64,000 bases of DNA from Flavobacterium kingsejongi (GTDB lineage: Bacteria; Bacteroidota; Bacteroidia; Flavobacteriales; Flavobacteriaceae), in the NCBI RefSeq assembly GCF_003076475.1, contig NZ_CP020919.1, positions 1,178,001-1,242,000 on the forward strand, given 5' to 3'. This document shows, piece after piece, positions 1 to 64,000 of this stretch (positions are counted from its first letter, which is position 1; each line of letters opens with the position of its first letter). A program made the position numbers and the translations under genes. The notes under the pieces are model-generated. The model was not told where the DNA came from. It searched no databases and saw only the letters and a list, made by a program, of their open reading frames with translations.

Positions 1-1425
1 CTTGGGTTGTAGTGCAATTGTTCGGGCAATTCCGATACGTTTCCTTTGGCCACCTGAAAATTCATGCGGATACCGGTCAAAATGTTCGGCACCTAAACCT
101 ACACGTTCCAGTATTGCTATTGTTTTAGCTTTGCGTTCAGCATCATTTTTATATAATTTATGAACCTGCATGGGCTCCATAATTGCCCTTCCTACCGGAA
201 TGCGGGGATTCAGGGAAGAAAAAGGATCCTGAAAGATAATCTGGATTTCCTTTCTCAGTTTGATAATTTCTTTGGGGCGCAACGTGGTAATGTCCTTCCC
301 ATGGTATAAAATTTTTCCCGAACTGGCTTTATCCAGTTGTAGGATGGCATTGCCTAAAGTTGATTTTCCACAGCCCGATTCCCCTACTAAGCCCATTGTT
401 TCGCCTTCATATACAGAAAAACTGACATCGTCTACAGCCCTGAAAACCGTTTTCCGGCCTAAAAGTCCTGTGTTGGTAATGTATTCTTTTGCCACGTTGA
501 TTACTTCGAGCAATGGTTTTTTACTATAGATTTTTTCCTGGGCGATTGCGCGTGCTTCGGCAGTTACAACCTCTTCCTGAATAGTATGGTTCATGAAATC
601 CTGGATAGTCGGAAGCCGTTTCATCCGTACGTCCAGGGAAGGGCGTGAACTGATGAGAGCTTGAGTATACAGGTGTTCCGGATGGTGAAATACCTGTTCC
701 GTTGCTCCTTGTTCTACAATCTCTCCTTTGTACATGACCAATACCCGCTGTGCGATTTCCGATACCAACGCCAGGTCATGGGAGATAAAAAGGATGCTCA
801 TTCCGGTTTCCTGCTGAAGTTCTTTCAATAGTTGGATAATCTCTTTCTGTACAGTAACATCAAGGGCAGTTGTGGGCTCATCGGCAATTAATACTTTGGG
901 CTTGCACGCAATAGCCATTGCGATCATCACCCGTTGTTTTTGGCCTCCGGAAATTTCATGCGGGTAGCTGTTGAATATTTTCTCCGGATGGGGAAGTTTT
1001 ACTTTTTCAAATAATGACAAAACCGCGGCTTTTGATGCTTTTGCCGATAAATCCGTATGCTGGAAAAGCATTTCCTGGACCTGAAAGCCACAGCGCAATG
1101 AGGGATTCAGGGAACTCATAGGTTCCTGGAAAATCATGGCAATTTCACGGCCGCGAATCCCCCGCATTGCTTTAGGGGACAATTGCGCGATATCGGTACC
1201 ATTATATAAAATTTTGCCCTGAGTGATTTTTGAAATTTTTGGAGGAAGCAATCCCATGATAGCAAGGGAAGAAACCGACTTACCCGAACCCGATTCGCCA
1301 ACGATGCCCAGAATTTCATTAGCGTTTAAAAAGTAACTGATGTTTTTTATAACAGGGCGCAGGGTTCCCTCATTACGGAAGGAAATTTCCAGGTTCTGGA
1401 GGACTAATAATCGTTCTTGAATCAT
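1..1425 (-). CDS. Peptide ABC transporter ATP-binding protein with two ATPase domains (3' end cut by window)
   Basis: The frame reads from ATG at 1425 to the left edge with no stop, giving 475 codons. It has two complete ABC cassettes. The first has Walker A GESGSGKS (about residues 43-50), signature SGGQKQR (about 157) and Walker [13 protein letters not shown]. The second has Walker A GESGCGKS (about 347) and signature SGGQRKR just before the edge. Tandem DppD/DppF-type fusions like this energise uptake of di- or oligopeptides, or related solutes such as microcins, at the inner membrane. Only the last part of the second domain (Walker B, D-loop, H-loop and tail) is missing. No permease or binding protein is in view, so the substrate cannot be told. 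It is divergent from recA. Confidence 0.93.
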
Positions 1426-1534
1426 AGCAATAAATATAAATAAAAAAGCAGGATGTGCAAGAGTTGAACTGGGCAATTATTTTTTGTTCATTCGGATCGT
1501 GTTTCTTAAAAAAGGAGCCGGTGAGCTGATGAAT

Positions 1535-1579
1535 TCCAGATGGGATATATCGTAAATTATTGGGTGATTCCCATCTGGA
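1535..1579. other. 11-bp inverted repeat, hairpin or operator of unknown role
   Basis: TCCAGATGGGA at 1535-1545 is repeated in exact inverse as TCCCATCTGGA at 1569-1579, with a 23-nt loop. No T-tract follows on either strand, so a simple terminator is unlikely. It lies about 130 bp upstream of the recA promoter. Confidence 0.45.
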
Positions 1580-1706
1580 TCGTCTGTAACGCTTTGAAAA
1601 AGAATTTCATTGGCAATAAAAGCTTATATTTATGCTATAGACTAATAGGAAACACATTTCGCTTTTTTTGTTTTTCCAACAGTCGGGTGGTCTCCGTTTT
1701 TTTCTA

Positions 1707-1736
1707 TTGTAGCATCAAAAAAAAGCACTAATTTTA
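1707..1736 (+). promoter_or_regulatory. recA promoter, Bacteroidetes type
   Basis: TTG at 1707-1709 is followed after 19 bp by TAATTTTA at 1729-1736, close to the Bacteroidetes consensus TTG-N17-23-TAnnTTTG. It lies 32 nt upstream of the recA ATG. No E. coli-like LexA box is obvious by eye. Confidence 0.6.
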
Positions 1737-1768
1737 CGAAAAATAAAGTATTTAAACAGCAAGAAAAT

Positions 1769-2773
1769 ATGAGTTCAGAAAAAGAAGCTAAATTAAAAGC
1801 GTTACAGTTAACCCTTGATAAATTAGACAAAACCTACGGAAAAGGAACAGTAATGAAGTTGGGCGACAAAGCTATTGTTGAAGTAGATTCTATTTCTTCA
1901 GGTTCTTTGGGACTAGACTTGGCATTAGGAGTAAATGGATATCCGAGAGGAAGAATAATAGAAATTTATGGACCGGAATCTTCTGGTAAAACTACACTGA
2001 CATTACATGCTATCGCAGAAGCGCAAAAAGCTGGTGGAATCGCTGCTTTCATTGATGCAGAACATGCTTTTGACAGGGCATATGCTGAAAAATTAGGAGT
2101 AGATGTAGAAAATCTTATCATTTCACAACCCGATAATGGGGAGCAGGCTTTGGAAATTGCAGAGAACCTGATCCGTTCAGGAGCAATTGATATTGTGGTA
2201 ATTGACTCCGTTGCTGCATTAACACCAAAAAGTGAGATCGAAGGCGAAATGGGAGATTCTAAAATGGGTCTTCATGCGCGATTGATGTCTCAGGCGCTTC
2301 GTAAACTGACCGGAACAATCAGTAAAACAAATTGTACTGTATTTTTTATAAACCAATTACGGGAGAAAATTGGTGTGATGTTCGGTAATCCGGAGACTAC
2401 TACCGGTGGTAATGCACTGAAGTTTTACGCTTCTGTACGTTTGGACATCCGAAGATCTTCACAGATTAAGGATGGAGATAATGTAATTGGTAACAGAACG
2501 AAAGTAAAAGTGATCAAGAATAAAGTAGCACCACCTTTTAAAACGGCGGAATTTGATATTATGTATGGTGAAGGGGTTTCCAAAGTTGGAGAAGTACTGG
2601 ATCTTGCAGTAGAATTTGAAGTTGTAAAGAAGAGCGGTTCTTGGTTCAGCTATGGCGAGACCAAATTAGGCCAGGGAAGAGATGCTGTTAAAGCATTGAT
2701 CAAAGATAACCCGGAACTAATGGATGAATTAGAGCTAAAAATTAAGGCGCTGATTAAAGATAAAGAAGCATAA
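1769..2773 (+). CDS. recA: Recombinase RecA
   Basis: RecA forms ATP-dependent filaments on single-stranded DNA for homologous recombination and triggers SOS repressor self-cleavage. The 334-residue length is normal. The N-terminal helix is followed by Walker A GPESSGKT (residues 68-75), the FIDAEHAFD segment, Walker [10 protein letters not shown] (D146) and the loop-1 region with [22 protein letters not shown] cut here to its ends EGEMGD and [17 protein letters not shown] precedes loop 2 ([12 protein letters not shown]). The ATG follows a good promoter, and a hairpin terminator lies just past the stop. It is transcribed alone. Confidence 0.99.
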
Positions 2774-2780
2774 TAGTTTT

Positions 2781-2807
2781 AAAACCCGATTTATTCGGGT
2801 TTTTTTA
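2781..2807 (+). terminator. Rho-independent terminator of recA
   Basis: The stem AAACCCGA / TCGGGTTT has a short loop (TTAT) and is followed by a run of T. It begins 8 nt after the recA stop. Confidence 0.85.
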
Positions 2808-2868
2808 TGTCCTGACGCAACCTTTGAAAAAGTATAGCATCTACTAATAAAATATAAAAATTGTTACA

Positions 2869-3318
2869 ATGAAAAAAGTTATCGCTATTTTGGTTTTAAT
2901 GTTTGCACTTACTGCATGTTCACTTGGTGACGACAATAGTAATGGATTTTCTGTTGCTTTATTACCTGTAGAAACAGTACAAATCCCGGAGAGTTTTCAA
3001 TATGGAAATACATATCTTATAAAAATGACTTATAAAAGGCCTACAACCTGTCATTCTTACAGTGGCATTTATTTCACAAGCAAGGATACCGTACGAACTG
3101 TGGCGATACAGAATTTGGTTGAAAACCGTTCCGACTGTCAGGCAATTGAAATTGGTGTGCCTCAGGAAGCCTCTTTTAATTTTAAAGTATTAGAAATAGA
3201 AGGAAAGTCGTATAAATTCCGTTTTTATAAAGGAATAGGAGAAAATGGACAGGATTTGTTCGAAGAAATAATAGTGCCGGTAGTAGCTCCAACAAATGTT
3301 GTAGGATCATCAAATTAA
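2869..3318 (+). CDS. Small lipoprotein, first gene of a sigma/anti-sigma operon
   Basis: A 149-residue protein with a lipoprotein signal peptide: KK, a hydrophobic stretch, then lipobox LTAC with the acylated cysteine at residue 17. The mature part is mainly beta-type and has three further cysteines. I do not recognise a named family. The sigma-factor gene starts 13 nt after its stop, so it is probably cotranscribed with the ECF sigma factor and trans-envelope regulator that follow. An envelope-stress role is inferred only from this context. Confidence 0.8.
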   Translation: MKKVIAILVLMFALTACSLGDDNSNGFSVALLPVETVQIPESFQYGNTYLIKMTYKRPTTCHSYSGIYFTSKDTVRTVAIQNLVENRSDCQAIEIGVPQEASFNFKVLEIEGKSYKFRFYKGIGENGQDLFEEIIVPVVAPTNVVGSSN

Positions 3319-3331
3319 GATAAAAAAACAG

Positions 3332-3877
3332 ATGAGTCTAGACCAGCTCATATATGATTGCCAAAAAAATGATGCTAAAGCACAGGAACAAATTTACAGG
3401 CTGTTTTCGGCCAAGTTGTTCACAGTGTGCCTGAAGTATTCGCGAAACTATGCAGAAGCGGAAGATAATCTTCAGGATGGGTTTATAATTATTTTTAAGA
3501 AAATCACCCAGTATAATTTTAAAGGGTCTTTTGAAGGGTGGTCCAAAAGGATAATGGTTAATAATGTATTGCAGCAATATCGTGGCGCCGGTGTTTTTGA
3601 ACTGGTGAATGAAGATATTGTAGATGAAAATATAGTTGAAATTGATGATGAGGATATCTCCTTGGATTATCTATTACGAATAATACAGGAATTGCCGGAC
3701 CGATACCGATTGGTTTTTAATTTATATGTAATGGACGGCTATTCACATAAGGAAATAGCAGAAATGCTGCATATTACAACAGGAACATCAAAGTCGAACC
3801 TGGCACGGGCAAGGATGATTCTGAAAGAGAAGATAGAGACGTATAAGGCAAAAGATCAATTACCCTCAGCGAAATGA
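3332..3877 (+). CDS. ECF-family RNA polymerase sigma factor
   Basis: A 181-residue sigma-70 family protein with only regions 2 and 4. Region 2 (about residues 10-85) has AEDNLQDGFIIIFKKI and the GWSKRIMVNNVLQ helix. Region 4 (about 118-170) has LPDRYRLVFNLYVMDGYS followed by the helix-turn-helix KEIAEMLHITTGTSKSNLARAR. These factors direct RNA polymerase to extracytoplasmic-response promoters. The last 4 nt overlap the start of the downstream membrane protein (ATGA), which is typical of a sigma/anti-sigma pair. Confidence 0.95.
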   Translation: MSLDQLIYDCQKNDAKAQEQIYRLFSAKLFTVCLKYSRNYAEAEDNLQDGFIIIFKKITQYNFKGSFEGWSKRIMVNNVLQQYRGAGVFELVNEDIVDENIVEIDDEDISLDYLLRIIQELPDRYRLVFNLYVMDGYSHKEIAEMLHITTGTSKSNLARARMILKEKIETYKAKDQLPSAK

Positions 3878-5430
3878 GCGAAAGAAAAAATATAGACCGA
3901 TTGTTTCAGGAAAAATTTAAAGATTTTGAAACAGAGCCTTCCGATAAAGTTTGGGAAAAGATTGCGGCTGAGCTTCAGGAAAAGAAGCAGAGGAAAGTGA
4001 TCCCGATATGGTATAAGGTGGCTGGTGTTGCTGCCGTATTACTATTTGGATTTGTAATCACCGATGGTGTCATCAGCTATAAAAGCAATGAAATACAAGT
4101 CGTAAATGGAACAGGAATAGGTCCTGATAAGAAGGAAACCCAACCTAAAATCGATCCGAATCAGGAAATACATTTTGAACAGCATGCGGTTACGGAGACT
4201 GCAACAGGAGAGACACAAAAAGAAAGTACAGAAGAAAAAAGGACTGCAACAACGGGTTCTTATGTGATGCATCAAGGGGGACAATCGAATAGCGTGCAAA
4301 AGAAAGGCAGGAATACAGTTGGTGATGGCAAGAGTTCTCAAAGTCAAATTTTTGAAGCTGTGGCCGGTACTTCGGAACCTGCTCGTTTTGGAAACTCCAA
4401 AGCGGGTAGTTTTACAGATCCTAAAAATAATGTAGCCGTAGAATCGGGTTGGCAGAAAAACCAAAGCAGGAAAAAAAGCACGTTATTTTCAGAGAAAAAT
4501 CTTTTAAAATCAGATGACCCTTCCTCAAATTATAGGAATGTCAATCGTTTTAATGAAGCAGCATCCGGAAGTTATTCCAAAAATTATAATCTGGCCTCCA
4601 GGGAAATGGGCAGTAAGACAGCCAGTAAAAAGGATAGTGCTACTGTTGGAATAGTGACGAATCCTTTAGAATTATTATTAAAGGAAAAAGAAAATACAGA
4701 AAAAGGAGCAAAAGTATTGGCAGAAGCCAAACCTGAGAAATGGCAGGTACGACCGAATGTAGCTCCGGTATATATGAACTCAGCTTCGAAAGGATCGCCT
4801 ATTGATGCAGAATTCAGTGATAATTCAAAAAGCTATGAGTCGACAATGAGTTATGGTATTGGTGTAGATTATGCGATCAATAAAAAGCTGACCGTTCGAA
4901 CAGGAATCAATCAGGTGGCGATGGGATACAATACAAATGATATTGTCTATTATGCAGACTTTTCCGGGAATGGAATGAAAAACCTGAACCTGAATGTGGA
5001 CAATTCAAAAATAGTAGTGACCAATCAAATTGCTTCCGATCCGGAACTGTTTTCGACTAAGGAAACCTCAAATGGGTATCTGAATCAAAAAATGGGCTAT
5101 TTGGAAGTTCCTATGGAAATTTCATACAAACTCGTCGACCGGAAATTTGCGGTGGAGCTCATCGGGGGGATGAGTACATTATTCCTGAATGATAATAAAG
5201 TGTCTTTATACTCAGAAGGGCGCAATGCCAATCTAGGAGAGGCGAATAACCTGAATACCGTGCATTTTAGTACCAATGTGGGTCTCGGGTTCAAATACAG
5301 TTTCCTGAAATCATTTGAAGCCAGCTTCGAACCGATGCTGAAATATCAATTGAACACATTTAGTGAGAGTTCAGGAAATTTCAAACCCTATTTTATAGGG
5401 CTTTACACTGGAGTTAGTTTTGGGTTTTAG
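3874..5430 (+). CDS. Putative trans-envelope anti-sigma factor with outer-membrane beta-barrel
   Basis: This 518-residue protein overlaps the ECF sigma gene by 4 nt. Residues 1-42 are a charged cytoplasmic segment with an amphipathic helix (SDKVWEKIAAEL). Residues 43-65 form one membrane helix. Residues 70-288 are Ser/Thr/Lys/Gln/Asn-rich and predicted to be disordered. Residues 289-518 look like an outer-membrane beta-barrel: YGIGVDYAINKKLTVRTGI, paired strands, and a final strand ending in aromatic GVSFGF. This layout matches the dual membrane-spanning anti-sigma (Dma) proteins reported in Bacteroides. Function is inferred from layout and operon: sequester the sigma factor and release it on envelope damage. 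Confidence 0.75.
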   Translation: MSERKNIDRLFQEKFKDFETEPSDKVWEKIAAELQEKKQRKVIPIWYKVAGVAAVLLFGFVITDGVISYKSNEIQVVNGTGIGPDKKETQPKIDPNQEIHFEQHAVTETATGETQKESTEEKRTATTGSYVMHQGGQSNSVQKKGRNTVGDGKSSQSQIFEAVAGTSEPARFGNSKAGSFTDPKNNVAVESGWQKNQSRKKSTLFSEKNLLKSDDPSSNYRNVNRFNEAASGSYSKNYNLASREMGSKTASKKDSATVGIVTNPLELLLKEKENTEKGAKVLAEAKPEKWQVRPNVAPVYMNSASKGSPIDAEFSDNSKSYESTMSYGIGVDYAINKKLTVRTGINQVAMGYNTNDIVYYADFSGNGMKNLNLNVDNSKIVVTNQIASDPELFSTKETSNGYLNQKMGYLEVPMEISYKLVDRKFAVELIGGMSTLFLNDNKVSLYSEGRNANLGEANNLNTVHFSTNVGLGFKYSFLKSFEASFEPMLKYQLNTFSESSGNFKPYFIGLYTGVSFGF

Positions 5431-5480
5431 AATAGTTTTATATGTTTTGTTAAGTTTGTTGTTACATCTTTGTAATAGCG

Positions 5481-5510
5481 AAAAAGCGCCCTGGTTAGGC
5501 GCTTTTTTTT
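5481..5510 (+). terminator. Terminator after the sigma/anti-sigma operon
   Basis: Perfect 10-bp stem AAAAAGCGCC / GGCGCTTTTT with a 7-nt loop and a T-run on the plus strand. The A-run on its left lets it also end the leftward transcript coming the other way, but its main user is the operon ending at 5430. Confidence 0.85.
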
Positions 5511-5516
5511 ATGGAA

Positions 5517-6290
5517 TTAAGTGGTGAGCTTGTTTGCTTTGGCTACAGGTTCGTATTGTTCCTCTAAGAGTTCTTTATAGATTGCCATACGGGTGGTATC
5601 GCGTATGGCTTTACGGTTGTCCAGAGTAAAACCTTCAGTAGTTACAAAAGGCAGTATCTTTGCCCTCATAATACCCGGGCTTCCACTAAAAAACCGATAG
5701 GAGAATCTTTTTTTATTATCATAAAATACTAAGGGTACAATTGGGATCTGGTGTTCCAATGCCAGCCGGAAAGCCCCATCTTTGAAAGCATCCAGTATAA
5801 TGGTCTGGTCATCCGGGACACCACCTTCGGGAAAAATACAGATACTGAGTCCCTGGCTAAGCCTTTTTTGTGCGCGTTCAAAAACATCAAACCTGCTTTT
5901 AGAACTGTTGCGGTCTACAAGGATACAGGTGCGTTTGTAAAAGAATCCAAACAATGGAATTTTTACGAGTTCCATTTTACCAACAAATACAAAGGGATTT
6001 TTGACCACACATAGCATGAGCATAATATCCATCATAGAAGTATGATTGGCAACAAACATATAACTTTTGTTTTTTTCAGGCTGCTGTAATTTTGTCAGCG
6101 TATAGTAAAAACCCATTCCATACAGGATAACCTTTGCCCAGATACGGGCCATTCTAAAAAAGTAAGGATACCAGCTCTCTTTGAGTATAGAGATAAAGAG
6201 GAATGGAAACATAATCAGAATGGGAACGCCTAAAAGAATATAGAACCAGATACGCCAGACTGACCAAAAAATAATCTTGAGTATTCTCAT
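5517..6290 (-). CDS. 1-acyl-sn-glycerol-3-phosphate acyltransferase (PlsC family)
   Basis: This enzyme transfers an acyl chain to lysophosphatidate at the inner membrane to give phosphatidic acid, or acylates a related lipid. It has 257 residues. An N-terminal hydrophobic region (about residues 7-38) precedes the catalytic HX4D motif H83-TSMM-D88 and the substrate motif FPEGGVPD (153-160). A second PlsC-like gene lies at 27771-28511. Which of the two makes bulk phosphatidate and which acts on specialised lipids (for example ornithine or sulfonolipid-type lipids) cannot be decided here. Confidence 0.9.
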   Translation of the reverse strand: MRILKIIFWSVWRIWFYILLGVPILIMFPFLFISILKESWYPYFFRMARIWAKVILYGMGFYYTLTKLQQPEKNKSYMFVANHTSMMDIMLMLCVVKNPFVFVGKMELVKIPLFGFFYKRTCILVDRNSSKSRFDVFERAQKRLSQGLSICIFPEGGVPDDQTIILDAFKDGAFRLALEHQIPIVPLVFYDNKKRFSYRFFSGSPGIMRAKILPFVTTEGFTLDNRKAIRDTTRMAIYKELLEEQYEPVAKANKLTT

Positions 6291-6362
6291 TTGTTTTTAT
6301 TTAAGAAATAATAGATTTCAGGATAGCAGAAAGCATTTTATTTCACTCCCAAAAGTAAGGAA

Positions 6363-6397
6363 TTGAACGGAATTTTTTCCCAAAAGCATTAACTTTG
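6363..6397 (+). promoter_or_regulatory. trpS promoter
   Basis: TAACTTTG at 6390-6397 matches the -7 consensus TAnnTTTG exactly. A TTG at 6363-6365 is 24 bp upstream, slightly long. The trpS ATG is 24 nt downstream of the -7 box. Confidence 0.6.
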
Positions 6398-6420
6398 CAG
6401 AAATTACTACAAAATATACA

Positions 6421-7404
6421 ATGGCAACAATTCTAACAGGCGTACAAAGTACCGGAACACCACATTTAGGAAATCTTTTGGGAGCGATTATTCCGGCTAT
6501 TGAAATGGCTAATAAACCCGAAAACACTTCTTTTCTGTTCATTGCTGATTTACATTCGGTAACACAGATTAAAAATGGAGAAATTTTAAAAAACAATACC
6601 TACAGTACTGCAGCTACCTGGCTGGCTTGTGGGGTTGATGTGGACAAAGTTACTTTTTACCGCCAATCGGATGTTGCACAAACGGCTGAATTATCCTGGT
6701 ACCTGAGTTGTTTCTTCCCCTTTCAGCGCCTGACACTGGCACACTCTTTCAAAGACAAGGCGGACCGGTTGGATGATGTCAATGCAGGACTCTTTACCTA
6801 TCCGATGTTAATGGCAGCAGACATATTGCTATATGATGCTGATTTCGTTCCGGTTGGGAAAGACCAGTTACAGCATATTGAGATTACACGGGACGTAGCC
6901 TCACGGTTTAACCATCAAATGGGGGAAACCTTTGTGCTTCCGGAATCATACATACAGGAAGATACCAAATATGTGCCGGGGACAAATGGAGGAAAGATGA
7001 GTAAATCTGCCGGAAATATCATTAATATTTTCCTGGAAGATAAAGCCTTGCGCAAGCAGGTGATGTCTATAGAAACAGATAGTACGCCATTGGAAGAGCC
7101 CAAAGATACCACAACCTGTAAAATCTTTGCCATCTATAAACTGCTGGCTACTGATGCACAGTTGGAGGAAATGACAGAAAAATATAAAAATGTTAACCGC
7201 GATTTCGGTTACGGACATGCCAAGCAAGCGCTTTTTGAATTGATTACAGCGAAGTTTGCTGTGGAAAGGGAAAAGTACAACTACTATATGAGTAACTTGC
7301 CTGAAATTGATAAAGCTTTGGAAATAGGGGCAGCGAAAGCGGCAACGGTTGCCAACGATGTTCTGAATAGAGTACGGGAAAAATTAGGATATACTGTAAA
7401 ATAA
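6421..7404 (+). CDS. trpS: Tryptophan--tRNA ligase
   Basis: Class Ic aminoacyl-tRNA synthetase that charges tRNA-Trp. It has 327 residues, usual for bacterial TrpRS. The HIGH-equivalent is PHLGN (residues 14-18) and the KMSKS loop is GGKMSKSAGN (KMSKS at 192-196). The GKDQLQHIEITRDVA segment, which helps bind tryptophanyl-adenylate, lies at about 147-160. It is a single gene with its own promoter and terminator. Confidence 0.98.
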   Translation: MATILTGVQSTGTPHLGNLLGAIIPAIEMANKPENTSFLFIADLHSVTQIKNGEILKNNTYSTAATWLACGVDVDKVTFYRQSDVAQTAELSWYLSCFFPFQRLTLAHSFKDKADRLDDVNAGLFTYPMLMAADILLYDADFVPVGKDQLQHIEITRDVASRFNHQMGETFVLPESYIQEDTKYVPGTNGGKMSKSAGNIINIFLEDKALRKQVMSIETDSTPLEEPKDTTTCKIFAIYKLLATDAQLEEMTEKYKNVNRDFGYGHAKQALFELITAKFAVEREKYNYYMSNLPEIDKALEIGAAKAATVANDVLNRVREKLGYTVK

Positions 7405-7407
7405 TCA

Positions 7408-7440
7408 AAAAGCCTGTTTCAAACGAAACAGGCTTTTTTT
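7408..7440 (+). terminator. trpS terminator, probably bidirectional
   Basis: A 13-bp perfect stem (AAAAGCCTGTTTC / GAAACAGGCTTTT) with loop AAAC and T-run. It overlaps the stop of the convergent exonuclease gene at 7439 and can serve both genes. Confidence 0.9.
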
Positions 7441-8152
7441 AGATATGTATTATTTCTTCGGGAATCAATAAATCCTGCCGCTTTAAACGCAATAGTATCT
7501 GTGCTACCGCAATAGTATCTTTTTCACAGTAGATAATGATCCGGTCGATGTCTTTTTCGAGATAATAGGTATGCGCCACTTCACTGCCATCAATATCATC
7601 TTTTGGAGATGGAATACCCAAGACATTTGTTAAGAGTTTTAAAGAGGTGTAATGTTTATAGTCACCAAATTTCCAGAGTTCCAGAGTATCCAGATGGGGC
7701 ACTTCCCACGGTTTTTTGCCAAACAGATTCAACTTGTTTGGTATAGCCACCTGGTTGATGATCATCCGCCGGGCAATATAGGGAAAATCAAATTCTTTGG
7801 CATTATGACCACACAATACATGTTGTGGTTGGTTGAAATGCGTCTCTAAAAGGTTGGAGAAATCAACCAGTATTTTACGTTCTTCACCATAAAAAGAAGT
7901 GACACGGAAATTACGAATATCACCTTTGATGATAAAATACCCGACGGAAATACAGATGATCTTTCCAAATTCTGCCCAAATTCCTGCCCGTTCATAAAAT
8001 TCTTCGGGAGTGTATTCTTCCTTACGCTGGTATTGTGTTTTTAAATCAAATAGTTTTTGTTTAACCGCTGTTAAGGCATTAAAATCAGCCTCCTCCGGAA
8101 CGGTTTCAATATCAAGGAACAGGATATTTTCCAGTCTAATTTTGTCCAGCAT
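7439..8152 (-). CDS. PolB-like 3'-5' exonuclease (DEDDy)
   Basis: A 237-residue stand-alone ribonuclease-H-fold nuclease of the 'predicted PolB exonuclease-like' family. Motif I is FLDIETVPEE (D14, E16), motif II HNAKEFDFPYIARR (D122) and motif III YCEKD (Y208, D212), which makes it DEDDy. No polymerase domain is attached. A role in DNA repair or nucleic-acid turnover is likely but not shown. It overlaps the 3' end of the upstream serine hydrolase by 17 nt, so the two are cotranscribed. Confidence 0.9.
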   Translation of the reverse strand: MLDKIRLENILFLDIETVPEEADFNALTAVKQKLFDLKTQYQRKEEYTPEEFYERAGIWAEFGKIICISVGYFIIKGDIRNFRVTSFYGEERKILVDFSNLLETHFNQPQHVLCGHNAKEFDFPYIARRMIINQVAIPNKLNLFGKKPWEVPHLDTLELWKFGDYKHYTSLKLLTNVLGIPSPKDDIDGSEVAHTYYLEKDIDRIIIYCEKDTIAVAQILLRLKRQDLLIPEEIIHI

Positions 8153-9296
8153 TACCTATCATTTTATACGTTTCATCAATATATTCATAAAAGTCATCGC
8201 TATGCGGTCTTGTAGTAGATTGATTTCCTTTCAGGTGTCCTAACCGGACGATTATCAGTTCGTCTTCCGGGATAACAATTACAAACTGGCCCAAATGGCC
8301 ACGCATGTAATAAATGGTTTTGTTACGGTAGTCGCTGAGCCACCAGCCGTAGCCATATTCCGGGGCATCGGCAAATCGTGGTGTGATGGATTTTGCAATA
8401 AAAGTACTGTCCAGGATTTGCTGGCCATTCCATTTGCCATGCTGTCTGTATAATTTACCAAAACGGGCAAAATCCCTTGCATTACTGGCAATACAGCAAT
8501 AGGCTTTTTCAATTCCTCCCGGATCATCAATTTGCCAAAGCGCATCATTTTCAGCTCCCATGGGTTTCCAGAAATTATCTGATACATAATCCGAAAGGTA
8601 TTTCCCGGTAGCTTTTTCAATAACCATAGCCAGCAATTCAGTATTACCGCTGAGGTATTTGAATTTTTTACCCGGTTCCTCAATTACTTTAAGTCCTAAA
8701 ATAAGTTCCTTCAGGTTATTGTCAAAATAGGCCCGTGTTACAATAGAAAAAGGGCTGTAATATTTTTCATCCCAGCTCAGTCCCGAAGCCATAGAAGACA
8801 GATCTCCCACAGTCATTTCCGCGGCCATACCCTGGCTGAATTCCGGAAAGAAATCGGAAACTGGCTGATCCAGGCTCTTTATTTTTCCTTCCATCAGGGC
8901 CTTACCCATTGCCGCAGAAACGACACTCTTTGCCATTGAGAAAGAATTGGATTTGGAATCTTTATCAAAACCATCAAAATAGCTTTCATGCCAAATGCTA
9001 TCATTTTTGATGATCAGGAATGCAACAGAGCGTAATTCCTTATGCATGGAGAGCAGTTTCTCAGTCGCCGGAACTTTATTATAATCAGGGTGAATGGCCC
9101 AGGGCTGTCCTGTCCCTTTGTGTATTGTGCGGTTGGGGAATTCTTTATAGTCTTCCAGGTAAGCCGTAGTCTCGCCTTTAAAGTAAACGGTCCTCACCGC
9201 CCGGATCAGATATTCGACATTAAAAATGTACATCAGTATAATGATCAGGGCAAAAATGCCAACGAACCAAATCAGGAATTTTTTCAGGAATCTCAT
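8136..9296 (-). CDS. Membrane-anchored serine hydrolase (beta-lactamase / NylB-like fold)
   Basis: A 386-residue protein with one N-terminal membrane anchor (about residues 8-25) and a class C beta-lactamase-type domain outside the cytoplasm. The catalytic S-x-x-K is SMAK (120-123). A Tyr/Asn motif (FKYLSGN) and a KTG-equivalent RGHLGQ near the C-terminus complete the site. Close relatives are 6-aminohexanoate-dimer hydrolases and EstB-type esterases rather than true beta-lactamases. The natural substrate is unknown, and antibiotic resistance should not be assumed. Confidence 0.88.
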   Translation of the reverse strand: MRFLKKFLIWFVGIFALIIILMYIFNVEYLIRAVRTVYFKGETTAYLEDYKEFPNRTIHKGTGQPWAIHPDYNKVPATEKLLSMHKELRSVAFLIIKNDSIWHESYFDGFDKDSKSNSFSMAKSVVSAAMGKALMEGKIKSLDQPVSDFFPEFSQGMAAEMTVGDLSSMASGLSWDEKYYSPFSIVTRAYFDNNLKELILGLKVIEEPGKKFKYLSGNTELLAMVIEKATGKYLSDYVSDNFWKPMGAENDALWQIDDPGGIEKAYCCIASNARDFARFGKLYRQHGKWNGQQILDSTFIAKSITPRFADAPEYGYGWWLSDYRNKTIYYMRGHLGQFVIVIPEDELIIVRLGHLKGNQSTTRPHSDDFYEYIDETYKMIGNAGQN

Positions 9297-9350
9297 GTTT
9301 TTTATAATTTGTGCTACACTTACAGGTACATTAAAAATAGTAAATTAATT

Positions 9351-9827
9351 TTAAAAGAACAGGGAAATCTGTTTTACCGGATTTTCATGTTCCAGTAGCC
9401 ATTTCTTACGCCAGATACCACCGGCATAACCTGTCATTGATCCATCTTTCCCAATCACACGATGACAGGGAATGATAATCCATAGAGGATTTTTACCATT
9501 TGCTGCCGCTACAGCCCGAATAGCTTTAGGATCACCGAGCTGATGGGACAACTCAATATAAGAAAGTGTTTTGCCAAAAGGGATTTGGAGCAAGGCATTC
9601 CATACTTTCTGTTGGAATTCTGTACCGGAAGGATTAAGGGGGAAATCGAAATCGGTTCTGTGGCCTTCAAAATATTCCGTGAGCTGGGTTACTGCTTTTT
9701 TAAGGTGTTGTGGAACCAGGGGTGAAAATGCAATTTCATCATCAAAAACGGTAACACTGGAAACACCATTTCCGTCTCCGGTAATGACAGCGATGCCTAA
9801 AGGGGTTTTTAAATAGGCTTTTTCCAT
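9351..9827 (-). CDS. ogt: Methylated-DNA--protein-cysteine S-methyltransferase
   Basis: Suicide enzyme that moves the methyl group from O6-methylguanine (or O4-methylthymine) in DNA to its own cysteine. It has 158 residues. The acceptor is C121 in PCHRV, preceded by the helix-turn-helix segment (LSYIELSHQLGDPKAIRAVAAANGKN, ends given as LSYIEL and AANGKN), with the GYAGG...KWLLEHE tail. The N-terminal lobe is short and there is no Ada regulatory domain, so this is the Ogt type. Confidence 0.95.
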   Translation of the reverse strand: MEKAYLKTPLGIAVITGDGNGVSSVTVFDDEIAFSPLVPQHLKKAVTQLTEYFEGHRTDFDFPLNPSGTEFQQKVWNALLQIPFGKTLSYIELSHQLGDPKAIRAVAAANGKNPLWIIIPCHRVIGKDGSMTGYAGGIWRKKWLLEHENPVKQISLFF

Positions 9828-9890
9828 AGTGTAGGATTTGGAAATTTATTTTTAAAGATAGTAAAATTTTCTAAAGCGGCACCTTAGGAC

Positions 9891-9920
9891 AAAAAAAAAC
9901 CACCCCAAATGGGATGGTTT
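9891..9920 (-). terminator. Terminator of the DUF1573 gene
   Basis: On the minus strand AAACCATCCC pairs with GGGGTGGTTT, using one G-U wobble that only pairs in the leftward transcript. A run of nine T follows on the minus strand. Confidence 0.8.
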
Positions 9921-9943
9921 TACGATATGTGACGTGACTGGAA

Positions 9944-10369
9944 TTATGAAGCGTCAGCTACAGTTCCTTTGATAGTCAATATTTTTACTGGTTCAACATC
10001 ATTAGTTGTAACCGTTACAGTTTTTGTAAATGCACCTGGAGCAGCAGCATTATAAGTAGCTGTTACAGTTCCTGTTTCTCCTGGTTTAATAGGTGTTTTT
10101 GTATAGTTTGTCGCTGTACATCCACAAGAAGCTTTTACATTGCTGATCAGGATTGTTTGTTTTGTAGTGTTTTTGAATGAAAATTCGTGAGAAACCGGAG
10201 TTCCTTTAACGATTTTAGCAAAATCATGTGTTGTGTCTTTCCAAGTGATTGCTTCACCTGCTTTTACAGTTGCAGCAGCTGGTTTCACAGCTGTTTGTGC
10301 AGTAGCACCAGCAGTTACCATAAAGAAAGCGCCAACAACGGCCATCAATGAAAGTTTAAGTGTTTTCAT
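9944..10369 (-). CDS. DUF1573 secreted protein
   Basis: A 141-residue protein with a Sec signal peptide (cleavage likely after ATAQ, residue 25) and one immunoglobulin-like DUF1573 domain. The family hallmark SCGCT (C82, C84) follows ILISNVKA, then PGETGTVTATYN and a closing VKILTIKGTV strand. The domain is very common in Bacteroidetes and resembles ASH/MSP domains. Its biochemical role is unknown. It diverges from the two-component system at 10545. Confidence 0.92.
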   Translation of the reverse strand: MKTLKLSLMAVVGAFFMVTAGATAQTAVKPAAATVKAGEAITWKDTTHDFAKIVKGTPVSHEFSFKNTTKQTILISNVKASCGCTATNYTKTPIKPGETGTVTATYNAAAPGAFTKTVTVTTNDVEPVKILTIKGTVADAS

Positions 10370-10421
10370 AATAAAGTAATTTATAAAAGTTTTTAGTTAA
10401 GATTCTAATTGGGAATCAAGG

Positions 10422-10429
10422 CAAATATA
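10422..10429 (-). promoter_or_regulatory. -7 box for the DUF1573 gene
   Basis: Minus-strand TATATTTG fits TAnnTTTG exactly, 53 nt upstream of the ATG at 10369. No convincing TTG element lies at the usual distance. Confidence 0.45.
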
Positions 10430-10469
10430 TTCTATATATTTTTATTTTTTGTTAATCAGATTCAAATGA

Positions 10470-10502
10470 TTGTTAACGAGTTGTTAACGGGTTGTTTTAC
10501 AT
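10470..10502 (+). promoter_or_regulatory. 11-bp tandem direct repeats, candidate response-regulator operator
   Basis: TTGTTAACGAG (10470-10480), TTGTTAACGGG (10481-10491) and a partial third copy TTGTTTTACAT (10492-10502) lie head to tail, 43 bp before the kinase start. OmpR-family regulators typically bind direct repeats spaced about one helical turn, so this may be an autoregulatory site for the operon at 10545-12506. Confidence 0.5.
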
Positions 10503-10544
10503 CGTATTATATAGTAATATCGCCACTCTAAATAGAACCGCTAT

Positions 10545-11813
10545 TTGAAATTCAACCGTTTAAATATCATAATATTAATAGGGCTTATCGCGATGATCGG
10601 GGTATTGGTCATGCAATTGGTGATGTTGAGCCAGGCCTATAAATTTGAAAAAAAGGAAATAGGGGAAAAAATACACTTTGCCCTGGAAGATGTAGTAAAG
10701 AAAATATACCGCGACAATAACCAGACCGAACTCCCCGTTTCCAGCTCCATCAAAAAGATCTCAGAAGATTATTATATTGTCAATGTAAACGATGTTTTCG
10801 AATCGGATGTCCTGGAATTTTATCTCAAAAAAGAGTTTCGGAAAGTACGGCTGAACATCGACTTTGAATATGCCATGTATGATTGCTCATCGGATGAAAT
10901 GGCCTATGGGGATTATGTTTCGTCTTCCGATAAAAAGACAGCAAAATGTAAAAACTGCTTTACCAAGAATCATGACCTGGTATATTATTTTGCGATTCGT
11001 TTCCCGGAACTCAAATACAATTATATCAGTTCACTACAGCAATACTGGGTCTACACAGGAATATTGGTGCTGGTCTTGATTATCTATGTCTATTCTATTT
11101 TGGTCCTGCTCCGGCAGAAACGATACTCTGAATTACAGAAGGATTTTATCAATAATATGACACATGAATTCAAAACGCCCATCTCATCAATATTGATTGC
11201 TTCCCAATATGCCAGCAACCAGCAGGAAATTATAAAAAATGAAAAACTGAATAAATACATTCAGATTATCATCGAACAGGGCAACAAACTGAATCAGCAT
11301 ATTGAGAAAATCCTGAGTATTGCTAAAAGCGATTCAGACCCGATGGAACTGGAACTGGTAATTTTCAATAGTGTCGAAACAATCCAACTGGTGCGGGAAA
11401 ATATACTCATGAAATACCAAAGGCCAATTCACATCACTATCGGGAGTGATCATCCGGTTTATGAGATTGCTGCGGATGAGTTTCATTTTACCAATGTTGT
11501 GTATAATATCATTGACAATGCGGTAAAATACAATGATTCAGTTCCGGAAATTACGATTACAATCCATGAAACGCCTAAAGAGGTCATATTCGAATTCCGG
11601 GACAACGGTATTGGTATCAACGCTTCAGAATTGGGAAGTATCTTTGATAAATTCTACAGAGCTGCTACACCCAAGCGCAATGAAGTGGCTGGATTCGGGC
11701 TTGGATTGTTTTATGTGAAAAAAATCTGCAACTTGCATCAATGGAAAATTAGCCTGAAAAACAATTCGGATCAGGGAGTAACAGTGACCATACGAATGCC
11801 TAAAAACAAATAA
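10545..11813 (+). CDS. Sensor histidine kinase of an OmpR-type two-component system
   Basis: A 422-residue membrane kinase that begins with TTG. The next in-frame ATG would cut the first membrane helix, so TTG is preferred. Helix 1 spans about residues 7-29, the sensor loop 30-167 and helix 2 168-189. The HisKA segment FINNMTHEFKTPISS carries the phospho-accepting H207. The ATPase has the N-box NVVYNIIDNAVKYN, the G1 box DNGIGI and the G2 box GFGLGLFYVKKI. The periplasmic loop has cysteines C114, C135 and C138 (CKNC), possibly for redox or metal sensing. The response regulator follows after 3 nt. Confidence 0.95.
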   Translation: MKFNRLNIIILIGLIAMIGVLVMQLVMLSQAYKFEKKEIGEKIHFALEDVVKKIYRDNNQTELPVSSSIKKISEDYYIVNVNDVFESDVLEFYLKKEFRKVRLNIDFEYAMYDCSSDEMAYGDYVSSSDKKTAKCKNCFTKNHDLVYYFAIRFPELKYNYISSLQQYWVYTGILVLVLIIYVYSILVLLRQKRYSELQKDFINNMTHEFKTPISSILIASQYASNQQEIIKNEKLNKYIQIIIEQGNKLNQHIEKILSIAKSDSDPMELELVIFNSVETIQLVRENILMKYQRPIHITIGSDHPVYEIAADEFHFTNVVYNIIDNAVKYNDSVPEITITIHETPKEVIFEFRDNGIGINASELGSIFDKFYRAATPKRNEVAGFGLGLFYVKKICNLHQWKISLKNNSDQGVTVTIRMPKNK

Positions 11814-11816
11814 GCC

Positions 11817-12506
11817 ATGTCCAAAAGCCATATTTTTTATGTAGAAGATGATGCTACATTAGCGTTCCTCACCATGGACTATCTGGAACAATTTTATACC
11901 ATTACACATTATACTGACGGATTAGAGGCATTGCAGCATTTCCAGGATGGCGTCTTTGATCTTTGCCTGCTGGATGTAATGCTCCCCAAAAAAGACGGTT
12001 TTGAAATTGCCAGTGCAATCCGGGAGCGGAATGCAGAAATACCGATACTTTTTCTTTCGGCCAAAGCACTCAAAGAAGACCGGATCAGGGGATTGAAGCT
12101 TGGCGCTGATGATTACCTCGTAAAGCCTTTTAGCCTGGAGGAATTAAGCTTAAAGATTGAAGTATTCCTGAAACGCAGCCAAAAAAACACGATAGAGCCA
12201 GTGAACCGATATGAAATTGGAAGTTACTTTTTTCATCCGGAAGATTACTGCCTGACCTTTGGTGCGGAACGGATCAACCTGACAGAAAGGGAATCCGCTT
12301 TGCTAAAACTATTCCTTGATCATAAAAATGATATTCTAAAAAGGGAAAAAATATTAACCACACTTTGGGGAACCGATGATTATTTTATGGGGCGTAGCCT
12401 TGATGTTTTTATTTCCAGGCTTCGGAAAATATTTCGGGAAGAGAAGAATGTACGAATTGAAAATATCCCACGTATCGGATTTAAACTCGTCATTGATAAG
12501 GAATAA
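11817..12506 (+). CDS. Response regulator, OmpR/PhoB family
   Basis: A 229-residue partner of the kinase just upstream. The receiver domain (about residues 5-118) has the acidic pocket EDD (10-12), phospho-acceptor D53 in LLDVMLP, conserved T/S at SAKAL (S81) and K103 in KPFS. The winged-helix DNA-binding domain (about 130-227) has LTERESALLKLFLDHKND, the LWGTDDYFMGRSLDVFISRLRKIF recognition region (ends LWGTDD and RLRKIF), and RIGFKL. The target genes are unknown, but the 11-bp repeats at 10470-10502 are a candidate site. Confidence 0.96.
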   Translation: MSKSHIFYVEDDATLAFLTMDYLEQFYTITHYTDGLEALQHFQDGVFDLCLLDVMLPKKDGFEIASAIRERNAEIPILFLSAKALKEDRIRGLKLGADDYLVKPFSLEELSLKIEVFLKRSQKNTIEPVNRYEIGSYFFHPEDYCLTFGAERINLTERESALLKLFLDHKNDILKREKILTTLWGTDDYFMGRSLDVFISRLRKIFREEKNVRIENIPRIGFKLVIDKE

Positions 12507-12525
12507 GACTGGTTTTTCCAGCATA

Positions 12526-12563
12526 AAAAATCCCGATTTGCTGTACAGCAAATCGGGATTTTT
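12526..12563. terminator. Bidirectional terminator, 38-bp perfect palindrome
   Basis: AAAAATCCCGATTTGCTG, then TA, then its exact inverse complement. T-runs lie on both sides, so it ends both the two-component operon (12506) and the convergent haem operon (12581). Confidence 0.9.
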
Positions 12564-12580
12564 AGGTTTAGTATAAGAGG

Positions 12581-12967
12581 CTATTTTTTGAGATGGCTAT
12601 AAAAATAGGCTTCGAGTGCTTTAAGCTGCTCGTCGGTCATGGATTTTGTAATCGCAAAATTCGTTTTCATAACTTCATACTGAGAAGGATCAACTATCGG
12701 TTCCGCTTTTCCTTTTAGGAAAGCTACGATGTCACCATTTTGTTCCTTGTAGATTTTTGCAATATCCATTATACTGGGCCCGATTACTTTTTGATCAGGC
12801 TTATGACAGGAAGCACAGTTCCCTTTGGTTTCAAATATTTCACGCCCGAAAGCTATCGGGTCATAATCTTCTGAAACTTCAGTAGTAGCTTCCGTATTTT
12901 TTGGTGTTTCTTTTTTACAGGAAACTATAGCCAGCAGGACAAACAGAACGATAAGATTTTTACTCAT
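12581..12967 (-). CDS. Lipid-anchored class I cytochrome c
   Basis: A 128-residue lipoprotein with lipobox IVSC (C17), an acidic linker and one c-type haem site CASCH (C51, C54, H55). M100 or M110 is the likely sixth ligand. It sits in the periplasm as an electron carrier. It is the last gene of the leftward haem-synthesis run (31 nt after hemB), so a haem consumer is cotranscribed with haem production. The redox partner is unknown. Confidence 0.9.
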   Translation of the reverse strand: MSKNLIVLFVLLAIVSCKKETPKNTEATTEVSEDYDPIAFGREIFETKGNCASCHKPDQKVIGPSIMDIAKIYKEQNGDIVAFLKGKAEPIVDPSQYEVMKTNFAITKSMTDEQLKALEAYFYSHLKK

Positions 12968-12998
12968 GTTATTGGGATTCTTTTAGATGGGGGCAAAT

Positions 12999-13976
12999 CT
13001 ATTTGTTAAGTAATACGGCTGCTTCTTTGGCGAAATAAGTAGAGATGATACTCGCACCTGCTCTTTTAATGGCATAAAGTTGTTCCAGCATTACGGCATC
13101 ATGATTCAGCCAGCCTCTTTCAGAAGCGGCTTTCACCATCGCATATTCACCGGAAACCTGGTATACCGCTACCGGAACTTCCACCGCATTTTTTACTTCA
13201 CGGACAATGTCAAGATAGCACAATCCTGGCTTTACCATCACGATATCCGCTCCTTCAGCTACATCCAGTTGGGCTTCACGGATGGCCTCCAATCGGTTGG
13301 CATAATCCATCTGGTACGTTTTTTTGTCTCCAAATCCTGGTGCAGAATCGAGTGCATCACGGAAAGGGCCATAAAATGCAGAAGCATATTTGGCACTATA
13401 ACTCATAATACCTACGTCCTGAAAATTATTTTCTTCCAATCCCCTACGGATTGCACCAATACGGCCATCCATCATATCACTTGGCGCGACAAAATCAGCA
13501 CCAGCTTCAGCATGGCTAAGGCTCATTCGTACCAATGCATCGACAGTAGCATCATTGATAATCTTACCATTTTCGACAATACCATCATGCCCGTATATCG
13601 AAAAAGGATCGAGTGCCACATCCGGCATAACAATCATTTCCGGTACGGCATCTTTAATTGCACGAATCGTTTGTTGCATTAAGCCATTGGCATTCCACGC
13701 TTCTTTACCCGTATTATCTTTGAGCGTATCATCTACTTTTACATAGATGTTTACTGCTTTGATACCCAGATCCCAAATTTCCCGGACTTCTTTTATCGTA
13801 TTGTCTAAAGATTGACGATAGATACCAGGCATGGAAGGAATTTCGATTTTGACATCTTTTCCTTCTGCCACAAAAATCGGCAACATAAAATCAGTTGGGC
13901 TTAATGAGGTTTCACGAACTAATGAACGAATGGATTCATTGGTTCTTAAACGACGGTTTCTTTTATATGGGAACAT
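12999..13976 (-). CDS. hemB: Delta-aminolevulinic acid dehydratase (porphobilinogen synthase)
   Basis: Joins two 5-aminolevulinates into porphobilinogen. It has 325 residues. The two Schiff-base lysines are K196 (SYSAKYAS) and K249 (MVKPGL). PSDMMDGRIGAIR is the substrate-side motif. The cysteine triad that holds catalytic zinc in E. coli-type enzymes is replaced by the Asp-type sequence DVALDPFSIYGHDG (119-132), so this should be the magnesium-dependent, zinc-independent form. It lies 36 nt downstream of hemF. Confidence 0.98.
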   Translation of the reverse strand: MFPYKRNRRLRTNESIRSLVRETSLSPTDFMLPIFVAEGKDVKIEIPSMPGIYRQSLDNTIKEVREIWDLGIKAVNIYVKVDDTLKDNTGKEAWNANGLMQQTIRAIKDAVPEMIVMPDVALDPFSIYGHDGIVENGKIINDATVDALVRMSLSHAEAGADFVAPSDMMDGRIGAIRRGLEENNFQDVGIMSYSAKYASAFYGPFRDALDSAPGFGDKKTYQMDYANRLEAIREAQLDVAEGADIVMVKPGLCYLDIVREVKNAVEVPVAVYQVSGEYAMVKAASERGWLNHDAVMLEQLYAIKRAGASIISTYFAKEAAVLLNK

Positions 13977-14012
13977 AATAGTTTATTTTTTAGCAAGTAT
14001 TTTTTGATCCGT

Positions 14013-14921
14013 TTATGCTGGGATCCATTGTTTTGGTTCCGCGAGTAAACGGATTAATTTTTCTTCTTCACTTCCTGGTTCAGGATGATGGTCATACACC
14101 CACTGCACTCTTGGCGGGAGGCTCATGAGTATGCTTTCAATCCGGCCATTCGTCTTGAGGCCGAATAAGGTGCCTTTGTCATGAACCAGGTTGAATTCAA
14201 CATAACGGCCACGGCGGATTTCCTGCCAGGTACGTTGTGCTTCGGTATAGTCCAGGTTTTTTCTTTTTTCAACAATAGGCACGTAGGCTTCGAGGAAGCT
14301 GTCGCCTACTTCGGTGACAAAGTTATACCAGTCCTGCATGGTAAAGGTATCATCGGCTTTGCAATAGTCAAAAAACAAGCCTCCTACACCACGGGATTCA
14401 TGGCGGTGTGCGTTCCAGAAATAGGTATCACATTGTTTTTTATATTTCGGATAAAATTCAGGATGGTGTTTGTCACAAGCGGTTTTGCAGGTTTGGTGAA
14501 AATGAAGCGCATCTTCTTCAAAAAGGTAATAGGGGGTAAGATCCTGTCCGCCACCAAACCATTGTTGGATTACATCACCATTTTGATCGTACATTTCAAA
14601 ATACCGCCAATTGGCATGTACAGTAGGAACCATTGCGTTTTTAGGGTGAAGCACAAGGCTCAATCCGCAGGCAAAAAAATCCGCCTCTCCTACATTGAAC
14701 AATTTCTGCATACTTTCAGGCAGCTGGCCATGAACAGCGGAAATATTGACACCGCCTTTTTCAAATACAGCACCGTTTTCGATCACACGTGTTCTGCCAC
14801 CGCCGCCTTCAGGGCGTTCCCAAAGGTCCTCCCGAAAAACAGCCTGGCCATCGGCCTGCTCCAGTCCGGCGACAATCTGATCTTGTAATCGTAGGATATA
14901 ATTGTAAAATTGATCTTTCAT
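14013..14921 (-). CDS. hemF: Oxygen-dependent coproporphyrinogen-III oxidase
   Basis: Decarboxylates two propionates of coproporphyrinogen III with O2 to give protoporphyrinogen IX. The 302 residues match the family. Recognisable blocks are GGGGRTRV, GVNISAVHG, HANWRYFEM, WFGGGQDLTPYY, the ESRGVGGLFFDY block and RRGRYVEFNLVHDKGTLFGL. No oxygen-independent hemN is in the window, so an aerobic lifestyle is suggested. Its ATG shares one base with the stop of the preceding unknown gene (TAATG), which suggests translational coupling. Confidence 0.98.
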   Translation of the reverse strand: MKDQFYNYILRLQDQIVAGLEQADGQAVFREDLWERPEGGGGRTRVIENGAVFEKGGVNISAVHGQLPESMQKLFNVGEADFFACGLSLVLHPKNAMVPTVHANWRYFEMYDQNGDVIQQWFGGGQDLTPYYLFEEDALHFHQTCKTACDKHHPEFYPKYKKQCDTYFWNAHRHESRGVGGLFFDYCKADDTFTMQDWYNFVTEVGDSFLEAYVPIVEKRKNLDYTEAQRTWQEIRRGRYVEFNLVHDKGTLFGLKTNGRIESILMSLPPRVQWVYDHHPEPGSEEEKLIRLLAEPKQWIPA

Positions 14922-15286
14922 TACTGCAGGGCATTGATTTTATTGAAAATATCAAAAGAAAAGGTCTTGCTTTCCATTTGGATATAGTGGTATACTGCTA
15001 CGGCTTTTCCTTTTAACGTGCTATAGGCGGTTTGTGTGGAAAGCTGTTTTAGGAAATCAGCAAATTGCTCGGTATTGGTCCAGTCAAAGTGCAATTTTTC
15101 CAATTGTGCAATGAGTTGTCCCGCTTCAAAATCAACCAGGTTTTCCATAGTTAACCCCAGCATTTTTAATTGGTTATCCAAATCCGACAGGTTCCAGTTT
15201 TCCGGTACATGGGTCAACGCGATCAACTGTTTCAGCACATTGTTGATCCGCTCATTTTCCTCGTCTCTTAATCCTTTGTTTAGCAT
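14921..15286 (-). CDS. Unknown protein inside the haem operon
   Basis: A 121-residue, mostly helical, cytoplasmic protein with no signal peptide, membrane helix or cysteine. It begins 40 nt after hemE and ends by sharing a base with the hemF ATG. I do not recognise a family. It is rich in Leu, Gln and Asn with helices such as NNVLKQLIAL and LIAQLEKLHFDW. Its position between two consecutive haem enzymes suggests an accessory or regulatory role, but nothing in the sequence itself shows that. Confidence 0.8.
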   Translation of the reverse strand: MLNKGLRDEENERINNVLKQLIALTHVPENWNLSDLDNQLKMLGLTMENLVDFEAGQLIAQLEKLHFDWTNTEQFADFLKQLSTQTAYSTLKGKAVAVYHYIQMESKTFSFDIFNKINALQ

Positions 15287-15326
15287 GGCAATTGGGTTAT
15301 GGACAGCAACAGCTATTCGTTTTTGT

Positions 15327-16352
15327 TTATGCTTTATATTCTTTTACAGCATCAATAAAAGCTTTGGCGTGGTCTACCGGGATATTCGGCAGGATTCCGT
15401 GACCTAAGTTGACAATGTACTTATCTTTTCCGAATTCATCAATCATCTCGTGTACCATTTTCTTAATAACCGGAATTGGAGACAACAGGCGTGATGGGTC
15501 AAAATTTCCCTGTAAGGTGATTTCCCCACCGGATAAATAACGGGCATTGCGGGGGGAACAGGTCCAGTCTACTCCTAAAGCGGAAGCTTTACTACGTCCC
15601 ATTTCGCCCAGGGCAAACCAGCATCCTTTTCCAAATACAATTACGGGAGTAACAGGAGCCAACGCTTCTACAATTTGGTTGATGTATTTCCAGGAAAATT
15701 CCTGATAGTCCACTGGCGAAAGCATACCGCCCCAACTGTCAAATATTTGTACGGCATTTACTCCGGCGATCACTTTTTCTTTCAGGTATGCGATAGTGGT
15801 ATCGGTTATTTTTTGTAGCAATACATGTGCTGCTTCCGGATGTGAAAAACAAAATCCTTTGGCCTGATCAAAACTTTTCGAGCCTTTTCCTTCCACTGCA
15901 TAACAGAAGATAGTCCAGGGAGAACCGGCAAAACCAATAAGAGGTACTTCATCATTCAGCATCTCTTTGGTCATTTTTATCGCATCCATTACATAACCCA
16001 ACGTTTCATGAATATCAGGAACGATTACTTTCTCCACATCCTGGATTGTACGGATTGGATTTGGTAAAAATGGGCCTATATTTTCTTTCATCAGCACTTC
16101 AATACCCATCGCCTGTGGGATCACCAGGATGTCGGAAAACAGGATTGCTGCGTCCGGGGCGATTCTACGGATAGGCTGTACGGTAATTTCCGATGCTAAT
16201 TCCGGGGTTTGACAACGGGTAAAAAAATCATATTTGTCGCGTAAAGCAATAAATTCAGGAAGGTATCTTCCGGCTTGCCGCATCATCCATACCGGTGGAC
16301 GTTCTACAGTTTCTCCTTTTAATGCTCTTAAAAATAAGTCGTTCTTTATCAT
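15327..16352 (-). CDS. hemE: Uroporphyrinogen decarboxylase
   Basis: Removes four acetate carboxyls from uroporphyrinogen III to give coproporphyrinogen III. The protein is 341 residues from ATG at 16352 ([11 protein letters not shown]). The open frame extends 53 codons further upstream into hemD, but only the 16352 start gives the normal N-terminus. The signature [17 protein letters not shown] is near the start. The catalytic Asp lies in [10 protein letters not shown], and [16 protein letters not shown] lies near the end. The hemD stop lies 44 nt upstream. Confidence 0.98.
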
Positions 16353-16396
16353 TTTTTTATTTTTGAACCCGTTCGGTTTACTATAGTACGGGATTA

Positions 16397-17062
16397 TTAA
16401 TTGTATTTTTTTATAGCCTGTATGATTACATTTTCTATCGTAGGCTGATTGGCATTGATGATGTTCTCCGTAATCCCTTTCAGGGCTTTGGCGGTAGTCG
16501 TGCCAATACAAAAACAGGTTTCGTGGGTAATGGTATTCCGCTGCAGGTAGCTTTTTACTCCCGATGGGCTAAAAAACAGGATCCCATCCAGACGGCTATC
16601 GATTTTGCTGGGGCTTAAAGTCGTTTCATAAATCTGTACTTCATTAAACGTAATATTTGCTTTCCGCAATGCTGTTGGAAGGGTTTCCCTTCGCATACTG
16701 CCGGAAAAAAAGGTAAAACTTTCATCCGCATAAATAGTTGTAAGGATGCGTGCCAGATCTTCTGCATAATCAGAAAAAAGAATTACATGAAACCCGTGTT
16801 GCTCAATCAGGGCCTTTGTCTTTAGCCCGACACAAAATACTTTACGATCCTTCAAGCTACTGCTATCTGCGTTTTCCAAAAAACTTTTAAAAGCATTCTG
16901 GCTCGTAAAAATCAGGTTTTCTGCCGTTGTACCCAATTCAAATTTCGTATTCCGGATCGTGATAAAGTCCGCTTCCAGTATTGAAAAATTAGCATTGAGT
17001 AAGTATTGCTTTTGATTGGGCAAAAGTTTTTTAGTGGACAGGATACGAATTATATGCGGCAT
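16397..17062 (-). CDS. hemD: Uroporphyrinogen-III synthase
   Basis: Cyclises hydroxymethylbilane with inversion of ring D. The 221 residues form the two-lobed HemD fold. The family is poorly conserved, but [42 protein letters not shown] and [14 protein letters not shown] are typical blocks. Placement between hemC and hemE makes the call firm. The gap to hemC is 69 nt. Confidence 0.93.
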
Positions 17063-17131
17063 TATACTAACATTTAAAAGAAGTGGGATTCCCCAATATC
17101 ATGGCGGCTGAAATTTGAAATATTCCGGTCG

Positions 17132-18055
17132 TTATTGTTGTAAATCTTTCTTTATTTTCTCCATCACAGCGATTCCGCCATTTTCCAGTATTTCCAACGC
17201 ACATTTGCGCCCGAAATTTTTATAATGGTTGATTTCAACTGTTTTTTCAATCTGCACTTTATCCTGCCCGTCTATGGAAAAAAGAACCCCTTCCAGTCGG
17301 ATAGTGGTGCCTATGATTGTTGCCAGTGCACCAATGGGTGCTGTACAGCCACCTTCCAGTGTTTTTAGGAATTCCCGTTCGACATGGGTGGCGATTTCGC
17401 TTTCGAGATGATTTAATTTTCCGGCAGCTTCGCGTGAAAAAGCATCATTTTCCATTGCTACAATTACCATTGCTCCCTGTGCTGGTGCTGGAATCATCCA
17501 ATCCAGTGTGATATGGTTTTCCGGCAAAACAGCTATCCGTTCCAGTCCGGCCAATGCAAATACAGCTCCGTTCCAGTCCTGATCCGCCAGTTTTTGCAAT
17601 CGGGTATTGACATTTCCCCTGAGGTCCACTACAGTGTGATGGGGGAATCGGTTGAGCCATTGGGCTTGCCTGCGTAGGCTTCCGGTGGCAATAGTTCCCG
17701 GGCTGTTATTGTGCATGAAATCGAGGTTGCCTTTGTGAACCATGATATCCAATACGGATGCCCGCTCTAAGACGGCCGACTGAACAATGCCTTTTGGCAA
17801 TGCGGTAGGGACATCTTTCATGGAATGTACTGCAATATCGATAGTGCCCTGTAACATCGCAATATCCAGGGTTTTGGTAAAAATACCGGTAATCCCCAGT
17901 TCATATAAAGGAACGTCAAGAATAATATCGCCTGTTGACTTTACCGCAACAATTTCTGTCAGGTAGCCTAAGGCATTCAATTTTTTCTCTACGGTATGGG
18001 CCTGCCACAAAGCCAGTTGGCTGTCTCGTGTTCCAATTCGGATAACTTTATTCAT
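17132..18055 (-). CDS. hemC: Porphobilinogen deaminase (hydroxymethylbilane synthase)
   Basis: Joins four porphobilinogens into linear hydroxymethylbilane on a dipyrromethane cofactor. It has 307 residues. IGTRDSQLALWQA is at the N-terminus, VHSMKDVPT holds the catalytic Asp region, TGSLRRQAQW and DLRGNVNTRL bind substrate, and the cofactor cysteine is in GGCTAPIGA. Its ATG shares one base with the hemA stop (TAATG), so translation is probably coupled. Confidence 0.98.
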   Translation of the reverse strand: MNKVIRIGTRDSQLALWQAHTVEKKLNALGYLTEIVAVKSTGDIILDVPLYELGITGIFTKTLDIAMLQGTIDIAVHSMKDVPTALPKGIVQSAVLERASVLDIMVHKGNLDFMHNNSPGTIATGSLRRQAQWLNRFPHHTVVDLRGNVNTRLQKLADQDWNGAVFALAGLERIAVLPENHITLDWMIPAPAQGAMVIVAMENDAFSREAAGKLNHLESEIATHVEREFLKTLEGGCTAPIGALATIIGTTIRLEGVLFSIDGQDKVQIEKTVEINHYKNFGRKCALEILENGGIAVMEKIKKDLQQ

Positions 18056-19311
18056 TATTTGCGTATGGCTTCAATTTGGAAAACTTTCTCGATCCATTCA
18101 ATGCTTTCATCAACAATGGTGTCCTGGTCTTTCAGGTGGTTGGCAAAATGATTGGTGATTTTTTGTATAATGCGGTTGCTGATTAATTCCGCCTGCTCCT
18201 CATCAAAATTACTGATTTTTTTACGTTGAAAATTCAATTCTGTAGTTTTGATGGAATTTAGCTTTTCTTTCAGGGCATGAATGGTAGGGGCAAACTTCCT
18301 GCCGTTCAGCCAGTCGTTGAATTCCTCTTTGATTTCATCAATGATGGCTTCCGCTTGTGGGATATGCAGTTTTCGTTTTTCAAGGGTTTCATCGGTCATC
18401 TTTGCCAGGTCATCCAAATGGATCAGGCTGATTCCGGGAATATCCCTTACGTTTTCATGAACATTTTTTGGAATCGACAAATCCAGGATCAGCAAGGGTT
18501 TGTTGAGGTCAAGGATAGAAGCATCTATAGTAGGTAACTGGGCTCCGGTAGCTACGACAAGCACATCCGCTTTTTGTATTTCCAGCGGAAGCAGATCATA
18601 ATCCTTTACAACCAGATTAAATTTTCCTGCAATTTTTTCCGCTTTCCCACGGGTTCTGTTGATCAGGATAATATGATCGTTTTTGGTGTGTTTTACCAGA
18701 TTTTCACAGGTATTGCGCCCAATTTTACCGGTACCAAACAACAATATATTCTTGGAGCTGATGTCGGCGATGTTGTTCATTATATATTGTACCGACGCAA
18801 ATGATACCGAAGTGGCACCAGAGCTGAGTTCGGTTTCATTCTTGATTTTTTTGCTCGCCTGAATTACACAGTTGACCAGCCGCTCAAAAAAAGTATCTGT
18901 CAAGCCAAAAGATTTGGATTCAATAAAACTGTTTTTGATTTGGCCAATAATTTCAAAGTCTCCCAGGATCTGGCTGTCCAATCCGGAACCCACACGGAAT
19001 ACGTGATTAATGGCATCCTGGTTTTTATATACGAAAGCAACTTTTTGAAATTCCTCCACTGTTCCGCGGCTATTGTCGCAAAGTAATTTGATAAGCTGGA
19101 AAGGATGTTCCGCAAAGCCATAGATTTCGGTTCTGTTACAGGTTGAAATCAGTATTAAGCTACTGATTCCTTCATTTTCTGCCTGTTGTAATAAGGCAGT
19201 TTTGGACTGGGCATCTAAACTGAACTTTCCCCTTACAGCGGCATCTGCTTTTTTATAGCTTAGACCGACGGCATAAAAGGTCAGGTGTTTCGATACATTA
19301 TTATTGTTCAT
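18055..19311 (-). CDS. hemA: Glutamyl-tRNA reductase
   Basis: Reduces glutamyl-tRNA(Glu) to glutamate-1-semialdehyde, the committed step of the C5 haem pathway. It has 418 residues. The catalytic cysteine is in ISTCNRTEIYG, followed by the glutamate-binding segment with GLDSQILGDFEIIGQIK and the NADPH fold LLFGTGKIGRNTCENL. The C-terminal dimerisation helices end in IQKITNHFANHLK. It is the first gene of the leftward haem operon. hemL, needed for the next step, is not in the window. Confidence 0.98.
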   Translation of the reverse strand: MNNNNVSKHLTFYAVGLSYKKADAAVRGKFSLDAQSKTALLQQAENEGISSLILISTCNRTEIYGFAEHPFQLIKLLCDNSRGTVEEFQKVAFVYKNQDAINHVFRVGSGLDSQILGDFEIIGQIKNSFIESKSFGLTDTFFERLVNCVIQASKKIKNETELSSGATSVSFASVQYIMNNIADISSKNILLFGTGKIGRNTCENLVKHTKNDHIILINRTRGKAEKIAGKFNLVVKDYDLLPLEIQKADVLVVATGAQLPTIDASILDLNKPLLILDLSIPKNVHENVRDIPGISLIHLDDLAKMTDETLEKRKLHIPQAEAIIDEIKEEFNDWLNGRKFAPTIHALKEKLNSIKTTELNFQRKKISNFDEEQAELISNRIIQKITNHFANHLKDQDTIVDESIEWIEKVFQIEAIRK

Positions 19312-19473
19312 ACGAGGTACTTTGAGTATGTTTTCTTAAGAAGCCTAAATTTGATGTGAATTTCTTTTTTGTTTCATGCCGGGATTTAAAACCAGCGTGA
19401 AAAGAAGTTCTTTAATTCCCGATCTGCGAAGGGTCAAAAGAGACAAAAAATGGCTTAGCTTAAAAAAGCTCAA

Positions 19474-19505
19474 CAAAAGTATTATTATACTTTCATAAAA
19501 AACAA
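19474..19505 (-). promoter_or_regulatory. hemA operon promoter
   Basis: On the minus strand TTG (19505-19503) is followed after 21 bp by TACTTTTG (19481-19474), an exact TAnnTTTG. It implies a leader of about 155 nt before the hemA ATG. Confidence 0.6.
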
Positions 19506-19613
19506 CGCTCAAAGTTCTTTTTATGTCGCTATGAGATATTTTGATTTAAAATGGTGATTTAAATTTAAAATGATTTAAATTTGCACTGAAATCAACACTT
19601 TACATCGTTTTTG

Positions 19614-19633
19614 TTTAGAACCATTCTAAATAA
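19614..19633. promoter_or_regulatory. Palindromic operator, candidate iron (Fur-like) box
   Basis: TTTAGAA, spacer CCA, TTCTAAA is a perfect 7-bp inverted repeat, continued as TAA. Its right half resembles the TCTAAATAA box at feoA (32496-32510) and at the siderophore receptor (42590-42604). It lies 46 nt before the ATG of the AraC-type regulator. Confidence 0.5.
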
Positions 19634-19676
19634 AAAAGGATTTAATTTTGAAAAATAGCAATAAAAAAATACCGCT

Positions 19677-20549
19677 ATGAGTTCACAGGAAGAGATTAAA
19701 ATTGAGGATGGTTTTTCGATCTTACGCTTTCAAAATGATAGTGATGAAACGTCCCATTTCGAGCGGGAAGTACACATGGATTTAATCCAGTTTCATTTTG
19801 GAATTAAGGGTAGGGCGAAATTCATTTTTAACCAGGGTCGATATGCGCTGGATTTGAAAGAGGAAGTCTCTTTGTTTTTATACAACCCCCAAAAAGAACT
19901 TCCGGTACATTTGGAAATTGCCCCGCATTCCTGGGTGATTTCAGTCCTGATCTCGATCAAAAAATTTCATGGACTTTTTTCTTCAGAAGCAGATTATATC
20001 CCTTTTTTAAGTGAAGGGAATAAGGATAAGAAGTATTATAAGGATGAAACGATCAGTCCCTCGATGTCGATTGTACTGAATCAGCTGTTTAATTTCAACC
20101 TGCACCAATCCATAAAAAACCTCTACTTCAAAGGGAAGGCTTACGAATTGCTGAGTCTTTATTTCAACAGGAATGAAGATCCCAATGCCGAGCAATGCCC
20201 TTTTTTAGTGGATGAGGACAATGTACTTAAAATCCGCAAAGCAAAGGACATCGTTATCGCCAATATGGCCGAGCCTCCGGGACTTCAGGAATTAGCAGAT
20301 CAGGTAGGGATAAATCTCAAAAAGCTTAAAATGGGCTTCAAACAGATTTATGGGGATAGTGTCTATAGCTTTTTGTTTGACTATAAAATGGAATTTGCAC
20401 GAAAATTGCTGGACAGTGGTTCGTATAATGTCAATGAGGTAGGACTTAAGATCGGCTATAGTACAGCCAGTCATTTTATAGCGGCTTTCAAAAAGAAATT
20501 TGGAACCACTCCCAAAAAATACCTGATGTCAATTAATGTAAACGCATAA
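19677..20549 (+). CDS. AraC-family transcriptional regulator at the haem divergon
   Basis: A 290-residue protein with an N-terminal cupin-like sensing domain (about 20-130) and a C-terminal pair of AraC helix-turn-helix motifs (about 190-287). These are PGLQELADQVGINLKKLKMGF cut to LADQVGINLKKLKMGF, then NVNEVGLKIGYSTASHFIAAFKK with the final FGTTPKKYL. Conserved placement between hemA (divergent) and hemH (55 nt downstream) suggests control of haem or iron genes. The ligand is unknown. Confidence 0.92.
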   Translation: MSSQEEIKIEDGFSILRFQNDSDETSHFEREVHMDLIQFHFGIKGRAKFIFNQGRYALDLKEEVSLFLYNPQKELPVHLEIAPHSWVISVLISIKKFHGLFSSEADYIPFLSEGNKDKKYYKDETISPSMSIVLNQLFNFNLHQSIKNLYFKGKAYELLSLYFNRNEDPNAEQCPFLVDEDNVLKIRKAKDIVIANMAEPPGLQELADQVGINLKKLKMGFKQIYGDSVYSFLFDYKMEFARKLLDSGSYNVNEVGLKIGYSTASHFIAAFKKKFGTTPKKYLMSINVNA

Positions 20550-20558
20550 TATAAAAAC

Positions 20559-20595
20559 GCCTGAATGATAAAATCAGGCATTTTAATTTTTTAAT
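20559..20595 (+). terminator. Hairpin between the AraC-type gene and hemH
   Basis: The stem GCCTGA / TCAGGC encloses a loop of about nine bases and is followed by an interrupted T-rich tract. It should end or attenuate the regulator transcript before hemH at 20605. Confidence 0.6.
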
Positions 20596-20604
20596 AAAGA
20601 ATAA

Positions 20605-21636
20605 ATGAAAGGTGTATTGTTAGTAAACCTGGGTTCTCCAAAGAGTCCTGAGCCCAAAGATGTTAAACCGTATCTGGATGAATTTTTAATGGATAAATAC
20701 GTGATTGATGTCCCGTTTTTATTACGCGCATTATTGGTCCGTGGCATTATTTTGAGAAAGCGGCCTGAAAAATCGGCAGAAGCTTATAAAAAAATCTGGT
20801 GGGAAGAAGGATCCCCGCTGATTGTGCTTTCGAAGCGAATGCATGAAAAAGTAAAGGCAAAAGCAGAAGTTCCGGTAGCATTAGCCATGCGTTACGGAAC
20901 ACCTTCAATAGAATCCGGATTACAGGAACTTGCTGATAAAGGGGTAACGGAAGTATTGCTTTTTCCATTGTATCCACAATATGCAATGGCTTCTACCTTA
21001 ACCATATTGGTTTTGGCTGAAGAAATCCGGAAGAAGAAATTTCCACAAATGACTTTTACCGATGTTCCGGCATTCTATAATAAACCGGACTATATCAAAA
21101 ACCTTTCTGATTCCATTCAGAAACATTTAAAAGGGTTTGACTATGACTTATTGTTGTTCTCCTACCACGGTATTCCGGAACGCCATGTGCGAAAAACCGA
21201 TGTTACCAAATCCCATTGCAAAATAGATGGTAGCTGTTGTAGTACGCCATCGGCAGCGCATCAGTTCTGTTACCGCCACCAGTGTTATGAAACGACACGA
21301 TTGGTAGTGGAGCAGCTGGGATTGCCAAAAGAAAAATACCGACAAACCTTTCAGTCCCGACTCGCAGGAGACAAATGGCTGGAACCTTATACCGATATTG
21401 AAATCAATAAAATGCCAGGGGAGGGGATTAAGAACCTTGCCGTTGTAACCCCGGCTTTTGTGGCGGATTGCTTAGAAACGCTGGAAGAAATTGCAATGCA
21501 GGCCAACGAAGATTTCAAAGCCAATGGTGGAGAAAACTTTTTAGCAATACCCTGCCTGAATGATGATGAAAATTGGATAGAGACCTTGGTCAAATGGATT
21601 GACGAATGGGCTTTTGCCGAAAAAACAGTAGTATAA
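20605..21636 (+). CDS. hemH: Ferrochelatase
   Basis: Inserts Fe2+ into a porphyrin to make haem. It has 343 residues. LLVNLGSPKSPEP is at the N-terminus. The active-site histidine is in SYHGIPERH (about 185-193), and VTPAFVADCLETLEEI is near the C-terminus. An internal segment at about 203-228 has a cysteine cluster (C-x6-CC-x9-C-x4-C), resembling ferrochelatases that hold a [2Fe-2S] cluster on internal cysteines. A MATE pump and hemJ follow with no gap, indicating one operon. Confidence 0.97.
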   Translation: MKGVLLVNLGSPKSPEPKDVKPYLDEFLMDKYVIDVPFLLRALLVRGIILRKRPEKSAEAYKKIWWEEGSPLIVLSKRMHEKVKAKAEVPVALAMRYGTPSIESGLQELADKGVTEVLLFPLYPQYAMASTLTILVLAEEIRKKKFPQMTFTDVPAFYNKPDYIKNLSDSIQKHLKGFDYDLLLFSYHGIPERHVRKTDVTKSHCKIDGSCCSTPSAAHQFCYRHQCYETTRLVVEQLGLPKEKYRQTFQSRLAGDKWLEPYTDIEINKMPGEGIKNLAVVTPAFVADCLETLEEIAMQANEDFKANGGENFLAIPCLNDDENWIETLVKWIDEWAFAEKTVV

Positions 21637-22995
21637 ATGGCTGTTTCATCGGTTGAATTAGGGACTCAGGATATCAAGAAATTACTGATAAAACAATCTG
21701 TACCCTCTTCTGTAGGCATTTTATTTATGTCGGTGAATATCCTGATTGATACGATTTTTGTCGGTCAATGGATTGGTTCACTGGCTATTGCTGCTGTTAC
21801 AGTAGTTCTCCCGATTACCTTTTTGATTTCTTCACTGGGAATGGCCATTGGTGTTGGTGGAAGTTCCGTACTCTCTAGGGCTTTAGGGGCGGGAGATAAG
21901 GAAAAGGCACTATTGACTTTAGGGAATATGATCTCCATGACATTCCTGTTGGCATCCATCTTTGTACTTGTCGGCCTTTTTTTTAGTGAAGAAATGTTAT
22001 TGCTTTTCGGGGCAAACGGAAATATTATGGCTCCAGCCCGGGAATTCTTTTTTCCGGTTTTATTCGGTGTTCCTTTTTTGGCACTTTGTATGGTGGGAAA
22101 TAATGTGATACGTGCCGAAGGAAAAGCGAAATTTTCGATGTATTCGATGATCATTCCCGCTTTTGTAAATATTATCCTGGATATTGTATTCATTAAAATC
22201 CTGGATATGGGAATATATGGCGCGGCACTCGCAACCTGTATTTCCTATTTTATGGCTTTCCTGTTTGTACTGTGGTTTTTTGTTTATAAAAGTGAGATGC
22301 ATTTGGCATGGCATCATTTTGCATTCCGGAATACTATTGTCAAAGAGATTACAACCTTAAGCTTTGTGACGTTTTCCCGGCAGGGAGTTGTCAGCATCCT
22401 GGCGATTATATTGAACCATACCCTGTATACCTACGGGGGAGAACATTCAGTTACCGTGTATGGCATTATTAGCCGGATGCTGATGTTTGCTTTATTTCCG
22501 GTCTTGGGTATTACACAGGGCTTTCTGCCTGTTGCAGGTTATAATTATGGTGCCCAGAATTACCATCGTGTCAAAGAGTCTATTTTAATCTCGATAAAAT
22601 ATGCAGGACTACTGGCCATACTAATTTTTATTGTGATCCTTACTTTTGCCCGCCCGATTGTGGCCATCTTTACAAACGATCCGGCGGTCATTGCAGAAAC
22701 ACCCAATGCGTTGCGCTGGGTATTTGCTGCCTCACCAATTATAGCCGTCCAGCTGATTGGCGCTGCTTATTTCCAGGCAGCGGGTAAAGCCAGGCAGGCT
22801 TTATTCCTGACCCTTACGAAACAGGGCTTTTTCCTGATTCCACTGGTGCTGATCCTCCCTAATTTTTTTGGCATTTTTGGAGTATGGGTAGCATTTCCGA
22901 TTGCAGATGTATTATCCACCCTGATTACGGCCTACTTTTTAAAAAAAGAACTATCAACCAATCTTATCGAAACCGAAGATGGAAAACTATTATGA
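21637..22995 (+). CDS. MATE-family efflux transporter in the haem operon
   Basis: A 452-residue inner-membrane antiporter with about 12 helices in two MATE repeats (IAAVTVVLPITFLISSLG and GVGGSSVLSRALGAGDKEKA in the first; GITQGFLPVAGYNYGAQN in the second). It starts immediately after the hemH stop codon and overlaps hemJ by 17 nt. MATE pumps export cationic drugs or metabolites with Na+ or H+. Its tight embedding between two haem enzymes suggests export of a porphyrin, haem or toxic intermediate, but that is inference. Confidence 0.93.
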   Translation: MAVSSVELGTQDIKKLLIKQSVPSSVGILFMSVNILIDTIFVGQWIGSLAIAAVTVVLPITFLISSLGMAIGVGGSSVLSRALGAGDKEKALLTLGNMISMTFLLASIFVLVGLFFSEEMLLLFGANGNIMAPAREFFFPVLFGVPFLALCMVGNNVIRAEGKAKFSMYSMIIPAFVNIILDIVFIKILDMGIYGAALATCISYFMAFLFVLWFFVYKSEMHLAWHHFAFRNTIVKEITTLSFVTFSRQGVVSILAIILNHTLYTYGGEHSVTVYGIISRMLMFALFPVLGITQGFLPVAGYNYGAQNYHRVKESILISIKYAGLLAILIFIVILTFARPIVAIFTNDPAVIAETPNALRWVFAASPIIAVQLIGAAYFQAAGKARQALFLTLTKQGFFLIPLVLILPNFFGIFGVWVAFPIADVLSTLITAYFLKKELSTNLIETEDGKLL

Positions 22996-23533
22996 TTACC
23001 TCAAATCCCTGCACCTTATTTTTGTAATTACCTGGTTTGCGGGTTTGTTTTATATTGTACGGCTTTTTGTTTACCAAATAGAAGCTGCCGATAAACCCTC
23101 GCCTGAAAAGGAAATCCTGCAAAACCAATACCGTATTATGACCTACAGGTTGTGGTATATTATTACCTGGCCTTCGGCGATCTTGGCCAGTATTTTTGCT
23201 TTCTGGATGCTTTTTTTTACCGACCGCGGCAATATCTGGCTAGAGTTTTCCTGGATGCATGTAAAACTTGGCTTTGTATTTGTGCTGTACCTGTATCATT
23301 TAAAATGCCACCAGATTTTCAAGCAGCTTCAAAAGGATGAAGTACGCTATACCACCAATTTTATGCGCCTTTGGAATGAGGGGGCAACAATTATTCTGTT
23401 TGCTGTCGTTTTTTTAGTAATTTTAAAAAGTGCAGTCAATTGGATTTTTGGTGTAATTGGAATCTTTTTGTTTTCGGTGCTGATTATGCTGGGATTCCGG
23501 TTTTACAAAAGAATCCGGGAGCGCAACCGTTAA
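22979..23533 (+). CDS. hemJ: Protoporphyrinogen IX oxidase HemJ
   Basis: Oxidises protoporphyrinogen IX to protoporphyrin IX in the inner membrane. HemJ replaces HemG or HemY in many bacteria. It has 184 residues with about four or five membrane helices. The conserved histidine is H12 (KSLHLIFVITWFAGLFY), and the helix with WMHVKLGFVF carries H94 and K96. It fills the step between hemF and hemH, so the pathway from glutamyl-tRNA to haem in this window lacks only hemL. Confidence 0.92.
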   Translation: MENYYDYLKSLHLIFVITWFAGLFYIVRLFVYQIEAADKPSPEKEILQNQYRIMTYRLWYIITWPSAILASIFAFWMLFFTDRGNIWLEFSWMHVKLGFVFVLYLYHLKCHQIFKQLQKDEVRYTTNFMRLWNEGATIILFAVVFLVILKSAVNWIFGVIGIFLFSVLIMLGFRFYKRIRERNR

Positions 23534-23570
23534 GCTGTTCGTATAACCAGGAGGCACTTAATTTAATCCG

Positions 23571-25064
23571 ATGTTTAGAAATTTCAAAATAAAACGGCTA
23601 TCACTACGCGTCAGGATTTTCCTGTCGATGATACTGTTGACGCTGATTGCCTCCATCCTTATCGCTTCGATATCCATTTATCAGTTTAAAAAAGAAGCGA
23701 AGGATTATCATAAGGAACGGCTGGAACGCAAAGAGAATTCAGTCAAAGAGCATATCAATTACATACTGCAAACGACGACCTATCCCCTGACCACAGAAAA
23801 CCTGCCGTTGATTTTTAAAGACCGCATTCATGAATTATCTAATATTCATGGATTGGAAATTAATATCTATGGACTGGATGGGAAGTTACTGAAATCATCC
23901 AAGGCCAAATTCTCCATTGATTCGGCCACACCACCCATTTCCGATTTTATACTAAAACTAATTCAGTCCACACCCGACAAACGGTATGTGGACATCCATA
24001 CAATCGACGGGCAGAAATTCCGCTCTTCTTACAGTTATATTAAGGATATCAAATTCAAGCCGCTTGGGATACTCAATCTGCCCAATATTGAAGATGATGG
24101 TTTTTATGACCGCGAGTTGACCAATTTCCTGATACGCCTTGGTCAGGTATACCTCTTTATGTTGGTTTTTGCTATTGTACTGGCCTATTTCCTGTCCAGT
24201 TACATTACACAGTCTTTGAAAAATATTTCGGATAAGATCACAGAAACCAATTTCAATCAGAAAAATGAAAAGATTGAAGTAGAAGGCACCAGCAGGGAGA
24301 TTAATTCCCTGATTAACGCCTACAACAGTATGGTGGATAAGCTGGAAGAAAGTGCCCTGAAGCTTGCACAAAGCCAAAGAGAACAGGCCTGGCGTGAAAT
24401 GGCGAAACAGGTCGCCCACGAGATTAAAAATCCATTGACGCCAATGCGACTCACAGTACAGAGTTTCCAACGGAAATTTAATCCGGAAGATCCTGATGTA
24501 AGACAGAAAATGGATGATTATTCCAAAACATTAATCCAGCAAATTGATACCATGAGTTCGGTTGCTTCAGCCTTTTCGAACTTTGCTTCTATGCCTGCGC
24601 AGCAAAATGAAACCCTGAATGTTGTGGATGTAGTACAGTTGGCATTGGATATTTTTAATGAGGATTTTATCGTTTTTGAAAAAGAAGAAGATGAGATCAT
24701 TACCAAAATGGATCGCACGCAGCTGATCCGGATCATTACTAACTTAGTTAAAAATGCACTACAGGCAGTACCGGAAGGGCGGCAGAAGGAAATTATCGTC
24801 AGTGTATTGCGTCGGGATAATATGGTTTTGATTAAAGTTAAAGACAATGGTTCCGGGATCGAGCCGGAGCATGCCGGAGTGATCTTTGAGCCGAAATTTA
24901 CCACGAAAAACAGTGGCATGGGATTGGGTCTTGGAATTATAAAAAATATTATTGAAAATTATAAAGGAACGATTACTTTTGAAACAGAACCTGGACAAGG
25001 GACCATTTTTATTGTAACCTTGCCCATTATCAGGGAAGCAGTTTCGCGAAAATTTAATAGCTAA
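23571..25064 (+). CDS. NtrY-like sensor histidine kinase
   Basis: A 497-residue kinase. Membrane helix 1 is at about 16-36, the sensor region at 40-195 and helix 2 at about 198-220, followed by a HAMP linker. The HisKA motif is MAKQVAHEIKNPLTPMRLT with H283, the NtrY/AtoS-like form. The N-box is LVKNALQAVP, G1 is DNGSGI and G2 GMGLGLGIIKNII. No response regulator is adjacent, so it is an orphan. It starts 37 nt after hemJ and could be cotranscribed. The signal is unknown. Confidence 0.92.
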   Translation: MFRNFKIKRLSLRVRIFLSMILLTLIASILIASISIYQFKKEAKDYHKERLERKENSVKEHINYILQTTTYPLTTENLPLIFKDRIHELSNIHGLEINIYGLDGKLLKSSKAKFSIDSATPPISDFILKLIQSTPDKRYVDIHTIDGQKFRSSYSYIKDIKFKPLGILNLPNIEDDGFYDRELTNFLIRLGQVYLFMLVFAIVLAYFLSSYITQSLKNISDKITETNFNQKNEKIEVEGTSREINSLINAYNSMVDKLEESALKLAQSQREQAWREMAKQVAHEIKNPLTPMRLTVQSFQRKFNPEDPDVRQKMDDYSKTLIQQIDTMSSVASAFSNFASMPAQQNETLNVVDVVQLALDIFNEDFIVFEKEEDEIITKMDRTQLIRIITNLVKNALQAVPEGRQKEIIVSVLRRDNMVLIKVKDNGSGIEPEHAGVIFEPKFTTKNSGMGLGLGIIKNIIENYKGTITFETEPGQGTIFIVTLPIIREAVSRKFNS

Positions 25065-25076
25065 AATAAAAAAATT

Positions 25077-25859
25077 ATGGCCTTCGAAAACATTTTGACA
25101 GCACAGGAAAACGGAGTGGCAACAATAACCATCAACCGACCGGCAAAATTAAATGCTTTGAATAAAGCAACAATAGAAGAATTACACGATGCTTTCAAAG
25201 CAGCAGATACAGATCATTCTGTAAAAGTTATCATAGTAACCGGCAGTGGGGAAAAAGCTTTTGTAGCGGGTGCTGATATTGCAGAGTTTTCAGAATTCTC
25301 TACAGAAGAAGGTGCGCAGCTTGCGGCCAGAGGACAGGAATTATTATTCGATTTTGTACAGCATTTAGGAACTCCGGTAATTGCCGCAGTAAACGGATTT
25401 GCTTTAGGAGGTGGATTGGAACTTGCAATGGCGGCACATTTCAGGATTGCTTCTGATAATGCTAAAATGGGACTTCCTGAAACTTCCCTTGGAGTTATTC
25501 CTGGTTATGGCGGTACACAACGGCTTCCGCAATTGGTCGGGAAAGGACGTGCTATGGAAATGATTATGACCGCCAGTATGATTGATGCCGAGACGGCAAA
25601 AGCATACGGATTGGTAAATCATGTAGTACCACAGGCAGAATTGGGCGAATTTGTAAAAACAATTGCTGCCAAAATCATGAAGAATTCACCTGCAGCAATC
25701 GCCGCGGCAATAGAATCGATTAATGCCAATTATGAAGATGGTGTCAACGGCTTTACAACCGAAATCAGGGCTTTTGGAAAATGCTTTGGTACAGCAGATT
25801 TCAAAGAGGGTACGACGGCTTTCCTGGAAAAGCGAAAAGCATCATTTACCGGAAAATAA
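25077..25859 (+). CDS. Enoyl-CoA hydratase/isomerase family protein
   Basis: A 260-residue crotonase-fold enzyme. The oxyanion-hole segments are AFVAGADIAEF and GFALGGGLELAMA. Both catalytic glutamates of true hydratases are present, E115 and E135 (LPETSLGVIPGYGGTQRL). It probably hydrates 2-enoyl-CoA in fatty-acid or butyrate-type beta-oxidation. It starts 12 nt after the kinase gene, but no other beta-oxidation gene is nearby, so the exact chain length or pathway is open. Confidence 0.93.
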   Translation: MAFENILTAQENGVATITINRPAKLNALNKATIEELHDAFKAADTDHSVKVIIVTGSGEKAFVAGADIAEFSEFSTEEGAQLAARGQELLFDFVQHLGTPVIAAVNGFALGGGLELAMAAHFRIASDNAKMGLPETSLGVIPGYGGTQRLPQLVGKGRAMEMIMTASMIDAETAKAYGLVNHVVPQAELGEFVKTIAAKIMKNSPAAIAAAIESINANYEDGVNGFTTEIRAFGKCFGTADFKEGTTAFLEKRKASFTGK

Positions 25860-25860
25860 A

Positions 25861-25993
25861 AAAAAAGAGGGAGTCTCAAAACTAAAAAAAGTCCTTGAGA
25901 ATTGCATATTTGAGACCTGCGCTCCGACAGGAGTCCGAGTAAAAAACAGAAAAAGAGGCTATTTCACGAGTTGTGAGACAGCCTCTTTTTTTT
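25861..25993. repeat. MITE-like hairpin element with imperfect terminal inverted repeats
   Basis: The left end AAAAGAGGGAGTCTCAAAAC and the inverted right end AAAAGAGGCTGTCTCACAAC match in about 17 of 20 positions. Inside are a hairpin GTCTCAAA (25873-25880) / TTTGAGAC (25909-25916), a small hairpin CTCC-GACA-GGAG, and a strong right-hand hairpin (25951-25993) ending in eight T, which can serve as a terminator for the enoyl-CoA hydratase gene. There is no coding capacity. It could be a miniature transposable element or the remains of an insertion sequence. Confidence 0.55.
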
Positions 25994-26065
25994 GCTAAAA
26001 TTTTTAGGGTAGTGAAAACGGTAATCCTAAAAATAAATGGTTATAGTTTAAAGTATATAATTATC

Positions 26066-26719
26066 CTATTTCAAGCCTTCCCATTCAGCATAAAACTGGG
26101 ACAGGAAAGTTTCCATATACCGGTGGCGTTCCTGAGCAATTTTTTTTCCGGTTGTGGTATTCATCAGGTCTTTGAGCAATAATAGTTTCTCATAAAAATG
26201 ATTGATAGTCGGAGTGTTGCTTTTTTTATATTCTTCTTTGGACATGGTAAGGTTAGGTGCAATATCCGGATTATAGAGTGGCCTGTTTTTAAAGCCCCCA
26301 TAATTAAAGGTGCGTGCAATCCCTATGGCACCCAAAGCATCGAGACGATCGGCATCCTGTACGATCGCCAACTCAGGAGAGGAAAACTTCCGTTCAAAAT
26401 TCCCGCCTTTATAAGAGATGTTTTCGATAATATTTATGACATGCGCAATGATAGCTTCCGGTACATTTTCACTTTCCAGAAAGTTGCGGGCGACCCTCGG
26501 GCCTACGGTTTCATCACCATTATGAAATTTGCTATCGGCAATGTCATGCAATAGTGCGCCGAGTTCTATAATTAAAAGATTGGCATTTTCTTCTTTGGCA
26601 ATCAGGAGGGCATTTTTATACACTCTTTCAATATGGAACCAATCGTGCCCGCCTTCTGCATTTTGAAGTTGTTCCTGTACGAAGATTTTGGTTTTGGCGA
26701 TCAGGTCGGTATGTTTCAT
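26066..26719 (-). CDS. HD-domain phosphohydrolase (YedJ-like)
   Basis: A 217-residue single HD domain with the metal-binding set GGHDWFHIERVYKNA (H near residue 20-26), LLHDIADSKF and a later D in IVQDADRLDALGAIGIARTF. Such proteins hydrolyse phosphomonoester or nucleotide substrates. This subgroup has no established substrate. It is a single gene facing left. Confidence 0.9.
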   Translation of the reverse strand: MKHTDLIAKTKIFVQEQLQNAEGGHDWFHIERVYKNALLIAKEENANLLIIELGALLHDIADSKFHNGDETVGPRVARNFLESENVPEAIIAHVINIIENISYKGGNFERKFSSPELAIVQDADRLDALGAIGIARTFNYGGFKNRPLYNPDIAPNLTMSKEEYKKSNTPTINHFYEKLLLLKDLMNTTTGKKIAQERHRYMETFLSQFYAEWEGLK

Positions 26720-26733
26720 GTTTTAGGTATTAA

Positions 26734-26762
26734 AAAAATCCTTTCTTGTGGAAAGGATTTTT
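26734..26762. terminator. Bidirectional-looking terminator downstream of the desaturase
   Basis: A 12-bp perfect stem AAAAATCCTTTC / GAAAGGATTTTT with loop TTGTG. It lies between the desaturase stop (26768) and the HD-domain gene start (26719), so it ends the leftward desaturase transcript. Confidence 0.85.
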
Positions 26763-26767
26763 AAAGA

Positions 26768-27766
26768 TTATAATTTTGCAGGTTCTACCCATTTAAAGAT
26801 GTGTGATTCCTGTGGGATAATGATTCGCTCTGAAATACGGGCCATACGAGCCGGAAGTTTCATCAGGTAATCCCGGGCTTTTTCGGCTTCATCTGTCAGG
26901 CCGGTGACTTTGGAAATCTCCCATTTGTCAATCAGCTTTTGCATGATATCGACATAATCATTAGCAGTATACACTCCAATTCGTTGTGCAGAATCTGAAA
27001 ATTGCTCGAAAGCACTGCTGATCTTTTCTCCGGATTCCCTTAGGAATTGTGCCGGCATAACAATCTTTTGCTTCATCATGTATTGAAAAGCAAGCATCAT
27101 TTCGCTCGGGTCAACCTGGAAAATACGCGTTACAAATTCGCTATAGGCATGGTGGTGACGCATTTCGTCTCCAGCAATCATACGACACATTTTAGACAAT
27201 TTATTATCACCAAATTTCTTGGCCAGTTGGGATACGCGGTTGTGGGAAACATAGGTAGCCAATTCCTGGAAACTGGTGTATACGAAGTTTTTATACGGAT
27301 CTCTTCCGGTTCCAATATCAAAACCGTCATTGATGAGGTGTTGGGTGGTCATTTCGATTTCGCGCATGTTGACACGCCCGGACAGATAAAGGTATTTATT
27401 CAGTAGATCCCCGTGACGGTTTTCTTCACCGGTCCATTGTCTTACCCATTTGGACCATCCGTTTCCTTTACCATCATTGTCATTTTGGTCTATTCCTTCT
27501 ACATCCATTAACCAGGATTCGTAAGTAGGCAAAGCCTCTTCGGTAATGGTATCTCCTACAAGCACTACCCAGAAATCATATGGCATTTCTTTGGCCAGTT
27601 CACGTAATTCTTTTACTTCGTCAAAAAAGGTATCCTTTTGCGAATCCGGCAAAAAATCCGTGGGCTGCCAAATTTTCTCAACAGGAATCAGGAATTGTTC
27701 GACAAAAGTGTCGACATTTTTTTCCAGAAACTGCATCACTTCCAGACGTACGTTTTTAATTGACAT
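26768..27766 (-). CDS. Acyl-ACP desaturase (soluble di-iron type)
   Basis: A 332-residue member of the plant-type stearoyl-ACP desaturase family. It introduces a cis double bond into acyl-ACP using O2 and a di-iron centre. The iron ligands are visible as EENRH (E114-H118) and DEMRHH (E201-H204), with E168 (SFQEL) and H175. It starts 4 nt after an acyltransferase gene, so the pair probably makes and installs unsaturated membrane acyl chains. Confidence 0.93.
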   Translation of the reverse strand: MSIKNVRLEVMQFLEKNVDTFVEQFLIPVEKIWQPTDFLPDSQKDTFFDEVKELRELAKEMPYDFWVVLVGDTITEEALPTYESWLMDVEGIDQNDNDGKGNGWSKWVRQWTGEENRHGDLLNKYLYLSGRVNMREIEMTTQHLINDGFDIGTGRDPYKNFVYTSFQELATYVSHNRVSQLAKKFGDNKLSKMCRMIAGDEMRHHHAYSEFVTRIFQVDPSEMMLAFQYMMKQKIVMPAQFLRESGEKISSAFEQFSDSAQRIGVYTANDYVDIMQKLIDKWEISKVTGLTDEAEKARDYLMKLPARMARISERIIIPQESHIFKWVEPAKL

Positions 27767-27770
27767 ATTG

Positions 27771-28511
27771 TTATTTTTGTATATTAATATCTTTGATGAC
27801 CGCGTTTTCGGTTCGTTCTAAAATTTCGCCGAAAGGTAGGTCTTTTATTGGAAAGGCTTCTTGTGTTTTGATGGTTAATCGGTTTCCAAGGCCGAGGGGG
27901 AACATACCCCAGCGTACCATTTTCCAGGAATTATTAATCGTTACAGGTACAATGTACGCAGAAGGAGCGTATTTACAAAGGATTTTAAGACCGCTTTCTG
28001 AAAAGCGTTTTGGGATCCCGGTCTTGCTTCGCGTCCCTTCCGGAAAGATTACTGCCGACCGTTTGTATAATTCGATGTATTCTGACATTCCTTTTATTGC
28101 GGGCAAAGCCTGTTTTGGATCTTTCCGGTCAATCAGCACCGAGCCTCCATGTTTTAAATTATAAGACACACTTGGTATGCCTTTTCCCAACTCTTTTTTG
28201 CTGATAAATTTCGGATGAAATTTCCGCATGAACCAGATCAGGGCGGGAATATCATATAAACTCTGATGATTGGCTACTATTATTAACGGAATCCCGGCAG
28301 GTACGGTTTCCAAATTTTCAACTTTATAGGTAGTACCGAGTAAATGCGTGGTGCGTACCAGGCAGAAATTCAGGTAATCTACACTTTTTTTATGTGCCTG
28401 ATAACCAAAGAGATTAAGGCATACCCATTGGATTGGATGAAATATCGCAAGGAAGGATCCAAAAACAAGGTAATAAATTACCGATATGGGATATGAAATT
28501 AACTTTTGCAT
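27771..28511 (-). CDS. 1-acyl-sn-glycerol-3-phosphate acyltransferase (second PlsC-like)
   Basis: A 246-residue membrane acyltransferase. It has the HX4D motif in NHQSLYDIP and the substrate motif FPEGTRS. Translation should start at ATG 28511 (MQKLISYP). An upstream TTG at 28532 is in frame, but it lies inside a -7 box (28530-28537) and so is probably not transcribed. It forms a two-gene operon with the acyl-ACP desaturase. Confidence 0.9.
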   Translation of the reverse strand: MQKLISYPISVIYYLVFGSFLAIFHPIQWVCLNLFGYQAHKKSVDYLNFCLVRTTHLLGTTYKVENLETVPAGIPLIIVANHQSLYDIPALIWFMRKFHPKFISKKELGKGIPSVSYNLKHGGSVLIDRKDPKQALPAIKGMSEYIELYKRSAVIFPEGTRSKTGIPKRFSESGLKILCKYAPSAYIVPVTINNSWKMVRWGMFPLGLGNRLTIKTQEAFPIKDLPFGEILERTENAVIKDINIQK

Positions 28512-28529
28512 GCGGGTTGAAATTATTTG

Positions 28530-28537
28530 CAAAAATA
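28530..28537 (-). promoter_or_regulatory. -7 box of the acyltransferase-desaturase operon
   Basis: Minus-strand TATTTTTG matches TAnnTTTG exactly, 18 nt before the ATG at 28511. It decides against the upstream TTG start. Confidence 0.5.
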
Positions 28538-28573
28538 GTAAAAACGTTGGTAAAATTTGCTATAATTTCTCAA

Positions 28574-28680
28574 TTAGCCCCGATGGTAGCGGCATCCTTT
28601 TCTTTTTGCTTCCAAAAGAAAAGATATAGCGGACAGCGGGACCGAAGTTTCTATAAAAACAGACTGGCCTGCTCCCTGAT
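28574..28680 (+). repeat. Structured intergenic repeat element, copy A
   Basis: It begins TTAGCCCCGATGG, continues GCGGCATCCTTTTC, a long A/T-type stem, GAAAAGATATAGCGG, then ACAGCGGGACC. The stem CTTTTCTTTTTG / CAAAAGAAAAG is almost perfect, and CCCG can pair with CGGG of the 3' block to close the structure. An inverted second copy lies at 58912-59031 with the same conserved blocks. It is probably a structured RNA or small repeat family of flavobacteria. The Flavo-1 RNA motif is one candidate identity, not checked here. Confidence 0.6.
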
Positions 28681-28712
28681 TTTTGTACTGTTTCTTAGAA
28701 ATAAAGCATAAA

Positions 28713-28742
28713 AAAATCCCGGGTTTTGAGGCCCGGGATTTA
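28713..28742 (-). terminator. Terminator of the M13 peptidase gene
   Basis: The stem AATCCCGGG / CCCGGGATT has an 8-nt loop and, on the minus strand, a T-run after it. It lies about 20 nt past the peptidase stop at 28763. Confidence 0.8.
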
Positions 28743-28762
28743 GTACTATTGTGATTGGATAA

Positions 28763-30823
28763 TTACCAGATTTTCACACGATTTTCAGGAGCGATATACA
28801 TTCCGTCTCCTTTTTTGATTGAAAAGGCATCGTAAAAAGCGTCAACATTTTGTAATGGCACATAGGCACGGTAGATTCCAGGGGAGTGTGGATCTGTTTT
28901 TACCTGATTTTTGATAGCCTCGTCACGTGCTTTTGTTCTCCAGATGGTTGCCCATGAAAGGAAAAAGCGTTGTTCCGGAGTATAGCCGTCAATTAATCCA
29001 GGGTTTCCGTTTTCTTTCAGGTACAATTGCAATCCGTCATAGGCTGCATTTACACCACCAAGGTCACCAATATTTTCTCCCAGTGTAAATTTACCATCTA
29101 CAAATGTTCCTGGAAGCGGTTGTAATTTGCTGTATTGGTCTGCTAAAGCAGTCCCTAATCCTGTAAATTGATCTAAGTCACTTTCAGACCACCAGTCTAC
29201 TAAATTTCCATTAGCATCATAACGCGCTCCGGAATCATCAAAACCGTGAGAGATTTCATGGCCGATTACTGCACCAATACCACCATAGTTTACCGCTTCA
29301 TCTGCACGATAATCATAGAAAGGAGGTTGCAGAATCGCTGCCGGGAATACGATTTCATTGTAGGATGGGTTGAAATAAGCATTGACCACTTGCGGTGCCA
29401 TAAACCATTCGTCTTTGTCTACCGGTTTGTTCAGTTTTGCTATATTTTCATCAAATCTCCATTTGGTTGCATTTTTCATGTTTTCAAACAGGGTACCGCC
29501 TTCTTCCGGGCTTTTGATTGTCAGGGCAGAATAATCTTTCCATTTATCAGGGTAACCAATTTTGATTTTTGATTTGTGCAGTTTCTCGATTGCTTTTTGT
29601 TTGGTTTCTTTCGTCATCCAAGGCAATCTGTTGATTCTGTTTTCAAAAGCCAGGAATACATTTTTGATCATTTTTTCTGCTTTCTCTTTGGCTTCGGCAG
29701 GAAATTTTTTCTCAACATATAATTTACCCAATGCTTCTCCAACAGTTCCATTCACAGTCTGAAGTGCATTTTCTTCTCTTGGTTTCTGCTTGATAGCACC
29801 ACCTAAGGTTTTACTGTAAAAATCCCAGTTGGTTTTTTCAATACTGGTTGTAAGTGTATTGGCAGATTCGTTAATTAATAACCAACGCATGTAAGCTTTC
29901 CACTCTTCTACATTGTTCTTTTTCAGGATTTCCTGTAAAGCGGTCATGTATTTTGGCTCTGATACTACAATTGTAGACACATTTTTGATCCCTACACCGC
30001 TTAAATAAGCATTCCAGTCGATAATCGGAGTCAGTTTCTGTAATTCAGCAACGGTCATCGGATTGTATGATTTTCGGCTGTCTCTGCTTTCTACACGGTC
30101 CATTCTTGGTTTGGCCATAGAAGTTTCAAACGCAAGGATCCCTTGTGCATGTTTTTTAGCTTCTGCTGGTTTTTCACCAAGGTATTCCAACATTTTAGCT
30201 ACGTGTAGTACGTATTTTTCGCGTTTTTCTTTGGAGTCAGCATCATCAGAAACATAATAATCACGGTCTGGAAGCCCTAAGCTACCAGGTGCCAGTGTTA
30301 CCACATTTTTGTTACTATCTTTTTCATCAGCCCCTACATATACACCAAAAAAGCCTAAACCTCCATAAGGTTCCATTTCGGTAAGGAGTTTTTGAAGATC
30401 AGCCACATTTTTAACGGCATTGATTTTTTTGAGATATGGTTTTAATGGTGCAATTCCCTGTTTGTTCCTTGCAACAGTATCCATAATAGTTTTGTACAGG
30501 TTCACTGCTTTCCCCTGATCAGTATTGGACTTGTATTTTGCATCTTTACTGGCTTCGTTCAGGATGGCTAAAGCATCTCTGTCGGTTTTTTGGCGCAGCT
30601 CGTCAAAACTTCCCCAACGGGTTCTGTCATTTGGAATCTGAGTAGCATCCAGCCATTTTCCGTTTACAAAACGAAAGAAATCATCATTTGGTTTTACCGA
30701 TTTATCCATATAGGAAGTATTAATTCCGATAGGCTCGCCCTTTTGGCTGTTTTGGGCAGAAATACTATTGGCAACAACTAATGACAACATTGTTGCGAAT
30801 AATGTTTTTTTATCCATTTTCAT
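28763..30823 (-). CDS. M13-family zinc metallopeptidase (neprilysin/PepO type)
   Basis: A 686-residue secreted endopeptidase with a signal peptide ending at about SISAQ (residue 23). The large N-terminal domain starts DKSVKPNDDFFRFVNGKWLD. The catalytic part has NAYFNPSYNEIVFPAAILQPPF, the zinc motif HEISH (about residue 523) and the third ligand in ENIGDLGG. It ends with a C-terminal W two residues after the K, close to the family C-xx-W. It probably trims peptides in the periplasm. Confidence 0.96.
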   Translation of the reverse strand: MKMDKKTLFATMLSLVVANSISAQNSQKGEPIGINTSYMDKSVKPNDDFFRFVNGKWLDATQIPNDRTRWGSFDELRQKTDRDALAILNEASKDAKYKSNTDQGKAVNLYKTIMDTVARNKQGIAPLKPYLKKINAVKNVADLQKLLTEMEPYGGLGFFGVYVGADEKDSNKNVVTLAPGSLGLPDRDYYVSDDADSKEKREKYVLHVAKMLEYLGEKPAEAKKHAQGILAFETSMAKPRMDRVESRDSRKSYNPMTVAELQKLTPIIDWNAYLSGVGIKNVSTIVVSEPKYMTALQEILKKNNVEEWKAYMRWLLINESANTLTTSIEKTNWDFYSKTLGGAIKQKPREENALQTVNGTVGEALGKLYVEKKFPAEAKEKAEKMIKNVFLAFENRINRLPWMTKETKQKAIEKLHKSKIKIGYPDKWKDYSALTIKSPEEGGTLFENMKNATKWRFDENIAKLNKPVDKDEWFMAPQVVNAYFNPSYNEIVFPAAILQPPFYDYRADEAVNYGGIGAVIGHEISHGFDDSGARYDANGNLVDWWSESDLDQFTGLGTALADQYSKLQPLPGTFVDGKFTLGENIGDLGGVNAAYDGLQLYLKENGNPGLIDGYTPEQRFFLSWATIWRTKARDEAIKNQVKTDPHSPGIYRAYVPLQNVDAFYDAFSIKKGDGMYIAPENRVKIW

Positions 30824-30847
30824 TCTGTATTTTTAAAGATTACCCAA

Positions 30848-30855
30848 CAAAAATA
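30848..30855 (-). promoter_or_regulatory. -7 box of the M13 peptidase gene
   Basis: Minus-strand TATTTTTG matches TAnnTTTG, 24 nt before the ATG at 30823. No TTG is visible at the expected distance. Confidence 0.4.
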
Positions 30856-30970
30856 TCAATTTAATGCATAGTAATGATTTTTAAGTATGTTAAATACGGA
30901 TCGGTTAACAGATTTTAAGTTTTAACAGTCAATTATAAATCTCATTCTTAGGCGCTGCGTTTATCTTTTG

Positions 30971-30978
30971 TATTTTTG
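30971..30978 (+). promoter_or_regulatory. -7 box of the SCO1 gene
   Basis: TATTTTTG is an exact TAnnTTTG located 16 nt before ATG 30995. An upstream in-frame TTG at 30968 overlaps the box and cannot be the start. Confidence 0.5.
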
Positions 30979-30994
30979 CAGCAAATTCTATAGT

Positions 30995-31657
30995 ATGCAT
31001 TTCTTCAGGAGGTACCGCTTTTTCTTTATCGTATTATTCGTTCTATCGGCTATAATTATTACGTTATTCTATAACGTACTGGACCAGCCGAAAAGACTGA
31101 AAATTTACAGTCCTTCTGATGTGAATCCGGAAATGGTGGACAGTTCGATTTCTTTTATCCGTAAAGACCATCATATTGAAGATTTTTCGTTTACCAATCA
31201 GAACGGTAAGACAATTACCCAGGATGATTATGCCGGAAAAATATATGTTGCCGATTTTTTCTTCACCACCTGCCAGACCATTTGCCCAATCATGACGGAT
31301 AATATGGTATGGCTTCAGGAACAGATAAAAGACAATCCAAAAGTGATGCTGCTGTCACATTCCGTTACTCCCGATACCGATACTCCGGAAGTATTAAAAG
31401 CGTATGCCCTGAAAAAAGGGGTTTTGGACGCCAAATGGAATTTGGTCACCGGTACTAAAAAAGATATTTATGGGATTGCCAGGAAATCGTATCTCGCTGT
31501 TAAAACCGGAAAACCGGAGGAAATGTACGATATGGTACATACCGAAAACTTTATATTAGTGGATAGCAAACGCAGGATTCGTGGCTTTTATGACGGAACC
31601 AAAATGGAAGACATGAAAAAACTGGTAGGCGATATCAAAATTTTATCGGAGGATTAG
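30995..31657 (+). CDS. SCO1/SenC-family copper chaperone
   Basis: A 220-residue membrane-anchored thioredoxin-fold protein (helix at about 8-27) facing the periplasm. It delivers copper to the CuA site of cytochrome c oxidase or keeps its cysteines reduced. The copper ligands C93-x3-C97 (TTCQTICP) and the later histidine in VHTENFILVD are all present. No oxidase gene is near. The start at 30995 is fixed by the promoter just upstream. Confidence 0.95.
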   Translation: MHFFRRYRFFFIVLFVLSAIIITLFYNVLDQPKRLKIYSPSDVNPEMVDSSISFIRKDHHIEDFSFTNQNGKTITQDDYAGKIYVADFFFTTCQTICPIMTDNMVWLQEQIKDNPKVMLLSHSVTPDTDTPEVLKAYALKKGVLDAKWNLVTGTKKDIYGIARKSYLAVKTGKPEEMYDMVHTENFILVDSKRRIRGFYDGTKMEDMKKLVGDIKILSED

Positions 31658-31661
31658 TATT

Positions 31662-32273
31662 TTATTTTAGATCATAATCGAAGCTGGTATTGTACTTGGT
31701 TTTGAGTCTCCATTTTGAATAGTCAATGTGTGGCAGTCCAATACTTTTGCGCAATGAATCCAGTTTTTTAGGATATTGTAAAGGCATTAGTTCTTTATAG
31801 TTTTTATTCATGGTGCCATAGAGCTGTGTTTCCGCTCCATAACTCAGCATCAGTTTATCAAAAGGTCCTGCGTAAATATAAGGTGGACAATCGCCATTGA
31901 TCACATACTGTTTTAATTTAGATAAAAGCTCTTCTTGTAATTGTATAGGATCTGCATGCAAAAAGAGGGCATTTAAATTTACATTTTTTTGATTTAGGGA
32001 ATAGCTGCCTATTTTCTTACGGCTCGGATATCCTTTTTCGGATAAAATCATTTGTAGTTTTTGGCGATTGATACGGTCTACTTTTTTCATAGTATCCATA
32101 TTAAAGACGCTTGCAATTCGGCATTCTTTATCTTGTGCTAACATTATTTCAACAGTAAGGCGTAATTCCAAATCCAGACTATTGCGGTACTCCTCATATA
32201 GTTGTGCGATATCAGCATCACTGAATTTACTTAAAACCAAAGCCCTGTTGAGCAATTGTGATTGATTAAACAA
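31662..32273 (-). CDS. DUF6624-like protein, possibly lacking its N-terminus
   Basis: A 203-residue frame that can only begin at TTG 32273, because an in-frame TAA lies four codons upstream. The C-terminal half has the pattern ALFLHADPIQLQEELLSKL...ETQLYGT, which resembles DUF6624 proteins. Function is unknown. Those relatives usually have a signal peptide and this one has none, so the 5' end may be lost or the start may be atypical. It is convergent with the SCO1 gene, with 4 nt between the stops. Confidence 0.6.
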   Translation of the reverse strand: MFNQSQLLNRALVLSKFSDADIAQLYEEYRNSLDLELRLTVEIMLAQDKECRIASVFNMDTMKKVDRINRQKLQMILSEKGYPSRKKIGSYSLNQKNVNLNALFLHADPIQLQEELLSKLKQYVINGDCPPYIYAGPFDKLMLSYGAETQLYGTMNKNYKELMPLQYPKKLDSLRKSIGLPHIDYSKWRLKTKYNTSFDYDLK

Positions 32274-32452
32274 CCATTGTTTTTAGAGGACTGAAAGTAA
32301 AGAAAATCGAAAATAATTCTAAAAAACAGCTGCAGTTTTTATGTTCCTGCTTAAAATCCTGCGAATGAATGCCATTTGTATTTAAAAGATAAAAAAAATA
32401 CTCATTTACCAGAAGTGAATAACGCTGTGGCTATAACCAATCAACAGGACAA

Positions 32453-32487
32453 TTGTATGCTATTCTCCATAATAATCGCTACTTTTG
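32453..32487 (+). promoter_or_regulatory. feoAB promoter
   Basis: TACTTTTG at 32480-32487 is an exact TAnnTTTG box. A TTG lies 24 bp upstream at 32453-32455. The predicted transcript start falls just before the TCTAAATAA box. Confidence 0.55.
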
Positions 32488-32495
32488 TAATCTGA

Positions 32496-32510
32496 ATTCA
32501 ATCTAAATAA
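32496..32510. promoter_or_regulatory. Candidate iron operator at feoA
   Basis: ATTCAATCTAAATAA begins 9 nt after the -7 box, over the expected transcript start. It differs at one base from the box at 42590-42604 before the siderophore receptor and shares TCTAAATAA with the palindrome at 19614-19633. Confidence 0.5.
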
Positions 32511-32513
32511 GCT

Positions 32514-32756
32514 TTGAGAACTACAATAGCTCAATTAAAGAAAGGCGATAAAGCCATTATTAAAGAATTTGACCTCAACAATATTCCGCTGAAATTATTG
32601 GAAATGGGATGTCTTCCGGGTAACACTGTGGAATTAATCCAAACAGCTCCATTCGGTGATCCTCTTTATTTAAATGTAAATGACAGCCATCTGGCAATCC
32701 GGTTGGAAACGGCGAACGAAATTGAAGTTGAAATCCAAACCCGAAATGCGCAGTAA
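32514..32756 (+). CDS. feoA: Ferrous iron transport protein A
   Basis: An 80-residue SH3-like FeoA domain that assists FeoB. It begins with TTG; no ATG exists before residue 30, and the promoter leaves a leader of about 20 nt. Typical blocks are LKKGDKAIIKEF, LLEMGCLPGNTVELIQTAPFGDPLYL and SHLAIRLETANEIEV. The stop shares one base with the feoB ATG (TAATG), so translation is coupled. Confidence 0.95.
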   Translation: MRTTIAQLKKGDKAIIKEFDLNNIPLKLLEMGCLPGNTVELIQTAPFGDPLYLNVNDSHLAIRLETANEIEVEIQTRNAQ

Positions 32757-34858
32757 TGAGTCATAAAACGATCAAAATAGCTTTAATAGGAAATCCGAAT
32801 ACCGGTAAAACGTCAGTCTTTAACCAATTGACCGGATTAAACCAAAAAGTAGGGAATTATCCTGGAATCACTGTAGAAAAAAAACAAGGCTCCGCTAAGC
32901 TTCCCGACAATCACAGGGGAATTATTATCGATTTGCCAGGAACCTATAGCCTGAATGCAAGTTCACTGGATGAAAATGTTGCGGTAGAATTGCTCCTGAA
33001 TAAAAATGATAAAGACTTTCCGGATGTTGCTGTAGTCGTTACTGATGTAGAAAATCTGAAGCGGAATCTGCTATTGTTTACGCAAATTAAGGATTTGGAA
33101 ATCCCGACAATCCTTGTGATTAATATGTCGGATCGGATGGAATACAAAGGGATTTCATTAGATATCCCGTATTTAGAGGAACATTTAAAAACGAAAATAG
33201 CACTGGTAAGTTCCCGTAAAGGACATGGGATAGAAGCGTTGAGAGCGTTGATTGTAAACTATAAATCCCTCTCTTCGGAATCCTGCCTCCACGCTTCCAC
33301 GATTGATGTAGATTATTTTAACAGCCTTCGGCAGGCATTCCCAGGTCAGTTGTTATATAAATTATGGCTGGTGATTACACAGGATGTCAATTTTTCCAAC
33401 CTGCCACGGATTGAAGTTGAAAATCATTCTTTTGCCAAGACCAAACCGGAACTGAAAAGGCTGCAACAGAAAGAAACAATAAAGCGCTACCAGTTCATTA
33501 ATGATGTCCTGAAAGTAGGTTATACTGTTGATGCTACGGTCGCAAAAGATCTTCGTAGCAGGCTTGACCGTGTATTGACGCATAAAGTATTTGGTTACCT
33601 GATTTTCTTCGGGATATTACTCCTGATTTTCCAGGCGATTTTTGACTGGTCGAGTGTCCCGATGGATTTCATTGATGGCGCATTTACCGATCTGAGTGCG
33701 TATGCCAATGAACACTTGCCGCCAGGCGTTTTTACGAATCTGATCAGCCAGGGAATTATTCCGGGTATCGGGGGTATTGTAATTTTTATTCCCCAGATTG
33801 CCATATTGTTCCTCTTTATATCGGTACTTGAAGAGAGTGGTTATATGAGCCGGGTGGTGTTCCTGATGGACAAAATCATGCGCAAATTTGGACTGAGTGG
33901 TAAAAGTATTGTACCGTTAATTTCGGGTACGGCCTGTGCTATTCCGGCAATTATGGCGACACGAAATATCGAAAACTGGAAGGAACGCCTGATCACCATA
34001 CTGGTTACGCCATTTACGACCTGCTCCGCACGGCTTCCGGTGTATACGATTATTATTTCATTGGTAATCCCCAACGAAAAAGTATTAGGCATCTTCAATA
34101 TGCAGGGATTGACATTGATGCTGTTGTACCTCCTTGGGTTTACCGCGGCTATTGTTTCTGCCTATATTTTAAATAAGATCCTCAAAATAAAGGCAAAAAC
34201 CTTTTTTGTGATTGAAATGCCCAATTATAAACTGCCACTATCCAAAAATGTTCTTTATAATGTGATTGAAAAAACCAAAGCATTTGTTTTTGGTGCGGGT
34301 AAAATTATATTAGCCATCTCAATTATATTATGGTTTTTGGCTTCTTATGGCCCGGGCAGGAATTTTACCCATGCCGAAGAAATCGTGACAGCACAGCATA
34401 CTGAAGCACCAATTTCCGACCATGATCTTGAAAATGAGATCGCATCATTTAAACTTGAAAATTCGTACATCGGATTGTTAGGCAGGGGAATCGAGCCGGT
34501 CATCAAACCATTAGGATATGATTGGAAAATAGGGATTGCAATCATTAGTTCTTTTGCTGCACGGGAAGTTTTTGTAGGTACGCTGGCAACCATTTATAGT
34601 GTAGGCGATAGTGAAAACGAAACGACGATCAAGAATAAAATGGCAGCTGAAATTCATCCGGATACCGGTGAAAAAGTATTCAATCTGGCTGCAGGGGTTT
34701 CATTATTGCTTTTTTATGCTTTTGCATTGCAATGTGCCAGTACGCTGGCCATAACCAAAAAGGAAACCAACAGCTGGAAATGGCCGATGATACAGTTGTT
34801 TTCCATGAGTGGCTTTGCCTATCTGACCGCCTTTATAGCCTATCAGATTTTAAAATAA
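32756..34858 (+). CDS. feoB: Ferrous iron transporter B
   Basis: A 700-residue Fe2+ permease of the inner membrane. The N-terminal G domain has the P-loop GNPNTGKTS (12-20) and LPGTYSL in switch II, with the GTP-base motif NMSD. A helical spacer follows, then Gate domains with about eight to ten membrane helices, including SGTACAIPAIMATRNI and TPFTTCSARLPVY with the conserved cysteines. It is followed within 6 nt by a tiny cysteine-rich membrane protein. Confidence 0.97.
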   Translation: MSHKTIKIALIGNPNTGKTSVFNQLTGLNQKVGNYPGITVEKKQGSAKLPDNHRGIIIDLPGTYSLNASSLDENVAVELLLNKNDKDFPDVAVVVTDVENLKRNLLLFTQIKDLEIPTILVINMSDRMEYKGISLDIPYLEEHLKTKIALVSSRKGHGIEALRALIVNYKSLSSESCLHASTIDVDYFNSLRQAFPGQLLYKLWLVITQDVNFSNLPRIEVENHSFAKTKPELKRLQQKETIKRYQFINDVLKVGYTVDATVAKDLRSRLDRVLTHKVFGYLIFFGILLLIFQAIFDWSSVPMDFIDGAFTDLSAYANEHLPPGVFTNLISQGIIPGIGGIVIFIPQIAILFLFISVLEESGYMSRVVFLMDKIMRKFGLSGKSIVPLISGTACAIPAIMATRNIENWKERLITILVTPFTTCSARLPVYTIIISLVIPNEKVLGIFNMQGLTLMLLYLLGFTAAIVSAYILNKILKIKAKTFFVIEMPNYKLPLSKNVLYNVIEKTKAFVFGAGKIILAISIILWFLASYGPGRNFTHAEEIVTAQHTEAPISDHDLENEIASFKLENSYIGLLGRGIEPVIKPLGYDWKIGIAIISSFAAREVFVGTLATIYSVGDSENETTIKNKMAAEIHPDTGEKVFNLAAGVSLLLFYAFALQCASTLAITKKETNSWKWPMIQLFSMSGFAYLTAFIAYQILK

Positions 34859-34864
34859 TAAGTT

Positions 34865-34987
34865 ATGATACAGGAAGTATTAGTTGTCTTGGCATTAGTA
34901 ATTGCCGTAGGCTTTTTGGTAAAGAAATTCTTTTTCAAAAAGAAAAAGTCCGGAGATTGCGGAGAAGACAATTGTGGATGTCACTAA
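34865..34987 (+). CDS. FeoB-associated cysteine-rich membrane microprotein
   Basis: A 40-residue protein starting at ATG 34865, 6 nt after the feoB stop. Residues 4-19 form one hydrophobic helix. A lysine-rich stretch (KKFFFKKKK) follows, and the tail is DCGEDNCGCH with cysteines 32, 37 and 39 and a terminal histidine. This layout matches the FeoB-associated Cys-rich protein family (FeoC-like in position). It may dock on FeoB or bind metal. The role is inferred from position and family resemblance. Confidence 0.85.
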   Translation: MIQEVLVVLALVIAVGFLVKKFFFKKKKSGDCGEDNCGCH

Positions 34988-35021
34988 TTGCTTTCTCCGA
35001 ATAGTCTCAATGGTGTAAATT

Positions 35022-35543
35022 TTACTTCTTTTTTAGGATAAAAGCGGCTTCAATAGCTTTGCTTTGTTTTTCTGAAACGGTAGCCGTTCTTTTTAGTTTG
35101 CCAATGAATTCAGCTACTTCTTCAGGTGTAGCCGGGCAACCCAGATTTTCTCCTTTGCTGTTAAAAGCATTTTCCAGCGGTTTCCCATTCTCATCATAAA
35201 TAATCCAAAAAGGGATTCCCACATTTTCCGCTTTGAATTCTTTCAGGATAGTTTCGGCTCCCGGGTTTTCCAATTTTTTGTTTTGTTTGGATTCCTGAAC
35301 AACAAGATGGGTGATGACATAATTCTTTTCAAAAAACGTTTTATTGGCAGCGCTGTACATATTGCTTTCCATCTTTTTGCACCAACTGCACCAGGAGGCA
35401 TGGAAGAGTACGAATACTTTTTTGTGTTCTTTTTTGGCTTGGTGTACCGCTTTTTCTAAAATTACAGAAGCGTGTTCCTGTGCTTTTAATTGGGAAAAGC
35501 TCCCGATCAGGAAGAGGCAAAGCACTATTGTTTTTAATTTCAT
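35022..35543 (-). CDS. Secreted thioredoxin-fold protein with CSWC site
   Basis: 173 residues from ATG 35543 (MKLKTIVLCLFL), which gives a clean signal peptide ending at KAQ. An upstream in-frame TTG would bury it. The thioredoxin-like domain has FHASWCSWCKKMES with C52 and C55 and GIPFWIIYDENGK with the cis-Pro. It resembles the DUF255/DsbD-gamma type of envelope thiol reductases. It is convergent with feoB and its small partner. The partner protein is unknown. Confidence 0.88.
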   Translation of the reverse strand: MKLKTIVLCLFLIGSFSQLKAQEHASVILEKAVHQAKKEHKKVFVLFHASWCSWCKKMESNMYSAANKTFFEKNYVITHLVVQESKQNKKLENPGAETILKEFKAENVGIPFWIIYDENGKPLENAFNSKGENLGCPATPEEVAEFIGKLKRTATVSEKQSKAIEAAFILKKK

Positions 35544-35641
35544 AAAGGGAATAGAATTGGTTAATAGCGAATAATACTGCAATGTATAAAATTAACGGTT
35601 TATCGGTTATTACAAAATTTAAAAAAGTTGCAATACAATCT

Positions 35642-37525
35642 TTATTCTTCTTTTACGATCAGCAGAGGTATGGATACGCGGTGGCGCACACCATCCACTG
35701 TAGTTCCTAAAATAAGATCTTTGAACCAGTTATGGCCATGTGCTCCCATGATTAAGATATCAAAATTACCATTATTTACAATTTTTGAGATCCCATCTTT
35801 TGGATTTCCAAATTCCAGTTTTACCGTAACATCATACCCGATGCTTTCCAGTTTGTGTTTGTAGCGTTGCAGGTACTCACTATCGCTGGACGTCTCATAA
35901 TCCTCAATCTGATTCCCATAAACCATAGCGCCTACTGTTTCAACGATATGAATGATCGTGTAATGCGCATTTTTACCACCCAATTGCAAAGCACTACTGA
36001 TGCTCTTGCTATCGGTTTTGGAAAAATCAAGCGATATGGCAATATTGGAGTAAACCACGGGGGCATTCATATCAGAGACTGTGATCTCATCAATATGGGG
36101 AACGTGCTTGGTCACTCTTTTGTTCTTATCGATTAGGGGTTTAAAAGTGATGTATAGCAGTAATAGTACGGCAGCAAAAGCCAGCGGAACAACAAATATC
36201 CAGATCCATACGGCATCTTCAGAAGTGGTTACCCAGGAGTGGATTTCGTCATAGACCAGTTTCGCATTTAGGGCAACAATAATAAGTGTGATGATCCAGG
36301 AAGCGATTCTCATGATCCGCCCAATTTCGAATCCGTCCATTTTTGATTTATCACTGACAAAATGGATCAAAGGAATAATAGCAAATCCCAATTGGAGGCT
36401 CAGGATAACCTGGCTTAAGATCAGTAATTTTCCGGTTCCTTCTTCACCATAGTAAAGAATGGCCAAAAACGCTGGGACAATTGCGATCAGTCTTGTAACC
36501 ACACGACGCACCCAGGGTTGAATCCTCAGGTTCAGGTAGCCTTCCATTACGATTTGGCCGGCTAATGTTCCGGTGATGGTGGAACTTTGTCCCGCGGCGA
36601 TCAGGGCCAGGGCAAAGAGTGCCGGAGCCCATTTTGAGCCTAATAACGGTTCCAGCATTTTATGGGCATCCTGTATTTCGGCGATTTCAAACATACCATT
36701 TTTGTAGAAAGTTGCAGCGGCTAAAATCAGTATGGCAGCATTGACAAAAAAGGCGAGGTTAAGAGCTATAAAGGAATCGAGGAAATTATACTTCAGGGCC
36801 TGTTTTATTCCCTTAGGTGATCGGTCATATTTCCGGGTTTGTACCAATGAGGAATGCAGGTAGAGGTTGTGGGGCATAACGGTAGCACCGATAATTCCTA
36901 TTGCGATATAAAGAGCAGTACTGTTTGGAATCGTAGGGATAAATCCTTTTACCACTTCTGAAACATCCGGTTTGGCGAGGAACATTTCAGTAAGAAAAGA
37001 AAGGCCAATAATTGCGATCAAAGCAATGATAAAAGCTTCCATTTTTTTAATCCCTTTGTTCATCAGGAAGAGCAACAGGAAAGTGTCCAGCATAGTAATG
37101 CTCACTCCCCATAATAAAGGAAGGTCAAATAAAAGCTGTAGCCCGATGGCCATACCGAGTACTTCAGCCAGGTCACAGGCTGCAATAGCGATTTCGGCAA
37201 GCCCGTACAAGACATAATTAATTCCTTTAGAATAGGTTTCCCGGGAGGCTTGTGCCAAATCCCTGCGACGGACGATCCCGAGACGCGCACTAAGGCTCTG
37301 CAGTAAAAGAGCCATAATGTTAGACATGAGCAATACCCATATCAGCTGATAGCCAAACTGGCTTCCGCCGGCAATATCGGTAGCCCAGTTCCCCGGATCC
37401 ATATAGCCCACGCTGACCATGTAGGCAGGGCCAAAAAAGGCCAGGATCTTTTTCCATGTAGACGTATTCTGAATAACTGAAACCGATTCATGGACTTCAT
37501 CAAGCGAGTTAGTGCTGTGCTTCAT
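35642..37525 (-). CDS. mntH: NRAMP Mn2+/Fe2+ transporter fused to a UspA domain
   Basis: A 627-residue H+-coupled divalent metal importer. The NRAMP part (about 25-470) has the metal-binding helix-1 motif DPGN (43-46) and helix-6 MPHN (217-220). The C-terminal 140 residues (from about 485) are a universal-stress-protein domain. It begins NIAISLDFSKTDS and ends with the nucleotide-binding pattern GAHGHNWFKDLILGTTVDGVRHRVSIP cut to GAHGHNWFKDL and VRHRVSIP. It lies 3 nt downstream of the MntR-like regulator. The fusion may gate uptake with ATP or stress signals. Confidence 0.95.
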   Translation of the reverse strand: MKHSTNSLDEVHESVSVIQNTSTWKKILAFFGPAYMVSVGYMDPGNWATDIAGGSQFGYQLIWVLLMSNIMALLLQSLSARLGIVRRRDLAQASRETYSKGINYVLYGLAEIAIAACDLAEVLGMAIGLQLLFDLPLLWGVSITMLDTFLLLFLMNKGIKKMEAFIIALIAIIGLSFLTEMFLAKPDVSEVVKGFIPTIPNSTALYIAIGIIGATVMPHNLYLHSSLVQTRKYDRSPKGIKQALKYNFLDSFIALNLAFFVNAAILILAAATFYKNGMFEIAEIQDAHKMLEPLLGSKWAPALFALALIAAGQSSTITGTLAGQIVMEGYLNLRIQPWVRRVVTRLIAIVPAFLAILYYGEEGTGKLLILSQVILSLQLGFAIIPLIHFVSDKSKMDGFEIGRIMRIASWIITLIIVALNAKLVYDEIHSWVTTSEDAVWIWIFVVPLAFAAVLLLLYITFKPLIDKNKRVTKHVPHIDEITVSDMNAPVVYSNIAISLDFSKTDSKSISSALQLGGKNAHYTIIHIVETVGAMVYGNQIEDYETSSDSEYLQRYKHKLESIGYDVTVKLEFGNPKDGISKIVNNGNFDILIMGAHGHNWFKDLILGTTVDGVRHRVSIPLLIVKEE

Positions 37526-37528
37526 AAA

Positions 37529-38182
37529 TTAGACTTTTTTGACATACAGATTGGAAGTGATCTTATCGGATAATACCTTTTCTCCAAATTCGGTGTGAAT
37601 CACTACCGAATTATCAAATTTCTCTTTCTGCACCATAGTAATGGATGTTCCCAGTGCTAAAGCCATTTTATCAAGATACTGCAGGAATTCTTTGGACGAA
37701 TCCTTAACACCGACTAGTATTACTTTTTCATTCAGGTGTACTTTGGACAACAGGATTTTCTCCTGCACATAAAAGTTCCCTTCTTTGTCCGGAATGGGAT
37801 CACCATGTGGGTCTTCTTTCGGATATTCCAGGAATTCATCCAGTTTATCAATGAGTTTGGTAGATTTGATATGCTCTAATTGTTCTGCGACATCGTGTAC
37901 CTCATCCCAGCTAAAACCCAGTTTTTCCAGCAGGAATACTTCCCATAAACGGTGTTTACGGATGATCATCAGCGCAGAAGCACGCCCTTTATCGGTTAGT
38001 GTAACGCCCTGGTATTTTTTATAGGCTACAAGCTCCTTTTCTGCCAGTTTCTGAACCATATCAGTTACTGATGACGGTTTGCTTTCCATGACATTTGCGA
38101 TGGAGTTGGTGTTTACATTTTTGGTGGCATTTACCGAAAGATGGTAAATTTCTTTAAGATAATTTTCTTCAGAATGAGTCAT
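37529..38182 (-). CDS. mntR: DtxR/MntR-family metal-dependent repressor
   Basis: 217 residues from ATG 38182 (MTHSEENYLKEIYHL). An upstream TTG at 38203 is in frame but lies within the -7 box at 38201-38208, so ATG is chosen. The winged helix (about 8-65) has SIANVMESKPSSVTDMVQKLAEK. The dimerisation and metal domain (66-140) has the RKHRLWEVFLLEKLGFSW block. The C-terminus has a FeoA-like SH3 domain. It should repress mntH, and probably the receptor at 40955, when Mn2+ or Fe2+ is plentiful. Confidence 0.93.
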   Translation of the reverse strand: MTHSEENYLKEIYHLSVNATKNVNTNSIANVMESKPSSVTDMVQKLAEKELVAYKKYQGVTLTDKGRASALMIIRKHRLWEVFLLEKLGFSWDEVHDVAEQLEHIKSTKLIDKLDEFLEYPKEDPHGDPIPDKEGNFYVQEKILLSKVHLNEKVILVGVKDSSKEFLQYLDKMALALGTSITMVQKEKFDNSVVIHTEFGEKVLSDKITSNLYVKKV

Positions 38183-38200
38183 AACCAGGGGTTTGTCTAA

Positions 38201-38208
38201 CAAAAATA
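38201..38208 (-). promoter_or_regulatory. -7 box of the mntR-mntH operon
   Basis: Minus-strand TATTTTTG, an exact TAnnTTTG, sits 18 nt before the ATG at 38182. Confidence 0.5.
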
Positions 38209-38237
38209 AACTTTTAATTGGTTTTTAGATTATTTTT

Positions 38238-38251
38238 TTAGCTTAGACTAA
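38238..38251. promoter_or_regulatory. Candidate MntR operator upstream of mntR
   Basis: TTAGCTTAGACTAA contains the short inverted repeat TTAG-A-CTAA (38243-38251). It lies about 35 bp upstream of the mntR -7 box. DtxR/IdeR-type sites have the same TTAG...CTAA half sites. Confidence 0.45.
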
Positions 38252-38259
38252 TTATAAGT

Positions 38260-38703
38260 TTAGTTGTTTAGTAATTTATACAGGGTTTTGGCTTTTACAA
38301 GACCATTAAAACGGGCCTGCACCTGAAACTGTGAATCAAGGATTACAAGGGTAGGATAGGACAACTGCCCTTTATTATTTCCCAACAGATAGGCCAGTTC
38401 GTGTAAGGAAGTATTGCCATTGGTAATAGAGTTGTATTTTTTACCATTGAAAATAATTGCTTCTTTCGTTTCTGCATTGAGTTCGAGATAATAATACTGA
38501 TTTGCCAAAAGATGCTGCAAAGGCTTATGGGAATCGAATTGTTTCGATTGCATTTTACAGATGTTACACCAATCCGTGCGTAGGGCAATAACAACAGGCC
38601 TTGGGTCTGTTTTCATATTTTGTTCCAGCGACTCAAATGAAATTGCCTGAGCCAGGAGCATACAGGGTAGCAATAGCAGTAAGCCGAGGATTGATTTTTT
38701 CAT
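38260..38703 (-). CDS. Secreted thioredoxin-like protein paired with a TonB receptor
   Basis: A 147-residue protein with a signal peptide ending at LLAQA (about 20). The thioredoxin-like domain has TDWCNICKMQSKQF with C46 and C49, and LSYPTLVILD with the cis-Pro. Its ATG shares a base with the stop of the TonB receptor gene upstream (TAATG), so the two are made together. The receptor plug carries its own C-x2-C, a possible substrate. Confidence 0.88.
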   Translation of the reverse strand: MKKSILGLLLLLPCMLLAQAISFESLEQNMKTDPRPVVIALRTDWCNICKMQSKQFDSHKPLQHLLANQYYYLELNAETKEAIIFNGKKYNSITNGNTSLHELAYLLGNNKGQLSYPTLVILDSQFQVQARFNGLVKAKTLYKLLNN

Positions 38704-40955
38704 TAGTATAAAGTATAACGAACACCAAGGAACATCCGGGCACCCTGAAGCTGTGCATAGTTGTAAGCAGTATCGAAAGTATAGTGGTTGGGATTTCCTA
38801 TTGGGTCATTCACATGGTTGTTAAACGGGTCAAAAGCTCTGATGAGGGCATATTTTGGAACAAAATCCAGTATGTTTTTTACCCCGCCATAGACTTCAAA
38901 TCCACGATCAAATTTCTTGGTCACCTGTATGTTTGCAATAGTAAACCAGGGAGAATATTCCGGGCGGTAATCGTTGGCCAAAATCGGTAATCGCATGGGG
39001 CCGCTCCAGGTTCCGGTGAAGTCTACGCTGAAATCTTTCGGAAGGCTGTAGCTGATGAGGTAATTACCCGACCATTTTGGTGCATGCAGCTGTTGGGTTC
39101 TGCCTACTGTTCCCAGATCATCTTTTTCTTCCGTATACACATCCATGTATGTTCCGCCCAACATGATTTTTAATGGGAAGTCAAAGGTGATCTCCGTATT
39201 TAGTGATATCCCACTGGAAATTGCGTGTCCATCGAGGTTGTCATAAATGATTTTAGACGGATCGGTATCAAAGTCACCAACGATTTTATTGGTGAAATAA
39301 GAATAGAATCCGGTGGCATCCACTTGGAGCACAAACGATGATGTTGGGATTTTTAAGTTATAATTCAGGTTGCTGTTGTAGGATCTTTCGGGATTCAGGG
39401 CATTGGCGATGATCACTTCCCTCGCGCCTGTTAAAGCAGAGTGGTCTTCTGTAAATAAATTAACAACACGGAAACCGGTACCGAAACTGGCACGGATAGC
39501 GTTATTGGCATTGGGGGATAATTTATAGGCAATACGCGGCGAATGAATCCCGCCATGATGTTTATCATAGTCAAAACGATAGCCTGCCAATAAAGTGTTT
39601 TTAGGATTAATAGCCCATTCATCCTGAATAAATATACCCGGAAGTGGGGTATCCATCGGTTGGTTGGTCAGGCCATCGGCAGAAAGGGTACCGGGAGTAT
39701 TGTCATCATATTGAGTAAAGCGGAATGTGGCTCCCAACAACAGATTGTGTGAAGGAGTGAGCTGCTTGTCCCAATATCCTTGTACAAATGCTACTTGCTG
39801 TCTGGCTTTGAAAGGCGTAGCGCCATACCACGAATTCTGATCGTGCCAGTTGTATGAAAATTGGGTAAATATTTTTTCAGCGATCGGAAGCTGGTACATG
39901 CCAATCACTTCGGTACGCATGGTGTAAATACTTTCGCCATATACCTGGTCACTTCCCCTCATGTTGGGCCTAAAGTTCATCTCTCCGCCCCAACGGTCTT
40001 CATAAACATAACGGGTAGCCAGGCTGGCCACACGGTTTTCTTTTCTTTCGAAGCTCCATTTATTAAATACCGAAATACGATTTTGTAGGGTGACATCCGT
40101 AAAATTATCATTGTTTTTATCCAGAGGATTCTGATAATTAAAGTAATTCATACCCAGAATTCCTGTTGTTGTTCCGGTTTTAAACTTTACCGAAGCATCC
40201 ACATTGTATTCTTCCCAGCTGGTGCAAAAAACATCCAGACTCACCAAAGGAGCATTCTTCGGGTTTTTAGTAATTACATTAATGATCCCGCCCATCGATT
40301 CGGAACCATAAAGAGACGATGCGGGACCTTTAACGACTTCTACCCGTTCGATCAGGCTGTTGGGAATCCCGCTCAGACCATATACCGTGGAAAGAGAGCT
40401 TACGATGGGCATTCCGTCAATGAGGATCATGGTATAGGGGCCTTCCATTCCGTTGATATGGATGTCTCCCGTATTGCAAACGTTACAATTGAGCTGCGGT
40501 TTTACACCGTTAATCATTCCAACTGCTTCAAAAAGATTAGGTGTTGGGTTTTTCTTGAAAAATTTAGGGGTAAAGACTTCTACCGGAACCGGACTCGTAC
40601 TTCGGCTGACTTCCCGCATGGTTCCGGTAACGACAACTTCCTCCAAAGCCGATTCATCCTGTAGCAGTTGGATATCGAATGCTTTTACAGCAATAGTATC
40701 TATGACGATTTTGCTATTGTGGTTTTTAAAACCAATGGCACTTACCTGGATTTGATAGCTTCCCATAGGAATATCGGTAAGGTTATAATAGCCTTCGGTA
40801 TCGGATTGTGTAGACATTCCCATCTTTATAAGGGTAATGTTAGCAAAGGAAACGGGCTGGTTTTTATAGCGTATGTGCCCGGAAATACTGCCATTCTGGG
40901 CCATTATTATTTGCGATAGCAACAGGAAAATAAAGAGTAGAGTTCTGTGAATCAT
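38703..40955 (-). CDS. TonB-dependent receptor, probably for a metal
   Basis: A 750-residue outer-membrane protein. The signal peptide ends at IIMAQ (20). A carboxypeptidase-regulatory-like domain (about 21-95) comes next. A TonB-box-like EEVVVTGT (about 105-112) leads to the plug (120-240) with LLDG-type MILIDGMPIV and VEVVKGPASSLYGSESMGGIINVITK cut to VVKGPASSLYGSESMGG. The 22-strand barrel ends in VRYTLY. The plug has C157-x2-C160 (CNVC). The promoter carries a TTTAG...CTAAA operator like the one at mntR, so manganese or iron uptake is likely. Confidence 0.93.
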   Translation of the reverse strand: MIHRTLLFIFLLLSQIIMAQNGSISGHIRYKNQPVSFANITLIKMGMSTQSDTEGYYNLTDIPMGSYQIQVSAIGFKNHNSKIVIDTIAVKAFDIQLLQDESALEEVVVTGTMREVSRSTSPVPVEVFTPKFFKKNPTPNLFEAVGMINGVKPQLNCNVCNTGDIHINGMEGPYTMILIDGMPIVSSLSTVYGLSGIPNSLIERVEVVKGPASSLYGSESMGGIINVITKNPKNAPLVSLDVFCTSWEEYNVDASVKFKTGTTTGILGMNYFNYQNPLDKNNDNFTDVTLQNRISVFNKWSFERKENRVASLATRYVYEDRWGGEMNFRPNMRGSDQVYGESIYTMRTEVIGMYQLPIAEKIFTQFSYNWHDQNSWYGATPFKARQQVAFVQGYWDKQLTPSHNLLLGATFRFTQYDDNTPGTLSADGLTNQPMDTPLPGIFIQDEWAINPKNTLLAGYRFDYDKHHGGIHSPRIAYKLSPNANNAIRASFGTGFRVVNLFTEDHSALTGAREVIIANALNPERSYNSNLNYNLKIPTSSFVLQVDATGFYSYFTNKIVGDFDTDPSKIIYDNLDGHAISSGISLNTEITFDFPLKIMLGGTYMDVYTEEKDDLGTVGRTQQLHAPKWSGNYLISYSLPKDFSVDFTGTWSGPMRLPILANDYRPEYSPWFTIANIQVTKKFDRGFEVYGGVKNILDFVPKYALIRAFDPFNNHVNDPIGNPNHYTFDTAYNYAQLQGARMFLGVRYTLY

Positions 40956-40980
40956 AGTTTTTCAGGTATAATTAGCCTAA

Positions 40981-41008
40981 CAAAAGTATAAATTTAGACA
41001 AGACTAAA
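40981..41008 (-). promoter_or_regulatory. Receptor promoter with embedded TTTAG/CTAAA operator
   Basis: The -7 box TACTTTTG is on the minus strand at 40988-40981. Immediately upstream, TTTAG-ACAAGA-CTAAA (40993-41008) covers the promoter spacer, where a bound repressor would block RNA polymerase. A second CAAGACTAAA copy, inverted as TTTAGTCTTG, lies at 41038-41047, and TTAGCCTAA at 40972-40980 abuts the box. Confidence 0.5.
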
Positions 41009-41057
41009 AAATATTTTATAGCTTTTATTTTTTTTATTTTAGTCTTGTATGATTGTC

Positions 41058-41086
41058 TTGCTTTTAATTTATAATCCTTATTTTTG
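41058..41086 (+). promoter_or_regulatory. Lycopene cyclase promoter
   Basis: TTG at 41058-41060, an 18-bp spacer and TATTTTTG at 41079-41086 fit the consensus. The crtY ATG is 22 nt downstream. Confidence 0.6.
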
Positions 41087-41108
41087 AGGAAAATGTGCTG
41101 CGTAGGTA

Positions 41109-42260
41109 ATGAAACATTATGATTATATTTTTATTGGTTCAGGATTAGCTGCACTAATGACATTACACCAAATGGTGTTATCGGGTAAATTTACAGAGAA
41201 TAGTATTCTTGTAATTGACCCGGATACCAAACAACAAAATGACAGAACCTGGTGCTTTTGGGAAAAAGCCAACGGTGCTTGGGATTCCATCGTCTATCGA
41301 AAATGGGAACATGCGATTTTTGCCAGTCCAGATTACCGTCGTACGCTGGACTTTACGCCTTATGCCTATAAGATGGTACGCGGGTTGGATTTTTACACCT
41401 ATGTTTTGGAGATCCTTTCTAAAGTTCCTGGCATTACCTTTTTGAATGAAAGCGTAGAAGACTATAATGAATCGGATGACTGGGTGATTGTACAAACCAC
41501 AAACCAGGTCTACAGCTGCAGTAAAGCTTTTTGTAGTATTTACAAACCAGCGCCTGTCTTAGGTCAAAAAAAGTATCCTGTATTGCAACAACATTTTATG
41601 GGGTGGGTTATACAGTCAGATGTTGCTGTTTTTGATCCGGCAAAACCGGTATTCATGGATTTTTCCATTCCACAATCGGGGAATACCCGTTTTATGTATG
41701 TCTTACCTTTTTCCAAAACAGAAGCCCTCATAGAATATACACTCTTTTCGGAGAAATTACTGCCACATGAAAGTTATGAAGAAGCCCTTCGGGAGTATAT
41801 CGCCCAATTGGGAATCGAAGACTACCGTATTCTCGATAGAGAGCAGGCAAGTATCCCGATGACCAGTTATCCTTTTTGGAAAAGGAATACTAAGAACATT
41901 CTCCACATTGGTACAGCCGGAGGATGGACGAAAGCCAGTACAGGGTTTACTTTTAAAAATGCCGACAAGAAATCAAAGGCATTGGTAGCGTTTCTACAGA
42001 CAAATAATGATTTTAGGGAATTCTACAGAAGGGATAAGTTTTGGTTTTATGATCTTTTACTGTTGGATATTTTGGATCGTACCAATGAAAAAGGAGCCTT
42101 AATCTTTTCGACACTCTTTCAGAAAGGCAATCCTGCATTAATCCTAAAATTCCTCGATGAAGATACTTCACTATGGGAAGATCTACAGGTAACCTCAAAA
42201 TGCCCCAAATCACTTTTTTTAGCAGCCCTTTTCCGAAGATTATTTGGAAGGCGCGCATAA
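41109..42260 (+). CDS. crtY: Lycopene beta-cyclase (CrtY type)
   Basis: Cyclises the ends of lycopene to beta-carotene, the precursor of the zeaxanthin common in yellow flavobacteria. It has 383 residues. The FAD-binding N-terminus is YIFIGSGLAALMTLHQM, followed by DRTWCFWE, the MDF(S/R) motif as FMDFSIPQ, FMYVLPFS, EYTLFS and IPMTSYPFW, then HIGTAGGWTKASTGFTF. No other carotenoid gene is adjacent. It is divergent from the TonB receptor. Confidence 0.94.
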   Translation: MKHYDYIFIGSGLAALMTLHQMVLSGKFTENSILVIDPDTKQQNDRTWCFWEKANGAWDSIVYRKWEHAIFASPDYRRTLDFTPYAYKMVRGLDFYTYVLEILSKVPGITFLNESVEDYNESDDWVIVQTTNQVYSCSKAFCSIYKPAPVLGQKKYPVLQQHFMGWVIQSDVAVFDPAKPVFMDFSIPQSGNTRFMYVLPFSKTEALIEYTLFSEKLLPHESYEEALREYIAQLGIEDYRILDREQASIPMTSYPFWKRNTKNILHIGTAGGWTKASTGFTFKNADKKSKALVAFLQTNNDFREFYRRDKFWFYDLLLLDILDRTNEKGALIFSTLFQKGNPALILKFLDEDTSLWEDLQVTSKCPKSLFLAALFRRLFGRRA

Positions 42261-42571
42261 CAAGTCACGACGATTTTTATTAAAAAAGTAAGAATATACT
42301 TTCTTTATGTTTTTTTATTACGGCTATTTATGTGTTTTCCTGTCTTGATTTTTTTATCACTTTTATAAGGGAACCCTAAAGGATACCTACAGCGAGTTAA
42401 AGGATGTGTAATCAAAATGTTAATAAAAAATAGGACTCGTATTTTCTGACCTTTTTGTTATAAAAATAGCTTAACAGTGTTGTTGTTTTTGTAATTAACT
42501 GTTTTTCATTGCTTTAAAAATTACTTTTCACTTATTATTCGTAATCATTTTTAATATTTAGGCAGAGACAA

Positions 42572-42579
42572 TAAATTTG
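42572..42579 (+). promoter_or_regulatory. -7 box of the siderophore receptor gene
   Basis: TAAATTTG fits TAnnTTTG exactly. The transcript should start near 42586, which excludes the in-frame ATG-less extension upstream and favours ATG 42615. Confidence 0.5.
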
Positions 42580-42589
42580 TATTGTTTTT

Positions 42590-42604
42590 ATTCAGTCTAA
42601 ATAA
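42590..42604. promoter_or_regulatory. Candidate iron operator at the siderophore receptor
   Basis: ATTCAGTCTAAATAA starts 11 nt after the -7 box, with the same geometry as the near-identical box at feoA (32496-32510). Confidence 0.5.
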
Positions 42605-42614
42605 TATAAGAATT

Positions 42615-44993
42615 ATGAGATTACTTTACACATTTATGATCCTTTTGGCGGTCAATTGGAGTAGTGTTGCCCAAACAGGAACATTAAAAGGCACAATTAC
42701 CGATGAAAAAAATAATCCGGTACAGGATGTGAATATTGTACTGCCAGAAATAAACGTTTCTGTCACGTCTGATGTTTCGGGAAATTATGTTTTAGAAAAT
42801 CTTACCTACGGAAAATATATGATTCGTATTGGTATGGTAGGTTTTACAACTCAAACAGTCACCGTAAAAATTGACAAACCGATTACCGTTCTGAACAAAT
42901 CCATTATGGTAGAAAATAGTGAACTGGATCAGGTTGAGGTATTCGGTGTGCGGAACAAACAGCCAGATAAGCTACAAAACCTGACGCGTCTTCCGTTGAA
43001 ACCAAGTGAACAAATCCAGAGTATTTCAGTAATTTCTGAAAAAGTAATAGAACAGCAGGGTGCGCTTACGATTACTGAGGCAACACGTAACGTTCCGGGA
43101 GTATATGCTTTTGCATCTTACGGAAACAAAAGAGAAAGTATGGGTTCCAGAGGTTACCGTGGGATTCCAATCCTGAAAAATGGAGTACGTGTAAATTCAG
43201 ATTTTCGGGGTATAGGTATTATTACCGATGCTGCGGGAATTGACAATATTCAGGTATTAAAAGGAGTGGCAGCCATCACACAAGGAGTGGCAACCGATAT
43301 CGGTAGCCCGGGTGGTGTAATTAATATCGTTACCAAAACGCCAAAATTCCACTCCGGCGGAAGTGTTTCAATGCGTGCGGGAAGCTGGGGATTCATGAGG
43401 CCACAGTTTGATGTGTATGGCCCTATAGATGACAATGAGAAAATAGCATTCCGTATTAATGGGGCTTATGAAACAAAAGACAGTTACAGAAGCCAGGTTT
43501 CTGGCGAACGTTTGTATGTCAATCCATCGCTGGCATGGAGAGCCAATGATAAAACCACCATTACGGTAGAAATGGATTACCTGGATGACAGCAGGACACC
43601 CGATGTAGGAACCATCAATCTTGCCGGGAATGATACGTATGCCATCTATAACCTTCCGAACAATCAGTTTTTAGGATTCAATTCCGATCGTACCATCACA
43701 CAAAATGCTACTTATTCGGTGCGTTTGGATCGGAAGATCAATGATGTTTTCTCTGTAAAAGCTTCTTATTTTAAATCCGATCTTGATATTGATGACCGTG
43801 GTGCGGTGTTGGCCGGAGCAGGATCACAATACAATCTGAGAAAAAGGAGCTATAATGAAAGTACACGTAAAGATATGAATGAAGTGCTGCAACTGGATTT
43901 AGTAGCGCAGGATTTACAGACAGGGTCGATTAAACATACTTTCCAGATTGGAATGGATTATAATAAAAATAGTGTTTCAACCACCAGCGGATCATCTGCT
44001 ACATTGGATACCATTAATGTATTCGCCCCGATTAATAATGATCTTTCCAGCACTAATGCAGCTTTAGGAGCCTTGACCATTGCAGGATCTACTTCCCGCG
44101 GATTGGGTCTTTTGGCCCAGGGCGTAACCACCTGGAACCGATGGGTAAAAACCTTTGTAGGAGTACGCTATAGTTCGGTAGAAACTACTGAAATCACCAC
44201 GTTAGGCGTTAATAAAAGCGATGCCTGGAATCCACTTGGAGGAATTATGATCACGCCTATTAAAAATGTCAACTTTTTTGCCTCCTATACCAACAGTTCC
44301 AATCCAAGATCGGCGACACGCAGGGATGTCAACGGAAGTGAACTGGGGAATGAACGATGGGATCAGTTGGAAGCAGGATGGAAAACATCATGGATCAATG
44401 ACCGTTTGCGTTTTAATGTGACCTTCTTTAAAATCAACAATAAAGACATGAACCTTCCAACGTATGATGAAAACTGGGTAGCAACAGGGTATTTCCAAAA
44501 AGGAGGAAATGACCAACGCCAGGGAATCGAAGCAGAACTTTCCGGACGAATTTTACCGAACCTGGAAGTGATTACAGGATATTCGTATATCGATGCAAAA
44601 TATAAAGAACATACGTCGTATGTGTACAATTCATCACCGTTAAATACACCGAAACATACATTCAATGCCTGGGCAAATTATACATTTGTAAATAATGACC
44701 TGGAAGGATTGTCATTGGCAGCGGGAGTGTATTATATTGGTGACCGTCCGATGAATGACTGGTCTTCAGGACCGGTAACCCATGAAGGAATTATTCCGGG
44801 GCAAAAGCCTTTTGATATGAAAGCCTATACCGTTGTAAACTTTCAGGCCGGTTATGCGATCAACAGGCATTGGGATGTTCGTGTGCTGGTCAATAATGTA
44901 TTTGATGAAATGGGTTACAATGCTTACAGGACATCCTATATCAACCAGATAGATCCTGTAAATTACGCAGGGGTACTGACGTACCGCTTCTAA
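42615..44993 (+). CDS. TonB-dependent siderophore receptor
   Basis: 792 residues from ATG 42615 (MRLLYTFMILLAV), which gives a proper signal peptide ending at SVAQ. A carboxypeptidase-regulatory-like domain (about 21-100) precedes the plug (about 125-270). The plug has ITEATRNVPGVYAF, SMGSRGYRGIPILKNGVRV and IDNIQVLKGVAAI. The barrel ends in aromatic YAGVLTYRF. The siderophore-type plug motifs and the following PepSY reductase-like gene indicate ferric-siderophore uptake. The exact ligand is unknown. Confidence 0.95.
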   Translation: MRLLYTFMILLAVNWSSVAQTGTLKGTITDEKNNPVQDVNIVLPEINVSVTSDVSGNYVLENLTYGKYMIRIGMVGFTTQTVTVKIDKPITVLNKSIMVENSELDQVEVFGVRNKQPDKLQNLTRLPLKPSEQIQSISVISEKVIEQQGALTITEATRNVPGVYAFASYGNKRESMGSRGYRGIPILKNGVRVNSDFRGIGIITDAAGIDNIQVLKGVAAITQGVATDIGSPGGVINIVTKTPKFHSGGSVSMRAGSWGFMRPQFDVYGPIDDNEKIAFRINGAYETKDSYRSQVSGERLYVNPSLAWRANDKTTITVEMDYLDDSRTPDVGTINLAGNDTYAIYNLPNNQFLGFNSDRTITQNATYSVRLDRKINDVFSVKASYFKSDLDIDDRGAVLAGAGSQYNLRKRSYNESTRKDMNEVLQLDLVAQDLQTGSIKHTFQIGMDYNKNSVSTTSGSSATLDTINVFAPINNDLSSTNAALGALTIAGSTSRGLGLLAQGVTTWNRWVKTFVGVRYSSVETTEITTLGVNKSDAWNPLGGIMITPIKNVNFFASYTNSSNPRSATRRDVNGSELGNERWDQLEAGWKTSWINDRLRFNVTFFKINNKDMNLPTYDENWVATGYFQKGGNDQRQGIEAELSGRILPNLEVITGYSYIDAKYKEHTSYVYNSSPLNTPKHTFNAWANYTFVNNDLEGLSLAAGVYYIGDRPMNDWSSGPVTHEGIIPGQKPFDMKAYTVVNFQAGYAINRHWDVRVLVNNVFDEMGYNAYRTSYINQIDPVNYAGVLTYRF

Positions 44994-45023
44994 GAATTTG
45001 ATTTAGAAATGTGAACGGTTTTT

Positions 45024-45047
45024 CGGCTTGGCCGGAAGGCCGTTTTT
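45024..45047 (+). terminator. Probable terminator after the siderophore receptor
   Basis: A GC-rich hairpin (CGGCTT / AAGGCCG with one bulge) followed by five T, 31 nt past the receptor stop. Partial read-through to the PepSY gene is possible. Confidence 0.5.
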
Positions 45048-45103
45048 CCGGTTTATAAAAAATCTGCATCGTTGCACCATTTATTTAAAGTAAATTACCT
45101 GTC

Positions 45104-46261
45104 ATGAAAAAGAAACAAGGCTACACATTTCGTAAATTTATTAATGACGCACATCTCTGGTTAGGAATAGCAAGTGCTATTGTCTTGTTTTTCGTATGCC
45201 TGAGCGGGACCTTATATGTGTTTCATGCTGAAGTCGATACCTGGTTGGAACCACAGAAGTTCCACATCGAGAAAATTGGTACTGCGAAAGCAGATCCGGA
45301 AATCCTGATTGCCAAAACACAAAAGGAAACAAAAGGAAAAGTAACCCGTATTACCATCCATGAAGATGCGTACCAGCCGTATGAACTCCAGGTCAGTAAA
45401 GGAAAAGAGGACAAGCGTGGAGAGACCTATTATGTGAATCCATACAATCAGGAGATCCTGGGGAATGGTAAAGGGCCTGCATCGGAGTTTTTCCGGTTTA
45501 TGTTTAAGATGCACCGATGGCTGACCTTTGACGAGGCTATTGGACGGCCGATAGTAGGCATTGCTACTCTAATCTTTGTAGTGCTCAGTATCACCGGAAT
45601 CGTATTATGGTTCCCTAAAAAAATCAAAGGTTTTAAAAGCCTTAAACCTGGTCTGGTGATTAAGCGGAAAGCCAACTGGAAACGAATCAATCATGACCTG
45701 CACAATACGTTGGGTTTTTATACTTGTATTATCATCCTGATCATGGCCTTTACCGGACTATGCTGGTCGTTTGAGTGGTATAAAGACGGTTTAAGTTCCG
45801 TGCTGGGATCTAAGGTTTTTGCACAACGAGGTGAGAAAAAGCCCCATTCAACGGTAGTACCTAATGCAAAAGCACTAACAATTTCTGAATTCCGGATACT
45901 TGCTGACAGCCTGCTTCCCTATAAAGGAAAAACAGTAATCTCGATCCCGAAATCGGTGGAAGATGCTGTAGAGATTACCAAATATGAAGCGGATGCTTTT
46001 AATGAGGCTTCGAATGACCGTTATAGTGTAGACCAGTTTACTGGTGCAGTATTGAAAAAGGATATTTTTGCAGATAAAAAATTGGGTGAAAAGATTGCTT
46101 CTCAAATCAAGCCGATCCATACCGGGGATATCTTCGGGCTTTTTTCTAAAATTATCTATTTCATTGTCTGCCTGATTGCTACAAGCCTTCCCATCACGGG
46201 TATTATTATCTGGATCAATAAACTTCGTAAACCGAAGAAAAAGAAAAAGGTTATCGTATGA
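45104..46261 (+). CDS. PepSY-associated membrane protein (PiuB/siderophore-reductase like)
   Basis: A 385-residue inner-membrane protein with four membrane helices (about 18-38, 148-170, 203-225 and 345-367) and two periplasmic PepSY-type regions between them. HLWLGIASAIVLFFVCLSGTLYVF and the histidines in HRWLTF and NHDLHNTLGFY suggest haem or metal binding. Members next to TonB receptors assist siderophore or haem-iron release, possibly by reduction. Its position 110 nt after the receptor supports this. Confidence 0.9.
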   Translation: MKKKQGYTFRKFINDAHLWLGIASAIVLFFVCLSGTLYVFHAEVDTWLEPQKFHIEKIGTAKADPEILIAKTQKETKGKVTRITIHEDAYQPYELQVSKGKEDKRGETYYVNPYNQEILGNGKGPASEFFRFMFKMHRWLTFDEAIGRPIVGIATLIFVVLSITGIVLWFPKKIKGFKSLKPGLVIKRKANWKRINHDLHNTLGFYTCIIILIMAFTGLCWSFEWYKDGLSSVLGSKVFAQRGEKKPHSTVVPNAKALTISEFRILADSLLPYKGKTVISIPKSVEDAVEITKYEADAFNEASNDRYSVDQFTGAVLKKDIFADKKLGEKIASQIKPIHTGDIFGLFSKIIYFIVCLIATSLPITGIIIWINKLRKPKKKKKVIV

Positions 46262-46304
46262 TAACAAATCTTTATAATCATAGAATTATAAATGATACGA
46301 AATC

Positions 46305-46332
46305 TTGTTATCTTTGCGGGGATATAACTTTG
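46305..46332 (+). promoter_or_regulatory. Bacilliredoxin promoter
   Basis: TTG at 46305-46307, 17-bp spacer and TAACTTTG at 46325-46332, an excellent consensus fit 25 nt before the ATG. Confidence 0.6.
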
Positions 46333-46357
46333 CAGTAATGCAACTAAACAAAAGATT

Positions 46358-46768
46358 ATGTATCCAGAAGAAATGGTAAAACCAATGCGTGCTGAGCTTT
46401 CAGACGCTGGTTTCGAAGAATTATATACTGCAGGGGCTGTTGAAAATGCAATAGCAAAACCGGGTACCACATTAGTAGTTGTAAACTCTGTTTGTGGGTG
46501 TGCTGCAAGAAATGCACGTCCAGGAGCAAAAATGAGTTTGGATAACAGTAAAAAACCAGACCATATGGTTACTGTTTTTGCTGGTGTTGACAAAGAAGCT
46601 GTTGATGCTGCCCGAGGATTTATGTTCCCTTTTCCCCCTTCTTCGCCATGTTTGGCACTTTTCAAAGATGGAGAATTGGTTCATATGCTGGAACGTCACC
46701 ATATCGAAGGACGTCCTGCTGAACTGATTGCAGAAAACCTTAAAGATGCATACGCTGAATTCTGCTAA
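46358..46768 (+). CDS. BrxA/BrxB-family bacilliredoxin
   Basis: A 136-residue cytoplasmic thioredoxin-fold protein of the YphP/YqiW family. The active site is C46-G-C48 in VVNSVCGCAARNARPG. In Firmicutes these proteins remove bacillithiol from oxidised proteins. The family is also common in Bacteroidetes, some of which make bacillithiol. FPPSSPCLALFKDGELVHMLERHHIEGR (ends FPPSSPC and HHIEGR) is the conserved C-terminal block. Confidence 0.93.
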   Translation: MYPEEMVKPMRAELSDAGFEELYTAGAVENAIAKPGTTLVVVNSVCGCAARNARPGAKMSLDNSKKPDHMVTVFAGVDKEAVDAARGFMFPFPPSSPCLALFKDGELVHMLERHHIEGRPAELIAENLKDAYAEFC

Positions 46769-46789
46769 TTAAAGCCGATTCAAAAGTAC

Positions 46790-46816
46790 AAAACCACGCT
46801 TCCTGCGTGGTTTTTT
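46790..46816 (+). terminator. Bacilliredoxin terminator
   Basis: The stem AACCACGC / GCGTGGTT has loop TTCCT and eight following T. Confidence 0.9.
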
Positions 46817-47576
46817 TTATGCCCTGATGTTAGGTGATAGCCTAGGTAAATTGGAGTAGGGTGACACTCTGGTTTCTGAACTGATTGCTATTTGCGGCAG
46901 CGGATTAAAGACCTTTTTGAATTGTGGGATCGAAAGCGGTGGCTTTGCGTAAGACTGCACTCTTTTCATGCAGATCGGGAATATATTCCTATTGTTTATC
47001 TTTCGGTTAGGCTATCCTTTCAATCCGGTTATTTTCTTTTTCTATAGGAGTGAATGAAATGACTGCAGCCTGTAATCCCTTTGCTATAGCGGCCTGAGCG
47101 GTTTCGATAGGGTAATATTCTTTTTCGATAGCGTGGATTTATGTTTCGATAAAGCCAGGTTTTCTGTCGATGAAATATGATACAGCTTCGATAAGGTATT
47201 ATTTTCTATCGATAGGCACCTATTGAGTCTCGATACACTCGGGTTCTTTGTAGATACGTTGGGATTAAGTTTCGATAAGGTGGTGTTCTTTGCCGATATA
47301 CTATGGTAAGGGTTCGGTAGGATACTATTCGCTATCGATAGGTTCGGGTTGGTTTTCGATAGGGTAAGATACCATATGGATTATATTGCATTCCGTTTCG
47401 ATATAGTATGTTTATTGGTTGATGTGAGGTGTTTGTTTACCGATCCATTATGATAAAGATCCTTCTTGTGTTGCTCTTTTTATAAAGACCATACAGTTCA
47501 TGGCTTTCAGTTCATTTGAAATGATATGCAGGTATTTTAATAGCTATAAGTGGTGTTGCATAACGGAATGTATGAT
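46817..47576. other. Gene-free stretch hosting the 21-bp repeat array
   Basis: No gene can be supported between the bacilliredoxin terminator and the TlpA-like gene. 46817-47040 shows no recognisable feature. 47041-47460 holds the periodic array described separately. 47461-47576 is unremarkable. Confidence 0.7.
47104..47460. repeat. Degenerate 21-bp tandem periodic array, 17 units, core TTTCGATA
   Basis: Units start at 47104, 47125, 47146, 47167, 47188, 47209, 47230, 47251, 47272, 47293, 47314, 47335, 47356, 47377, 47398, 47419 and 47440, every 21 bp with no insertion or deletion. Ten units begin exactly TCGATA. G at column 3 and T at column 5 occur in all 17, A at column 4 in 16. Columns 7-18 vary almost freely and columns 19-21 are T-rich. 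Weaker units (TCTATA at 47041, GCTATA at 47083) may extend it left. Minus-strand translation gives a heptapeptide with Tyr-Arg, broken by three stops, so it is not an intact gene. Confidence 0.85.
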
Positions 47577-48035
47577 TTACTCATTAAGATATTTGTCTAA
47601 TTCGAGATACAATTTGTTTCCTTCATTAGGATGGGGGGCATTATGATTGACAAGTTCCCCTTTTTTATTGTAAATCAAATAAGTAGGGATAGCACTGTTG
47701 GCAAGTTTATTAGTGCCCGTCTTATTCATTTTAGAAGTCATCAGATTGTATTTATCCCCTGAAATCCCTATTTTTCCAGAAGCTTTTTTCCATGCTTTTT
47801 CATCGAGTTCAATTGACAAGTATACAAGAACGATATCCTTCCCATCATATTTTTGATGGATATTTGGAATTTTTTTCATTTCCTTTAAACAAGGCTTACA
47901 CCAACTTGCCCAATAATCTACAAGGATAACTTTTCCTTTATTTTGAGCAATAATAGTTTCTAAAGATAATTTTTCCTGTCCATAAAATGGTACGGAATAT
48001 GCTACCATTAATAGTAGTAAGAATCGTATTTTCAT
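47577..48035 (-). CDS. TlpA-like secreted thioredoxin, third gene of the peptide cassette
   Basis: A 152-residue protein with a signal peptide (ends near FYGQ, 20) and a TlpA/ResA-type domain. The active site is YWASWCKPCLKEM (C46, C49) and the cis-Pro lies in SAIPTYLIYNKKG. It reduces or isomerises disulfides in the periplasm. It starts 3 nt after the gene at 48039 and is in one operon with the cysteine-rich double-glycine peptide, a plausible client. Confidence 0.9.
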   Translation of the reverse strand: MKIRFLLLLMVAYSVPFYGQEKLSLETIIAQNKGKVILVDYWASWCKPCLKEMKKIPNIHQKYDGKDIVLVYLSIELDEKAWKKASGKIGISGDKYNLMTSKMNKTGTNKLANSAIPTYLIYNKKGELVNHNAPHPNEGNKLYLELDKYLNE

Positions 48036-48038
48036 AGT

Positions 48039-48920
48039 TTATTTTTCAAATTCAACTTCCATTTGGAGATCACAATCCAACGACTCCCATTCCATGATTA
48101 GTTCGTTATTGTCTGTAGTTCTTAAAAGATAGGATTTTTGTTTGCTGGCAGCATCATGAAATTTAGCCCTCACAGTAGGGACAGCAGGTATTTGACCTTG
48201 TGAAGAGTTGACATATTCTGTTTTATAATCAGCCCTGTCTAAAACTTCAAAAACAATAAAAACACCTTCTTTGGGTATTTGTATTTTTTCTGATGCAACA
48301 TCAATGATGACCCATTTTTTTCTATCGCTTTTTTTTATGATTTTACTTTTGTAGATTATTGTATCCGGTAGCATTGTTATGGTATCAACACTATAGATAT
48401 TGGCTTTGAAAGGAAGGTACTTCATGTTTTTAACTCCCAGAATATCTACTAATTCGTACTTCAGGTATTGAATGTTTTTCGAGGCAAACTGTTCTTCATA
48501 AGGAATGTATAGCGATGCCCTATCTTTATAAACAAAGTTAATGGAATAATCCATGAGGTGTTTTAAAACAGATATCCCAAAATTATTTTTAATTTTATTT
48601 TTTTCAACCTTTACTTCTTGGAGATTATGATTCAGCGGGGTAAGAAAAAAAGTAGTAGCAGAATTGATAAGGATGGTGTCTTTATAGTTGAGGTGTGTCA
48701 CTTTTAGAAACCGGAATTTCGGGTCTGAATTTACTGCTCCTTTGATGTTAGAGATATATGTTACAGTATCATTGGTATTGAAATATTTTACACTAACATC
48801 CTGGATCGGCTCCTTTGTTGCCAAGTCCAAAAAATAGGTGGCGCTTCTAAGGTTGTTATCTTGTGAATAACAATTGTTATAGATTACAGACAATAATGCA
48901 ATGATGTATAGTTTATTCAT
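48039..48920 (-). CDS. Secreted protein with carboxypeptidase-regulatory-like N-terminus, function unknown
   Basis: A 293-residue protein with a signal peptide ending at CYSQ (20). Residues 25-100 look like the beta-sandwich found at the start of TonB receptors (FLDLATKEPIQDVSVKYFNTNDT, then PLNHNLQEVKV), but no receptor follows. The rest is mixed alpha/beta and not recognised. It is the middle gene between a double-glycine peptide and a TlpA-like thioredoxin. It may bind or present the peptide at the outer membrane, by context only. Confidence 0.82.
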   Translation of the reverse strand: MNKLYIIALLSVIYNNCYSQDNNLRSATYFLDLATKEPIQDVSVKYFNTNDTVTYISNIKGAVNSDPKFRFLKVTHLNYKDTILINSATTFFLTPLNHNLQEVKVEKNKIKNNFGISVLKHLMDYSINFVYKDRASLYIPYEEQFASKNIQYLKYELVDILGVKNMKYLPFKANIYSVDTITMLPDTIIYKSKIIKKSDRKKWVIIDVASEKIQIPKEGVFIVFEVLDRADYKTEYVNSSQGQIPAVPTVRAKFHDAASKQKSYLLRTTDNNELIMEWESLDCDLQMEVEFEK

Positions 48921-48932
48921 GAATAAGAGATA

Positions 48933-48960
48933 TGCGGTTTTTCAATACTGAAAAACCGCA
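48933..48960. promoter_or_regulatory. Intercistronic hairpin after the peptide gene
   Basis: A 12-bp perfect stem TGCGGTTTTTCA / TGAAAAACCGCA with loop ATAC lies between the peptide gene and the next gene. The leftward transcript has no T-run after it, so it would act as a partial terminator or RNA-stabilising hairpin, giving more peptide than downstream products. Confidence 0.6.
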
Positions 48961-48976
48961 TTTTTATTTAGTTCAA

Positions 48977-49225
48977 TTAGCAGTCCGCTTCAATCGTAGT
49001 ATGGCCTGTTGTGATACCTAAAAATGATTTCTCACAAGTGAAATAGCATTTCATAGCAACAGGCACCAGTTCTCCAGCATTCGGACCGGCTGTAGTGCCT
49101 GGTTGATATATAAAGTGCTCGCTGCCTATTTGGCCCACACAGTTTCTAATACCACCATTAATACTCTTTTGTTGTGTTTTACTTAAAACCTGAATACCTT
49201 CTAAATTTAGTACATCTTTTAACAT
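48977..49225 (-). CDS. Double-glycine-leader cysteine-rich peptide precursor (bacteriocin-like)
   Basis: An 82-residue precursor. Residues 1-25 form a leader typical of peptides exported by peptidase-containing ABC transporters, with LSKTQQKSINGG ending at Gly24-Gly25. The 57-residue product has four cysteines (29, 60, 64, 82) and is rich in Gly, Thr and Ile. It resembles the bacteriocin-like or natural-product precursors of Bacteroidetes. Whether it is an antimicrobial, a signal or a substrate for modification is unknown. No exporter is nearby. Confidence 0.8.
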   Translation of the reverse strand: MLKDVLNLEGIQVLSKTQQKSINGGIRNCVGQIGSEHFIYQPGTTAGPNAGELVPVAMKCYFTCEKSFLGITTGHTTIEADC

Positions 49226-49629
49226 AATCTCAATGTTTAATTTATTAATTACCCAAACGGTTTAAGTCAGCCGGGCTTCTGACTACTCTTGCAAGAATAT
49301 TATGAACTCCAAACCATCATCATGGATAAGGTGCCGAAATGAGACCCATTTAATGCAATAACTAATGTTCTGTTAGGGGAATGAGAAGAATTACTGATTA
49401 TATCCTAAAGATATAGCAAAAGAGACAATAATAAATGCGTGTTGTATTTTAAAATCTCAAATGGTGAATATTAAAAACATTTTTTTAGTTAATAGTCAAA
49501 TGCTTGCGTAGGTGTGTTTACTAATCGTAAATAATAGTAACCACTTTAATGTAGAATTCTAAATAGGTATTTGTTGGTAATAGCTAACCAGTACAAAACA
49601 ATATGTTGCATAAAAAAGCAAAGGCTCTT
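49226..49629. other. Gene-free region upstream of the peptide cassette
   Basis: A 404-bp AT-rich stretch that should hold the peptide promoter, although no clean TAnnTTTG box was found on the minus strand. The palindrome TAGAATTCTA at 49552-49561 continues as AATAGG and resembles the iron-box half site TTCTAAATA. Nothing else is recognised. Confidence 0.5.
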
Positions 49630-50430
49630 TTATAACCGTTGTTGAAACGTATAGCCCAATTCTGAAATCACTTTTTGGCTATCGATTGTTTTCCCTTTTG
49701 AAGGTACGTCATTTTCAAATTCAGGTAACGGCAGTTGCAACTCCTTGGCTTTTTGAGTGTAATATTCCTTGCGGGAGGGATGGTGAGGAGCTGCCGCATT
49801 GAAAGTGGTATTCCAGCTTTCTTTAGCGATAATTTGCTGCAAAATCCCAATACAGTCGTCCTGATGGATTAGATTGATGGGAGCATCCGGATCTTTGATG
49901 CCTGTTTTACCGGAGAGGAACTTTACCGGATGCCGGTCTTCACCGATTAATCCTGCAAAGCGGACTACGGTCGTGTTGAAGCCGGGATCGTTCTGCAATA
50001 GTTTTTCGGCTTCCAATAATTGGATGCCGGAATCAGTTTCCGGTTGTGCGAGGGTAGTGACTGTAACTGTAGTATTATCATCGGCATAGACCGAAGTAGA
50101 GCTGATGAAAATTACATTAGTAATAGATGCGCTTTTTATTTCGGGAATAAGATGCGCTATTTTGGGCACAAAATTTTCCTTTACGGCTCCGCGTAACTTT
50201 GGGGGAATATCAATGAGGAGTGTTTCAACACCTTCAAGGAATGCGGTTATAGCGCCTTCATTTCCGTCGGCTCCCAGTGTAATCTGGAAGGGTATAATGC
50301 CTGCAGCTTCCAATATGGGGAGTTTTGCAGGGGTAGTGGTGGATCCTTTAATTCGGTATCCTTGTGTTATAAGCTGTTGTGCTAATGGGAATCCCAGCCA
50401 GCCACAGCCCAGTATTGCGATCGTTTTCAT
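49630..50430 (-). CDS. NAD(P)-dependent epimerase/dehydratase-like protein
   Basis: A 266-residue Rossmann-fold protein of the extended SDR group (YeeZ-like). The dinucleotide motif is GCGWLGFPLA (8-17). VIFISSTSVYAD has the Ser/Tyr region, but the usual YxxxK is not clear, so it may be a weak or atypical enzyme. The substrate is unknown. It overlaps the preceding zinc-ribbon gene by 4 nt (ATGA). Confidence 0.88.
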   Translation of the reverse strand: MKTIAILGCGWLGFPLAQQLITQGYRIKGSTTTPAKLPILEAAGIIPFQITLGADGNEGAITAFLEGVETLLIDIPPKLRGAVKENFVPKIAHLIPEIKSASITNVIFISSTSVYADDNTTVTVTTLAQPETDSGIQLLEAEKLLQNDPGFNTTVVRFAGLIGEDRHPVKFLSGKTGIKDPDAPINLIHQDDCIGILQQIIAKESWNTTFNAAAPHHPSRKEYYTQKAKELQLPLPEFENDVPSKGKTIDSQKVISELGYTFQQRL

Positions 50431-50780
50431 TTAAAGCCTTTTTTGACGAGCATACAATATCCATCTTCGAGGAGCAGGTAGCCCTGATCGTACAGGAAAT
50501 AATAGGTATGCCCGTTTTTTGTATTTAAAATTGCGGTGATATGGTCAAAATCGAATCCTCTACTGGTCAATTGAGTCCGTGTTACCCTTGTTTTTCCACC
50601 TTCATTCAGTGCTATTAAAATCCGGTAATTTTTCCGAAGTTTATTATTGGTGTTCCGCATTAAATTGGTGCTGTCTTTGTTCACTTTGTTGTTGAACGCA
50701 TTACGGCAGCCATCACTACAGAATTTCTTGTCTTCACGACCTATAATCTTTCCCTCACATTCCGGACACAATTTTTCCAT
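50427..50780 (-). CDS. Small zinc-ribbon protein
   Basis: A 117-residue protein with an N-terminal four-cysteine zinc finger (C5, C8, C21, C25 in CPECEG and CSDGC), then a basic helix region and a C-terminal alpha/beta part (TRTQLTSRGFDFDHITAIL, YYFLYDQGYLLLEDG). DNA or RNA binding is plausible. Function is unknown, but the family is seen widely in Bacteroidetes. Confidence 0.85.
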   Translation of the reverse strand: MEKLCPECEGKIIGREDKKFCSDGCRNAFNNKVNKDSTNLMRNTNNKLRKNYRILIALNEGGKTRVTRTQLTSRGFDFDHITAILNTKNGHTYYFLYDQGYLLLEDGYCMLVKKGFK

Positions 50781-50849
50781 GCTTTTCGTTTTTAGAATCC
50801 TATGTTTTTTTGTTTCGGGGTAGTCAGTTGGGTGGTTGGTTTCCGGAGA

Positions 50850-52376
50850 TTATTTCAGTTTCCGGATTTTATACAAATCGTTCCGACGGTCTTTTAAGAT
50901 GCGGACGCTTCCAAATTCGTGTAACTGGCGCAGTAAATCGAGATCTACATCGACAATCAGGGTCATCTCGGTATTAGGGGTGGCTTCAGCTTTGATTCCG
51001 TTGGATGGGAAGGCAAAATCGGAAGGGGTGAATACTGCCGCCTGGGCATATTGGATATCCATATTATTTACTTTAGGTAAATTTCCTACACAGCCGGTGA
51101 TAGCAACATAACATTCGTTTTCGATCGCTCTTGCCTGTGCACAATGTTTGACGCGCGTATAACCATTTTGGGTGTCTGTAAGGAAAGGCACAAAGAGGAT
51201 GTCCATCCCTTCGTCGGCCATCAGTCGTGATAATTCAGGAAATTCCACATCATAACAAATCATAATACCGATTTTACCACAATCGGTATCAAAGGTCCTG
51301 ATTTCGGATCCGCCGATCATTCCCCAATACTGTACTTCGTTAGGGGTGATATGAATTTTGGTATACATCTCATAGGTACCATCCCTTTTACAAAGGAACC
51401 CTACATTGTAGAGGTTCCCATCTTCCAGGTGCGGCATGCTTCCTGTGATGATATTGATATTATACGAAATGGCAAATTCCTGGAATCGTTTTCGGATGGG
51501 TTCGGAATAGCGGGCGATCTCCCGGATGGCATCGGCTTCTGACAGGTGGTTAAAATCCGCCATCAATGGAGCGATGAATAATTCGGGGAAAACGGCAAAG
51601 TCACTTCCATATCCGGAAACGACATCGATAAAAAATTCTGCCTGCTCAAAGAGGGCTTCGACATTGGCCAATGGCCGCATTTGCCATTGTACCAATCCTA
51701 ATCGGATTACCGTCTTCCGGGTGTTAATCAGTTTTGGGCTTTTGTCGTAATAGATGTTATTCCACTCTAACAGCACAGCATATTCGTGGGAGCTTTTATC
51801 CCCTTCGAGGTAATTTTTCATGACCTTGATCACGTGGAAATCGTTGCTGATCTGGAAGGATAATACCGGATCGTAGGCTTCTTTCAACCGGACCTTATCG
51901 ATATATTGTTTCGGGGTCATTTCCTCTGAAAACTCATTGTAATTTGGAATCCTTCCGGCAAAAATAATCGACTTCAGGTTCAGCTGCTCACAGAGTTCCT
52001 TACGGGCATCATAGAGTCGTCTTCCCAATCGGAGGCCACGGTATTCGGGATCGATAAAAACATCAATGCCATACAGCACCTCTCCATTGGGATCATGGGT
52101 AGAAAACGTATAATTTCCGGTTATTTTTTCATAGGTATGATTGGAAGTCGCCTTTTTATAATCGACAATCAGCGAAAGGGCAGAACCCACCACTTTGTCA
52201 TCGACCAGGATGACCAGCTGGCCTTCGGGGAAGATGGCGAGCAGATTTTCAATTTCTTCTTCTTTCCAGTAGGGCTCGTCCATTTCACAATAGGCTTTGA
52301 CCATGGAATTTTTGAGCTGTTTATAATCTTCAATTTTTAAATTCCGAAGCTCAACTTTATTAATTTCAGTCTGCAT
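50850..52376 (-). CDS. GNAT acetyltransferase fused to carbon-nitrogen hydrolase
   Basis: 508 residues from ATG 52376 (MQTEINKVELRNL). A longer frame upstream lacks support. The N-terminal GNAT domain (about 1-200) has the acetyl-CoA loop YRGLRLGRRLYDARKELC (R-G-L-R-L-G). The nitrilase-superfamily domain (about 225-500) has the triad E265 (AVFPELF), about K340 (YTKIHIT) and C374 (IMICYDVEFPE). The fusion is a known architecture. It probably acts on an amide and an amine of related metabolites, but the substrate is unknown. Confidence 0.93.
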   Translation of the reverse strand: MQTEINKVELRNLKIEDYKQLKNSMVKAYCEMDEPYWKEEEIENLLAIFPEGQLVILVDDKVVGSALSLIVDYKKATSNHTYEKITGNYTFSTHDPNGEVLYGIDVFIDPEYRGLRLGRRLYDARKELCEQLNLKSIIFAGRIPNYNEFSEEMTPKQYIDKVRLKEAYDPVLSFQISNDFHVIKVMKNYLEGDKSSHEYAVLLEWNNIYYDKSPKLINTRKTVIRLGLVQWQMRPLANVEALFEQAEFFIDVVSGYGSDFAVFPELFIAPLMADFNHLSEADAIREIARYSEPIRKRFQEFAISYNINIITGSMPHLEDGNLYNVGFLCKRDGTYEMYTKIHITPNEVQYWGMIGGSEIRTFDTDCGKIGIMICYDVEFPELSRLMADEGMDILFVPFLTDTQNGYTRVKHCAQARAIENECYVAITGCVGNLPKVNNMDIQYAQAAVFTPSDFAFPSNGIKAEATPNTEMTLIVDVDLDLLRQLHEFGSVRILKDRRNDLYKIRKLK

Positions 52377-52562
52377 AAATCGTTCTTTTTTGTTAAAGGT
52401 AGGAAATATCTTTTCCGTTTGCAAACGGTTACAAACAACTACAAACGATCTTAAATGTTTTTTAACCGGATAAATATGGGGCACTGTTACACCTTTGTGG
52501 TGTTGATTTTAAGCAGCGATTTAAAACGACACGAACACATTAACCTTTAAAATTTATACGCC

Positions 52563-52895
52563 ATGAATGCCATGAAAAACAGAGTACAGTTAATTGGGAA
52601 TGTAGGAAATGATCCTGAAATCAAAGTCCTGGACGGAGGAAAAAAAGTAGCCCGCCTGACTATCGCAACGAATGAAATATACTACAACGACAAAGGGGAG
52701 AAAGTAGAGCAAACCGAATGGCACCGCATATCAGCCTGGGGTAAAACGGCAGAAGTCATTGAGAAATATGTGCTTAAAGGAAAGGAGATTGCTGTTGACG
52801 GGAAACTGACCCACCGGATTTATGAAGATAAAAACGGAAAAACCTGTTATGCGACAGAAGTAGTCGTACATGAACTGTTATTGTTGGGACGCTAG
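52563..52895 (+). CDS. ssb: Short single-stranded DNA-binding protein
   Basis: A 110-residue OB-fold protein with NRVQLIGNVGNDPEI, VARLTIATNEIYYNDKG, EWHRISAWGKTAEVIEKYVLKGKEIAVDGKL (ends EWHRIS and AVDGKL). The usual linker and acidic C-terminal tip (DDDIPF-like) are missing; it stops at LLLLGR right after the OB fold. It can bind ssDNA but should not recruit the partner proteins that dock on the tip. It may be a second SSB or one used in competence. Confidence 0.92.
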   Translation: MNAMKNRVQLIGNVGNDPEIKVLDGGKKVARLTIATNEIYYNDKGEKVEQTEWHRISAWGKTAEVIEKYVLKGKEIAVDGKLTHRIYEDKNGKTCYATEVVVHELLLLGR

Positions 52896-52961
52896 TTTTC
52901 AGCGTAGGGGGAAAAGTAAAAGCCATTGGTAGTACTGATGGCTTTCCATAGTTTGTTCGCT

Positions 52962-53864
52962 TTAGCTGTAAATATGGCTTGCGGTGCGATAGGTATTTGC
53001 GTGGGCTTCAATAATCGTTTTGATGTCCGGAGAATAGCCGCCGCCCATACTGCATTGTACCGGTATTCCGGCAGCTTTGCAGTGGCTAAAAACAATTTCG
53101 TCCCTTTTACGGCAGCCTTCAATAGTACAGCCCAGTTTTCCTAATTTATCGGATTCCAGAATATCCACGCCGCTCAGGTAAAATATAAAGTCGGGTTTTT
53201 CTGCGGTAATCAGTTGGGGCAGTACCCGGGATACGATCGTCAGGTATTCCGTGTCAGTTGTACCATCGGGTAAAGCGATATCGAGATCAGAGGTTTCTTT
53301 TTTAAAGGGGTAATTGGTTTTTCCGTGTACCGAAAAGGTAAAAACGGCTGGATTTTCCCGGAATATTGCAGCAGTCCCATTTCCCTGATGTACATCGAGG
53401 TCTACGATGAGTATTTTGCGGGCCAATTGCTGATCAAGCAGGTGTTGCGCGGCTATGGCCTGATCGTTCAGGAGACAGAATGCTTCCCCATGATCAGAAT
53501 AAGCATGGTGAGTACCTCCGGCACTATTAAAAGCAATCCCGGTTTCCAATGCTTTTTCAGCTCCGGTGATGGTGCCCTGGGCAATGCGTAATTCCCGTTC
53601 TACCAAAGCTGCCGAAAGTGGGAATCCAATTTTGCGGGCTGCCCGTGCCTCGAGCGTCAGATTGACAAGCTGGTCGACATATTCTTTTTGATGTACGTTG
53701 CATACGGTATCGAGACTGGCACTTTCAGGACTGAAAAAATCGGTTTCGGATACGGTTCCTTCATACAGGAGCTGTTGGTGCAACAGTTCATATTTGAGCA
53801 TCGGAAAGCGGTGGGCTTCCGGTAAGGGATGCCTGAAAATGGGGTGGTATGCGATTGGGAACAT
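52962..53864 (-). CDS. Histone-deacetylase-family (arginase-fold) deacetylase
   Basis: A 300-residue zinc hydrolase related to acetoin-utilisation AcuC and acetylpolyamine amidohydrolases. The active-site histidine pair is H119-H120 (GGTHHAY), and the zinc ligands lie in D155-x-D157-x-H159 (DLDVHQGNGTA). The GGGYSPD motif is near the C-terminus. It probably deacetylates proteins or small amines. The hypothetical secreted protein gene ends 12 nt upstream. Confidence 0.92.
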   Translation of the reverse strand: MFPIAYHPIFRHPLPEAHRFPMLKYELLHQQLLYEGTVSETDFFSPESASLDTVCNVHQKEYVDQLVNLTLEARAARKIGFPLSAALVERELRIAQGTITGAEKALETGIAFNSAGGTHHAYSDHGEAFCLLNDQAIAAQHLLDQQLARKILIVDLDVHQGNGTAAIFRENPAVFTFSVHGKTNYPFKKETSDLDIALPDGTTDTEYLTIVSRVLPQLITAEKPDFIFYLSGVDILESDKLGKLGCTIEGCRKRDEIVFSHCKAAGIPVQCSMGGGYSPDIKTIIEAHANTYRTASHIYS

Positions 53865-53875
53865 TTGCTTTGTTT

Positions 53876-55282
53876 TTAATAAGAAACCGCATCCCGGAAT
53901 TCCCGAAGGACATACTCTTTGGTTTTGGTATCGTAGTAACCCATGATGTAATAGTCTTTATAACGGAGAACCGTTTGTAATGAGACTTCCTGGTGCTCCG
54001 ACATGAATTGGCCGATATAATCGTTGGCCAGTATTTCCTGCTGGTACGTTTTATGGGTAAAGGTCTCATCGAAGAGGCCTTCAAAATAAGAGGTTTGTAC
54101 GTTAGGGCTATCAAATAAATCACCTGCAAAACCATTGCCGGTGGCAATGCCTGCAACACCAACAGAAACAGTGAGTATCAGGCTTCCGGTAGTTTGTACG
54201 TTGCGGATCCCCCCGACAGTGACTAACAGGTCATTCGGGGTTTTATAAACGGAAAGCGCAACGTAGGATGCGGAAAGTCGGTCCAGGAGTTTTTTGGTAT
54301 TCTTTAATTCTTTCCTGCGGCTGTTCCCGGTTTGGGAATACAAAGGAGAATTCCGGAAACTGATACTATCATCTGCCGTAGCAGTATATTGATGCAGTGG
54401 TTTTAGGGAATCCACCGTAATAGCGGACAGGATTAATTCTTCTTTATTAACTTTAAGGTGGTAGAGTTTGTCCTGAAGGTAAAAGGAGTTTGTAAGGCTG
54501 GCTTTTTGACCTACGGGCTGTTGGAAATTCTTTTCAACAATGGTATAGGTGGTCAGGTCAATTTCAAACAATTGGGTTTGTTTGGAGGTATCGATAGTGA
54601 TGATCATTTTTGTACCATCCACATACAATTTACTCTTTTGTATGGCATCTAATAAAGGGTTCATGCCACGGGTATCGATTTTCTGTAAAGAATTTTCCAG
54701 GAATAACTGGTACAGGGATATGGCTTTTCCTTTTTCATCCACAATAGGATGGCCGGAAAAATCCAGGAAGTGCTGTTCCATTTTTCCATTCCTGAAAACA
54801 TACAGTTTCATCATTTCCCCGGATTTCATCAGGGTTAGGATATAGAAATTACCATTTTCACTGAAACTGTTCAGTAACATCTCCTCTTTTAAAGTGATGT
54901 CGAAAGAGGCTGTAGCTGTTTTTCGGTTGGTAAAATCAAAATAAACGGATTGTATTTTTTTGAATTCAGGTGTGACACGATAGAGGTACGGATTCCCGTT
55001 TTCATCGAAACTGTACCCGCTCATGATTTTGTAGGCAGTATCATAACCCTCCAGTTTTATACTGTCGGTATAAAACAAAAAATTATTATAATGTAACGCG
55101 GTGATGTTTTCCTTGTCTGCAACAAAGGCGAAGATCTCCCCATTCTTTTCATTAAAGGCATTTAATGCCTGTTGGTACACTTTGGATTTTTTGAGTTCCA
55201 AAGGCTGTCTGGAGAGCACCGTTTGTGCAAGCGCTCCCATAGCGGAATAAAGAATAAAAAACGTACATACTAATTTTTTCAT
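53876..55282 (-). CDS. Secreted protein of unknown function, beta-rich
   Basis: A 468-residue protein with a Sec signal peptide ending at GALAQ (20). The mature chain is a series of beta-hairpin-like segments (FYTDSIKLEGYDTAYKIMSGY, YLYRVTPEFKKIQSVYFDF, LFEIDLTTYTIVEK) suggestive of a propeller-like repeat, with a glycine-rich hydrophobic stretch at about 370-395 (LILTVSVGVAGIATGNGFAG). I do not recognise a family. No cysteine pair or catalytic motif is visible. Confidence 0.85.
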   Translation of the reverse strand: MKKLVCTFFILYSAMGALAQTVLSRQPLELKKSKVYQQALNAFNEKNGEIFAFVADKENITALHYNNFLFYTDSIKLEGYDTAYKIMSGYSFDENGNPYLYRVTPEFKKIQSVYFDFTNRKTATASFDITLKEEMLLNSFSENGNFYILTLMKSGEMMKLYVFRNGKMEQHFLDFSGHPIVDEKGKAISLYQLFLENSLQKIDTRGMNPLLDAIQKSKLYVDGTKMIITIDTSKQTQLFEIDLTTYTIVEKNFQQPVGQKASLTNSFYLQDKLYHLKVNKEELILSAITVDSLKPLHQYTATADDSISFRNSPLYSQTGNSRRKELKNTKKLLDRLSASYVALSVYKTPNDLLVTVGGIRNVQTTGSLILTVSVGVAGIATGNGFAGDLFDSPNVQTSYFEGLFDETFTHKTYQQEILANDYIGQFMSEHQEVSLQTVLRYKDYYIMGYYDTKTKEYVLREFRDAVSY

Positions 55283-55331
55283 ATTGGGGTATATTAAATT
55301 CTACATTCATATTTGGGATGCTTCCGGTTTT

Positions 55332-55961
55332 TTAGTGATCCATAGCCTCCTGTAAATGGGTTAGGAATGCACCGATATGGTAGCCATCCATTAATCCATG
55401 GTGCACGTGTACTGAAATGGGCATGGTTCTTTTTCCATTGGGGTGCAGGGTCATTTTTCCTACGGATATTTTAGGGCAACTGTCGGGGAAACTATAACTC
55501 CGCGCATGGGACAAAGCCGTAAAATCAATCCAGGGAATGGCGGAGAAATGAATGATATTATCGTCCTCAAAGCTACGGGTAAAAAGCCCGGGAGTGTTGC
55601 GTACCCGTTCGATTTCGGCAGTCGCACCGGCGCTGAAAGTTTCGAAATCAGTATGGTAGTCTATCAGCGAAAAGCCAAAGGTATTATCCTCACGGGTCAG
55701 TGTGGCAGAAGCATTGATTGTGTCGTGTATATAAATCGGACCTTCTGAAATCCGGTACCGGAAATTTTCAACCGCATTCACTGCAATAAGGGTTTTATGC
55801 AAATAATATAAAAAAAATGAAAATCCTTTTTTCTTTGAAGTTTCATACGCAATGGTACAGTCAATAACTGTATTGATGCCAAAGAAAGGCTCTTCGAATT
55901 TACTGAAAAATTCAAAATGCTCCTTTCGGGGCCAGTTGGCAAGGTCTAATTCGTGTTTCAT
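55332..55961 (-). CDS. Chloramphenicol-acetyltransferase-fold acyltransferase
   Basis: A 209-residue protein of CAT length and fold. The catalytic segment is VHVHHGLMDGYHIGAF, with active-site H188 and the DG pair (192-193). Classical CATs have HHxxCDG, and here Met replaces Cys. SATLTREDNTFGFS and the FPDSCPKISVGKM block fit the trimer interface. Chloramphenicol may not be the substrate. It overlaps the upstream HAD gene by 4 nt. Confidence 0.88.
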   Translation of the reverse strand: MKHELDLANWPRKEHFEFFSKFEEPFFGINTVIDCTIAYETSKKKGFSFFLYYLHKTLIAVNAVENFRYRISEGPIYIHDTINASATLTREDNTFGFSLIDYHTDFETFSAGATAEIERVRNTPGLFTRSFEDDNIIHFSAIPWIDFTALSHARSYSFPDSCPKISVGKMTLHPNGKRTMPISVHVHHGLMDGYHIGAFLTHLQEAMDH

Positions 55962-56647
55962 AAAGTGAATAGTTGCAGTACATCTGCAATTTTTTCAAAG
56001 GATTTAAAATTTACATGCTCAATAGTATGGTCGATTTTTTCATGTGCCCAGGTGGTATGGAAAGGGATGTGGATCGCATGGCCACCAATGCCTAATACCG
56101 GAAGTACATCTGATTTTAGCGAATTCCCAATCATCATGAATTCATCAGCTTTGATATCAAGCCTGCGAATGAGTTTCAGATAATCTGTTTCCTGTTTGTC
56201 CGACATGACTTCAATGTGGTGAAAGTAATGGCCCAATCCGGATTTCCGGAGTTTGCGTTGCTGGTCGAGCAGGTCTCCTTTGGTCGCGACTACCAGGCGG
56301 TATTTTCCCTTTAGGGATTCCAGGATATTCTCTACACCATCCAGTAACTCGATCGGTTTGTCGATCAGTTCTTTGCCATATTGCAGTATTTTCTCGACAG
56401 CATCCACACTCAGGGTTTTGTCGGAAACGGTCAGGGCGGTTTCGATCATGGAAAGAATATACCCTTTAATACCATAACCATAAAGCGGGAGATTCCGTAT
56501 CTGTGTTTTAAAGACTTCCTGTGCTAATCCCTGGTGGGAAAGGAAATCCCCCATCAGGCCACAAAATTTCTTCTCTACTTCCTCGAAATAAGGCTCATTT
56601 ACCCAAAGGGTGTCGTCGGCATCAAAGGCAATAACTTTCAGGCTCAT
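55958..56647 (-). CDS. HAD-superfamily phosphatase
   Basis: A 229-residue haloacid-dehalogenase-like hydrolase. Motif I is AFDADDTLW (nucleophile D9, acid D11), motif II VVATKGD, and motif III/IV MIGNSLKSDVLPVLGIGG. The alpha-helical C1 cap lies at about 18-90. The substrate is probably a small phosphorylated metabolite or nucleotide. It is cotranscribed with the CAT-like gene through an ATGA overlap. Confidence 0.9.
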   Translation of the reverse strand: MSLKVIAFDADDTLWVNEPYFEEVEKKFCGLMGDFLSHQGLAQEVFKTQIRNLPLYGYGIKGYILSMIETALTVSDKTLSVDAVEKILQYGKELIDKPIELLDGVENILESLKGKYRLVVATKGDLLDQQRKLRKSGLGHYFHHIEVMSDKQETDYLKLIRRLDIKADEFMMIGNSLKSDVLPVLGIGGHAIHIPFHTTWAHEKIDHTIEHVNFKSFEKIADVLQLFTL

Positions 56648-56664
56648 AGGTGGTATAATTATCC

Positions 56665-56694
56665 CTTACACCACCGGATGACTGATGGTGTAAG
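56665..56694 (-). terminator. Hairpin after metG
   Basis: A 9-bp perfect stem CTTACACCA / TGGTGTAAG with a 12-nt loop, just past the metG stop. The following tract is only weakly T-rich on the minus strand, so read-through into the HAD gene is possible. Confidence 0.5.
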
Positions 56695-56701
56695 CGTATT
56701 T

Positions 56702-58831
56702 TTAATTTATGGTTGCCCCATTTGGTGCATCAGCATCCGGATTGACAAAAACCAGTTTCCCTTCGGCATCACTGGTCATCAGGATCATTCCCTGGCTTTC
56801 GACACCTCTCAGGTTTCTTGGTGCCAGGTTGACCAATACGGTCACTTTTCGTCCAACGATTTCTTCTGGTGAAAAACTCTCTGCTAATCCGGAAACAATA
56901 GTACGGACATCAATTCCGGTATCTACTTTTAAAACCAGCAATTTGTTGGCTTTTGGCATCTTTGCTGCTTCCAGGATGGTTCCGACACGCAGGTCCATTC
57001 CGGCAAAATCATCATATTGGATGGCTTCTTTTTGCGGTTCTGTTTTGCGGTTTTCTACTTTATTCGCCGTTTTTGTCGCTTCCAGCTTATCAATTTGCTT
57101 CTGGATTTCTTCATCTTCAATTTTAGCAAAAAGCAAAGCTGCTTTCCCGATTTTATGTCCGGCAGGCATCAGGTCTGATTCTTCTGAAATCAATTTCCAG
57201 GTTAGCGCTTTTGCATTTAAGGCATCAGCAAGGATAAGCGTTGGATCGGTAATGCCTAAAGTATCCAGAACAGGAACACTGCCATGAAGGTTTAGGATTG
57301 TGCCCAGCTTGGAAGCGGTAAAAGGTAAAAAAGGCTCTGCTAACAGGCTTAGTGCTGCCGCAATCTGCAGGGCAACATACATTTGAGTCTGTACCCTTTC
57401 CGGATTATCCTTAATTACTTTCCAAGGCTCTTCATCGGCTAAATATTTATTACCCAAACGGGCTACATTCATCAGTTCGCCCAATGCTTCGCGGAAACGG
57501 TAGCGTTCTACAGAGCTGGCGATCACATCAGGATAGGCTTTTAGTTCGGTTAAAACTGCTTCGTCTACTGCTGTAAAAGCATTTGGTTGCGGTACTACAC
57601 CCTCATAGTATTTGTTGGTTAAGACCACAACGCGGTTGATAAAGTTACCAAATATGGCAACTAATTCATTGTTATTTCGGGACTGGAAATCTTTCCAGGT
57701 AAAATCATTGTCTTTTGTTTCGGGAGCATTGGACGTCAGTGCATAGCGTAATACATCCTGTTTGTCCGGAAAATCTTCCAGGTATTCGTGTAACCAAACC
57801 GCCCAGTTTTTGGAGGTGGATAGTTTGTTACCTTCCAGGTTCAGGAATTCATTGGCCGGTACATTATCCGGAAGGATATAGCTGCCTTCTGCTTTGAGCA
57901 TCGCCGGGAAAATAACACAGTGGAAAACGATATTGTCTTTTCCAATGAAGTGTACCAATTTGGTGTCTTCACTTTTCCAATATGGCTCCCAGTCTTTACC
58001 CACACGTTTTGCCCATTCTTTGGTAGAAGAAATATATCCGATAGGCGCATCAAACCATACATACAGTACCTTTCCTTCTGCACCAGGTACAGGAACAGGA
58101 ATTCCCCAATCCAAATCTCGGGTTACAGCACGGGGTTTTAACCCATCATCCAGCCACGATTTTACCTGGCCGTATACATTCGGTTTCCAGTCATTTTTAT
58201 GGCCTACGAGGATCCATTCGCGTAGGAATTCATCATAGCGATCCAACGGCAGGAACCAGTGTTTGGTCGATTTTAATATCGGAACAGTTCCGGTAATGGT
58301 GGATTTTGGATTGATCAGGTCAGTAGCGTTCAATGTGGAACCACATTTTTCGCATTGGTCACCATAGGCTTCTTCATTTCCACATTTAGGGCAGGTTCCC
58401 ACGACAAATCGGTCGGCGAGGAACTGGTCGGCCTGTGCATCGTAAAGCTGTTCGGTTACTTCTTCGATAAAATCACCTTTGTCGTATAACGTCCTGAAAA
58501 ATTCAGAAGCGGTATCATGGTGGATTTTCGCCGAAGTGCGGGAGTAATTATCAAAAGAAATTCCAAAATCTTCAAACGATTTTTTGATGATCGCATGATA
58601 TTTATCGATTACCTCCTGTGGTGTGATGCCTTCTTTTTTAGCTTTCATCGAGATTGCCACTCCATGCTCATCGCTACCGCATATAAAGGCGACATCTTTG
58701 TTTTGGAGGCGCAGGAATCGCGCATAAATATCAGAGGGAACATAAACACCAGCTAAGTGCCCGATGTGGATGGGACCGTTCGTATAAGGCAAAGCGGCCG
58801 TAATCGTATATCTTTTCGGATTTTGTATCAT
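56702..58831 (-). CDS. metG: Methionine--tRNA ligase
   Basis: Charges tRNA-Met for initiation and elongation. It has 709 residues. The HIGH motif is GPIHIGH (22-25), the zinc knuckle has two C-x2-C pairs (about 146-163, CPKCG and CEKCG), and the KMSKS loop is NKLSTSK (about 334). The C-terminal EMAP-like tRNA-binding domain (about 600-709) has [17 protein letters not shown] and [17 protein letters not shown]. The structured repeat copy B lies upstream on the same strand. Confidence 0.98.
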
Positions 58832-59136
58832 GGATTTTCTTTAAATAGTATGCAAAAATAATCTATTGGCGTTGAAATACCTAAAATGGTACTATAATTC
58901 TGGCAGTGAGGAGCGAAAGGGACGGGCTTTTTCAGGATGCCGTGTTCCCGCTGTCTGCAGTATCTTTTATCACGGATAGTACGGAATTTACCTTTCGGTA
59001 CAAAAAGGATACTGCTGCCCATCGGGGCTATGGGAAAATCCATTTTTGTAGTGGGAGGAAAGGCAAAAAAAGGAAAGACTTAAGCGGTGACAACGGAATT
59101 TTTTAGAAAAAAATCGTTAATTTGTTTAAATGAAAA
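58832..59136. other. Divergent region between metG and the S66 peptidase gene
   Basis: 305 bp without a gene. Most of it is occupied by the structured repeat copy B (58912-59031). A 66-codon frame across it is judged non-coding. Confidence 0.6.
58912..59031 (-). repeat. Structured intergenic repeat element, copy B
   Basis: On the minus strand it reads ATAGCCCCGATGG, GCAGTATCCTTTT, a variable loop, AAAAGATACTGC, AGACAGCGGGAAC. These blocks match copy A at 28574-28680 in order. Here the inner stem GCAGTATC / GATACTGC is perfect, while copy A has different bases at those positions but keeps a long stem next to it, which suggests RNA structure is conserved. It lies 81 nt upstream of the metG start, same strand. 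Confidence 0.6.
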
Positions 59137-60117
59137 ATGAATATGAGGCAAAGGAAACTACGGAATATACTACTATTGTTACTGATGATATACAGCCCTA
59201 TAGGGCTTAAAGCACAAAATAAAATAATTATGCCTGAATTTTTACACAAAGGAGATACGGTAGGGATCGTTGCTACAGCCCGTAAAATTGATTTGGCCAC
59301 GCTACAGCCCGCTATAAAATTGCTGGAAAGCTGGGGGTTGCATGTGCTGGTGGGTAAAACAATTGGAAAAGAGGAGCACCAACTGGCAGGAGCCGACTGG
59401 CAACGCGCCACCGATTTTCAGGAAATGCTGGACAATCCCAAAGTGAAGGCCATCTGGGCAGCTAAAGGCGGCTACGGAACAGTACGGATCGTGGACCGCA
59501 TTGACTTTACTAATTTTAAAAAGAAACCCAAATGGATTGTAGGTTTTAGCGATGTTACGGTATTGCACAGCCATATTAACAACATGGATATTGCCACCCT
59601 GCATGCGGTGATGTGCCTAACGGTGAAAAGTGCTACACCCGAAGCGATCGAATCCTTTCGGAAAGCGCTTTTCGGAGAACACCTGGAATACCATATCCCC
59701 TCTCATCCTTTTAACAAAACAGGACGGGCAGAAGGAGAACTCGTCGGCGGAAACCTATCGGTACTTTATAGTATACAGGGATCCAGTTCGGCGGTAGACA
59801 TGAAAGGGAAAATACTTTTCCTGGAAGATCTGGACGAATACCTGTACCATATTGACCGAATGATGATGAACCTGAAAAGGAACGGTTCCCTGAATGGACT
59901 CAAAGGAATTATTATCGGTGGAATGACCTCGATGAATGACAATGATATCCCATGGGGGAAAGATGCGCTGGAGATTATCCAGGACATTGTAAAGGATCTC
60001 AAAATTCCTGTTGCTTACAACTTCCCGGCTGGTCATATTAAGGATAATAGAGCCCTTATTTTCGGAAAAACTATTATTTTGGATGTCACAAATCAAGAGA
60101 CAATTGTAAAATTTTAA
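59137..60117 (+). CDS. Secreted S66-family LD-carboxypeptidase
   Basis: A 326-residue serine peptidase that removes the terminal D-alanine from murein tetrapeptides. Unlike cytoplasmic LdcA of E. coli it has a signal peptide (ends LKAQ, residue 27), so it should act in the periplasm. The nucleophile is S138 in GFSDVTVLHSH, preceded by the GGYG turn (111-114). The Glu/His partners are in FLEDLDEY and FPAGHIKDNR. It is followed by yraN after 27 nt. Confidence 0.93.
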   Translation: MNMRQRKLRNILLLLLMIYSPIGLKAQNKIIMPEFLHKGDTVGIVATARKIDLATLQPAIKLLESWGLHVLVGKTIGKEEHQLAGADWQRATDFQEMLDNPKVKAIWAAKGGYGTVRIVDRIDFTNFKKKPKWIVGFSDVTVLHSHINNMDIATLHAVMCLTVKSATPEAIESFRKALFGEHLEYHIPSHPFNKTGRAEGELVGGNLSVLYSIQGSSSAVDMKGKILFLEDLDEYLYHIDRMMMNLKRNGSLNGLKGIIIGGMTSMNDNDIPWGKDALEIIQDIVKDLKIPVAYNFPAGHIKDNRALIFGKTIILDVTNQETIVKF

Positions 60118-60144
60118 AATTTAACATTTGAAAAATCCAAGCGT

Positions 60145-60504
60145 ATGGCGGAGCATAATGAATTGGGAAAATTGGGTGAAAAATTAGCCGCTGAATACCT
60201 TAAGGAACAAGGCTATACCATTCTGGAGACGAATTGGTTTTTTCAAAAAGCAGAAGTTGATATTATTGCACAAAAATCACAAACCCTCGCCATTGTTGAG
60301 GTTAAGACACGTTCCTCCCTTGATTTTGGCCTTCCTCAGGATTTTGTAAACGCCAAAAAGATAAAATTATTATTGAAGGCTGTAGATGAATATGTTGTCT
60401 CCAATGATTTGGATGTCAATGTGCGTTTTGACGTTATCGGCGTCTATAAAGCTAACGATAAATATAACATAGCGCATTTAAAAGACGCTTTTTTTCATTT
60501 TTAA
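60145..60504 (+). CDS. yraN: YraN-family (UPF0102) putative endonuclease
   Basis: A 119-residue PD-(D/E)XK nuclease-fold protein. The catalytic residues are D39 (AEVDII), E52 and K54 (VEVKTR), all present. GKLGEKLAAEYLKEQGYTIL is the family N-terminus. Related to Holliday-junction resolvases, but its function is not settled. Confidence 0.92.
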   Translation: MAEHNELGKLGEKLAAEYLKEQGYTILETNWFFQKAEVDIIAQKSQTLAIVEVKTRSSLDFGLPQDFVNAKKIKLLLKAVDEYVVSNDLDVNVRFDVIGVYKANDKYNIAHLKDAFFHF

Positions 60505-60515
60505 CCCTGTTCAAT

Positions 60516-60546
60516 TTGTAACAAATTGTATTTTGCACTACATTTG
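60516..60546 (+). promoter_or_regulatory. Promoter of the ACT-like gene
   Basis: TTG at 60516-60518, a 20-bp spacer and TACATTTG at 60539-60546 fit the consensus well. It lies 31 nt before ATG 60578 and rules out the in-frame start at 60533. Confidence 0.65.
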
Positions 60547-60577
60547 GCAAACTAAACTACTAAAACTACATTATTTT

Positions 60578-61237
60578 ATGAAAACAATTTCCTCCGTTGT
60601 TGAAAATTATATTAAAACAAAGCCTTTCCTGCTAAGTGCACTATCACAGGGAATCATCAATCTGACCTCATTAGCCAGAAACATGATGCCGGAATTGCAG
60701 CAGGAATTAGGAAAAGAGATTAAGCAGGGTGCTATTGTTATGGCACTAAAGAGATTATCTGAAGATTTGGATTTCAGGTTAAACCACAAAATTGTGAAAG
60801 TGCTAAAGAGTATAGGCGAAATTACTGTTCGTTCTTCTTTATCTGATTTCACATATTCTGTTTCTGATTCTATTTTACACAAACAAGCCGAATTAATTAC
60901 AGATATTAATGATCATTCTGATATTTTTTATACTTCATCCCGTGGGGTGAGTGAAACTAATATCGTAGTAAGCGACAGTGTAGCTCACATGGTTGAAAAG
61001 CATTTAGCCGGAGAGCGACTGATCCATAAATTCTCTAATCTGGCTTCTATTACTGTGAAACTTCCAAAAGATAACGTTTCTACTCCGGGAATTTATTATT
61101 TTATTTTCCAGAGATTAGCCTGGGAAGGTATTATCATCAATGAGGTGATTTCTACTTCTTATGAATTTACAATTCTTGTAAATGATGATGAAGTTGATTT
61201 GGCTTTCAAAGTGATCAAAGATCTTAAAAGTCTATAA
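60578..61237 (+). CDS. ACT-domain-like regulatory protein, aspartate-kinase-like
   Basis: 219 residues from ATG 60578 (MKTISSVVENYIK). The N-terminal half is helical (LLSALSQGIINLTSLARNMMPELQ). The C-terminal half looks like tandem ACT-like folds (LASITVKLPKDNVSTPGIYYFIFQRLAWEGIIINEVISTSYEFTILV, ends given as LASITVKL and SYEFTILV). Bacteroidetes genomes annotate such proteins as aspartate-kinase-like, but no kinase domain is present. Ligand and role are unknown. Confidence 0.85.
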   Translation: MKTISSVVENYIKTKPFLLSALSQGIINLTSLARNMMPELQQELGKEIKQGAIVMALKRLSEDLDFRLNHKIVKVLKSIGEITVRSSLSDFTYSVSDSILHKQAELITDINDHSDIFYTSSRGVSETNIVVSDSVAHMVEKHLAGERLIHKFSNLASITVKLPKDNVSTPGIYYFIFQRLAWEGIIINEVISTSYEFTILVNDDEVDLAFKVIKDLKSL

Positions 61238-61277
61238 TTGGGGTATAACATTACTATAACCAGATTGACGATAAAAA

Positions 61278-61310
61278 AACCTGTTCATTGCAATGAACAG
61301 GTTTTTTTTT
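61278..61310. terminator. Bidirectional terminator between the ACT-like gene and mfd
   Basis: AACCTGTTCATTG followed directly by its inverse complement CAATGAACAGGTT, with a T-run on the plus strand and an A-run before it, so it serves both convergent genes. Confidence 0.9.
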
Positions 61311-61328
61311 GGCTGGAGCTTAAAGTAG

Positions 61329-64000
61329 CTATACCATTTCGAGCAATTCCAATGCTTTCCGTACGGATTTTACATTGTCAAACGTCAGGAGCAGGCGCAG
61401 TCCGTTTTTGGTTTCTTTTTCTTTCATGCGGCAGAGATTCGGGTTTTTCTGTACAAACTGCAGCACTTTATGAAACTGGTTCGACTGGTAATATTCGCTC
61501 TGTTGATTGGAGACAAAATAACCTACCATTTTCCCCTGTTTCAATACCAGTTTTTCAATTCCCATATTGGTAGCGCGCCATTTGATGCGAATGCTGTTCA
61601 ATAAGGAGATGGCTTGTTTTGGTAAAGGGCCAAAACGGTCAATAAGTTTATTTTCGTAAGCAATAAGGTCTTCTTCATTTTTAATGGTACTCAACTCATT
61701 GTACAGGTTGAGCCTTTCCGAGACATTATTGATGTACTCATCCGGGAATAACAATTCAAAATCAGAATCGATCTGGATGTCTTTTACATATTCTTTTGGC
61801 GTATTGCTCTCTTCTTCTTCATACAGGTCTTTGAATTCATTTTCTTTCAGTTCATCAATCGCCTCATTCATGATTTTTTGATAGGTGTCAAACCCAATTT
61901 CATTGATGAAACCACTTTGTTCGCCTCCAAGCAAATCTCCTGCGCCCCGTATTTCCAAATCCTTCATGGCAATATTGAACCCGCTTCCCAATTCGCTGAA
62001 TTGTTCCAGGGCCTGTATTCTTTTTCGGGCTTCTTCAGTCATAGCCGAATAGGGAGGGCAGATGAAGTAACAAAAGGCTTTTTTATTGCTTCTTCCAACA
62101 CGCCCACGCATCTGGTGCAGGTCTGAGAGTCCAAAGTTATTGGCATTATTAATGAAAATCGTATTGGCATTCGGTACGTCCAGCCCACTTTCGATAATGG
62201 TAGTGGCTACCAGTACATCAAATTCACCAGCCATAAAAGCCAGCATCAGTTCTTCCAGTTTCTTTCCGTCCATCTGGCCATGCCCAATACCAACTTTGGC
62301 ACCGGGAACCAGGCGCTGTATCATTCCGGCGACCTCTTTAATATTTTCGATGCGGTTATTGATAAAATAAACCTGACCGCCCCGTTCGATTTCATAAGAC
62401 ACGGCATCACGGATGATTTCTTCGTTAAAGCCTACGACATTAGTTTCAATAGGGTAACGGTTGGGTGGCGGGGTGGTAATAACCGATAAATCACGGGCAG
62501 CCATCAGTGAAAACTGTAAAGTTCTCGGGATGGGTGTTGCGGTAAGGGTGAGCGTATCGACGTTTTGTGCAATTGTTTTTAGCTTGTCTTTTACATTCAC
62601 ACCGAATTTCTGTTCCTCATCAACGATAAGCAATCCGAGGTCTTTGAAGATGACATTTTTATTGACCAATTGGTGTGTGCCAATGACAATATCGAGTTTG
62701 CCTTCTGCTAATTCCCGTATCGTATCGGCCTTTTGTTTGGCAGACCGGAAGCGGTTGAGGTAGGAAATCGTCACCGGCATGTCTTTTAGCCGTTCCGTAA
62801 ATGTTTTATAATGCTGAAAAGCCAAGATTGTTGTAGGTACCAGTATGGCAACCTGCTTGCCGTTATCGACAGCTTTGAACGCGGCACGAATGGCAACTTC
62901 GGTTTTTCCAAAGCCTACATCTCCACACACTAAACGGTCCATTGGCCTTTCGCTTTCCATATCGGCCTTTACATCCTGAGTGGATTTTAACTGATCAGGC
63001 GTGTCTTCATAAATGAAGGAACTTTCCAGTTCAGCCTGCAGGTAGCTGTCCGGCGCATATTTGAATCCTTTTTCCAGTCGCCTTTTTGCATAGAGTTGGA
63101 TCAGGTTGAAAGCAATATGTTTGACCCTTGCTTTGGTTTTTTGTTTTAGGACTTTCCAGGCATTAGAGCCCAGTTTGTAAATCTTTGGCGGTGTGCCGTC
63201 TTTTCCGTTGAATTTGGAAATCTTATGCAGCGAATGGATGCTGACATATACAATATCATTATCGGCATATACCAGTTTAATCGCTTCCTGGGTTTTGCCT
63301 TCGACCTGTATTTTTTGCAATCCTCCAAATCTTCCGATACCGTGGTCGATATGAGTGACATAATCACCCACAGAAAGTGTTGTAAGCTCTTTGAGTGTGA
63401 TGGTTTGTTTTTTAGAATACCCATTTTTGATGCTGAATTTATGGTATCGCTCAAAAATCTGGTGGTCGGTATAACAGGCTACCTGTATCTCTTCGTCAAT
63501 AAATCCCTGGAATAGCGGAAAGACAAGGGTTTTGAAATGCTTTCGGTCGGTTAAGTGCTGGTCTTCATCCAGTGTTTCTGAAATGTCCTCAAAACGTTTG
63601 GCCTGTTGCTCGTTGGAACAGAACAAATAATTCATGATGCCATTCTGGGTATTCTCCCTGAGGTTGTTAAACAGCAGGTCGAATTGCTTATTAAAGGACG
63701 GTTGGGGCTGGATGTGGAATTCAAAACTTTTCCGGGTGCGGAAGATGGCTTTGGAGCCCAGCTCTACAATCGTAAAATCCAGTGCTTTTTTTATAAAAGA
63801 AGTTTGGTTCAGGAATAATTCTTCCGGTTCCAAATGTTTAATTTCTTTGGCCAGTTTTTCAAAGGCTTCCGTAGCTTTCCCGAACAACCGATCAAGATTG
63901 GACAGTAGTAAATCGGTGTTCTCTATGAAAATAACTGTTTTCTCACTGATGTAATTCAGGAAGCTTTCCCGGTTTTCCTGCAGGAATTTGTTCTCTACAT
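61329..64000 (-). CDS. mfd: Transcription-repair coupling factor Mfd (5' end cut by window)
   Basis: ATP-dependent translocase that removes stalled RNA polymerase and recruits UvrA. The frame is open from the right edge to 61329, giving 890 codons of roughly 1100, so the first 200 or so residues (part of the UvrB-like region) are missing. The RNA-polymerase-interaction domain has LSVGDYVTHIDHGIGRF. The RecG-like motor has GDVGFGKTEVAIRAAF, LVPTTILAFQHY, DEEQKFGV, TLTATPIPRTLQ and QMRGRVGR. The C-terminal UvrA-blocking domain ends the protein. An apparent start at 63887 is only an internal TTG. Confidence 0.97.
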   Translation of the reverse strand, partial: VENKFLQENRESFLNYISEKTVIFIENTDLLLSNLDRLFGKATEAFEKLAKEIKHLEPEELFLNQTSFIKKALDFTIVELGSKAIFRTRKSFEFHIQPQPSFNKQFDLLFNNLRENTQNGIMNYLFCSNEQQAKRFEDISETLDEDQHLTDRKHFKTLVFPLFQGFIDEEIQVACYTDHQIFERYHKFSIKNGYSKKQTITLKELTTLSVGDYVTHIDHGIGRFGGLQKIQVEGKTQEAIKLVYADNDIVYVSIHSLHKISKFNGKDGTPPKIYKLGSNAWKVLKQKTKARVKHIAFNLIQLYAKRRLEKGFKYAPDSYLQAELESSFIYEDTPDQLKSTQDVKADMESERPMDRLVCGDVGFGKTEVAIRAAFKAVDNGKQVAILVPTTILAFQHYKTFTERLKDMPVTISYLNRFRSAKQKADTIRELAEGKLDIVIGTHQLVNKNVIFKDLGLLIVDEEQKFGVNVKDKLKTIAQNVDTLTLTATPIPRTLQFSLMAARDLSVITTPPPNRYPIETNVVGFNEEIIRDAVSYEIERGGQVYFINNRIENIKEVAGMIQRLVPGAKVGIGHGQMDGKKLEELMLAFMAGEFDVLVATTIIESGLDVPNANTIFINNANNFGLSDLHQMRGRVGRSNKKAFCYFICPPYSAMTEEARKRIQALEQFSELGSGFNIAMKDLEIRGAGDLLGGEQSGFINEIGFDTYQKIMNEAIDELKENEFKDLYEEEESNTPKEYVKDIQIDSDFELLFPDEYINNVSERLNLYNELSTIKNEEDLIAYENKLIDRFGPLPKQAISLLNSIRIKWRATNMGIEKLVLKQGKMVGYFVSNQQSEYYQSNQFHKVLQFVQKNPNLCRMKEKETKNGLRLLLTFDNVKSVRKALELLEMV

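Follow-up and report, generated by a model that had tools for sequence, protein, structure and literature searches.

In plasmid iterons and ParR-type centromeres, tandem sites about two helix turns apart are bound by an assembling protein. In CRISPR arrays, nearly identical repeats longer than 20 bp alternate with unique spacers, and cas genes are present. Closest to the locus analysed here are the non-coding tandem repeats that Subirana and Messeguer described in Bacillus (PMC8161180), which have a constant size of 20–21 or 52 nt, are species-specific and retain a short signal within the repeats, such as TCGCGG in B. weihaiensis. The shorter class is defined by at least four repeats, most of them identical in length, of 20–21 nt; this type, whose size corresponds to two helix turns, is present across many bacterial groups, and the Bacillus genomes rich in 21-nt repeats carry 22–29 of them. 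In the 52-nt class the signals plus their reverse often occur within one repeat, and 52-nt repeats are reported to be transcribed in B. coagulans. The authors proposed a protein that needs a constant repeat size and polymerises on DNA, with RNA as the alternative (PMC8161180). A 2019 survey (PMC6749651) and a 2020 J Bacteriol paper cited in PMC8161180 come from the same authors. Intergenic direct repeats of the sequence TAACTGA are described from Beggiatoaceae, Cyanobacteria and some Bacteroidetes (PMC4679880). The literature searched, with most subscription papers outside its reach, yielded no earlier report of the array described here (array 1).

Seventeen units in exact phase and their sister arrays

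Array 1 lies in the window, the whole 64,000-nt stretch of DNA analysed, which corresponds to C1:1178001-1242000 of a single-contig 4.22-Mb genome. The analysis upheld the claim of an earlier note that 17 units follow one another at exact 21-bp steps from 47104 to 47440. Units were cut at these steps and the array ends were set by phase, which means that an indel may merely mark where an array stops. Autocorrelation bears out the period: the lag-21 identity of array 1 is 0.515 (best 336 bp), above every one of 300 dinucleotide shuffles of 46800-47600 (lags 5–60; mean 0.357, maximum 0.393). When the best place in the whole window was taken for each lag from 5 to 100, lags 42, 84, 21 and 63 at array 1 ranked as the top four (0.503–0.548), and none of the remaining lags rose above 0.396. 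Tandem Repeats Finder, proposed as an alternative check, detected just 47101-47151 (2.4 copies) and mostly missed the array.

The core counts reported earlier were reproduced, with TCGATA exact in 10 of the 17 units and G3 and T5 present in all 17. The linkers, described earlier as nearly unrelated, are not wholly so, because further columns are conserved, namely T15 (17/17), T10 (14), T16 (13), T20 (13) and G13 (10).

The array occupies a gene-free stretch whose length of 808 bp was confirmed, from the end of one ORF (+) to the end of a convergent one (-) (Table 1). The left neighbour is a disulphide isomerase, which we take to be of the BrxA/YphP type. Terminator-like sites number four in 46300-47700, compared with 1.2 (sd 1.1) in shuffles. 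On the other side, a 293-aa protein (48039-48920, -) adjoins the thioredoxin-like gene, and a peptide of 82 aa whose short leader is followed by a GG motif (48977-49225, -) is encoded next to them; neither has a Pfam match.

Table 1. Array 1, its flanking features and the related arrays. Positions are those of the window unless C1 is given
Feature	Position	Strand	Remarks
Left neighbour, disulphide isomerase, 136 aa	46358..46768	+	Pfam PF06491 Disulph_isomer, E 1.3e-62
Terminator-like hairpin	46790..46814	+ and -	between left gene and array 1; plus-strand match ends in a T run; minus-strand match too
Four in-phase 21-mers, weak or no motif match	46999..47082	+	percentiles given in the text
End unit GCTATAGCGGCCTGAGCGGTT, G+C-rich	47083..47103	+	also at left end of array 2; more diverged in array 3
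Array 1, 17 units of 21 bp	47104..47460	+	consensus of arrays 1-3 about TCGATAgg(a/g)TAaGATTnnTw
Right neighbour, thioredoxin-like protein, convergent	47577..48035	-	Pfam PF13905 Thioredoxin_8, E 3.2e-12
Array 2, 15 units	about C1:1921612-1921926	+	21-bp steps
Array 3, 15 units	about C1:1467372-1467686	-	21-bp steps
Array 4, looser relative	about C1:3.8025-3.8029 Mb	-	weak match of the model of arrays 1-3, E 0.17

A blastn search of array 1 against its own genome revealed a second array through a 49-bp match at C1:1921591 (E 3e-10), and a match at C1:1467661 turned out to belong to a third. A sequence model trained on 12 four-unit windows from arrays 1–3 has strong matches in the genome to these three arrays only. 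The relationship does not depend on the data from array 1: by a motif derived from arrays 2 and 3 only, 15 of the 17 array 1 units reach percentile 0.994 or higher among the 21-mers of both strands of the window, the two lower ones being those at 47377 (0.929) and 47440 (0.985). The register sum of this motif on array 1 is +170, and it is negative at the 20 other offsets. The earlier note had also extended the phase leftward to 47041. By the same motif the in-phase 21-mers at 46999, 47020, 47041, 47062 and 47083 reach percentiles 0.994, 0.995, 0.960, 0.908 and 0.895; the extension is upheld only in part, the first four matching weakly or not at all and the last being a special end unit. The 21-mer at 47041 (TCTATAGGAGTGAATGAAATG) is, by eye, similar to the units of array 4.

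The left end unit is common to arrays 1 and 2, both of which match CTATAGYGGCCKGAGYGGTTTCGATA with 0 mismatches, and even with up to 3 mismatches allowed it has no further occurrence in the genome; array 3 carries a more diverged form (recognised by eye, outside 3 mismatches). The end unit and the first unit are alike between arrays (by eye). Duplication of a whole array was considered and rejected, as linker identity between arrays favours no particular unit offset. The arrays also follow no common pattern of chromosomal position or polarity, lying at 1.225 (+), 1.467 (-), 1.921 (+) and 3.80 (-) Mb; a DnaA N-terminal domain is encoded at C1:16-204.

Array 4, with the unit TTTCkATAGGnGTGnATTnAA, has a 21-bp period in which two unit types alternate. 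Its motif is closer to that of arrays 1–3 than column-permuted versions are (P 0.0175), and its relation to them is therefore loose at best. The array (L059 1353-1740) reads as a young 42-bp higher-order repeat and is located directly upstream of a transposase-like gene.

Core symmetry and column conservation

When the motif was scored against its reverse complement about each of the 21 centres, the core emerged as an imperfect palindrome, TnTCGAnA, centred on TC|GA (pooled P 0.008; 47 units, column permutation). This centre is the best one in each of arrays 1, 2 and 3; taken singly, the arrays give P values of 0.031, 0.003 and 0.084, the last being marginal. The corresponding test on array 4 was not significant (P 0.27). 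T10 and T16 occupy mirror positions, yet they are non-complementary, and G13 and T15 make the 21-bp unit directional.

Conservation is distributed unevenly over the unit. Among the 47 units of arrays 1–3, G3 is invariant (47), followed by A4 (43), T1 (42), T10 (40), A6 (38), C2 and T20 (37 each) and G13 and T15 (36 each). In array 1 the column identities have an SD of 0.27, whereas 2000 simulations of uniform decay reached a maximum of 0.20; uniform decay of array 1 is thus rejected. Nor are adjacent units clearly closer to each other than all pairs are: linker identities for adjacent and all pairs are 0.367 and 0.409 in array 1, 0.429 and 0.444 in array 2, and 0.462 and 0.452 in array 3. The uneven columns and the missing neighbour effect indicate that slippage left no clear trace in arrays 1–3 and that their units are kept near a common 21-bp consensus. 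Exact phase is maintained in runs of 17, 15 and 15 units despite a linker identity of about 0.41–0.45. Under the usual neutral ratios of substitutions to indels, several indels would be expected at such linker divergence. Arrays 1–3 show no consistent bend: intrinsic curvature, taken from the AA/TT phasor at 10.5 bp, ranks them at percentiles 0.88, 0.09 and 0.89 of the window.

Distribution among relatives and parallels in other bacteria

Searches among relatives did not recover array 1. At E<=1e-4 the model of arrays 1–3 did not detect it in any of 397 further genomes of the genus; these and the own genome make up 398 genomes drawn from a larger group, and searches of more than 40 genomes had stricter filters and lose weak matches. 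Matches at this threshold came from four genomes, the own one, G371, G613 and G667. Clear periodicity is missing from those in G371 and G613 (lag-21 identity 0.351 and 0.411), and G667 holds a different 21-bp array with the core GGTATCRATACC. A nine-unit 21-bp array with the core GGTATCRATACC was seen in a genome of the genus other than the own one (L072 1449-1637; L177 5197-5385). L177 reads the same as the G667 array and is therefore taken as one locus with it; variation in the core of this array is frequently from CG to TG or CA.

In a sample of 100 relatives that overlaps the other genus samples, 29 genomes, the own one among them, have a match at E<=0.01, and outside the own genome nothing exceeds 22 bits. 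Three exact TCGATA cores at 21 bp occur in two of 299 genomes of the family, the own genome and G297, the latter with a lag-21 identity of 0.375 and no array; a backward control pattern likewise matched in two. A blastn search of 46340-48060 against 101 genomes of the genus, in which the best three candidates per genome were scored, gave among the matches listed none over array 1 outside the own genome. That no sampled congener carries array 1 points to rapid turnover at no conserved position, which is unexpected for a core chromosomal function.

More distant parallels were collected with an exact pattern, TATYRATA three times at 21-bp spacing, which matched 115 stretches in 84,980 species genomes. 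Numerous high-identity 21-bp arrays are among them, and 27 of the 115 have at least five units and a linker identity below 0.6; seven of these 27 come from Bacillus sp. cl95, and seven of the 27 overlap an ATG-started ORF of at least 90 aa. The search pattern is palindromic and its 21 bp were fixed beforehand, so the core and the period of the parallels are not independent evidence. What the parallels demonstrate is the existence of such arrays, not a preference for 21 bp or for a TCGATA-type core. The period is not unique, since equal-gap TCGATA triples occur at other spacings: among the matches listed and by eye, a free-gap control over 395 Bacteroidota-level genomes contains triples at 7, 12, 14, 22, 23 and 33, and at 21 bp in two other genomes, G773 and G902. 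Tandem 7-mers TCGATAG, seven being a third of 21, appear among the control matches listed in other genomes of the phylum, at G1089:C4:15639-15728 and G793:C106.

The 14 arrays aligned from Bacillus sp. cl95 (L249-L261, G1099) have kept cores, unlike linkers and a 21-bp period; two of them, L250 and L261, lose the 21-bp register late in the array. Their near-fixed plan comprises four TATCRATA units at 21 bp, often preceded on the left by GGGTAT; in most arrays TATCGATATGTCGACA and CGACAY follow, in several an ATACC-like box comes after, and the linkers vary between copies. The palindrome test was not significant for this set (P 0.29; 12 of the 14 arrays, with L250 and L261, of four units each, omitted). 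The Saprospiraceae MAG UBA7687 (G1103) has 21-bp arrays at four intergenic loci, L263-L266, of roughly 0.7–1 kb by periodicity profile, again with cores kept and linkers unlike. Two unit types, TATCGATATTGATTTAGTATA and nnTGACTATTCATTAAGGCTT, appear there in one phase. With L264 as the source of the motif, the second type lies on the phase of the first in 3/3 matches in L265 and 2/2 in L263; L266 gave no such match on the array strand and one on the other strand, a base off. Both unit types pass the palindrome test at another centre, with P <0.001 (0/1000 permutations) and P 0.003, from two of the four loci for one type and one locus for the other. In the L263B block adjacent units are closer (0.547) than all pairs (0.466), a neighbour effect that indicates slippage.

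Proposed function, rival readings and comparison with known systems

The earlier note had offered two readings, a phased array of binding sites and a decayed heptapeptide-repeat gene. The first is now the better supported, by the uneven columns of array 1, the missing neighbour effect, the imperfect palindromic core and the occurrence of the motif in dispersed arrays; the second is not supported. From these sequence features we infer, with a confidence that is about even, that array 1 is a non-coding array of ~17 putative sites at which a DNA-binding protein, sequence-specific and probably a homodimer, would attach. A site would consist of the imperfect palindromic core TnTCGAnA and a one-sided part, T10..G13.T15T16. 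As 21 bp equal two turns of B-DNA, the exact spacing would place all cores on one face, where bound dimers could touch and coat the array as a regular nucleoprotein filament. With the three strong arrays and the looser fourth dispersed over intergenic regions, the likeliest role would be an architectural one in the chromosome, through local compaction, anchoring or insulation, and not the control of one gene. The period far above shuffles, the parallels in Bacillus sp. cl95 and the Saprospiraceae MAG and the polymerising protein proposed in PMC8161180 also favour this reading; the turnover among congeners, the palindrome results for array 4 and the Bacillus set, the occurrence of other periods, the slippage in L263B and a borderline deficit of stops in one reading frame count against it.

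The main rival, which we regard as unlikely, is a neutral minisatellite whose 21-bp units arose by replication slippage and are now decaying without function. Slippage amplification does happen in such arrays, as the youth of array 4 in the same genome (lag-42 identity 0.95, two alternating types) and the near-identical neighbours in L263B indicate; many high-identity 21-bp arrays exist elsewhere, other periods occur, and the absence of array 1 from the sampled congeners would also fit. The rejection of uniform decay in array 1, arrays 1–3 lacking a clear neighbour effect and the exact phase of units with so little linker identity, within ends set by phase, argue against it. A transcribed repeat RNA, acting as a sponge or a small-RNA precursor, is improbable, although an RNA was also floated for the constant-size repeats and their 52-nt class was reported to be transcribed in B. 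coagulans (PMC8161180). In its favour, the base composition of the arrays differs between strands (array 1: T 0.384, G 0.246, C 0.129). However, folding of both strands of arrays 1–3 gave z-scores of only -0.28 to -1.89 (60 shuffles each), the two weak Rfam matches in 46200-49800 (E 0.14 and 0.15) are below gathering score and outside array 1, and a terminator-like hairpin separates the array from the left gene. Thus, neither Rfam (array 1) nor folding (arrays 1–3) identifies a known structured RNA.

That the array is a decayed heptapeptide-repeat gene, in the frame F-D-R-I-R-F-x, is very unlikely. The minus-strand Tyr-Arg frame singled out in the earlier note does have three stops, with 4.2 expected from column shuffles, and in no frame of the six are stops significantly depleted in arrays 1–3. 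The lowest count belongs to the plus-strand F-D frame, which is open over the 15 units of array 2 and has 5 stops pooled over arrays 1–3 compared with 8.75 expected (P 0.06). Second codon positions are the most conserved class when pooled (0.825 versus 0.649 and 0.517 bits) and in arrays 2 and 3, and one column in three is more conserved in L263A and L264A (0.87 and 0.75 versus about 0.5). Against a coding origin, the strongly conserved columns C2, T5 and T20 are third positions of the F-D frame, the G+C of its third positions is 0.36–0.43 compared with 0.25 in the neighbouring gene, and the matching frame of L263A and L264A has about as many stops as expected (2 and 5 versus 3.0 and 5.8). For the ORF of array 4 and the frame that stays open in array 2, Pfam gave no significant match (best E 0.16). 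In arrays 1 and 2 an in-frame TAA is read just left of the array, and the interval from it to the first unit holds no ATG, GTG or TTG. The least probable reading is a plasmid-type site, an iteron set or a partition centromere, left after a mobile element integrated. Iterons and ParR-type centromeres are likewise spaced about two turns, but Pfam revealed no Rep or Par protein among the six neighbour proteins of array 1, a blastn search with the array had no match among 72,556 plasmid and 50,697 phage records, and there are three separate loci.

The reading of array 1 as a set of protein-binding sites can be extended, tentatively, to other species. Such arrays might be polymerisation tracks, in which a fast-evolving DNA-binding dimer co-evolves with its own species-specific 21-bp site and the two-turn spacing is retained. 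Each species would fix its own core, and the spacing would stay as the protein filament forms on one face of the DNA; the Saprospiraceae arrays of 0.7–1 kb, with two unit types apparently in phase, would then be the most elaborate form. If true, this co-evolution would be a bacterial counterpart of satellite-centromere evolution.

Array 1 is informative because its units have diverged enough to reveal the bases that are held, an imperfect palindrome plus a one-sided extension, and this divergence argues for a separate constraint on each unit and on the spacing. It provides a concrete probe for finding the putative binding protein, and the three strong arrays sum to only about 1 kb, which makes the removal of all three feasible.

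Like a CRISPR array, array 1 alternates a constant core with variable sequence and has an end unit on one side. In contrast to CRISPR, the core is about 6–8 bp, the linker about 13 bp, the cores are divergent and the period is 21 bp; with cores that vary and no Cas domain among the six neighbour proteins scanned with Pfam, a CRISPR array was rejected. Plasmid iterons and partition centromeres share with array 1 direct repeats at about two helix turns, but no replication or partition gene is found among its six neighbours. The TAACTGA repeats (PMC4679880) resemble array 1 in being short, intergenic, scattered over the genome, patchy in distribution including Bacteroidetes, and without an explained binder. 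They are 7-mers that in the main genome mostly lie just upstream of a start codon, unlike array 1, which has a 21-bp period and lies between convergent genes.

The closest match is the constant-size class of PMC8161180. Arrays 1–3 have 17, 15 and 15 units in 21-bp steps; stop counts in the six frames of arrays 1–3 and Pfam on the frames of arrays 2 and 4 reveal no clear coding signal, with a borderline P 0.06 in one frame; the genome has several species-specific arrays (three strong ones and a looser fourth, with none in 397 congeners at E<=1e-4); and TCGATA is their characteristic short sequence (G3 in 47/47 units, T1 in 42/47). The period, the non-coding nature, the presence of several arrays per genome, the species specificity, the short kept signal and the unexplained role are thus the same. 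The differences are a Flavobacteriaceae-like host and a number of arrays of 3–4, which is counted here for one motif alone. A palindrome test on 21-nt repeats, the missing neighbour effect, a shared end unit and two unit types in phase are absent from PMC8161180. Array 1 fits this known, unexplained class of 20–21 nt repeats; bacterial non-coding repeats of this constant size have been catalogued yet not explained, and among them array 1 is unusually informative.
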